Shown in pieces: positions 1-41,376 of a stretch of 41,376 nucleotides of DNA. Numbering within the stretch: position 1 is the first letter of the stretch; every line of letters starts with the position of its first letter. The DNA lies in the NCBI GenBank assembly GCA_024640785.1, contig JAHEEI010000003.1, positions 1 through 41,376 on the forward strand, in the 5' to 3' direction. The position numbers and the translations under genes were made by a program. The notes under the pieces are model-generated. The model made no database searches. It was not told the origin of the DNA and saw nothing but the letters and a program-made list of their open reading frames with translations. The DNA comes from Pseudomonadota bacterium. GTDB lineage: Bacteria > Desulfobacterota > WTBG01 > CAIYCZ01 > CAIRTM01.

Positions 1-1
1 T

Positions 2-418
2 CCCTTGCTGAATCTTTTTGAAATGGAAGATTATATTGATAATTTAACAGAAAGTTTTTCTCATGGTATGAAACAGCGCCTGGTAATGGCATCAGCCTTT
101 ATCCATAAACCCAGACTTTTAATCGTTGATGAACCCATGGTTGGTCTTGATCCAAAAGGTGCGAGGCTGGTAAAAAAGATATTCAGAGAGGTTTGCTTAA
201 AAGGTACGACAATATTTATGTCTACCCATACCCTGGAGATTGCAGAGGAAATGTGTGACCGGATTGCTATTATACAAAACGGAACAATTGTTGGTGTTGG
301 AACCATCAAGGAACTCAGAGAAAAGACCGGCTCTGAAGGAAGAAAGCTTGAATCAATATTTTTTAAACTTACCGGTGGGGATGAGAGAGTTGAAGTATTG
401 GAATCATTGAGGTTTTGA
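2..418 (+). CDS. ABC transporter ATP-binding protein, C-terminal part (5' end outside window)
   Basis: Open to the window edge; signature-like SFSHGMKQRL, Walker B LLIVDEPMVGLD, H-loop STHT. Walker A not in window. Confidence 0.93.
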   Translation, partial: PLLNLFEMEDYIDNLTESFSHGMKQRLVMASAFIHKPRLLIVDEPMVGLDPKGARLVKKIFREVCLKGTTIFMSTHTLEIAEEMCDRIAIIQNGTIVGVGTIKELREKTGSEGRKLESIFFKLTGGDERVEVLESLRF

Positions 419-423
419 CGGTG

Positions 424-2124
424 ATGGACAGGCTAGAGTTGTTATACCCAAAGATCATACAAATAAAAAACAGAATTAAGTTTAAAGGCGAACGATCTCA
501 CCTCAGGTTTTTATTGATGTCTGTTTTCGGTCTTGCTTTCTGGTCGGGTATTTTCTTTGTTTTTTTCAGGGTTCTTACATATTTTAAGGGAATTGATGTT
601 TTTGGCGATTTTCTTGCTGCAAAACTGCTTTCCATGATATTTCTTACTTTCTTTTCCATATTAATTTTCAGTAATGTGATAACAGCAATCTCATCATTTT
701 TTATTTCTGAGGAGTTACAGCTCATTATCTCAACTCCTTATGCTTCTACGGAGCTCTATTTTTCAAAACTGACAGAAACCGTTCTTAACAGTTCATGGAT
801 GGTTCTTATGTTCAGTCTTCCTGTTTTCCTATCCTATGGAATAATTTATAAGCAGAGCTTTTCATATTATGTATTTTTAATACTTTCTATTCTTCCTTTT
901 CTTGCTATCTGCGGAACTGTTGGAATTGCTGTTGCCATTGGTCTGGTGAAAATATTTCCGGCTAAAAGACTTAAAGATGTACTTTTTATTATTAGCATCT
1001 TATTTATTATTATTGTTTATTTTATGTTTAGATTTATAAAACCTGAAAGATTGGTAGATCCTGATAATTTCTTTACGGTCATAGACTATCTGTCTGCTCT
1101 CGAAGCTCCGGCATCACCTTTTCTTCCAAGCCAGTGGGTTACAGATCTTTTGTCGGTTTTGCTTTTTGATAATGCTTCAGGCTCAACTATTTTTAATATG
1201 TTACTGCTATGGAGTACAGCGCTGGCATTTATTATTATGCTTGGCTGGCTTTTTAACTCAGTTTTTTATGATGCATGGAATAAAACACAGGAGGTCAGGG
1301 CCACCTCAATTTCAACAGACTGGATATTCCATAAAATTCTTAACTTTATGCTGGCGCCTCTTTCTCCTTCTGTTCGTGCAATTGTAGAAAAGGACATTAG
1401 AACCTTTTTCAGAGATACTTCACAGTGGTCTCAACTTTTCATTCTTTTCGCGATTATTGTAATCTACTTATATAATATCAGTGTGCTTCCCATGGAAAAG
1501 AATCCCATGCCCACTCTGTATCTTCAAAATATTATTTCATTTATTAATCTTGGTCTGGTCGGCTTTGTAATTTCTGCCGTAGCTGTTCGCTTTGCCTATC
1601 CTGCCGTCAGTCTTGAAAGAGATTCTTTCTGGATAATCAAATCCTCACCCATTGGGTTAAAAGGTTTTTTATGGTGTAAATTTTGGGTCAATTTTATCTT
1701 CCTTGTTGTTATATCTGAAATCCTGGTTGTTTTTACAAATTATTTATTGAAGGTTGATGTTATGATGATGGTGGTATCAGTTTTTACTATATTTCTAATG
1801 ACTTTCGGTATTACCAGTCTTGGAGTAGGGTGCGGTGCCATGTATCCCCGGTTTAAGGTTGAAAATGTTTCACAGATTCCGACAGGTTTTGGCGGACTTT
1901 TATTTATGATTCTATCAATGCTTTTTATTGGATTAACTATTGTACTCGAAGCAAGACCGGTTTATTCCTTCATGATGGCGGATTTCAGTAATATCCCCGT
2001 TTCTAATTCAAACTGGATTAAAATAGCCATTCATTTTGTGCTTGTTTTAATCATTAATATATTTGCTTTTTTACTACCCCTGAAAATCGGTTTCAAAAAA
2101 CTTTCTGAATTTGAAAATTTTTAA
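424..2124 (+). CDS. ABC exporter permease, multi-TM (ABC_tran_2-like)
   Basis: Immediately follows the ATPase stop; about 565 aa with many hydrophobic segments. Start at 421 (GTG) or 424 (ATG) preferred over the listed TTG. Confidence 0.85.
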   Translation: MDRLELLYPKIIQIKNRIKFKGERSHLRFLLMSVFGLAFWSGIFFVFFRVLTYFKGIDVFGDFLAAKLLSMIFLTFFSILIFSNVITAISSFFISEELQLIISTPYASTELYFSKLTETVLNSSWMVLMFSLPVFLSYGIIYKQSFSYYVFLILSILPFLAICGTVGIAVAIGLVKIFPAKRLKDVLFIISILFIIIVYFMFRFIKPERLVDPDNFFTVIDYLSALEAPASPFLPSQWVTDLLSVLLFDNASGSTIFNMLLLWSTALAFIIMLGWLFNSVFYDAWNKTQEVRATSISTDWIFHKILNFMLAPLSPSVRAIVEKDIRTFFRDTSQWSQLFILFAIIVIYLYNISVLPMEKNPMPTLYLQNIISFINLGLVGFVISAVAVRFAYPAVSLERDSFWIIKSSPIGLKGFLWCKFWVNFIFLVVISEILVVFTNYLLKVDVMMMVVSVFTIFLMTFGITSLGVGCGAMYPRFKVENVSQIPTGFGGLLFMILSMLFIGLTIVLEARPVYSFMMADFSNIPVSNSNWIKIAIHFVLVLIINIFAFLLPLKIGFKKLSEFENF

Positions 2125-2179
2125 TTTTAAAGATATTTTCTGAAAATATCTAATCATAAAATACTCGGGCAATAATTGT

Positions 2180-2208
2180 TTGTCATTGTTATGATTGAAG
2201 TATATAAT
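2180..2208 (+). promoter_or_regulatory. Putative sigma70-type promoter upstream of the 590-aa gene
   Basis: TTGTCA (2180-2185), 17-nt spacer, TATAAT (2203-2208), about 55 bp before the ATG at 2263. Confidence 0.5.
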
Positions 2209-2262
2209 TGTATTGTTAGTAATGACCATATACTTTTCATATAAATAAAGGACGCTTTTCAG

Positions 2263-4035
2263 ATGTCTGATAAAGTAGTTGATCTTGTAGAATTTAAAAA
2301 TATATCAGCTGAGAAGCTATTAAAACTGCCCCAAAATTCAGCTGAGAAGCTGTTTAACAGCCTGCCTGTCCAACAAAAAGCGGAGCTTGTTATAAGTGCT
2401 CCTTTTAAAGATAGAATTGATTTAATTTTAATGTCAGATGATACAAGAGCACTGGTTCAAGCACTTCCCGAAGAAGAGGTTTACTGGACAATAAGAGAAA
2501 GGGGACGGGCGGACTCCCTTTCAATAATTTCCAGGACATCTCATGAACAGTTTCAGTATTTTATTGATATTGATTGTTGGAACCGTGATGAAATTGATTT
2601 TAATAATATCGCGGAGTGGTACACACTGCTTGGGAAATGTAATGAAGTAAAAGTTGTTGAGTGGTTTGAAAATGCGGATGAAAGATTTCTTATCTCAACT
2701 TTAAAACGTTTTATGGGCATATCAAAGATTGAATCTGAGGCTGATATTTTAGAAGAGTACGAGGATATGCCCAATGATACCTTGGACAGTGTGTATTATT
2801 TTCAGTTTGCGGATGATGAGTCAAGACTGGTTTTAATGCCGCTACTGAGTGTGCTGTACAAGTATGACAGCAGTCTCTTTTATTCGCTCATTGAAGGGGT
2901 ACTATATGATTTTGTAACTGAAGCGGATGAAGAAGCCTTTAGGTGGAGACAGGTCAGGATTTCCGAGAAAGGATTTCCTGCAATAGATGAAGCGCTTGAA
3001 ATTTATCAGCTTGTCTCTGATCGTGAGATTGAAGCCTTAAAGCAAACCCTTAATAATGTTAGGGAATTAAATGAAGAGAATAAAACCTCTCTCAGGTATC
3101 TTTTGTCCGTTGAAAATGCGCCATCCTTTTTTTCAGATGCAATTAAACATATTAGTGATGAAAAAGCGCTATATGATATCCAAAAAAATATCATAAATTT
3201 AGCAAACAAGATAATAATGGCAGATTGTCTTGAGATCAGGGAAATTAAGGATAAAAAAAAGGCAATTGATAAGGCTGAAGGTTATATTAATATCGGTCTT
3301 GAGATCATATCCGAAGAAGATATGTCAAAAGCGGTTGAGGTTTTAGTTTCTGTTCATCCTCTTGAGCTGTTTAGAATCGGCTATAGTTCCGGATTAAAGC
3401 TTAAAAACAGGATTAAAAAATATATCCTAAAGTATGGCGAGCAGATATTATCATTTGCCGATGCGCCCTATTCTGAGTCGATATCCGGTCTGCTTCAAAA
3501 AAGGCCGAAGTATTTTGAAGGTCTGAGTGAGAAAGATTCAATTACTCTACGGGATTTTAAAAATATCTACGAGATTAAATATACAGAAGAGGCAGTTAAT
3601 TATTTGATATTTTGTAACAGATTGATATTCGACTGTTTTAAGCTTGACCATGAATATTTGACGGGTGCTTTTCAGGATAAAGTTCATAATAATGCAGGAG
3701 CAATAACCTATATTTCTCTTTTTAATACAATAATGGTTAATAACATCTGTAAGGGTTCTTCAGGCCCTGACCCTTTGACTGGCAATGAAGCAGGGGTTTT
3801 TATAAAGACAGCATTTGATAATAAAAACGGAGTTCTTTCCTTGAAAAAGGGTTTCAAAGCGGAAGTGTTTGCCTGGATTAAAAAAAGGGTTAACTCGGAA
3901 AAACAGGAGATAAGCATTCTAAAACATTTTGTTGAACAGGCTTTAAAAATGATCAATGAAGATATAAACAGCTTTTCCTCAAATGATACGATTGACATCA
4001 GGTATATTAGTGCGTTATTATTTAAGAAAGATTAA
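2263..4035 (+). CDS. DUF6178-like uncharacterised protein (590 aa)
   Basis: Long ORF with upstream RBS-like AAAGGA; N-terminal pattern (SAEKLLKLP..., ALPEEEVYWTIRERG) resembles DUF6178 proteins of sulfate reducers, from memory. Confidence 0.75.
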   Translation: MSDKVVDLVEFKNISAEKLLKLPQNSAEKLFNSLPVQQKAELVISAPFKDRIDLILMSDDTRALVQALPEEEVYWTIRERGRADSLSIISRTSHEQFQYFIDIDCWNRDEIDFNNIAEWYTLLGKCNEVKVVEWFENADERFLISTLKRFMGISKIESEADILEEYEDMPNDTLDSVYYFQFADDESRLVLMPLLSVLYKYDSSLFYSLIEGVLYDFVTEADEEAFRWRQVRISEKGFPAIDEALEIYQLVSDREIEALKQTLNNVRELNEENKTSLRYLLSVENAPSFFSDAIKHISDEKALYDIQKNIINLANKIIMADCLEIREIKDKKKAIDKAEGYINIGLEIISEEDMSKAVEVLVSVHPLELFRIGYSSGLKLKNRIKKYILKYGEQILSFADAPYSESISGLLQKRPKYFEGLSEKDSITLRDFKNIYEIKYTEEAVNYLIFCNRLIFDCFKLDHEYLTGAFQDKVHNNAGAITYISLFNTIMVNNICKGSSGPDPLTGNEAGVFIKTAFDNKNGVLSLKKGFKAEVFAWIKKRVNSEKQEISILKHFVEQALKMINEDINSFSSNDTIDIRYISALLFKKD

Positions 4036-4076
4036 ATCGATATTTCAAACAGACAACATGAATAAAGGAGGAAATC

Positions 4077-4304
4077 ATGCCGCACAAAGACATACCCCAT
4101 ATTGCAGCAACACTTCAGGTAGCTTTTTATGCTTCATATCAGGTTCCTGAATATAAGGATTTAAGTCTGGAAAAACGCAGACAGAAAGTGGTTGATGATT
4201 ATATTTCATCACTTAAGCTGGCTGATGTAATCTTTGAAAAAGCAATACATGAGAAATTGCCGCCTGACCAAGAGAGGATAATGGAAAAATATATTAAGGG
4301 ATAG
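4077..4304 (+). CDS. Small hypothetical protein (75 aa)
   Basis: ATG preceded by AAAGGAGG; ordinary amino-acid composition; sits between two genes on the same strand. Confidence 0.65.
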   Translation: MPHKDIPHIAATLQVAFYASYQVPEYKDLSLEKRRQKVVDDYISSLKLADVIFEKAIHEKLPPDQERIMEKYIKG

Positions 4305-4312
4305 TTTGTTTG

Positions 4313-4367
4313 GGTCCTGCATTATTATTACATCCGTCAGTTAATCTGACCTATCTGATGCAGGACC
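4313..4367 (+). promoter_or_regulatory. Nested stem-loop in the leader of the FmdB-type gene
   Basis: Outer arms GGTCCTGCAT (4313-4322) / ATGCAGGACC (4358-4367); inner GTCAG-TTAAT-CTGAC (4336-4350). Confidence 0.5.
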
Positions 4368-4393
4368 ATATTTTCAAATTTTTGGAGAGTTCG

Positions 4394-4723
4394 ATGCCAA
4401 TATATGAGTATCAGTGCAACAAGTGTAATGCAGCCTTTGACTGTGTAGTGATGAGCGTATCAGAAAAGTTTGAGCCTAAATGTGAAAAGTGCGGAAGCAC
4501 AGATGTGAAAAAACTGGTTTCCCAGGTCAGGTATATGTCAGGACCGGAAGAAAGCTGCCTTGCTTCAAACGTCGAAAACAGGTTATTGCAGTCAATGGGT
4601 GGAAAAGTAGATTCGAATATTCAAAAAGAAATTAAAGAACTTTCTAAACAGGCAGCCAAAAGAGGTAAAAAACGTTATGCCAGTATGATGGATACCGGCA
4701 AGTCAGAAAATATTGATTATTGA
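4394..4723 (+). CDS. FmdB family zinc-ribbon protein
   Basis: MPIYEYQCNKC...CEKCGS motif; start moved to ATG 4394, preceded by GGAG. Confidence 0.88.
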   Translation: MPIYEYQCNKCNAAFDCVVMSVSEKFEPKCEKCGSTDVKKLVSQVRYMSGPEESCLASNVENRLLQSMGGKVDSNIQKEIKELSKQAAKRGKKRYASMMDTGKSENIDY

Positions 4724-4947
4724 TTTAAAAGTCAGATTTTTGCATTAATTTAAAAGTTGTTTTGAATTCGCCCTTCAAATTCATTTCTTTTGTGATATTC
4801 AACATCTCAGAAGTTGTCTCGATAAATATCCTTTTCATAGCACTTATATTAATATATGCATTTTTAAGGCCTCATAATGTCAGCCTGTTAAAGTTAATAT
4901 TTGTCATTTTATGATTTAATCAATAATAATTTACAGGAGAATGTAAA

Positions 4948-5280
4948 ATGAAGAAATGTTTTACGATTTTAATTGCCATTAGTTTCATATTTATCGGAAC
5001 TGCTATTGCTGAAAAACCGGTTCTGGTTTCAAAAAAGAAGGCAGTAAAAGAAGATATGAATGTTCAAAAAAAGGAAATGAAAGATTATAGTGTTGATGAG
5101 ACGGGGAAAAAAGAAAAAAACACGAAGAAAATAATCGATGATAAAAAAAAGGGCCAGAAGAAACAAGAAGAGAAAAAGTCATCACAGGTTCAAAAAGAAT
5201 TGGATAAGGATTCAGCAAAGGGGCAGGAGGTCAGACAACAACGTAAAAAATGGTGGAAGTTATGGGGTGGTACCGAATAA
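4948..5280 (+). CDS. Exported Lys-rich low-complexity protein (110 aa)
   Basis: RBS ACAGGAG; signal peptide MKKCFTILIAISFIFIGTAIA; Lys/Glu/Gln-rich body; C-terminus RKKWWKLWGGTE. Confidence 0.65.
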   Translation: MKKCFTILIAISFIFIGTAIAEKPVLVSKKKAVKEDMNVQKKEMKDYSVDETGKKEKNTKKIIDDKKKGQKKQEEKKSSQVQKELDKDSAKGQEVRQQRKKWWKLWGGTE

Positions 5281-5498
5281 AATCCTTGAATCGCTTTTCA
5301 TCATACTACATTGTGTGTGTGGTGGGGTGATGTGAATAAGACTATTTCTGTAATACTTACTATCATAAATTCGAGTAAAAATTATTAAAAATATATATTT
5401 GGGTTCTAATAATGCGGAACAATTTATAGGTGCATGAGCCACTGATCTGTTTATCTGTTTAGGTGAACAGCAAAGCCAAAGGATTGAAAGGATTAAAT

Positions 5499-5744
5499 AT
5501 GGACAATTTAGCTGCAATTAGAGAATTTGTTGGCTAGTGTTCAGTCATCAATACCGCATTATTGATATTCACAAGCGTATTTATACTCCTGTTACGCAGA
5601 CCAATCTCACGTATTCACAGCAAGATGTTTAACATGGATGAAAGTAATCTGTCTTCTGCTTACTTTCAATTTTTGGCACAATACAAGATTGTCATAATTG
5701 TTTTAAATATTGTCCCATACATTGCCCTGAGGATACTGAGTTAA
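5499..5744 (+). pseudogene. DUF6868-like small membrane protein interrupted by one in-frame TAG
   Basis: Reading from ATG 5499: MDNLAAIREFVG*CSVINTALLIFTSVFILLLRRPISRIHSKMFNMDESNLSSAYFQFLAQYKIVIIVLNIVPYIALRILS; the only internal stop is TAG at 5535-5537. Confidence 0.7.
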
Positions 5745-5850
5745 ATTATTTAATAGTGGGACAAAGGTGTGGGAGTACGTATAGAAATCTGATACAAATG
5801 GGGATGAGCGGGTTTATTGAATTCCTCCTTTTTGTTTTAAATATTTTTAA

Positions 5851-8301
5851 TCAACCGATACCCGCAAGTTCGAGGCGGCCTTTCCACCTTTCAAACAGCA
5901 GGCGCTTAAGCAGTTGATGCTCCGGGTTTGTTAGTTCAGGATCTCTGTCAATCAGATCAAAGGCTGATTTTCTTGCATCCACCAAAATCTTAATATCCCG
6001 TCCAATATGTGCGACCCTGAAATCTGGAAGGCCGGACTGACGAGTTCCCAGAAATTCACCCGGACCTCTTATATTAAAGTCCTCTTCCGCGATCTTAAAC
6101 CCGTCATTTGTCTTTGACATGACCGTTAAGCGCTGTTTGGCTTCATCAGATTTTTTATACTGAGCAAGCAGGATACACATTGAATCAGCTGATCCTCTGC
6201 CCACACGGCCCCGCAACTGATGAAGCTGTGAAAGTCCGAACCTTTCCGCGTGCTCAATAATGATTAGGGAGGCATTGGGTACATCAATTCCAACCTCTAC
6301 AACTGTTGTTGAGACAAGGATATTAATTCTTCCTTCTTTAAATTTGTTCATGATGGCATCTTTTTCAGCACCTTTCATGCGTCCGTGTACCAGCCCCACT
6401 TTATATCCCGGGAAAATGTCTTTTTGAAGATGGGCGGCCATGTTTGTCGCATCAAGAAGATCGATTTTTTCAGATTCTTCAACCAGCGGATAGACAATGA
6501 ATGCCTGCCTTTTTTTTTCAAGTTCCTGACTGATAATTCTGTAGACGTCTTCCCGTCTGTTTTCATGTAAAACTTTTGTCTTGATGGGTTTCCTGCCGGG
6601 AGGGAGCTCATTAATAATTGATATATCTAGATCGCCGTAAACCGTTAAACCAAGGGTCCGCGGGATTGGTGTTGCCGTCATTACCAGGACATCGGGGTTT
6701 TCTCCTTTTCGCTTGATTTCTGCGCGCTGCATAACCCCGAATTTATGCTGTTCATCAATTACCGCAAATCCAAGATTCTTAAAATCTACGCCTTCCTGAA
6801 TTAGCGCATGGGTGCCGATAATGATATCTGATTCACCGTTTTTAATTTTAACAAGGGCAGCGTCTTTTTGTGCTTTGGGTTGGCTGCTGGTAAGAAGGAC
6901 TACGTTAATTTTGAGTTTATCAGTTAGGCACGCTATGGTTTTCAAATGCTGTTCAGCCAGAATTTCGGTTGGCGCCATGATGGCGGATTGATATCCGTTT
7001 AGCTTTGCGCAAAAACAGGCAATCAGGCATACCACGGTTTTACCGCTTCCCACATCACCCTGAATAAGACGGTTCATGGGATAAGGCTTTTTCATATCTG
7101 TAAAAATATCATCAACAGATCTTTGCTGTGCATTTGTTAACGAAAAGGGGAGAGTTTTTAAAAATTTATTAATTTTGTCCTGATGTATTTTAAAAGAAAT
7201 TCCAGGTTCGATAGCCATGCCTTTTTTTCTTAAGGCAAGAACTGTCTGCAGCATAAAGAATTCATCAAAAACAATTCTTCTGTGATATTCAGACTGCATT
7301 TCAAAGAGTCTATCAATGTCATCTTCTGTGCCCGGAAAGTGAACATGCTGAAAAGCCGTCGCGAGAGGAATCAGGCCATTTTTCTCTTTGATATTATCAG
7401 GCATGACATCGGGAATAAATTTACAGAAATTAATGACTGTGAACTCCATTATTTTCTGCATATTTTTCTGGTGTATTCCTTCTGTTAAAGGATAAACCGG
7501 GAGTATTTTAAGTTTTGATTCAATGGTATCATCCCCTGCAAAGATGTCAATTTCAGGGTGATGAACTTCTTTTTGATATCTGAAGTTTGAGATTGTACCA
7601 GACAGGATTACCTCTGTCCCTTCTTTAAATCTTTTTTTGAGAAGGTTTTTATATTTATCGTTTATCCTGAACCATTTTGCAGAAAGATTTTGTGATCCGT
7701 CACTTATCAGAATCTCAAAAAGTTTGTTTCTTCCGGCAAAAGCCCTGCTGGATATACTCATGACCCTGCCGATAATTGTGACGTGTTCTCCGGAATTTAC
7801 TTGAGAGATTTTTTTAATTCTTCTACGGTCAATATAGTTCCGGGGTATAAGATAGAGCAGGTCCTCAATATTGTTAATATTCATCCGTTTAAGAGCTTCG
7901 GAGATCTTTGGGCCGACGCCTTTGATTTTATCAACCGGTGTCGAAAGCATATGGATACTTTCTAAGAAACTGGTATTTTTAATGGGAGCTTCTTTTTTTA
8001 TGGGCTTGTTATTTTGTGAAATGTCAATTCTGTTAATGGTTAATAAAGCAGCTTTAATGAGCTCTTTTTTCTTATCATGTGTCAAATTATGATAACCCTT
8101 GAAGTCCTGTTCAAGGGTTATCAGGCTATTTCTGGCTTTATTAGAGGATATAAAAGACAAGGCTTTTTCAACCAAAGAAGGTATGAGTTCTTCAATGCCT
8201 TTTATATTTAAAAGAGAAGAGAAGTTATTTTTTGATGCAAAAATAAGAGGCCGCTCTATCGCAGCAAATATGGATTCAAGGTTCTTGAATTTATCTTCCA
8301 T
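5851..8301 (-). CDS. recG: ATP-dependent DNA helicase RecG
   Basis: Helicase motifs GDVGSGKT, DEQH, TATPIPRT, RGRVGRG; OB-fold N-terminal region; 816 aa. Confidence 0.97.
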   Translation of the reverse strand: MEDKFKNLESIFAAIERPLIFASKNNFSSLLNIKGIEELIPSLVEKALSFISSNKARNSLITLEQDFKGYHNLTHDKKKELIKAALLTINRIDISQNNKPIKKEAPIKNTSFLESIHMLSTPVDKIKGVGPKISEALKRMNINNIEDLLYLIPRNYIDRRRIKKISQVNSGEHVTIIGRVMSISSRAFAGRNKLFEILISDGSQNLSAKWFRINDKYKNLLKKRFKEGTEVILSGTISNFRYQKEVHHPEIDIFAGDDTIESKLKILPVYPLTEGIHQKNMQKIMEFTVINFCKFIPDVMPDNIKEKNGLIPLATAFQHVHFPGTEDDIDRLFEMQSEYHRRIVFDEFFMLQTVLALRKKGMAIEPGISFKIHQDKINKFLKTLPFSLTNAQQRSVDDIFTDMKKPYPMNRLIQGDVGSGKTVVCLIACFCAKLNGYQSAIMAPTEILAEQHLKTIACLTDKLKINVVLLTSSQPKAQKDAALVKIKNGESDIIIGTHALIQEGVDFKNLGFAVIDEQHKFGVMQRAEIKRKGENPDVLVMTATPIPRTLGLTVYGDLDISIINELPPGRKPIKTKVLHENRREDVYRIISQELEKKRQAFIVYPLVEESEKIDLLDATNMAAHLQKDIFPGYKVGLVHGRMKGAEKDAIMNKFKEGRINILVSTTVVEVGIDVPNASLIIIEHAERFGLSQLHQLRGRVGRGSADSMCILLAQYKKSDEAKQRLTVMSKTNDGFKIAEEDFNIRGPGEFLGTRQSGLPDFRVAHIGRDIKILVDARKSAFDLIDRDPELTNPEHQLLKRLLFERWKGRLELAGIG
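8090..8123. repeat. Perfect 14-bp inverted repeat inside recG
   Basis: TGATAACCCTTGAA (8090-8103) - GTCCTG - TTCAAGGGTTATCA (8110-8123). Confidence 0.85.
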
Positions 8302-8779
8302 TAATCTTTAAGGGTTATATTATTTGGTGATAAATTTATGTTTGTTAAATTGCCCTCTAATACTACTTATAATTCCAAAAAAATTTATAACTGATTTTTA
8401 AACCTATATCATAAATATCTCTGTGCATAAACCTTCCAATTAATATTATGGAGATTGTGGCTTAAATCTTGAAGTAAATTACATTAAAAAGAAAAGATAT
8501 CTTGAAGGAGATTATGCAAATTTTTTTATAGATGAAATTTAAAAAATCGATACTCTGATGCAGGGCAGGGTTTCAGAAAAATCAGGATATGAAAATATTA
8601 TAAAACAGGATAAAAAGTCATTTATTTTAATGATATACCGAGCGCTAATATCTTAGAATAAAAGTAATAAAGAAGGTTTTGTTTCATTCAAATATCATTT
8701 CCATGGGAAAACTTTAATTTCTATCGGAAATAATCCAGTTTTAGCTTAAAAGTTTATTTTTTACCTTTGTCAAGGACTC

Positions 8780-9206
8780 ATAAGAGAAAAGTTCTGACTT
8801 TAATGTCGATTATCTATCCTTAAAACATTTAAAAAGTAGTAGATTAATTGACTTACTGGAATCAAAGATTAAACAGTCTGATCCAGTTATATCAGCCGTA
8901 AAGTAGCATAATATAAAAAATTTGTTTAATGAAAAGTCAAAAAAATTAAAAGTTAATTCTGGGTTGATCCGTTAATTGATCAGGACAGAAAGTGATTTTA
9001 ATTTAGATTTTACATTATTCAAGGAGGTACTGGGGCTAATTCAGCTTAAACCTGGGAGTGCAAGGGATCTTGCGGTTATGATAACTTATGATATTTGAAA
9101 ACGTGATCTGCTGAACAAATTATTTAAAGGCTCTTTTAACCGGAATGAAGCAAACACGGATCTTGCGCTTGGGGCTTATAACTGGGGTATTATAAATATT
9201 GAGTAG
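8780..9206 (+). pseudogene. Decayed lytic transglycosylase (SLT domain); may extend upstream to about 8470
   Basis: One frame reads SKKLKVNSGLIR*LIRTESDFNLDFTLFKEVLGLIQLKPGSARDLAVMITYDI*KRDLLNKLFKGSFNRNEANTDLALGAYNWGIINIE*; stops TAG 8904, TAA 8973, TGA 9096. Matches the SLT motifs ESxF, GLMQLxPxTA and ALAAYNAG. Confidence 0.75.
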
Positions 9207-9743
9207 GATCCTGAGAACTTTCCGCGCGAAACATGTAATTACTTGCAAAGATAAAGAAATTTCTAAATTTAACATCAAGTGGTTAAATCATATTACCATC
9301 AAATATCCTGCAAAAAAGTTATTTTTTTATCCCGAATTTTTTAGAATTAAATTATCAATATATTGTATGAATCATATGTTTAAACTGCATATGTTGAAAT
9401 TCACAACAGCTGTTAATTGACTGTGGAATACTTTGTTATAACAGCATATTTGTATTTAAAATAAAGGGGTTCAAGTAAACTGTTCCAAAATGTAACACTA
9501 TTTTAAATAAAGTAATATCAGTTAGTTATGATTTTAGTAGTCAGTTGACATGATAATTCTAAGCAACATAAAAAAATAAAGTAATTTCAAAAACTAATGT
9601 TGATAAACAGTTTATAATTTTCGAAAAAGTATAAATTTAAAATATTTGAATTTTCTTATACCTGTTTTTAAAATAGATGTTTATAAAAATTAAAGATAAT
9701 ATTTTTTCCTTGACGCAGAGGATATAAATTATTAGATTTGACT

Positions 9744-10400
9744 ATGAATCCAAATTCAAAAATTTCAGGTTATACAATGAGAAAAGATAAAAATACTTTA
9801 ATTTTAAACGCTGCAATTAAGATATTTGCAGAAAAAGGGTATCAATATGCAACAATAGCTGAGATCGCTAAGGAAGCTGCTGTTTCGAAAGGACTAATTC
9901 ATTTTTACTTTGAAAGTAAGCTTGATCTTATGCTTTCTGTAATCCTGAGTTTTCTTGAGCATGTTAATGAGATAAATGCTAAAAAATTAATTGGTTCTAT
10001 CAGTCCCGTAGATTCATTGAAGGCAGTTTTTGAGACTTTTCAAGAGCTTTTATTTAAAGATTCGGATAACCTTTATAAGGGGAAGATTTTAAATGAGGGT
10101 CTTCCTGAGGTGGATAAAATTAAAAGCAAAGTGCTTAAAAATAAAAAGGCGGCTATTGATGAACAAAACAGGAAACTATTTGATACTATTGATAAGCTTA
10201 TCCATGAGGGACAGAAGGCTTCACTACTAAATAGAAATCTGAAACCTGAAATCATAAGGCAGATATTGGGTGGGTCAAGTCAGTTTCTAACCACGGGAAT
10301 GTATCTGCACCCATTCGGCAAGGGCGGACTGGGCTATAATAAAAGAGATGTAAAAAAAGCCATGAATATGTTGATAGATAGTTTTAGAGCTGCTAAATAG
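9744..10400 (+). CDS. TetR/AcrR family transcriptional regulator
   Basis: N-terminal HTH ILNAAIKIFAEKGYQYATIAEIAKEAAVSKGLIHFYFESK. Confidence 0.93.
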   Translation: MNPNSKISGYTMRKDKNTLILNAAIKIFAEKGYQYATIAEIAKEAAVSKGLIHFYFESKLDLMLSVILSFLEHVNEINAKKLIGSISPVDSLKAVFETFQELLFKDSDNLYKGKILNEGLPEVDKIKSKVLKNKKAAIDEQNRKLFDTIDKLIHEGQKASLLNRNLKPEIIRQILGGSSQFLTTGMYLHPFGKGGLGYNKRDVKKAMNMLIDSFRAAK

Positions 10401-10453
10401 AAATACTAAGGCTTTTATAAATCAAAATAAATTCAGAGGAAGGGAAGATTATC

Positions 10454-12229
10454 ATGATTAAGGGAGGATATTTTGGAAGATATTTAAAAATTGATCTTAC
10501 TAATAGGAGCTTTAAAGAAGAAGAACTCTCCAAAGATATAATGAATAAATATCTTGGTGGGCGCGGTATTGCAACTAAGCTCCTTTTCGATCTTCAGGGA
10601 GGTAAAATAGATGCTCTTTCTCCGGGAAGCAATTTAATTATATTTACCGGACCTGTTGGCGGGACGAATGTACCGGGAAGTTCAAGGATATTTTTTGGGA
10701 GTAAATCACCGCTCAGTAATGCTATTAATACAACCAGTATGGGTGGTATTTTCCCAAATATGTTTAAAAAGACAGGTTACGACGGTGTTGTAATTCAAGG
10801 AAAAGCTGATGATAAAACCTGGATTCATATTTCTCCCGGTAATGTTCAGTTTCATTCAGCATCAGATGTTTGGGGTCTTAAAACCTCAGATGCTGAAAAA
10901 ATTATCAAAGAAAGAGCAGGTTCTAAATCTAGTGTTGCACTAATTGGTCCGGCTGGAGAGAAACAAGTTCTTTTCAGTGCTATTGTGTCAGATACACGGA
11001 CTGCAGGAAGAGGTGGAACCGGCGCTGTTATGGGTTCAAAAAACCTAAAAGCAATTGCTGTTTCGGGTGAGGTTAAAGTTCCAGTTGCAAATAAAGATGC
11101 AATGGATAAAATATCGAAAAAAATAAGAGAAGATCAGGCTGAGAATCCGAGCGCTCTGGGGATGAACATGAACGGCAGTGCCGGTCTGGTGAGCCCGGTA
11201 AATGCCATGGGTGCGCTTCCGACAAAGAATTTTCAGCAGGGGACTTTTGCGGGTGCCGATGAGATGGGAGGCTATGCCATTACAGAAAAGAACAGGGTGA
11301 AAGCGGTTGCCTGTGCTTCCTGCACGGTCGCCTGTTCTTTAATTGCGGAAGCTAAAAATGGTAAATATGCCGGTACCATAACCGAAGGCCCGGAATATGA
11401 ATCAGATGTAATGCTCGGTTCAAATATCATGGTTGATGATACGGATGTTATTGTCTGCGCAAATCATCTCTGTGATGAATATGGAATCGATACCATCTCA
11501 ACCGGAAATGTGATTGGTTTTGCTATGGAGTGCTATCAGCGCGGGCTCATCACTGAAAAAGATACCGGAGGTCTTGCTTTAAACTGGGGTGACGGTGATA
11601 TCGTTCTCGAACTAATTAATCTTATCGGTAAAAATGAAGGGTTTGGTAAACGGCTGGGTCAGGGTGTTTTGAGATTCTCTAAGGAGATCCCTGGCTCTGA
11701 GTCTTTTGCCATGCACGTAAAGGGACTTGAGCTTGCTGCCTATGACCCAAGAGCTGTTTTTGGGCAGGCTTTATCTTATGCAGTTGCACCTCGCGGGGGT
11801 GAACATGGACGCGGCGGATATATGATCGTAGAGTTTTTTCAGGCTGATGCGGACCTGTACACTCATGTGGGCAAGGCTGAAAAAGCAGCAAAACTGTCAG
11901 AGGCTGCTGCAATTTATGATATAGCCTCCGTTTGCAGTTTTAACTTCATACCGACCTCTGATTTGCCTGAATTAATTAATTCTATAGTAGGTACAAATTA
12001 TACTGAGGAGGATTTAAGACAAATTGCCCGGAATGTTATGACCCTTGAACGTCAGTTTAATAACAGAGAAGGCTTTACCAGAAAAGATGATACTCTGCCG
12101 TCACGTCTTTTAAATGAGCCTTTACCCGATGGAATGGCTGAAGGTAAAAAGGTTGAGGGTCTTGATATAATGCTTGATGAGTATTATGCAATTCGCGGCT
12201 GGGATAAAGAGGGTGTGCCTCTGCAATAG
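10454..12229 (+). CDS. Tungsten-type aldehyde:ferredoxin oxidoreductase family protein
   Basis: N-terminus GGYFGRYLKIDLTNRSF...YLGGRGIATKLL; cluster ligands CASCTVAC and a later Cys (DIASVCSFN); 591 aa. Confidence 0.93.
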   Translation: MIKGGYFGRYLKIDLTNRSFKEEELSKDIMNKYLGGRGIATKLLFDLQGGKIDALSPGSNLIIFTGPVGGTNVPGSSRIFFGSKSPLSNAINTTSMGGIFPNMFKKTGYDGVVIQGKADDKTWIHISPGNVQFHSASDVWGLKTSDAEKIIKERAGSKSSVALIGPAGEKQVLFSAIVSDTRTAGRGGTGAVMGSKNLKAIAVSGEVKVPVANKDAMDKISKKIREDQAENPSALGMNMNGSAGLVSPVNAMGALPTKNFQQGTFAGADEMGGYAITEKNRVKAVACASCTVACSLIAEAKNGKYAGTITEGPEYESDVMLGSNIMVDDTDVIVCANHLCDEYGIDTISTGNVIGFAMECYQRGLITEKDTGGLALNWGDGDIVLELINLIGKNEGFGKRLGQGVLRFSKEIPGSESFAMHVKGLELAAYDPRAVFGQALSYAVAPRGGEHGRGGYMIVEFFQADADLYTHVGKAEKAAKLSEAAAIYDIASVCSFNFIPTSDLPELINSIVGTNYTEEDLRQIARNVMTLERQFNNREGFTRKDDTLPSRLLNEPLPDGMAEGKKVEGLDIMLDEYYAIRGWDKEGVPLQ

Positions 12230-12325
12230 GCTATAATAGCATTTTTAAAAAGAAAACGTTTGTAGAGATTTTTATAAATACTGGTTCAAGCACACAAAAC
12301 TGTTTAAACTTAAAAGGAGAACAAA

Positions 12326-13789
12326 ATGTATCCATATGATTCATTAAGAGATTATGCAGAGGATTTGGAAAAACAGGGGAAACTGATAAGAATAAATAAG
12401 ATGGATCAGGACAAGTATGAGATGTCCGCACTGGTCTATAAACTAAATGACAGGCTGGACTATAAAGCACCGGCCTTCCTGGCTGAGAAAACGAAGATTA
12501 ATGATAAAGTCTATGATTCACCGGTTATCGGCAATCTTTTAAATAGTTTTGGGACAGTTGCCCAGTGCTTTGGTGTAGAGAAGATTAATGACAATCAGGG
12601 CGAGATGTATGATGCCGCGGTAGCACGAATTATGTCTTTTCAGGATAAGGAGATGAAGTGGCAAAGCATTGAACCTGTGATTGTTGAAAAATCGGCGGCC
12701 CCCTGTAAAGAGGTTATATTAAACGGTGAGGATGCAGACCTGGGTAAATTTCCATGGATTAAGAATAATCCTGCAGACGGAAGTCAATATATAAGCGCCG
12801 GTTCAGTTATCTTGGAAGATGTTGACCTTGGGAAAAATGTGGGAACCTACCGGATGCAGGTAAAAGGTCCGCGCAAGGTTGGGGTATATTTTACAAACCA
12901 GAGCCATGGATATAAGTTTATGATGCAGGCTCTTGAACGCGGTGAAGAAAGTGTAAAGGTCTCTGTTGCTGTGGGTATAGACCCGATTTCATGGATGATG
13001 AGCAGCACACGCCTTGCTGATTTGGGTGAAGATGAATTTTCAATTTCCGGTGGATTTAGAGGTAAGGCGGTGGAACTTGTTAAGAGTGAAACCAATGATC
13101 TTAATGTTCCAGCCCATGCAGAATTCATCATTGAAGGGGATATTTCAATGGAAACAGCAGAGGAGGGCCCATACGGTGAAATGCTGGGATATGTGGGAAA
13201 AAAGGTCTGGACCTTTGAAATTGATATAAAGACGATTACTCACAGGGAAAAACCCTGGGTATATAATTTGTGGCCCGGTATTGGCGGCGCATACTTAACC
13301 CTTCCATGGGAGGTGGGTCAGTTCACTAAATTAAAACAGATCATGCCGAACCTGGTTAAACTGCATACCCCACCTGCAACCGCATCCGTGGTTATTGCCT
13401 GTATTGATAAGAAACTTCCGGGTGAAGGTATTGAGGCAGGTATGATGATTCTGGGTTACCGGTTCATCGGTTTCAGCAAGAAAATGGCCATTATTCTGGA
13501 TAAGGATATTGATCCAACAGATTTAAACAGAGTAATTCAGGCGGTCGGTACCCGCTGGCAGCCTGATCCTGCAAGCCTGGTTGTTAAACAGTCTTTTCAT
13601 ATCCCTCTTGAACCCAGCAGTAAAGAGATGTTTTTAAGCAGCAAAATAGTCATTGATGCGACCCGGCAAATGGAAAGTGAAGGGGGGCCTGAGACTTACC
13701 CTTATGATAACCGCACCGTGCTTGAAGAAAGAGCTGAAGAAGCCTTTGATATCGTAAATAAAAGATGGGATGAATATTTTGGCAAATAA
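12326..13789 (+). CDS. UbiD family (de)carboxylase
   Basis: RBS AAAGGAG; conserved Arg in GTYRMQVKGP and the Glu pair region PAHAEFIIEGDI / EGPYGEMLGY; 487 aa. Confidence 0.92.
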   Translation: MYPYDSLRDYAEDLEKQGKLIRINKMDQDKYEMSALVYKLNDRLDYKAPAFLAEKTKINDKVYDSPVIGNLLNSFGTVAQCFGVEKINDNQGEMYDAAVARIMSFQDKEMKWQSIEPVIVEKSAAPCKEVILNGEDADLGKFPWIKNNPADGSQYISAGSVILEDVDLGKNVGTYRMQVKGPRKVGVYFTNQSHGYKFMMQALERGEESVKVSVAVGIDPISWMMSSTRLADLGEDEFSISGGFRGKAVELVKSETNDLNVPAHAEFIIEGDISMETAEEGPYGEMLGYVGKKVWTFEIDIKTITHREKPWVYNLWPGIGGAYLTLPWEVGQFTKLKQIMPNLVKLHTPPATASVVIACIDKKLPGEGIEAGMMILGYRFIGFSKKMAIILDKDIDPTDLNRVIQAVGTRWQPDPASLVVKQSFHIPLEPSSKEMFLSSKIVIDATRQMESEGGPETYPYDNRTVLEERAEEAFDIVNKRWDEYFGK

Positions 13790-13809
13790 TTTTATCCAAT
13801 GTTGATATA

Positions 13810-13838
13810 AAAGAGCCCTATATTAAACAGGGCTCTTT
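13810..13838 (+). terminator. Rho-independent-type terminator after the UbiD-family gene
   Basis: AAAGAGCCCT (13810-13819) ATATTAAAC AGGGCTCTTT (13829-13838), followed by an AT-rich stretch. Confidence 0.8.
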
Positions 13839-14118
13839 ATATATAATGGTCTGATCTAGGTACGAAGCTTTTAGAAGAGGATTCAATTTTACTTGACATC
13901 GAGATAATATAAGATTGAGTTATGCTAACTTAGAACTCATTATTCTAGTAAAGACCCAAGTTGTTTAAATTCATGTTTCATATTAATTATTAAAAATAAA
14001 TCCTTGAAAAAATCTTTCTATGTTCTATATATAAACAATAAAAGATACTTATATCTTTAAAATTATAGGGCTATAAGGTCTGTTTATCTCTAAACCAACC
14101 CTAAAATAAGGAGTGAAA

Positions 14119-14955
14119 ATGAAACAAAACTATAAAAAGTTTCATTTGCCAACAAAGTTAATATCCATAATCCTTGCCATCGGGCTTATTTTTATTTGTT
14201 CATCAGCATATTGTCAGGAAGATGATCCATGTGTGAAAAAAGAGAAATGGGAGTTTATGCTTACCCCATATTTTAACGCTAACAGCCTTGACCTCGACTC
14301 CACGATTAAGGGAACAACAGCAGACGTTGATCTGGATTTTTCCGACCTTACGGATGATTTTGATGCCTGGGGTGCATCGGCCCTTTTTGAGGCCCGCAAA
14401 GGTAAATTGGGCTTCCTTTTTAATGGGACGTATATAGACATCGATGGTGACTTTAATCTGGACCCCCCTACACTTGATAAGATAAATGTGGATATTGAGC
14501 AAGCGATCGTAGATGGGGCGCTTATGTACCGAATATTCGAAGGACCGCTGAGAAAAGGATGTTATCTGAAGACGACCCTTGATGTGTGGGGGGGGGCTCG
14601 CTATGTTTATCTGAAACAGGAAATATCCCCTAGACTCAATAGCGGCCTCACAACAAAGCTCGACAAAAGCAAAGACTGGGTGGAACCTATCTTGGGAGCC
14701 CGCATTTTAGTTCGACTGACCAAGAAAATTAGCTGGCTGGCGATGGGCAATGTTAGCGGCTTCGGCATTGGGTCGGCCTCCGACAAGACCTGGGATTTTA
14801 CGACTGGATTTGATTTTCGTCTGTTTGAGAAAGCTTCTTTAAAGCTGGCATATCGAATTTATGATATTGATTACGATATCGGAAGCGGTACGGAAGAGTT
14901 TGGGCTGGATGGCAAAATGGAAGGTCCTTGGCTGGGAATGACTTTCTATTTCTAA
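14119..14955 (+). CDS. Outer-membrane beta-barrel protein
   Basis: RBS AAGGAG before ATG 14119; signal peptide ending SAYCQ; alternating strand pattern; C-terminal aromatic GMTFYF. Confidence 0.75.
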   Translation: MKQNYKKFHLPTKLISIILAIGLIFICSSAYCQEDDPCVKKEKWEFMLTPYFNANSLDLDSTIKGTTADVDLDFSDLTDDFDAWGASALFEARKGKLGFLFNGTYIDIDGDFNLDPPTLDKINVDIEQAIVDGALMYRIFEGPLRKGCYLKTTLDVWGGARYVYLKQEISPRLNSGLTTKLDKSKDWVEPILGARILVRLTKKISWLAMGNVSGFGIGSASDKTWDFTTGFDFRLFEKASLKLAYRIYDIDYDIGSGTEEFGLDGKMEGPWLGMTFYF

Positions 14956-15309
14956 ATATGTTCCAAACGATATTTTATATAAAAACATACCAGAATAGGA
15001 AATTAATTGTATCTATAAAAGGCAAAAAATTTAGTATTGCAAAGCAAGATGTGTTTTCATTTATTTGTTAAGGAGAGTAAGGTTTTTCCATCATTGGCAG
15101 AGTCAACACAACTCCAGGCAACCTTAACATTTCAGCAAAAATTAAAAGTCAACGTTTACGATAATAATATTGAATATTTTTAAGAATTAAAGGTGTTGTA
15201 CGAACTGTTGACCCTAGGTTTTGTTAAGAGTACTTGTGGTTATGTGAAAAAGCAGAGTGAAAACCCTTTTTTTATTTTAAATAATCCAATAACCCGAATA
15301 ATTAAGTAA

Positions 15310-15923
15310 TCAATTATCTGAACGCAGCGGCCATAATTACAGATGTAGGCCTTATTGTCTACGCTTGCATAACCATAATTCATAATAACGTTCCAGGCAT
15401 TGAAGTTTCTATTCGCCTCCAAAATACTTGTCCAGTATCAGCCACTCTGAATTCCTTTAAATAACTGCATATCTATCGATGTTACTTATTCTTTGCCTGT
15501 ACTTTCAGTAATTCCAACAAGCTCAGTTTTAGTCGGCAATCGCCAGTCTCCCATACAACCTATCCGTATAACCACAATCTACTTCTTAGATTTTAATTAC
15601 AACCCTTTTTGCATTATTCATCCCAGCTGTAACTCGAATTTTTCAATCAAACAAGCCCTGTTGTCATATCCTTTAACGTACCATTTCCCTAATCACATCA
15701 AAAGTCACCTTTTGAGAGTGTGCCATTACAGCTCTCACATGAAGATGGTGTGCCGTTTGTATTTTTGATATGAATTCCTCTGTTGTAGGTTCTGTACTGT
15801 GCGACCCTATTGTAAACACAAGATTTTCTGTAAAGCCAATATCGGTATAAGGAAGATGAACATTGTTGCTAGCATAACTATAATTATTATCCGAGTCTTT
15901 GTCCTCACTAATTCTTTCTACAT
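15310..15923 (-). pseudogene. Decayed exported DUF1566-domain protein
   Basis: Minus strand: AAAAGGAG then ATG-TAG, signal-like MLATMFIFLIPILALQ, then GNGTLKDMTTGLV*LKNSSYSWDE and, after a frameshift, GDWRLPTKTELVGITESTGKE*...SG*YWTS...NAWNVIMNYGYASVDNKAYICNYGRCVQ. Confidence 0.7.
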
Positions 15924-15991
15924 TTTAATTCTCCTTTTTGTATTAACTATTGTAAGAGCAAGCTCAAGTTTTTGCATTTTAATATTGGGCG

Positions 15992-16798
15992 TTATTGTGA
16001 ATAGAGTTTAATATAAAACTGAATTTTATCCTCAATGATAGTTTCCGCGATTTTCAGTTCCTCCAGTGATTTAAATTCAGATTCAAGGCTGACAAGTATT
16101 TTATCGAAGGCTGAAGGTATAATATTCCATTTTTCTCTGTAGTTAATTCTGGCAATGTTATATTCAGCCTTTGAAAAATAGTACTTCCCCAGTCTGCTTT
16201 CTTTTGACTTGAATTTCCAGTCTTCCTTTAATTTAAAAAAATCATTGAGCACTGTTTTTAGTCCAGGCTTGTTAAGGTATTTCTCTTTTATACTCTCACC
16301 CATTCTATTTTCAACTTGATTAAAGAATCCTTTTACAAGGTCAATATCAGTAATAGTAAGCGCATAAAGATACCAGTCGTCAACTGACTCAATTACAGCT
16401 TTTTGTTCAACAATTCTCAGGCTTCCAAAACTAGGACAAAAATGAGATGCACATATTTTTGTACCGTAAAAACAGTTATACCTTAAATCTGGAATTTTGG
16501 TTACTGCAGGATGAAGCATACAGCCTGTTTTAGTATGATCCTGGTTAATAAAACCAAGGAACTCACAGTTATAAATAGTCTCGAAAAGTATTGTATTGTG
16601 GATAGAGTCCTTAACCTGATCCTTATACTTGGAAAGGTTATTATAGTCCGGCAAAGATAGAAATAATTCCGTCTGCAGCTCCAGAATATCCTGAATTGCT
16701 TTTCGTTTGTGGTTCTGCCAGTTGAATTGTCCACAGCAGGCGCTGCAGGATTTTTTGATGTCAGGCTGGCAAAGCATTATTGGGTGAGAGGCTGACAC
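15992..16798 (-). CDS. Cys-rich YkgJ-like putative metal-binding protein
   Basis: CSACC near N-terminus and later Cys (NCEF, GCMLHP, NCFYGTKICASHFC). Start may be internal (MLCQPD...). Confidence 0.65.
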   Translation of the reverse strand: MSASHPIMLCQPDIKKSCSACCGQFNWQNHKRKAIQDILELQTELFLSLPDYNNLSKYKDQVKDSIHNTILFETIYNCEFLGFINQDHTKTGCMLHPAVTKIPDLRYNCFYGTKICASHFCPSFGSLRIVEQKAVIESVDDWYLYALTITDIDLVKGFFNQVENRMGESIKEKYLNKPGLKTVLNDFFKLKEDWKFKSKESRLGKYYFSKAEYNIARINYREKWNIIPSAFDKILVSLESEFKSLEELKIAETIIEDKIQFYIKLYSQ

Positions 16799-16804
16799 AA
16801 TAAT

Positions 16805-17716
16805 TTAAAAGTATTTATTTAGATTTATAAATGATAATGGATCAACTCTAGTATTATTTACCCTTATTCCCCAGTGAAGATGTGGGCCTGTAGATCTTCC
16901 GGTTGATCCAACAAGTCCTATTACATCTCCGGTATTTACTTCATCTCCCTTTTTTACAGTTATTTCAGAAAGGTGAAAATACATACTGATAATACCCAGC
17001 CCATGATCAATATAAACAGTATTGCCTGAAAAAAAATGATCCCCTGTAAATACAACAACACCCTTATTGATTGATTTAATCTTCTCATACTTTTTTGCCT
17101 TTATATCAATACCCGAATGGGAATTCCTGGGTTGTTTATTTATGAATCTTTTCACACCAAAAGGCGTGGATATTTTATTATCTATTGGTTTTATAAATTT
17201 TGAGTCAAAAAGTTTAGTCTTTTTACTGTTTGTAAAAAGCTCAGCCACTATTTTTTTTTCTTTATTGTAACGTTTGAGATTTTTGTCACTTAAATCAACT
17301 TTAGCTTTTGGTAGGCTAAGATGCTGAATTTGAAAATCCTTTTTTTGGATGTTTATTTTTTTAGTTATGTTTTTTTTATTGTTAAAAGATATTTGCACAT
17401 TTTTTTCTCCAGGTTCAGTCTCTTGGCCAATTCCGATAAATCCGATATAGGATTCGCTAGAGTTGTCATAATGTAATGGTATATTATTGTTGTCAAAAAT
17501 CAGAGAAACATCTGAAATACTTGGGGTGTCAGAGATTTTAATATAGCAGGCATCACCTTGAAGGATTTTATCCGGGAGTATTTCAATCCTCGGCAGCTTT
17601 TTTTCCGCAAAGCATATACTGTAATTAAATAACATAGCGCAGAAGCTAAGAACAAAGACTTTTATAAATGTTCTGTCAAATAGCCCAAAACTTATTTTAG
17701 CGAGATTATTTTTCAT
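16805..17716 (-). CDS. M23 family metallopeptidase
   Basis: HSGIDIKA and GPHLHWGIRVN motifs; N-terminal signal/TM segment; 303 aa. Confidence 0.92.
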   Translation of the reverse strand: MKNNLAKISFGLFDRTFIKVFVLSFCAMLFNYSICFAEKKLPRIEILPDKILQGDACYIKISDTPSISDVSLIFDNNNIPLHYDNSSESYIGFIGIGQETEPGEKNVQISFNNKKNITKKINIQKKDFQIQHLSLPKAKVDLSDKNLKRYNKEKKIVAELFTNSKKTKLFDSKFIKPIDNKISTPFGVKRFINKQPRNSHSGIDIKAKKYEKIKSINKGVVVFTGDHFFSGNTVYIDHGLGIISMYFHLSEITVKKGDEVNTGDVIGLVGSTGRSTGPHLHWGIRVNNTRVDPLSFINLNKYF

Positions 17717-17730
17717 TTAAATCCTTATAT

Positions 17731-18486
17731 TTATATAGAGATTTCCAATAAATCTTCAGCAGCAAATACCTTACCATTATAGCAATCTTTAACCGGTGTT
17801 AAGATGTCAGTAAATTCACACTGCGGATAAAAATGCGTCAGCAACAGCTTTTTTGCTGATGCTTTAGAAGCTATTTCTCCAGCCTCAGATGGCGTTAAAT
17901 GTCCTATTGTTTTTAAATTATCAGGGAATGAACATTCAAGGATTAAAAGATCACAGCCTTTTGCGAGCTCAATAATTTCATTGCAGTAATCAGTATCACC
18001 GGAGTAGACAACTGACCTGCCAATCATATCTGTTATTTTGACGGCAATGCTGTTATCCGTATGAACTACATTACAGGTTTTAATTAAGTATTTTTCAAAC
18101 CGGAAACTGCTTTCTCCGGATTCCAGCCAATTAATTATAAATTTGTCGGGAATTACTTGATTGCCATGAGTATTTATAAGGTTCTTGTAAAGTTTTATTA
18201 AGCCCAATGGGCCGATTATTTTAAGATCAGCAGTTCTCGGGTTTTCATAATCATATTTTGATGAAAATATAAACGGAAGCATGTCGGATATATGGTCTAT
18301 GTGAAAGTGGCTGTATATTATGGTATCTATTTGATTTAATTCTGTATTTGTTTTTTTGAGTTGACGAAGTGAACCCGGGCCAGTATCGAGGAGGATTTTT
18401 TCATTATCAATATTTACAAGAATCGAAGGTGATGATCTTTTAGTTGACGGTATTGACGTTCCTGATCCAAGAATGGTGATTTCCAT
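17731..18486 (-). CDS. MBL-fold metallohydrolase, ribonuclease Z-like
   Basis: GSGTSIPS, SHFHIDHISD, YSGDTDYC, LLLTHFYP motifs. Confidence 0.9.
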   Translation of the reverse strand: MEITILGSGTSIPSTKRSSPSILVNIDNEKILLDTGPGSLRQLKKTNTELNQIDTIIYSHFHIDHISDMLPFIFSSKYDYENPRTADLKIIGPLGLIKLYKNLINTHGNQVIPDKFIINWLESGESSFRFEKYLIKTCNVVHTDNSIAVKITDMIGRSVVYSGDTDYCNEIIELAKGCDLLILECSFPDNLKTIGHLTPSEAGEIASKASAKKLLLTHFYPQCEFTDILTPVKDCYNGKVFAAEDLLEISI

Positions 18487-18744
18487 GGCTGATAATTTAG
18501 TACCTAATATTTGATACTGTGTTGGTTTACTTTTTTAATGACCCGCCAGGTAATATTATCTCATAAGTTTGTAGAATGTATAATCTATTTCTGTTAATAA
18601 TTATAAAGAGATTTATGGAAAATTCCATAAAAGAAACTGTTTGTGAAAAATTTTCTGGCTTGTGATATTTTGAGGATATTTTACTTGACAATGTTTTGTT
18701 CATAATAGATATCATAGATATTAATAATAATGTATAGGTGTAAA

Positions 18745-19140
18745 ATGTATCCGGAAGATCTGCTATATACTAAATCAAACGTTTGGGTGAAAATTAACAG
18801 TAATGATACCGCCCGAATCGGGATAACGGATTTTTTACAGAAAAAGGTTGGCAAAGTACAGTTTGTTGATTTGCCAGATATTCATACTGAGCATGACCAG
18901 TTTGATCCATTTATTATAATTGAGTCCGATGACGTGATGAATGAGGTTTATGCTCCTTTAAGTGGTAAAGTAATAAGCGTAAATGATGAGATTGATGATG
19001 ACCCTGCTATAATTAACCATGAACCATATGATGATGGCTGGCTCGTTGAGATTGAGGTTTCACATGAGGATGAGATAAATAGCCTGATGGATTATGTTGA
19101 ATATGAGGAATTTATGGATGCGGGGGAATTTGATGATTGA
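18745..19140 (+). CDS. Glycine cleavage H-like protein lacking the lipoyl lysine
   Basis: Aligns along its length with GcvH (WVKI...ARIGITDFLQKKVGKVQFVDLP...YAPLSGKVISVND...EPYDDGWLVEIE), but the ESVKAASD motif reads ESDDVMNE. Start 18745 preferred (AGGTG upstream). Confidence 0.85.
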   Translation: MYPEDLLYTKSNVWVKINSNDTARIGITDFLQKKVGKVQFVDLPDIHTEHDQFDPFIIIESDDVMNEVYAPLSGKVISVNDEIDDDPAIINHEPYDDGWLVEIEVSHEDEINSLMDYVEYEEFMDAGEFDD

Positions 19141-19191
19141 CAGTTTATTCTTCTTTTTAATGCAGCACAGGCAGTTCTGTTTCCCTAAGGA

Positions 19192-19848
19192 TTAGAACCC
19201 TTTCCAAAAAATCATACTTTTTAATTTTTCCCTTGATGAACGAAAAGTGTTTACTGGTAAATTTTTATCCGGATATCCCAATGAAATAGAGAGGACTGTT
19301 TCAGTATTTACCTGAAGGTTAAGAGATGTCCTAATCGGTTCAGAGTAGATCAGGGTATAGGCGATCGCGCAGGTTGCAAGACCTCTGGCATGGGCGGATA
19401 ACATTATATTTTCAGCAGCCATACCGATATCCATTAGTTTGTTCTCAGGCAGAACGCAGTCTGTTGTGATGAATATCACTACCGGGGCATCATAAAACCG
19501 TAGACTACCGCTTTCGATAAATTGACGGTTTTTATCTCCCAGAGAGCTGATTACAGGTTTTAATTCTCTGAAAAGTTTTTTTCTCCGTTGCATGTATATT
19601 TCAGGAATCCTCTTATCCTTTGCAGAATTATAGGTTACTCTCTTTGTTTTGTGAAAAACCTCAATTTTAGCGCAAAGCTCGGATAGTGCGGTGCCGGTTA
19701 ATACATGGAAATTCCACGGCTGCATATTTGACGCAGAAGGTGCCATATGACCGTCTAATAGAATTTCTTGTATGATCTCTTTTGAAACTTTTTTGTCTGT
19801 AAAACCCCGAAATGTCTTCCTGGTTTTTATTCCTTCCAGTAGCTCCAT
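19192..19848 (-). CDS. Nitroreductase family protein
   Basis: KTRKTFRGFTDKKV, APSASNMQPWNFHVLTG, DIGMAAENIMLSAHARGL. Confidence 0.92.
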   Translation of the reverse strand: MELLEGIKTRKTFRGFTDKKVSKEIIQEILLDGHMAPSASNMQPWNFHVLTGTALSELCAKIEVFHKTKRVTYNSAKDKRIPEIYMQRRKKLFRELKPVISSLGDKNRQFIESGSLRFYDAPVVIFITTDCVLPENKLMDIGMAAENIMLSAHARGLATCAIAYTLIYSEPIRTSLNLQVNTETVLSISLGYPDKNLPVNTFRSSREKLKSMIFWKGF

Positions 19849-20129
19849 TAGGAATCCTTTTTTTCTTCAGCTAAAGCCTCAACCAGTTTGGTGTAACAGT
19901 CCTCAACTTCTAGAAGTCTTTTTTCAGTATTGTTTATGTAGACTCCGATTTCACAGATTTCATCACGCAGTTTATCAAAATCTTGATTTTCATTGTCAAT
20001 GGAACTAGATATGTCCTTAATGTGGTTAGTAAGGATATTTGATGCTGCCATGAAAAAGTCACAGTCTTCATATTCACTTTTTAAGATGCCCAGAATTTTT
20101 GTTTTTAGTTTTTTGCTGATTTTTGCCAT
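19848..20129 (-). CDS. Small coiled-coil-like hypothetical protein (93 aa)
   Basis: Stop overlaps the nitroreductase start (TAATG), consistent with coupling. Confidence 0.65.
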   Translation of the reverse strand: MAKISKKLKTKILGILKSEYEDCDFFMAASNILTNHIKDISSSIDNENQDFDKLRDEICEIGVYINNTEKRLLEVEDCYTKLVEALAEEKKDS

Positions 20130-20240
20130 TTAAATGAACATTTCTATTGTAAAAAATTTAAAAATCTTGAATAATTTTGCTTTATAAAATATAACTTTTA
20201 AATGCATATTTCAAGAAATATATATCCAAAGAAGATTTAA

Positions 20241-20390
20241 ATGTCCGGTTTGAAAAGCAGTTATGAGTTTGCACTGGAATAAATGAAAGAGATGGAAGTA
20301 GATGGAGTTATAGAGCTTACTGAAGAAGGTATGCAGAGAATTTTAAATTTAAAATTAACAAGTATTATAACAATTTTAAAAAGTTACTAA
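20241..20390 (+). pseudogene. Remnant of a small protein, TAA-interrupted
   Basis: MSGLKSSYEFALE*MKEMEVDGVIELTEEGMQRILNLKLTSIITILKSY; internal TAA 20280-20282. Confidence 0.4.
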
Positions 20391-20399
20391 GGGATAACT

Positions 20400-21659
20400 G
20401 TGGATTGTATTGTAATAAATGGTGGAAAGTCATTAAAAGGTGAGGTTAGTGTTAGTGGTTCAAAAAATGCAGCACTCCCAATCATTGTAGCAACTCTTCT
20501 GGCGAATGGTAATCATAAAATATCAGGTGTTCCGAATTTAAGGGATATTAATACATTAGCAAAACTACTGACACATCTGGGTGCTGAAATTCAATTTAAT
20601 GAGAATATGGAGGTCAATACTCATAATATAAATGTTTTTGATGCACCGTATGAACTTGTCAGAACCATGAGAGCCTCTTTTCTGGTTATTGGTCCTTTAG
20701 TTGCCAGGTTTGGTAAAGCAAGGGTTTCCCTGCCAGGCGGCTGCGCTATTGGTGTCAGGCCTGTTGATATTCATATTAAGAGTCTCGAGGCTATGGGTGT
20801 TAATATAGATATCGAACAGGGATATGTTACAGCTAGTTGTGATGAGTTAAAAGGGGCTCATATTTATCTTGATATGCCCACAGTTGGAGGGACTGAAAAC
20901 ATTATTATGACAGCATGTCTTGCCAAAGGTACGACTGTGATTGAAAATGCTGCAAGAGAACCAGAAATCATTGATCTTGTGGGTGCCTTAAGGACGATGG
21001 GTGCACAGATAACAGGTGAGGGTACGGGCACAATTAAAATTGAAGGTGTTTTAAAACTTAATCCGCTTAACTATGCTGTAATCCCTGATAGAATAGAAGC
21101 AGGCACCTTCATGGTTGCGGCCGGTATTACCGGGGGAGATATTTTTATTAATAATTGTCCTATTAAATATATGGGGGCAACGATTGACAAATTAAGAGAA
21201 ACGGGGATAGTGATTGAAGAAGAAAACGGCTTAGTCCATGTATTGTCCAGCGGCAAAATAAATTGTGTTGAGGTAACAACTAAGCCTTATCCGGGCTTTC
21301 CAACGGATATGCAGGCTCAGATGATGGCACTGCTTTCATTGGCTGATGGTACATCAATAATCAGGGAGACAATTTTTGAAAACCGATTTATTCATGTTGC
21401 GGAACTTGACAGGCTGGGAGCCAGTATTAAAGTTGAACATGATACAGCAATCATTGGGGGTGTCAAAAAACTAAAAGGCGCAACTGTGATGGCAACTGAT
21501 TTAAGAGCAAGTGCTTCTCTGATACTCTCAGGTCTGGTTGCGGAAGGTAAAACCACTGTGCTAAGAGTTTATCACCTTGACCGCGGTTATGACTGTCTTG
21601 AAGAGAAGTTAAAGCTTCTGGGTGCTGATATTTACCGTACAAGTGAAAACAATCTTTAA
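20400..21659 (+). CDS. murA: UDP-N-acetylglucosamine 1-carboxyvinyltransferase
   Basis: GTG start; MDCIVINGGKSLKGEVSVSGSKNAALP and catalytic-Cys region GGCAIGVRPVD. Confidence 0.97.
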   Translation: MDCIVINGGKSLKGEVSVSGSKNAALPIIVATLLANGNHKISGVPNLRDINTLAKLLTHLGAEIQFNENMEVNTHNINVFDAPYELVRTMRASFLVIGPLVARFGKARVSLPGGCAIGVRPVDIHIKSLEAMGVNIDIEQGYVTASCDELKGAHIYLDMPTVGGTENIIMTACLAKGTTVIENAAREPEIIDLVGALRTMGAQITGEGTGTIKIEGVLKLNPLNYAVIPDRIEAGTFMVAAGITGGDIFINNCPIKYMGATIDKLRETGIVIEEENGLVHVLSSGKINCVEVTTKPYPGFPTDMQAQMMALLSLADGTSIIRETIFENRFIHVAELDRLGASIKVEHDTAIIGGVKKLKGATVMATDLRASASLILSGLVAEGKTTVLRVYHLDRGYDCLEEKLKLLGADIYRTSENNL

Positions 21660-21678
21660 TTGAAAAATTCAGGGTATT

Positions 21679-22953
21679 ATGGTTATTTTAAATGCATCGG
21701 ATAATAAGTTTAATGAATTAATTCAAAAAATATTCAAAAGGTCTGAAAATGTCCCCAAAGATGTTGATGAGACAGTATATAAGATTATCAATGATATTAA
21801 GTCAAAGGGTGATTCTGCATTAGTCAAATATACCAGGAAATTTGATGGACACGATGATATTTTGATAACAGAAGATGAGTTGAAAAATGCCAAATCAAAG
21901 GTTGCTTCCAGGATATATCTTGCGCTTGAAACAGCTTTTAATCGAATCAAGTTCTTTCATGAAAAACAAATTTGTAATTCATGGGAATTTGAACAAAAAG
22001 GTGAAGTTCTGGGACAGATCATACGTCCCCTTGAGAGAATCGGTATTTATGTACCCGGAGGTAAGGCGGTTTATCCTTCCTCTGTACTTATGAATGCTGT
22101 TCCTGCTATTGTAGCTGGTGTTGATGAAATAATTATGGTTACCCCTGATAATGGGAATGGAGTAGATCCTGTGATTCTTGCTGCAGCTGATATGTGCGGA
22201 ATAAAAAAAGCGTTTAAAATTGGTGGTGCTCAGGCTGTTGCAGCTCTTGCTTACGGCACAGAAACTGTAACTTCTGTGGATAAGATAGTGGGTCCTGGTA
22301 ATATTTATGTTGCAATGGCCAAGAAACATGTGTTTGGTAAAGTGGATATTGATATGATTGCCGGTCCGAGTGAAATTCTTATTATTTCAGATGGAACCGG
22401 ATCAGCTGAATGTGTGGCAGCTGATATGCTCTCTCAGGCTGAACATGATGAAATGGCATCATCAATCTTGATTTCAACAGACGAGAATTTTGCCATGGAT
22501 GTTGAGGCGCAGATTTACGATCAGCTTGAGGTGCTCCCTAAAAAGGATATTGCGATCAAGTCAATTGAAAATTACGGCGCAATTATTATCGTAGATGATT
22601 TGTCCGCTGCATCAGAAATATCAAATAACTTTGCGCCAGAACACCTTGAACTCTATGTCGATAAACCCTGGGAACTTCTTAAAATGATTAAGAATGCGGG
22701 TGCCGTCTTTCTTGGGCACTATACGCCTGAAGCTTTGGGTGATTATATCGCCGGACCGAACCATGTTCTCCCCACAGGCGGAACGGCAAGATTTTTTTCA
22801 CCATTGTCTGTGGATGATTTTGTTAAGAAGACAAGTCTACTATTCTTTAGTGAAGATGCTTTGAAAAACTGTGCGGAGGATGTGATAACGCTTGCCAGTT
22901 CAGAAAACCTTGAAGCGCATTCAAGGTCTGTTAAAAAAAGGCTGAAAAAATAA
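21679..22953 (+). CDS. hisD: Histidinol dehydrogenase
   Basis: YVPGGKAVYPSSVLMNAVPA, VGPGNIYVAMAK, AGPSEIL, APEHLEL. Confidence 0.97.
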   Translation: MVILNASDNKFNELIQKIFKRSENVPKDVDETVYKIINDIKSKGDSALVKYTRKFDGHDDILITEDELKNAKSKVASRIYLALETAFNRIKFFHEKQICNSWEFEQKGEVLGQIIRPLERIGIYVPGGKAVYPSSVLMNAVPAIVAGVDEIIMVTPDNGNGVDPVILAAADMCGIKKAFKIGGAQAVAALAYGTETVTSVDKIVGPGNIYVAMAKKHVFGKVDIDMIAGPSEILIISDGTGSAECVAADMLSQAEHDEMASSILISTDENFAMDVEAQIYDQLEVLPKKDIAIKSIENYGAIIIVDDLSAASEISNNFAPEHLELYVDKPWELLKMIKNAGAVFLGHYTPEALGDYIAGPNHVLPTGGTARFFSPLSVDDFVKKTSLLFFSEDALKNCAEDVITLASSENLEAHSRSVKKRLKK

Positions 22954-23021
22954 TTCTTTTTTATCTGCACGTGCCTCAAAATTACTTTATCAAAGAGCTC
23001 CTATTTATTTAATTATTACCT

Positions 23022-24446
23022 GTGAAAAATCTTAAAAACAATAGAATTATTGATGCTGTTATAAAAACAGTCAAGCAAACAAGAATTTCTGTTTTTCTTG
23101 TTGGTGGAGCTGTTCGGGATTTTATCCGAAACGATTTTAATAATAATGATCTAGATTTTATTGTTTCGGCGAGCTTAGATCTTTTTGTTGAGGGATTTTC
23201 AAAAAAATTTAAAGGTAAAATTATTGTTTGGAATGAAAATGATAGACGTGTTGTGTTTCGAATGAATGGGGAAAATATACATGTTGATTTTGCACTGTGT
23301 AAAGGTGAAACAATTTATGATGATCTTAAATTCAGAGATATAACGATAAATGCCATGGCAATTGATGTAAATTTTGTTGGTGAAAATTTTCTGGATTATT
23401 TGATTGATCCTTTAAATGGCCTTAGGGATATTTATGGTAAAAAGATTAGAGTTTGCAGCGATAGAGCCTTTATAAATGATCCAGTAAGAGTTCTTCGTGT
23501 TTTACGTTTTTCAGGAAGATTCGGTTATACTATTGATGAGACAACCATTAATTTAATGAAGGATTCTTCTTTTTTAATAACTATGGTTGCTGTAGAACGG
23601 GTGAAAAAAGAGTTTTTTTCTGTTTTAAATTATAAAAATCAGATGTTTTCCATTGAAAAGATGATTGAGATTGGCCTTTTAAAAATTTTATTACCGGAAA
23701 TAATTGAATTTAAAAAAATTAAACAGGGATTTCAACATCAATATGATCTTTTCAATCATTCGATTCAAACTGTAGATAAGCTTAAAAAAGCCGAAGATGA
23801 ACTGATTAAACAATTTGGAGGTAAGGCTGATTTGTTTAAGCCAAATTTAGATGAACTGATTGAAGAGTGTGTAAACAGGAGATCTTTACTGGTTTTTTCG
23901 GCACTGCTTCATGACAGTGGTAAAACACAAACAGTGCAAATTAAGGATAACCGTATAACTTTTAATGGTCATGAAAAAGAAGGAAGGGAGATTAACCTTA
24001 TATTTTCAAAAAGAATCGGTCTGGGTAAAAATGCTCAGAAAATTGTTTCGGCTATTACCTTGAACCATATGCGGATACTTTCTCTTTCTTTACTTGAAGA
24101 TCTGACTTTAAGGTCAGTAAAAAGATTTATTTTTGATTTGAAAGATATTTTAAATGAGGTTCTTATTCTGTCAGTTGCCGATGCAATGGCAACTGGGGGC
24201 AATGCTGATTTAAATAATATTTTTAGGGTAATAGCAGAGGTTTTAAAAGTTTATAAATCCTTGCATAATGTTACTGAAATTGATCCGTTACTTAATGGAA
24301 ATGAAATCATGGGTTTAACGGGTTTTAATAACACTCCTCAGATTGGTGTTATCCTTAATGAATTAAGATTGCTTGAATGTTCGGGCCAGGTTGAAACAAG
24401 AGAAGATGCGGTAAAATGGCTGAAAAGAAGAGTAAATATAAATTAA
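23022..24446 (+). CDS. CCA-adding/poly(A) polymerase family nucleotidyltransferase with HD domain
   Basis: LVGGAVRDF, DLDFIV, RDITINAMAID, RVLRVLRFSGRFGY, and HD motif LLHDSGK. Confidence 0.9.
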   Translation: MKNLKNNRIIDAVIKTVKQTRISVFLVGGAVRDFIRNDFNNNDLDFIVSASLDLFVEGFSKKFKGKIIVWNENDRRVVFRMNGENIHVDFALCKGETIYDDLKFRDITINAMAIDVNFVGENFLDYLIDPLNGLRDIYGKKIRVCSDRAFINDPVRVLRVLRFSGRFGYTIDETTINLMKDSSFLITMVAVERVKKEFFSVLNYKNQMFSIEKMIEIGLLKILLPEIIEFKKIKQGFQHQYDLFNHSIQTVDKLKKAEDELIKQFGGKADLFKPNLDELIEECVNRRSLLVFSALLHDSGKTQTVQIKDNRITFNGHEKEGREINLIFSKRIGLGKNAQKIVSAITLNHMRILSLSLLEDLTLRSVKRFIFDLKDILNEVLILSVADAMATGGNADLNNIFRVIAEVLKVYKSLHNVTEIDPLLNGNEIMGLTGFNNTPQIGVILNELRLLECSGQVETREDAVKWLKRRVNIN

Positions 24447-26008
24447 AAATAATAAATCTTTGCTGTCCTGTTGAAGAAAGCATGGATTTACATGCTGTGC
24501 TTGTTTCATGTTTTGGGCTAAATAAGGAGGATATAGTTGATTTAACTATATTGAGGCGTTCCACTGATGCAAGGAAAAACAGCCTTTTTTTTGTTTATAC
24601 CTTGGTAATTAATGTTTTTATAACAAAGTCTGATGCTGATGAGTTGCTTGAGAATAAAAACATTGAAAAATTATTTGAAAGAAGTAAAAGGTTAATTAAT
24701 AAAATTGCAAGACTCAAAAATCGTCCTATTGTAATCGGATGTGGCCCTGCGGGGATTTTTGCAGCAATAACCTTAGTTGAAAGAGGTGTTGCTCCGATTG
24801 TTGTCGAAAGAGGTGAACGTGTAATTGACCGGGTGAAATCCGTTGATAAATTTATGAACTTTGGTGAGTTAAATCCTGAGTCGAATATGTTTTACGGGGA
24901 AGGCGGTGCAGGTACTTTTTCTGATGGAAAATTGACTACCCGGATGAAATCCGTTTTAAAAGACCGCGTATTGCGAGAGTTTATAGATGCTGGTGCTGAA
25001 AAAGATATTGCTTACATTAGCAGGCCACATTTAGGTACGGATTCTTTAAGGAAAATAATTCCTAATATTGTTGAAAAACTCGTCTTAAAAGGTGTTGATT
25101 TTTTATTTAATACAAATGTTCAGAACATAATTATCGAACAGGGGAGAGTTAAAGGAGTTGTTGCGGATAATGGCTTAATAAAAACGGAAAACATTTTTCT
25201 TGCTACCGGGCACAGTTCTGTTGAAATTTATGATTTATTAAATAATAAAGGTGTTCTACTTGAACCAAAAGGTTTTGCCGTTGGGTTTAGAATTGAGCAT
25301 CCAAGAGAATTTATTGATTCCCGTCAACACGGTAAATTTTCCGGAAATAAATTTCTGGGGGCTGCTGAGTATTATTTAGCATATAAGGATAAAAAGACCG
25401 GGAAAGGGGTGTATTCATTCTGCATGTGTCCGGGTGGATATGTTGTAGGCTGTTCATCTCTAAATGATGCATTATGTACAAACGGGATGAGTAAATTTGC
25501 CCGGGATAGTGACTTTTCAAATGCCGCCATAGTTGTTTCAATTTCACCCGATGATCTTGAAGGTGATGAACCCTTAAAAGGTTTTAGTTTTATACATAAA
25601 CTGGAAAAATATGCTTATGAACTTGGGGGTTATAATTTCTGTGTTCCGGTACAAAATGCTGTTGATTTTATTAATTCAAATGTAACTGAAAATTTAATCC
25701 GAGAGACCTCATATCGTCCAGGAGTTAAATGTTCTGATTTGAATTATTTTTTTGATGATAGAATTGCCAGTATCTTAAAAAGAGGGCTTAAAGACTTTAA
25801 TAATAAGATTCTTGGTTTTATTGATGAAGGAATATTATTTGGTGTTGAGACAAGAACATCATCGCCAGTCCGAATCGTCCGGGATAAAATACATTGTAAT
25901 GCCTTGGGAATTGAAGGGCTTTTTCCGGTGGGTGAAGGTTCAGGTTATGCCGGCGGCATTATGAGTTGTGCTGTGGATGGAATTAAGGCCGCTGAGGTAT
26001 TTTGTTAA
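24416..26008 (+). CDS. FAD-dependent oxidoreductase (COG2509-like)
   Basis: IGCGPAGIFAAITLVERG, YGEGGAGTFSDGKLTTR, VGEGSGYAGGIMSCAVDG; overlaps preceding gene end by 31 nt. Confidence 0.88.
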   Translation: MAEKKSKYKLKIINLCCPVEESMDLHAVLVSCFGLNKEDIVDLTILRRSTDARKNSLFFVYTLVINVFITKSDADELLENKNIEKLFERSKRLINKIARLKNRPIVIGCGPAGIFAAITLVERGVAPIVVERGERVIDRVKSVDKFMNFGELNPESNMFYGEGGAGTFSDGKLTTRMKSVLKDRVLREFIDAGAEKDIAYISRPHLGTDSLRKIIPNIVEKLVLKGVDFLFNTNVQNIIIEQGRVKGVVADNGLIKTENIFLATGHSSVEIYDLLNNKGVLLEPKGFAVGFRIEHPREFIDSRQHGKFSGNKFLGAAEYYLAYKDKKTGKGVYSFCMCPGGYVVGCSSLNDALCTNGMSKFARDSDFSNAAIVVSISPDDLEGDEPLKGFSFIHKLEKYAYELGGYNFCVPVQNAVDFINSNVTENLIRETSYRPGVKCSDLNYFFDDRIASILKRGLKDFNNKILGFIDEGILFGVETRTSSPVRIVRDKIHCNALGIEGLFPVGEGSGYAGGIMSCAVDGIKAAEVFC

Positions 26009-26025
26009 TCTGGAGTCAGATGAAC

Positions 26026-26217
26026 TTACTTTGAAGATTGACTTATGAAATGTTCAATTGAGCGGTCATATTTTGCTTCTGCTGCTGCGCTGAAGAGGCA
26101 GCCTGGAAGTTCATTTCTTGTTTTGTGATATGCAACACACTCACAGCATTTACCTTTTTTTTCACAGGCATATGTACAGGTGCAGTTCTTAGTGTTTTTG
26201 TCAATATCACATTCCAT
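26026..26217 (-). CDS. DUF6485-like Cys-rich small protein (63 aa)
   Basis: NCTCTYACEKKGKCCECVAYHKTRNELPGCLFSAAAEAKYDRSIEHFI; RBS AAAGGAG. Confidence 0.8.
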   Translation of the reverse strand: MECDIDKNTKNCTCTYACEKKGKCCECVAYHKTRNELPGCLFSAAAEAKYDRSIEHFISQSSK

Positions 26218-26254
26218 TTAAGCTCTCCTTTGATTCTATTTTATATTATCAGAT

Positions 26255-26283
26255 AAAAAAGGAAGGACATTTGTCCTTCCCTT
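26255..26283 (-). terminator. Rho-independent terminator of rplM-rpsI
   Basis: Minus strand: GGAAGGAC-AAAT-GTCCTTCC followed by TTTTTT. Confidence 0.9.
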
Positions 26284-26289
26284 TGGGAT

Positions 26290-26685
26290 CTATCTCTTTG
26301 AGAACTGGAAGCGTGCTCTTGCTCCTTTTTGACCGTATTTTTGCCGTTCCACTTTTCTTGAGTCTCTGGTAAGCAGAGACTCTTTTTTAAGGATCTCTCT
26401 AAGGTCTGGGTTCATCAGTATTAGTGTTTTTGAGATTCCATGTCTGATGGCTTCAGACTGGCCGGTTGGGCCCCCACCTTTTACGTTTACAAGGATGTCA
26501 AAGGTGTTATTAAAGTCTATCAGGTTCAGAGGTTGTTTAACAGTTGTTTTTCTCTGTTCAAGACCGCCGAAATAATCATCAAGGGATTTTTTATTTATTA
26601 ATATATTGCCTTTTCCCGGTATCATTCGGATTCTGGCAATTGATGTTTTTCTTTTACCGGTTGCGGTGAAAACTTGTCCTGTCAT
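26290..26685 (-). CDS. rpsI: 30S ribosomal protein S9
   Basis: ATGKRKTSIARI, GGGPTGQSEAIRHGISK, C-terminal KKGARARFQFSKR-type tail. Confidence 0.98.
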   Translation of the reverse strand: MTGQVFTATGKRKTSIARIRMIPGKGNILINKKSLDDYFGGLEQRKTTVKQPLNLIDFNNTFDILVNVKGGGPTGQSEAIRHGISKTLILMNPDLREILKKESLLTRDSRKVERQKYGQKGARARFQFSKR

Positions 26686-26702
26686 AATTATTTATATGCC
26701 TT

Positions 26703-27128
26703 TCAGATTAATGGTTTTGGCTGCTGAGCCTGATGTGGATGATTTTTCCCAGAGTATATCTTAAGTTTTTTGATCATTTGCCTGCCAAGACGATTTTTGG
26801 GAAGCATTCCTCTAACCGCTTTCAAGACCACTATTTCCGGTTTTTTTTCAAGAAGTTCTTCTGCATTTACTGATTTTATACCTCCCGGGTAGCCCGTGTG
26901 CCTGTAGTATTGCTTATCCTGGCGTTTATTTCCGGTAAGGTTAACTTTTTCTGCGCTTGTGACTACTATAAAATCTCCAGTATCTACATGGGGGGTATAT
27001 ATTGGTTTATGTTTTCCCCTCAGGATATGTGCGATTTTGGTAGCTAGATGGCCGAGGGCTTGACCTTCTGCGTCTACCTGGTACCAATCATGTACGACTT
27101 CTTCTTTTTTTGCACTAAAGGTTTTCAA
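26703..27128 (-). CDS. rplM: 50S ribosomal protein L13
   Basis: [42 protein letters not shown]; upstream of rpsI. Confidence 0.98.
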
Positions 27129-27491
27129 TTTTTTCTCCCATCTGAAATTAAATTCAAATTATATTTTTTTTTAAATTATTTGTCAAGTAATATCATTATT
27201 TTGCTAAATATTCCTGCACATATAGGTGTTATTAAATTTATGTGTAAAAAGTTTATTTAGAGATACCAAATATATTAAATGAGTGTTATTTTTATTAAAT
27301 AATATAATTATTTATATATTTAAACTGGCTGATCTAAAATATTTGTAAGGTTTATTTTGCGTGGACACGATTTAATATTCATGATATCAGATGAATATTA
27401 ACTAAAATGACAGATCTTTATACAGTTATGATTATTTGAAATTTAACCTCTAGTTTTACATAACTACTTAAAAAAATTTAAGGAATTGATA

Positions 27492-28355
27492 ATGATAAAA
27501 AATATCGGCATATTTGCAAAAAAAAGTCATCCTGATATTAATAGAATTATCAGCCGGATCATTGCTTTTTTACAAAACAGGAATGTAAAAGTTCTAATTG
27601 AAAATGAATTTGGTCCGGATTCCGATAAAATGACCATAATAACTGAAAAAGAAAATATTCCCCAGGAATCGGATCTGATTATTGTTTTTGGCGGAGACGG
27701 GACTCTTTTAAGCGTGTCCAGGCTTGATAATGTAACAGAGATTCCAATACTTGCTGTAAATCTTGGGGGTTTAGGTTTTCTCACTGAAATTAGGGTTGAA
27801 GAGATCATGGATATGTTGGGTAAAGTTCTTGCTTCTGATTATGATGTTGAAAAAAGAATGATGTTTGATGTTCAGTTAAAAAGGGTTGGGGATGGTAAGG
27901 TTGAGAATTTTATTGCTTTAAATGATGTTGTTGTAAATAAAAGCGCTCTGGCGAGAATGATTGATCTTGATACTTATGTTAATGATATGTTTCTAAACGC
28001 GTATAGGGCTGATGGTCTGATTATATCCACACCAACCGGTTCCACCGGATATTCTTTGTCTGCCGGCGGTCCAATCATTTACCCGTCTTTAAAGCTGATT
28101 GCAATTATTCCGATTTGTCCCCATACACTTACAAATCGTCCCATTATTCTCGATGATGAAAAAGAAATTATGTTCACCTTAAGGTCAGGGGATGATGATG
28201 TTTACCTGACGATGGATGGTCAGGTGGGTGTAGTTATGAATGTTGGGGATCAAGTGAGCGTTTATAAATCAAAAAAGATCATTAACTTAATAAAATCCCC
28301 CTTTAGAAATTATTTTGAGGTTTTGAAAGAAAAACTTAAATGGGGAGAAAGATAG
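27492..28355 (+). CDS. nadK: NAD kinase
   Basis: FGGDGTLL, NLGGLGFLTE, STPTGSTGYSLSAGGPI; ATG 27492 with AAGGA upstream. Confidence 0.96.
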   Translation: MIKNIGIFAKKSHPDINRIISRIIAFLQNRNVKVLIENEFGPDSDKMTIITEKENIPQESDLIIVFGGDGTLLSVSRLDNVTEIPILAVNLGGLGFLTEIRVEEIMDMLGKVLASDYDVEKRMMFDVQLKRVGDGKVENFIALNDVVVNKSALARMIDLDTYVNDMFLNAYRADGLIISTPTGSTGYSLSAGGPIIYPSLKLIAIIPICPHTLTNRPIILDDEKEIMFTLRSGDDDVYLTMDGQVGVVMNVGDQVSVYKSKKIINLIKSPFRNYFEVLKEKLKWGER

Positions 28356-28369
28356 TTTCTAGGATCATT

Positions 28370-30076
28370 ATGCTACTTGAACTGGTTATCAAAGATTTTG
28401 CAATCATTGACAGGCTTAACCTTACCTTTAAAGAAGGTCTTAATATCCTATCCGGAGAAACAGGTGCTGGTAAGTCAATTATTGTTGGCGCGGTAAGTCT
28501 GCTTCTGGGAGGAAGGGCATATTCAGAATTAATCCGCTCTGAAAAAGATGCTGCAGTGGTTGAAGCTGTTTTTGATATCAAAGATTCTTCTGAAGTTAAA
28601 ATACTTATAAAGTCACTGGGGATTACGGTAGAAGATGATCAGTTAATTATAAGACGGATAATTTCAAGAAGCGGAAAGAACAGGATATATATTGGAAATC
28701 AGCTTGGGAATATCCAGGTGCTTTCTCAAGTTGGTGGCGCATTAATTGATATTTCAGGTCAGTATTCACAGCAATTACTGCTTCAGACTGAAGGGCATAT
28801 AAATATTGTAGATATTTTTGGTGTTCATGAGGAGTTGTGCGAACAGTATAGAGAATGTTATGAAGATTTTTTAAAGGCTCTTGATGAATTAAATGACCTT
28901 GTTAAGAAGGATGAAGAACTTAAAAGTAAAAAAGATCTGTATGCTTTTCAGAATGATGAGCTGAATAAAGTTTCACTTGACCCTTCGGAAGAAGAGGAGT
29001 TGTTAAATGAAAAAAATATTCTTATCAATGCAAAAGAGCTCTATGATAAAACCTATGGTGTTTATGTTGAAATGTATGAGAATGATCATTCATATATTTC
29101 TGCCTTAAAAACTGCATATAAAAGTATTGAAGAAGCTGCGGCAATAGACGAGGTACTTGAGAGTCAGCGTAAAAGTTTTGAGTCAACCATTTTTGAACTA
29201 GAAGATAATGCTTTGTCATTAAGGGCTTATGCTGACAAAATTAATATTGACCCTGAAAGGCTTGAACAGGTTGAGTTAAGACTTGATGAAATCTACAGGC
29301 TCAAGAAAAAGTATAATAAGACCGTGGTTGAGCTTATTGATTATCAGAAGATGATTGAGGCTGCTTTGAGTAGGATTGAATCATTTTCTGATGACATAAA
29401 TAAATTAAAAGATAAACTTAAAACAAAGTCAGACACGTTATGGAAACTTGCTGACAAGTTATCTGAAAAACGTAAAAAGGCATCAGCTGATTTTAAAAAA
29501 TGTGTTGAAAAAGAGCTTAAATCCATTGGAATGGAGAAGACAGATTTTTACGTTGAAATAAAAAGTTATTCAAGAAGCATTGCTGAAAACTTTGACTCGT
29601 ATGTTAACGGGCTTGACATCTCGGGTAAGGACGAAGTGGAATTTTATATTTCGCCGAACAGGGGGGAAGAAAAGAAACCTCTTTCAAAAATTGCTTCAGG
29701 TGGAGAACTTTCAAGGATAGTACTTGCAATTAAAAAAATTATGGCTGAGAAGTACTTGATCCCAACTTTACTTTTTGATGAGGTTGATACTGGAATTGGA
29801 GGTTCTATCGCAGATTCAGTCGGAACAAAATTAAATGAAATATCCAGGTCTCATCAGGTATTGTGTATCACGCACTTACCTCAGATTGCCTGTTTTGGAA
29901 ACCATCATTTTAATGTCACTAAATGTTTAGCTAATAATAGAACTGTTACAAAAGTAGAACTACTAGGCGAACAGAGCCGTATTGATGAAATATCAAGAAT
30001 GCTGGGCGGAAAAAACATTACGGATAAGACCATTGCCCATGCTATTGAAATGCTCAAAACTGCACAAAATGTTTAA
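28370..30076 (+). CDS. recN: DNA repair protein RecN
   Basis: MLLELVIKDFAIIDRLNLTFKEGLNILSGETGAGKS; LSRIVLAIK; LLFDEVDTGIGG. Confidence 0.97.
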   Translation: MLLELVIKDFAIIDRLNLTFKEGLNILSGETGAGKSIIVGAVSLLLGGRAYSELIRSEKDAAVVEAVFDIKDSSEVKILIKSLGITVEDDQLIIRRIISRSGKNRIYIGNQLGNIQVLSQVGGALIDISGQYSQQLLLQTEGHINIVDIFGVHEELCEQYRECYEDFLKALDELNDLVKKDEELKSKKDLYAFQNDELNKVSLDPSEEEELLNEKNILINAKELYDKTYGVYVEMYENDHSYISALKTAYKSIEEAAAIDEVLESQRKSFESTIFELEDNALSLRAYADKINIDPERLEQVELRLDEIYRLKKKYNKTVVELIDYQKMIEAALSRIESFSDDINKLKDKLKTKSDTLWKLADKLSEKRKKASADFKKCVEKELKSIGMEKTDFYVEIKSYSRSIAENFDSYVNGLDISGKDEVEFYISPNRGEEKKPLSKIASGGELSRIVLAIKKIMAEKYLIPTLLFDEVDTGIGGSIADSVGTKLNEISRSHQVLCITHLPQIACFGNHHFNVTKCLANNRTVTKVELLGEQSRIDEISRMLGGKNITDKTIAHAIEMLKTAQNV

Positions 30077-30092
30077 TTTAAAGGAATAAGTT

Positions 30093-30548
30093 ATGATTAG
30101 AAAAGCCAAAGTTTCAGATATTAAAGCGATTCATTCACTGCTGCTTAATTACGCTGAAAGAGGAGTGCTGTTAGGTAGATCATTAAGTGATTTATATGAT
30201 CAGATAAGGGATTTTTATGTGTCTGTAGATGATGAGAATAATATATTAGAGGGCATCTGCGGTTTACATGTTTGCTGGGATGATCTTGGCGAGATACGTT
30301 CTCTTGCAGTTAAGGATGAGTATAAAGGTCAAGACAGGGGCTTTGAGTTGGTGAATGCCTGTATCAGAGAGGCAGGAGATTTCGGTATAAATAAACTTTT
30401 TGTTCTTACATATGTTCCTGATTTCTTCAGGAAGATTGGTTTTGAAATTGTGGATAAGAAGGTTCTTCCTCATAAAGTATGGGCTGACTGTATGAATTGT
30501 GTAAAGTTTCCGGACTGTGAAGAAGAAGCAATGATGATTAACCTGTAG
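30093..30548 (+). CDS. GNAT N-acetyltransferase (N-acetylglutamate synthase-like)
   Basis: IRKAKVSDIKAIHSLL, EIRSLAVKDEYKGQDRGFELV, FFRKIGFEIVDK; C-terminal CMNCVKFPDC. Confidence 0.85.
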   Translation: MIRKAKVSDIKAIHSLLLNYAERGVLLGRSLSDLYDQIRDFYVSVDDENNILEGICGLHVCWDDLGEIRSLAVKDEYKGQDRGFELVNACIREAGDFGINKLFVLTYVPDFFRKIGFEIVDKKVLPHKVWADCMNCVKFPDCEEEAMMINL

Positions 30549-30552
30549 TCTG

Positions 30553-31533
30553 TTAATCTGCCGATGATTTATTTTTATGATAAATATCTGTGTAGACAAA
30601 TCTTTCCATCAGTCTGTTGTAAGCCGTCCATTTAGTGTCAGGGTTAGATTCTTTTTCAATATAATCTGTAACTGCACAGATCTTCGAATCAATATCATCA
30701 AGATAATGAAGCATCATTGCTTCAAGTGTTTTGGGCTTTTTGGGTGAGCCGAATTCAAATTTACCATGATGGCTTAGGATTAAATGTTTAAGTATCATAG
30801 CAAGGTCTGTTGGAAAATCTGGACATTGTGCAATCTTATCATTTAATATTTCAACACCGATTGATATATGACCTATCAGACGTCCGACATCTGTATAGTC
30901 AAAATTTCTTTCATATGAGAGTTCGTTTATTTTACCAATATCATGTATTATGGCGCCGGTAATTAAAAGATCCTGATCGATATCATGATAATGTTTTGAG
31001 ACATCTATCGCAAGACGGGTTACATTAAGGGTATGATCAAGCAACCCGCCCAGATAATCGTGGTGTATTGTTTTTGCTGCAGGCGCCTTTTTAAAGGATG
31101 ATAAAATGTATTCATCATTAAAAATTATCTGTAGAAGTTTTTTTAAATGAGATGTCTTAATGCTGTCAATAATTTTAAAAAGATCTTTAATTGATTGCTC
31201 AGGATTATTCTCAGAGGAAGGGAGGAAAAAGGTGAGATCCGTATCGTCATCTGCAATTTTTAGAATATTATTTATATTAAGCTGGATCTCCCCCTGATAG
31301 ATAACTGAATGTGCTTTTACAGCAACGATATCTCCAGTATCAAACTGTTTAGACAGTTTTTCAGCATTGTCCCAAACCCTTGATTTAACAACTCCTGTTT
31401 TGTCTGAAAGGTTAAGTGAGATATATGGCTTTCCGTTCTTGGTTGTCGCAATATTCTTATTTTGTACCAGAAATATAGTATCTATTTTAGTGTTTTCTTT
31501 TATTTCGTTTATGTAAACTGATTTGTTCAGCAT
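30553..31533 (-). CDS. HD-domain protein with OB fold (YhaM-like 3'-5' exoribonuclease)
   Basis: N-terminal OB-like segment (SLNLSDKTGVVKSRVWDNAE), DHTLNVTRLA, GAIIHDIGKINEL, LSHHGKFEFGSPK. Confidence 0.87.
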   Translation of the reverse strand: MLNKSVYINEIKENTKIDTIFLVQNKNIATTKNGKPYISLNLSDKTGVVKSRVWDNAEKLSKQFDTGDIVAVKAHSVIYQGEIQLNINNILKIADDDTDLTFFLPSSENNPEQSIKDLFKIIDSIKTSHLKKLLQIIFNDEYILSSFKKAPAAKTIHHDYLGGLLDHTLNVTRLAIDVSKHYHDIDQDLLITGAIIHDIGKINELSYERNFDYTDVGRLIGHISIGVEILNDKIAQCPDFPTDLAMILKHLILSHHGKFEFGSPKKPKTLEAMMLHYLDDIDSKICAVTDYIEKESNPDTKWTAYNRLMERFVYTDIYHKNKSSAD

Positions 31534-31582
31534 TTCCTGTCCTTATGTATCCATTGCAGTTATAAAAATCATCAACAGTAAA

Positions 31583-31608
31583 AAAAATACCCTAAAAAGG
31601 GTGTTTTT
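31583..31608 (-). terminator. Possible terminator between PilT-like gene and HD-domain gene
   Basis: ACCCT-AAAA-AGGGT flanked by A and T runs (plus strand). Confidence 0.55.
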
Positions 31609-31625
31609 CTATGATATATAAATGA

Positions 31626-32774
31626 TTAGTATTCTTGTGTTTCATCTGATTTCAGCCTAAAGGGATTTTCATCTTTATCTTTAGTCTCAAGAGCATTTTT
31701 ATCCGAGGCTTTTCCTACTTCAGCAATCTTAATTTTTAGCCTCAGATCGTTTGGACTGTCTGAATAGGCCATTGCATTTTCGTAGGTGATTATGTTTTCT
31801 TTATATAAGTTATAGATTCCTTGGTCAAAAGTCTGCATGCCTTCCTCGATTCCGGCAGCCATTGCTTCTTTTAATACATCAATTCTCCTTTTCATAATAA
31901 GATCCTTAACCCGGGGTGTATCAAGAAGTATTTCAATTGCTGCGACACGTTTATTATCAACGGTTGGGATAAGTCTTTGTGAGATGAATGCTCTCATATT
32001 AAGGCTGAGCTGGAAATATATTTGGTTATGTTTCTCATGAGGAAAAAAATTCATTATTCTTTCGATGGCTTGATTCGCGTTATTTGCATGAAGAGTTGAA
32101 ATACATAAATGACCAGTTTCCGCAAAAGCTATAGCTGCTTCCATTGTTTCCGCGTCGCGAACTTCACCTATTTGTATTACGTCAGGTGCCTGACGCATTG
32201 TGTTTTTTAGAGCACTGGCATAACTATGCGTATCCATTCCAATTTCTCGCTGTGATATAATACATTTTTTGTGCCGGTGTACAAATTCAACTGGGTCTTC
32301 TACCGTAACAATATGTCCGGTTGTTGAGTTATTCCTATAATCAACCATTGCAGCCATGGTAGTTGATTTGCCTGTTCCGGTTCCACCTACCAGCAAAACT
32401 AGACCGCGTTTTGTTAAGCTGACATCTTTCAAAATTGCAGGAAGCCCAAGGTCGTCTATTGTTTCTATCTCCATTTTAATCATCCTGAAGACAAGCCCCA
32501 CACAGTTTTTTTGCCTGTAGATATTTACGCGAAAACGTCCTATGTCCGGATAGTATAAAGCAAGGTTCATCTCGAAGGTTTCAGCAAATATTGCTTTTTG
32601 GCGTGCATTCATAAGTGAATTTGCAATCTCTTCTGTTTGATGTGCATTAAGACTTGCATTGCCATATGGTTTAACTATACCCTCTGTTTTAAACATTGGG
32701 GGACTGTCAACAGTTAGATATAGGTCCGATGCGTTTGACTGTACCATGAGCCCAAGCAATTCTTTAACGGTCAT
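31626..32774 (-). CDS. Type IV pilus twitching ATPase, PilT/PilU-type
   Basis: GGTGTGKSTTMAAM, VTVEDPVEFVH, APDVIQIGEVRDAETM, ETGHLCISTLHANN. Confidence 0.93.
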   Translation of the reverse strand: MTVKELLGLMVQSNASDLYLTVDSPPMFKTEGIVKPYGNASLNAHQTEEIANSLMNARQKAIFAETFEMNLALYYPDIGRFRVNIYRQKNCVGLVFRMIKMEIETIDDLGLPAILKDVSLTKRGLVLLVGGTGTGKSTTMAAMVDYRNNSTTGHIVTVEDPVEFVHRHKKCIISQREIGMDTHSYASALKNTMRQAPDVIQIGEVRDAETMEAAIAFAETGHLCISTLHANNANQAIERIMNFFPHEKHNQIYFQLSLNMRAFISQRLIPTVDNKRVAAIEILLDTPRVKDLIMKRRIDVLKEAMAAGIEEGMQTFDQGIYNLYKENIITYENAMAYSDSPNDLRLKIKIAEVGKASDKNALETKDKDENPFRLKSDETQEY

Positions 32775-32795
32775 TGTAATCTCCTTTGAATTATT

Positions 32796-33830
32796 TTAAG
32801 AGCTTACTTCTTTTAAATAGCGTTCGGCGATTTCAGGATCGACAATTCCTTTGGCAACCAGGTTTTTAATTGCTGCGTCCATTGTCTGCATGCCGAATTT
32901 AAAGCCAGTTTGGATTGATGATGGTATTTGGGCAACTTTTCCTTCACGTATAAGGTTTCTAATAGCTGGGGTACCAATCATGATTTCAAGTGCCGCGACC
33001 CTTCCTTTTCCATCTCTGGTTTTTAGAAGTGTCTGAGAGATTACGGCCTGGATTGTCTCTGAGAACTGGGTCCTGACCTGTGCCTGCTGTCCGGATGGAA
33101 AAACGTCAATTATTCGGTCGATAGTTTTGGGAGCACTATTGGTATGAAGGGTTGCAAAGACTAGATGACCTGTTTCAGCGGCTGTAATTGCCAGTTGGAT
33201 AGTCTCAAGGTCTCTCATTTCACCCACTAAAATAATGTCAGGATCTTCTCGGAGTGAGCCTCTAAGAGCATTGGCAAAGCTGTGGGTGTCTGCCCCAAGT
33301 TCCCGTTGATTTACAAGACAGTTTTTAGATCGGTGAACAAATTCAACAGGATCCTCAATTGTAATAATATGTTCTTTTCTGCTTTTGTTTATGTGGTCAA
33401 TCATGGCCGCAAGTGTGGTTGACTTGCCGCTACCAGTTGGTCCGGTAACCAGTACAAGTCCGTTTTTATAATCGCATACTTTCCGGCAGGTATTTGGGAG
33501 TCCCAGTTGTTCAAAAGAGAGAATTTCTGTAGGAATTGTCCTGAAAACAGCGGCCTCACCGCGCTGCTGATAAAAGCAATTAACTCTGAAACGTCCGTAT
33601 TTACCCATAGCCATTGAAAAATCAAGTTCCTTAGTTTCTTCAAGAGTTTTTCTCTGTCGGTCATTCAAGAGATCATAGATCATTTTGTGTATTTCTTCTT
33701 TTGATAATACGTCCATTTCAAGTTTTCGTAATTCTCCATTTAAACGAATCATTGGCGGTTCTTCAGCACTAACGTGAACGTCAGAAGCTCCTTGTTCCTG
33801 GGCAAATATGAGTAGTTCTGAGATGTCCAT
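32796..33830 (-). CDS. pilT: Type IV pilus twitching motility ATPase PilT
   Basis: GPTGSGKSTTLAAMIDHIN, ITIEDPVEFVH, DPDIILVGEMRDLETI, ETGHLVFATLHTNSA. Confidence 0.93.
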   Translation of the reverse strand: MDISELLIFAQEQGASDVHVSAEEPPMIRLNGELRKLEMDVLSKEEIHKMIYDLLNDRQRKTLEETKELDFSMAMGKYGRFRVNCFYQQRGEAAVFRTIPTEILSFEQLGLPNTCRKVCDYKNGLVLVTGPTGSGKSTTLAAMIDHINKSRKEHIITIEDPVEFVHRSKNCLVNQRELGADTHSFANALRGSLREDPDIILVGEMRDLETIQLAITAAETGHLVFATLHTNSAPKTIDRIIDVFPSGQQAQVRTQFSETIQAVISQTLLKTRDGKGRVAALEIMIGTPAIRNLIREGKVAQIPSSIQTGFKFGMQTMDAAIKNLVAKGIVDPEIAERYLKEVSS

Positions 33831-34017
33831 ATTTAAAACTCCTTTATAATTGATTGATATAAATGTTTTTAAGCTCCTAATATATTATTGTCAATGAATT
33901 TTTCAATAATATAATTAAATTAATTTATTTCTGAAATAAATAATGAGGTTAGCAGATTATTAAAAGTTATAGTATAATTGTATACTAAAAATTGTAATGT
34001 CAAAAGGTAATTGTAAG

Positions 34018-34725
34018 ATGATAGACAGAGAAATTAATAAGATCATTAATAGAATTCTTGATTATGAATTTAAAAATCCAGCCCTGCTGGAACTTGCTTT
34101 GACTCATAAATCATATGCTAATGAAATGGAATTGAAAAATATTTATGGTAATGAACGTTTAGAATTCATGGGTGATGCTGTACTAGGGGCAGTAATAAGC
34201 CATATTATTATTGAAAGATATGAAGATTTTTCTGAGGGAGAGCTCTCAAAAATGAGGGCTTCTGTTGTAAATAAAGAGTCTCTTGCAGGTCTTTTAAAAA
34301 AACTTGGAATAAACAGATTTATTATACTTGGCAAAGGAGAGCAGCAAAATAACGGTCGCGGAAAAGATTCTATTCTGGCAAATGTTTACGAGTCAATAAT
34401 TGCAGCAGTTTATTTTGATGGAGGTTATGATAGTGCCTACAATATGATCAGTGCTCATTTTAAGGAGACTTTTAATAATGCTGAACAAGATGGCTGCTAT
34501 ATAAATGATTATAAAAGCCGACTGCAGGAGTATTGTCAAAAAAATATGAATACTCTTCCAGAATATAATATTGAAAGTGAAGAAGGGCCTGATCATATTA
34601 AACAGTTTGAGTCAGTTGTGATTATTAATAACATTAAGTATGAAAAAGGAATTGGTAAAAACAAGAAATCTGCAGAGCAAGAAGCTGCCATGAAAACACT
34701 TAACAGGTTGTTAAAGGAATTTTAA
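34018..34725 (+). CDS. rnc: Ribonuclease III
   Basis: LELALTHKSYANE, NERLEFMGDAVLG, C-terminal dsRBD (DYKSRLQEYCQK...KSAEQEAAMKTL). Start at 33997 also possible. Confidence 0.95.
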   Translation: MIDREINKIINRILDYEFKNPALLELALTHKSYANEMELKNIYGNERLEFMGDAVLGAVISHIIIERYEDFSEGELSKMRASVVNKESLAGLLKKLGINRFIILGKGEQQNNGRGKDSILANVYESIIAAVYFDGGYDSAYNMISAHFKETFNNAEQDGCYINDYKSRLQEYCQKNMNTLPEYNIESEEGPDHIKQFESVVIINNIKYEKGIGKNKKSAEQEAAMKTLNRLLKEF

Positions 34726-36045
34726 ATGATACCGGTAGTTGCGATAATAGGCAGGCCAAATGTTGGTAAATCGACCCTTTTTAATCAGCTGGCAAAAAAA
34801 AATATAGCTATAGTGGATGATCTTCCCGGAGTTACCAGAGACAGGAATTATCTTGAGGTAACATATGATAATAAACCTTTTATTCTGGTTGATACAGGAG
34901 GTTTTGACCCATTTGATGATGATAAACTTTCTGCTATTGTCAAAGAACATGCTCAGATAGCCGCTGAAGAGGCAGATGTTATAGTTTTTCTAATGGATGG
35001 TCAAACAGGTCTGCATCATTCTGATGAAGAGGTCCACAGGATTATTCAAAGGTCAAATAGAAAAGTTTATTATGCTGTAAATAAGCTAGAGAAGGAAAAG
35101 GAAAGGGGTAATGTTTTTGAATTTTACAGCCTTGGTGTCGATAGAATATTTGCAGTTTCAGCCAAGAATAATATTGGAATAAATGATCTTTTTGATGAGG
35201 TAACAGAAGACTTTCAGGAGGACAAAGAAGCTGATAAAGGTCTAAATGAGACAGTAGTGGCAATTGTGGGGAGGCCTAATGTCGGCAAATCATCAATAAT
35301 AAATAAGATTGTTGGAAAGGACAGGTTCATAGTCAGTGATATAGCAGGAACTACCAGAGACTCTGTGGATACACTTTTTAAATATAATAATAGGTCAATC
35401 CGTATAATTGATACAGCTGGTATTCGCAGAAAAAGCCGTATAAGCTTTAAACTGGAAAAATATAGTGTTATAACAGCCTTGAGGTCAATAAATGCCTCAG
35501 ATCTTACCGTATTGCTCCTGAACGCTGAAGATGGAGTGACATCTCAGGATATGAAACTCGCATCTCAAATTTTTGATAGAAAAAAAGCTTGTATAATTGC
35601 AGTAAATAAATGGGATCTGATTGAAAAGGAAAATAAATCTTATGAGAATTTTGTAAAGAAGGTCAGAGATGATCTGTCTTTTATGGATTTTGCTCCTGTA
35701 ATTCCGGTGTCAGCATTAACCGGGCAGAGAGTTAGAAAAATCCTTGATCTTATTCTCGAAATTGGTGAGACCTATAAAAAGAGGGTACCGACCTCGGTCT
35801 TCAATAAGAAATTAATGGAGATTTATGCCAGAAGCCCATCACCGAAAAATAGGAGAAACAAGACAAGACTCTATTATGGTACACAGGTAAAGTCATCACC
35901 GCCAATATTCAAGATCTTCACTAATAATCCGGGCTCTTTTCCTGAGCATTATTTAAAATATCTGGAACGTTCAATCCGGGAGGAATTCGAGCTAAATGGT
36001 GTTCCTGTATGTCTTCAGTTTGCTAGCAGAAAGTGTGAAGAGTGA
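34726..36045 (+). CDS. der: GTPase Der (EngA)
   Basis: Two G domains: GRPNVGKSTLFNQL and GRPNVGKSSIINKI; DTGGF, NKWD. Confidence 0.97.
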   Translation: MIPVVAIIGRPNVGKSTLFNQLAKKNIAIVDDLPGVTRDRNYLEVTYDNKPFILVDTGGFDPFDDDKLSAIVKEHAQIAAEEADVIVFLMDGQTGLHHSDEEVHRIIQRSNRKVYYAVNKLEKEKERGNVFEFYSLGVDRIFAVSAKNNIGINDLFDEVTEDFQEDKEADKGLNETVVAIVGRPNVGKSSIINKIVGKDRFIVSDIAGTTRDSVDTLFKYNNRSIRIIDTAGIRRKSRISFKLEKYSVITALRSINASDLTVLLLNAEDGVTSQDMKLASQIFDRKKACIIAVNKWDLIEKENKSYENFVKKVRDDLSFMDFAPVIPVSALTGQRVRKILDLILEIGETYKKRVPTSVFNKKLMEIYARSPSPKNRRNKTRLYYGTQVKSSPPIFKIFTNNPGSFPEHYLKYLERSIREEFELNGVPVCLQFASRKCEE

Positions 36046-36056
36046 GGTGAGAGTAT

Positions 36057-37145
36057 TTATTTGAGATTTAGCGCAGTCTGCATTGCTAAACTCAGCTCAT
36101 GGGGTGACTTTACCTTTAAAAAGACTTCACCGATTTGTTTCATTAACACCATATTGATACCGGATCCCGATCTTTTTTTATCTTTCAGCATAGTATCAAG
36201 ATAGTTCTTTAATGAAAAGGCCGGTAGTTCTGTCGGCAGACCAGATTTTTGCAGCAGTGCTATTAATCGATTAGAATTATCCATATCAGTAAATTTCCAA
36301 AATTTAGATAACTTTGAAATTGCTGCCATGCCTATTGCAACAGCCTCACCATGGATGAATTTATTGTAGTTGGTCAGTGTTTCAACCGCATGGCCAAGGG
36401 TATGTCCGAAATTAAGGAAAGATCGGATACCTTTTTCTTTTTCATCCTGTGTGGTGATATCTGCTTTAATGCTGCAGCATGTTTTAATGATATAGGCAAT
36501 AATTTCATCATCAAGTTTAACAGCTTTATCAATATTTAATTCAAGATATTTAAAGAATTCTTTGTCAAGAATTACACCGTACTTAATGACCTCAGCAATC
36601 CCGGCTCTAAGCTCTGCAATTCGAAGCGTCTTTAAAACTTCAGGGTCTATGATTACAATTTGTGGCTGATAAAAAGACCCAACAAGGTTTTTTCCTCCAG
36701 GTAAATTTACACCGGTTTTACCGCCGACACTGCTGTCAACCTGTGAAAGGAGGGTTGTGGGAATCTGAATGTAGGGAATACCTCTAAAAATAGTTGCTGC
36801 AGCAAAACCAGCCATATCCCCGACAACTCCACCACCAAGGGCAATAATAGATGAGTTGCGATCAAAATCCATCCTGATAAGTTCATTATAGATATTGGAT
36901 ATTGTTTTCAGATTTTTGTGTTCTTCTCCATCTGGCAATATAATTTTATGGACATTAAACTCTGCTTTTATAAGGCTTGTTTTTATCTGATCCAGATAAA
37001 GCGGAGCGATAGCTGCGTTTGTTATTATTGCGATGTTTTTGCATACAGGTAGGGCGGAAATCAGCTCTCCGGTTTTATTCAGCAGACCGGTTTCTATGTG
37101 GATATTATAGGTTCTGTCTTTTAGATCAACTATTACTGTTTGCAT
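36057..37145 (-). CDS. aroB: 3-dehydroquinate synthase
   Basis: LGGGVVGDMAGFAAATIFRGIPYIQIPTTLLSQVDSSVGGKTGVN; FLNFGHTLGHAVE. Confidence 0.97.
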   Translation of the reverse strand: MQTVIVDLKDRTYNIHIETGLLNKTGELISALPVCKNIAIITNAAIAPLYLDQIKTSLIKAEFNVHKIILPDGEEHKNLKTISNIYNELIRMDFDRNSSIIALGGGVVGDMAGFAAATIFRGIPYIQIPTTLLSQVDSSVGGKTGVNLPGGKNLVGSFYQPQIVIIDPEVLKTLRIAELRAGIAEVIKYGVILDKEFFKYLELNIDKAVKLDDEIIAYIIKTCCSIKADITTQDEKEKGIRSFLNFGHTLGHAVETLTNYNKFIHGEAVAIGMAAISKLSKFWKFTDMDNSNRLIALLQKSGLPTELPAFSLKNYLDTMLKDKKRSGSGINMVLMKQIGEVFLKVKSPHELSLAMQTALNLK

Positions 37146-37281
37146 AAATTTATGTTTTTCTTAAGGCCTATTTTTTTTGATTTTAATCATTTCAGAGCAC
37201 AGTATTTAAAGATTTCTATTGTATTTTTAACTTAGAATATTATTGATTATATCATACTCAGTGCTTTTAAGGGCTATAGAA

Positions 37282-37323
37282 AAATAAATCGCTAGATGTG
37301 AATACACAGCTAGCGATTTATTT
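37282..37323 (-). terminator. Strong stem-loop between the lipoprotein gene and aroB
   Basis: AAATAAATCGCTAG (37282-37295) / CTAGCGATTTATTT (37310-37323), with an inner TGTG-AATA-CACA stem. Confidence 0.7.
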
Positions 37324-37345
37324 ATATGTTTGGTTATACTTTAAA

Positions 37346-38299
37346 CTATAAAGCTGCTGCCGGTGAAGATGTGTTGCTGAAAAAGCTTCCCATGAGTTCG
37401 TCTATACCTTTTTTAACTGCTTCATCAAACATGACCTTTGGATGTTTTGAATGATAAGCCTTCCTGCTTTTTGGCAAGTATTCAATTTCAGTACGGTTCG
37501 TCCATACCATGTCACCGGTTGCGGTGTCCTGGGCATAGATTCTGATCTGCACTACAGCAGATCTCTTCGCATTTTTAGAATCATTCTGGTCATAGTCTTT
37601 TGAAGAACTGAATAAATCTACAAAACATTGACCAATAATAGAGAAAAAGCCGCGGTATGAAAGATTTTTTGTTTCAACATCCTTATAACCATATTCAATT
37701 ATCCTCCCTCGGAAGAGGATGTCTGCATCGAGTAGATCTCCGATTTCTATTATTTTATCTTTGGTAAGACCCACTGTTGCACCCTGTAATACAGGGGAGT
37801 CCGGGTTATCATTCGCATCCTTATCTTTAGCTATTATCTTTCGTAACTCTTCCTGCATTGCATCGCTGTGCGGAAAATTTTCCAGCTCGTATTCAGGACT
37901 ATCGATTCCAGTAATAACGCTTTCCGATAAGGTTCCATTTATCAGATATTTATCATCTATTGGTTTAATAATATCGTTATCTACCAGGAGTGAGTTAATA
38001 TCTTCCTGTATAACCACACTGATTCCATGAGATGTCAGCTGGTCTATAATTTCCTCCATAATTTTGATATTTCCACCCCACTCACGGTAGGCTATGGGTT
38101 CCTGCTGAGCGGAATAGTCTGCAAAGGGCAGTATGGCTGCTCTTCTTATCCCTTTTATTTGGACCGTGTTTTCAGCAGGGTAGAATTTTACATTGGGGGT
38201 TGGTGTCGGTTCAATATTGCATTTAAGATCAGCACCTGTCTTGCAGGATGTAATACATGCAATGGTCATTATTAGTATAATTAAAGGAAATTTTTTCAT
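37346..38299 (-). CDS. Putative lipoprotein (317 aa), CsgG/GNA1162-like by pattern
   Basis: Lipobox-type N-terminus IACITSCKTG; RRAAILPFADYSAQQ...EEIIDQLTSHGISVVIQEDI...YLINGTLSES. Confidence 0.7.
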   Translation of the reverse strand: MKKFPLIILIMTIACITSCKTGADLKCNIEPTPTPNVKFYPAENTVQIKGIRRAAILPFADYSAQQEPIAYREWGGNIKIMEEIIDQLTSHGISVVIQEDINSLLVDNDIIKPIDDKYLINGTLSESVITGIDSPEYELENFPHSDAMQEELRKIIAKDKDANDNPDSPVLQGATVGLTKDKIIEIGDLLDADILFRGRIIEYGYKDVETKNLSYRGFFSIIGQCFVDLFSSSKDYDQNDSKNAKRSAVVQIRIYAQDTATGDMVWTNRTEIEYLPKSRKAYHSKHPKVMFDEAVKKGIDELMGSFFSNTSSPAAAL

Positions 38300-38336
38300 C
38301 TTTATTTGGCCTCCTGTTTAATTACAAATATTTATT

Positions 38337-40454
38337 TTAACCTTCAAACTTTGAAGGTTGGTCTACTATCGTTACGGTGAGAAACACCAACAATTCCACA
38401 AGTGAATTATCTGTTTTTTCAAATGTAAAAAACTTTTTTATTAAGGGGATATCGCCAAAAAAGGGTACTTTTTGAGTTATCTTTTGGTCAGTGGTTTCAT
38501 ATATTCCGCCAATGACAATTGTTTTAGCACTTTCAATCAGCAGATCGGTTTCAACTTCTCTAACATCAATGCCCGGTTCACCGCCTACACCTGTTTGCGA
38601 AGACGGCTGGTTCTTGGTTACAAAGACATGTATTGATATTGTATTTGCAGGTGTGATTTTAGGGGTTACCTTTAATTCTAGCACCATATCTTTAAATTCA
38701 GTGGAGGTAACTCCTTCCTCACTCAATTCAAGGTAGGGAAGTGCTACACCCTGCTTAATTCTTGCTTCCTTGTTATCCAGCCCAAGAACTTTAGGGCTTG
38801 AAAGTATTTTTAACTCTCCCTCGTTTTCAAGTGCTGACAGTTCTACATCAAGATTAAAATTATCTGATAAATAGCCAAAATTAACTAATCCATTTGAAAC
38901 TGCCGGAAGACCGACAGAAGCTCCTCCACCTATAATGTCTCCATTTACGGTGGTATTATAGTCAGCATTCCACAGCACACCTAATTCCTTAACGTAAGTC
39001 GGGTTTGACTGGACAATTTTAGCTTCGATTAAAACCTGACGTGTAGGGATATCCTGTTCATTTATTATTTGTTCAATCTTGGGCATATTCTCTTCGATAT
39101 CCTGTACGGTTAATTTATTGGTTAGAGCAAAGGAGTTAACATTTCCTCTTTCGGAAAGAATCCCCATTTTTTTTATAAAACTTGCCAGGTCACCGGCTTT
39201 TGCATAGCTTATGTTATAGGATTTGATGACAAGTTCCGCGATATTTTCTTCTGATTTTTTGGCCAGCAGTTTTTCATCATTAATTTTTTTGATTTGGTCG
39301 ACTGTTTCAATTCTTGTTACAGTGTTGGTAACGATTTTACCCAGCTGGTTTGTTTCAAGGATGATATCTAGGGCCTCATCCCAGGGAATATCTTCAAGTT
39401 TTAATGTTATTTTGCCTTTAGCTTTGTCACTGATAATGATATTTTTTCCGCTTATGTCGGCAATCAACCGTAAAATGTTTTTTATGTCAGCATCTTTGAA
39501 ATCCAGTGATATTTTTTCGCCGGTATAATTTCTTGTTTCTGTGTTTTCATTATTATCGTTAAAGTTCTCTTCTGTATTTGCTGAGGCTGAAGTGGTATCT
39601 TTATTATCAAAGGTGATGTTTAATGTTTGTTGTTGCTGAGAGACCTGATAAAGAGGGAAGGTGTTACCTTTTAGTTCAACAGTAACACTTAGGTTGTTTG
39701 GTGATTCGCCAACATTTATCTTATTTACTATTTTACCTTTATTAGATATTACATTGTTTTTTAAAGCGTTTCTGGTTTCATTCAGATTAATTATGATTCG
39801 GTTTGGATTATTAAGCGTGTATGTAGAATAATTTATAATCTTAGCGCTTGTTTCTATGGCAATGCTGTCATGGTCATTTTTTGATATGCTGATGCTTTTA
39901 AGTTGTATTGTTTTTTTCTTTTCTGTATTTGGCTTAGATTTATTGATTTCTTCAGCATCAGATTTCTCCGTAAGTACGCTTTCCTTGGGTGATATGACGA
40001 TATTTAATAAATTTTCTTTGTTTGATGCGTTATATGTTACATCTGAGGAAAGGGCTATTTCAAGTCTTAAAAATTTTTCATTATTATATTGTTTGTCAGA
40101 CCAAGTAATGTTTGTGATTAATTCATTTTTTAATAATTCCCCAGTTAGGTTGGGCGCAGCGATCAAATTCTGTAGGTCTATCAGTATCCTGTCTGGTTTG
40201 CTTAGTTTAAAAATGGTATAGGTAAGAGTGTTGTTGGTAATTAGGGTAACGGTATATTGATTGCCGGATTGAGTGAGCTTAATGTCCCTTAATTGCTTCA
40301 CAGGTTCATCCTGAACTAATGTTTCTTTATCCGTGGGTATTATTTCACTGGAAGATTGAGTTGTTTTTATATCCTTCTTAACAGTACAGCCTAATAAAAT
40401 TAGGATAATTGAAATAAATATAAATAGATATTTATATGGTTTTTGAGAGTTCAT
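38337..40454 (-). CDS. pilQ: Type IV pilus secretin PilQ
   Basis: Two AMIN-like segments, SLDFKDADIKNILRLIADISGKNIIISDKAKGKITLKLEDIPWDEALDIIL, secretin core through VPFFGDIPLIKKFF. Confidence 0.95.
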   Translation of the reverse strand: MNSQKPYKYLFIFISIILILLGCTVKKDIKTTQSSSEIIPTDKETLVQDEPVKQLRDIKLTQSGNQYTVTLITNNTLTYTIFKLSKPDRILIDLQNLIAAPNLTGELLKNELITNITWSDKQYNNEKFLRLEIALSSDVTYNASNKENLLNIVISPKESVLTEKSDAEEINKSKPNTEKKKTIQLKSISISKNDHDSIAIETSAKIINYSTYTLNNPNRIIINLNETRNALKNNVISNKGKIVNKINVGESPNNLSVTVELKGNTFPLYQVSQQQQTLNITFDNKDTTSASANTEENFNDNNENTETRNYTGEKISLDFKDADIKNILRLIADISGKNIIISDKAKGKITLKLEDIPWDEALDIILETNQLGKIVTNTVTRIETVDQIKKINDEKLLAKKSEENIAELVIKSYNISYAKAGDLASFIKKMGILSERGNVNSFALTNKLTVQDIEENMPKIEQIINEQDIPTRQVLIEAKIVQSNPTYVKELGVLWNADYNTTVNGDIIGGGASVGLPAVSNGLVNFGYLSDNFNLDVELSALENEGELKILSSPKVLGLDNKEARIKQGVALPYLELSEEGVTSTEFKDMVLELKVTPKITPANTISIHVFVTKNQPSSQTGVGGEPGIDVREVETDLLIESAKTIVIGGIYETTDQKITQKVPFFGDIPLIKKFFTFEKTDNSLVELLVFLTVTIVDQPSKFEG

Positions 40455-40462
40455 ATTTCCCT

Positions 40463-41032
40463 CTATTCTTGAGATTGAATTTTAATAGATCTGATATTTT
40501 TTTCTAATTTGCCAGATGAATTGTAAACATCTTCTTCAATTATAACGTTATCCGGAGTAATTTTTTTAACAATCCCTCCATTGTTTCCGATTAATGTGTT
40601 TTCAATAACAATATAACCAAATTTTTCCATATCCTCAAAAAGGGCGGATAATTTGTCGCCTGATTGAATTATTGCAACGAGCTGTAATTCTTCTAGTGTA
40701 TATTTTTGTAAAGGGGTTAAAGGTCCATCTATGGTTTCTTTCTTGGTTGTTTTTCTTTCCGGCTGTATTTCAGTAATTAAAGGAACAAAAGGATCTGGTT
40801 TTCCTGTTGCATCATATGAGTAATCATTTATAGTATCATTATCAAGTGTCTTTTTGATTTCTTTTTGGATTGTTGCTGTAGGTTTCTTATTCTTTGTTTT
40901 GACCTCTTCAGATACATCAATCTTATTTTCAGGTTTTTTGCCATTAGAACCGCAACCTGTTATAATAATACTATGAATTGTGAAAAGTATTATTAATGCT
41001 GTGATATGAAGATTTGGAAATTTATTCAACAT
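40463..41032 (-). CDS. pilP: Type IV pilus assembly lipoprotein PilP
   Basis: Lipobox IITGCGSNG; LTPLQKYTLEELQLVAII...GYIVIENTLIGNNGGIVKKI; directly upstream of pilQ. ATG 41032 preferred over 41089. Confidence 0.88.
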   Translation of the reverse strand: MLNKFPNLHITALIILFTIHSIIITGCGSNGKKPENKIDVSEEVKTKNKKPTATIQKEIKKTLDNDTINDYSYDATGKPDPFVPLITEIQPERKTTKKETIDGPLTPLQKYTLEELQLVAIIQSGDKLSALFEDMEKFGYIVIENTLIGNNGGIVKKITPDNVIIEEDVYNSSGKLEKNIRSIKIQSQE

Positions 41033-41033
41033 C

Positions 41034-41376
41034 TTAATTTTTCTTCCTTTTCTTCGGTTTCCTTTTATCAATTGTTGAGTCTTTCTCAATAAATTTGAAA
41101 GTTATTGCATTAAACTTTGAGTTTAGTTTTGGTTTTTCAGTACCCGCTCTTTTTTTCTTTTCCGTACTTATTTTTAAGTCGGCAATATTTACAATTCTTT
41201 TTAGTTTTGATACCTTATCGAAAAAATGACCAATATTGTGGTAATCTCCTAGTACCTGCATTTCAACCGGTATGTCAGCATAGAATCCTCTGCTTACCTC
41301 GTTTTGTGGTTGGAAAAGCAGTATTTCAAGTCCACAGTCCTGAGCAAGGTTTGAAATGCTTGTTAATAAACTTGGA
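41034..41376 (-). CDS. pilO: Type IV pilus assembly protein PilO, C-terminal part (5' end outside window)
   Basis: Open to window edge on minus strand: GLEILLFQPQNEVSRGFYADIPVEMQVLGDYHNIGHFFDKVSKLKRIVNIADLKI. Confidence 0.87.
   Translation of the reverse strand, partial: PSLLTSISNLAQDCGLEILLFQPQNEVSRGFYADIPVEMQVLGDYHNIGHFFDKVSKLKRIVNIADLKISTEKKKRAGTEKPKLNSKFNAITFKFIEKDSTIDKRKPKKRKKN

Follow-up and report, generated by a model that had tools for sequence, protein, structure and literature searches.

Several known routes oxidize an aldehyde and then remove the resulting carboxyl group by means of a UbiD-family enzyme. For example, vanillin is converted to guaiacol by this logic, and furfural-type compounds are degraded through the furandicarboxylate decarboxylase HmfF, in whose pathway aldehyde oxidation precedes UbiD decarboxylation; to our knowledge, that oxidation is not carried out by a tungsten aldehyde:ferredoxin oxidoreductase (AOR). 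Single-subunit AORs use ferredoxin and need no adjacent partner subunit, and the reactions of both UbiD and AOR enzymes are reversible in principle. Here we describe a cassette in which a gene of each family follows a TetR-type regulator. Its parts belong to known families; the AOR–UbiD pairing itself was not found in the literature searched, whose coverage was incomplete. The window, i.e., the whole stretch of 41,376 nucleotides analysed, is the entire contig C299 of genome G000, an incomplete genome of 2.84 Mb in 305 contigs whose nearest named relatives are metagenome-assembled Thermodesulfobacteriota/Deltaproteobacteria. The three open reading frames run in one direction (Table 1), with gaps of 53 nt between tetR and the AOR gene and of 96 nt between the AOR and UbiD genes. 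A first-pass annotation of this DNA had placed the end of the cassette at a terminator, and folding agrees, giving a stable hairpin (-18.2 kcal/mol), though its T tract is weak (TTTATATATAA); a hairpin scan limited to loops of 8 nt missed this structure, whose loop is of 9 nt.

Table 1. Features of the TetR–AOR–UbiD cassette (window coordinates).
Feature	Position	Strand	Basis
Putative promoter, TTGACG-N17-TAGATT	9710..9738	+	Sequence; layout common to G004 and G005
Putative TetR operator, TTTGACTATGAATCCAAA	9737..9754	+	Degenerate copy of the G004/G005 palindrome
TetR-family regulator	9777..10400	+	PF00440; start from G004/G005 orthologues
AOR-family tungsten aldehyde:ferredoxin oxidoreductase, 591 aa	10454..12229	+	Pfam domains, structure matches, cysteines, tree
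UbiD-family prenyl-FMN (de)carboxylase, 487 aa	12326..13789	+	Pfam domains, alignment, structure model
10-bp hairpin then A/T tract, likely transcription terminator	13810..13838	+	Folding, z = -4.0

The AOR carries AFOR_N (231.8 bits) and AFOR_C (416.4 bits) domains along the whole protein, far above cut-off. The cluster cysteines C287, C290, C294 and C494 are present, and E316 and H451 align to E313 and H448 of the Pyrococcus AOR; all of these residues are invariant in six orthologues. Among solved structures, the AOR-type proteins gave 329–414 bits, whereas the class II benzoyl-CoA reductase BamB (4z3w), a member of the same superfamily, was the lowest of nine hits: its match covers just the first two thirds and reaches 146 bits, compared with 414 for AOR. 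By score, the enzyme would thus be of the single-subunit AOR type and not BamB or FOR, a placement resting on pairwise scores, the AOR tree holding no reference AOR, FOR or BamB sequences. A BamB-type ring reductase is rejected on the same scores, and the ring-redox chemistry that had been suggested for the locus is accordingly disfavoured. The orthologues of this AOR form one clade of 10 sequences (SH-aLRT 100), one in each of ten genomes, and are at least 63% identical to the window protein, the next paralogue being 44% identical. AOR-family genes are abundant in these organisms: 19 matches lie at 19 places in the 2.8 Mb of G000, 10–20 occur in each related genome with the cassette and 4–23 in most relatives of the class.

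The UbiD protein contains the UbiD (182 bits), UbiD_C (64 bits) and UbiD_N (34 bits) domains, and its residues R176, E280 and E285 are the equivalents of the Fdc1 Arg-Glu-Glu triad, invariant or nearly so in an alignment of 32 relatives. The earlier reading of TetR, AOR and UbiD genes in line, with catalytic residues in place, is therefore borne out by the reading frames, Pfam scores and alignments. The structure model (pLDDT 90.6) lies nearest to the vanillate decarboxylase VdcC, E. coli UbiD and HmfF. Its equivalog or exception scores are all under the cut-offs, namely 221 versus 650 bits for VdcC, 179 versus 496 for the menaquinone-type UbiD and 145 versus 788 for the E. coli-type UbiD, and the same holds for two phenylphosphate carboxylase subunits (110 versus 469 and 105 versus 565). 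Judged from its sequence, with every curated cut-off missed, the protein fits no characterised subfamily. Gamma- and alphaproteobacterial homologues of 38–44% identity belong to the same wider clade; no AOR was found near these, and their neighbourhoods (CoA-transferase III, acyl-CoA dehydrogenase, alpha/beta hydrolase and MFS genes) gave no clear substrate. UbiD genes of a distant subfamily are found three in tandem in an alphaproteobacterial metagenome-assembled genome (MAG; L069:2649-8412), and some gammaproteobacterial MAGs each have several of them. MFS transporter genes have also been observed near AOR or UbiD genes (L166:15143-16456; L041:10428-11984); of these transporters, that of the window genome reaches 258 bits against the magnetosome protein MamH, under the cut-off of 300.

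The first-pass annotation had remarked that no UbiX gene is adjacent, which is true in the window, and had suggested looking elsewhere for UbiX and tungsten-pterin genes. A UbiX gene was found on contig C67 (258 bits to PRK06029), MoeA on C194, and a TupA-like tungstate-binding protein on C284 (246 bits, under the equivalog cut-off of 400). With UbiX encoded on another contig and ferredoxin serving single-subunit AORs, the missing neighbours are no puzzle. The label "orphan" given to the cassette does not hold, since the genome has these genes and related loci add an SDR gene and, once, UbiX. The other UbiD of G000 scores as a menaquinone biosynthesis decarboxylase, and the cassette UbiD is therefore left for a special substrate.

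A UbiD search covering 58 genomes recovered close orthologues (61–76% identity) in G002, G003, G004, G005, G007 and G008. Second or partial copies are present in G006, G008, G009 and G010, and those of G012 and G014 are more distant. AOR and UbiD orthologues adjoin in G000, G002, G003, G004, G005 and G010. The pairing, whose loss in relatives had been named as a refuting observation, is thus kept in five further genera of this order, with TetR ahead in two. The gene order is TetR-AOR-UbiD in G000 and G005, TetR-AOR-UbiD-SDR in G004, AOR-SDR-UbiD-UbiX in G002 (UbiX directly after UbiD), AOR-UbiD in G003 and SDR-AOR-UbiD in G010. In the G010 operon (L065, about 4442-4447), an in-frame TGA, which may be an error or mark a pseudogene, lies within the UbiD gene, whose frame is cut by the contig end. 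Some junctions are tight, with an AOR–UbiD gap of 4 nt in G003 and tetR–AOR overlaps of 1 nt in G004 and 4 nt in G005. The commonest extra partner is the SDR gene, which seven relatives (G002, G004, G009, G010, G012, G013 and G014) have either adjacent to the AOR orthologue or within the same operon, and which is absent from G005 and the window genome.

The two enzymes might share a regulator and act on different compounds, for example in a TetR-controlled detoxification of mixed aldehydes and acids. Each gene is indeed found without the other in some relatives: the AOR occurs with SDR and no UbiD on the same contig in G009, G012, G013 and G014 (in G009 the UbiD lies on a separate contig, and G013 is without such a UbiD), and this AOR is missing from G006, G007 and G008, which do have the UbiD. 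AOR paralogues are, moreover, abundant. On the other hand, it is the same AOR orthologue each time, and not any of the 10–20 paralogues, and at some junctions the genes overlap or are separated by 4 nt, so that we regard separate substrates as unlikely. Since the same orthologue recurs among several to 20 AORs per genome, the recurrent pairing goes beyond chance, and the proposed coupling of AOR and UbiD gains support from adjacency in six genera, from several tight or overlapping junctions and from a promoter/operator layout common to three. In an unrelated Chloroflexi locus (L135), a UbiD lies together with an AOR and a ferredoxin-like gene in about 5 kb, which hints at more than one origin of the pairing.

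The regulator has a TetR_N domain (PF00440, 54 bits), and its orthologues in G004 and G005 are 54–59% identical to it. The first-pass annotation had the cassette begin at 9744, and the reading frame could be longer, with a start at 9738 or 9744, but the ATG at 9777 is preferred because it matches the starts of the orthologues in G004 and G005 and because the promoter and operator span 9710-9754. Upstream of tetR, the window, G004 and G005 have in common a TTGAC element, a spacer of about 17–18 nt, a -10 box and then a palindrome. In G004 (TTGGCCGTGAAGCCAA) and G005 (TTGGCCCTGTGGCCAA) the palindrome abuts the -10 box, and G005 has a second copy farther upstream. At the matching site, TTTGGCC-N4-GGCCAAA is perfect or near-perfect in both genomes; its core, TTGGC-N6-GCCAA, is perfect in G004 (4 of 5000 shuffles as good) and occurs twice in perfect form in G005 (9 of 5000). 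The window operator has four mismatches in 14 positions relative to the longer palindrome, with 35 of 2000 shuffles as good. The common layout suggests TetR autorepression: TetR would repress its own operon, with the substrate or an early intermediate as the probable ligand relieving repression.

Our preferred reading, to which we give about even credence, is a TetR-autoregulated catabolic operon in which the AOR would oxidize an aldehyde to an acid and the UbiD would decarboxylate that acid. In most related genera, the NAD-type SDR could supply the aldehyde (R-CH2OH to R-CHO); the AOR would then convert R-CHO to R-COOH, passing two electrons to ferredoxin, and the UbiD, with prFMN from the UbiX encoded elsewhere, would release R-H and CO2. 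R would be aromatic, heteroaromatic or alpha,beta-unsaturated; such an acid had been proposed earlier and follows from general UbiD chemistry rather than from features of this locus. Gene content, catalytic residues, conserved linkage and the common promoter/operator layout are observed; we infer the direction and sequence of the steps, that the UbiD decarboxylates instead of carboxylating, that the genes are co-transcribed, and which ligand TetR binds. What favours the oxidative direction is the setting of the nearest AOR paralogue clade (44% identity): in G004, G005 and G014 it adjoins an AMP-binding gene of the acyl-CoA-ligase type, where an acid would be made for activation; no such ligase adjoins the UbiD in the loci read. 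Near these paralogue loci (L218, L219, L220), Fe-S/FAD (Hdr-like) genes occur in G004, and similar ones in G014.

The operon might also run in reverse, the UbiD carboxylating an aromatic or conjugated compound and the AOR, together with the SDR, reducing the acid to aldehyde and alcohol. UbiD enzymes can carboxylate, as established for phenylphosphate carboxylase and HudA-type enzymes, and an AOR can reduce acids with low-potential ferredoxin. However, acid reduction spends reduced ferredoxin, the phenylphosphate carboxylase scores given above are far under the cut-offs, no phenylphosphate-type partner was seen, and no benzoate-CoA-ligase-type neighbour was noticed in the loci read. We therefore consider the reverse direction quite improbable.

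The cassette occurs in genomes with an unusual number of bilin-reductase family genes. Matches to PF05996 (ferredoxin-dependent bilin reductase, FDBR) number at least 14 above cut-off in G000 (contigs C179, C222, C128, C164, C257 and others) and 6–17 in 12 of 19 relatives, i.e., in 13 of the 20 close genomes. These FDBR-rich genomes are putatively anaerobic, non-photosynthetic Thermodesulfobacteriota MAGs; among 14 control genomes, only Synechococcus had a match, a single one. A profile of these proteins matches solved FDBRs (E 5e-27). The literature describes the known FDBR-related enzymes as depending in the end on O2 for function (PMC10151467). The cassette could be part of a larger network in which FDBRs, SDRs and PNPOx proteins also act on conjugated ring compounds, for example tetrapyrrole or bilin-like pigments. 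FDBR genes flank the UbiD in G008 (L044) and G014 (L048), and 11 of 20 genomes contain both FDBRs and a member of the UbiD clade (Fisher p = 0.004, ignoring relatedness). A protein of 247 aa without Pfam family adjoins AORs in six genomes (G000, G001, G002, G004, G012 and G013) and genes of the cassette in three (G003, G007 and G009); its top Foldseek match is red chlorophyll catabolite reductase (RCCR; E 6e-3). Against this network, however, that match comes from a poor model (pLDDT 55) and sequence searches gave the protein no link to FDBR, the FDBR genes of G000 are at most mildly enriched near AORs, and HutW/ChuW, tried as candidates for haem ring opening, gave nothing above cut-off. G005 has TetR-AOR-UbiD but no FDBR, 247-aa protein or SDR, and the link between cassette and FDBRs is therefore not obligatory. 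Taken together, membership in such a network is very unlikely. As a separate observation, AOR, 247-aa protein and PNPOx-type protein genes form a conserved module, with SDR in some genomes (L170:36-3542, L251, L252, L254, L255). Also very unlikely is a more specific version, an undescribed anaerobic pathway for conjugated ring pigments, e.g., chlorophyll- or haem-derived tetrapyrroles, in which SDR, AOR and UbiD would take a substituent of one carbon (CH2OH, CHO, COOH, H) off a pyrrolic ring while AOR-reduced ferredoxin would feed the expanded FDBR set.

Compared with known systems, the window AOR resembles the Pyrococcus furiosus AOR (1aor) and that of 9g7j in its full-length match (408–414 bits), cluster cysteines, E313/H448 equivalents and single subunit; it differs in having a UbiD as operon partner. 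Closest to the UbiD, by sequence and fold, is the solved structure of Sedimentibacter hydroxybenzoicus VdcC (7ae4/7ae5; 27–28% identity, TM 0.80–0.84), with the Arg-Glu-Glu motif in common, but the window protein is far under the NCBIfam cut-off, has a distinct insertion and C-terminus, both common to its own clade, and no VdcD was noticed. HmfF (6h6v) has the same fold at 26–27% identity. UbiDs of the AbcA and phenylphosphate carboxylase type are alike in belonging to the family within anaerobic aromatic metabolism, whereas the window UbiD is far under their cut-offs and no CoA ligase- or phosphatase-type partner was seen. Finally, the vanillin and furfural-type routes employ an aldehyde dehydrogenase where the cassette has a tungsten enzyme; the pairing of a tungsten AOR with a prFMN decarboxylase would let anaerobes strip the aldehyde carbon without O2 while gaining reduced ferredoxin.
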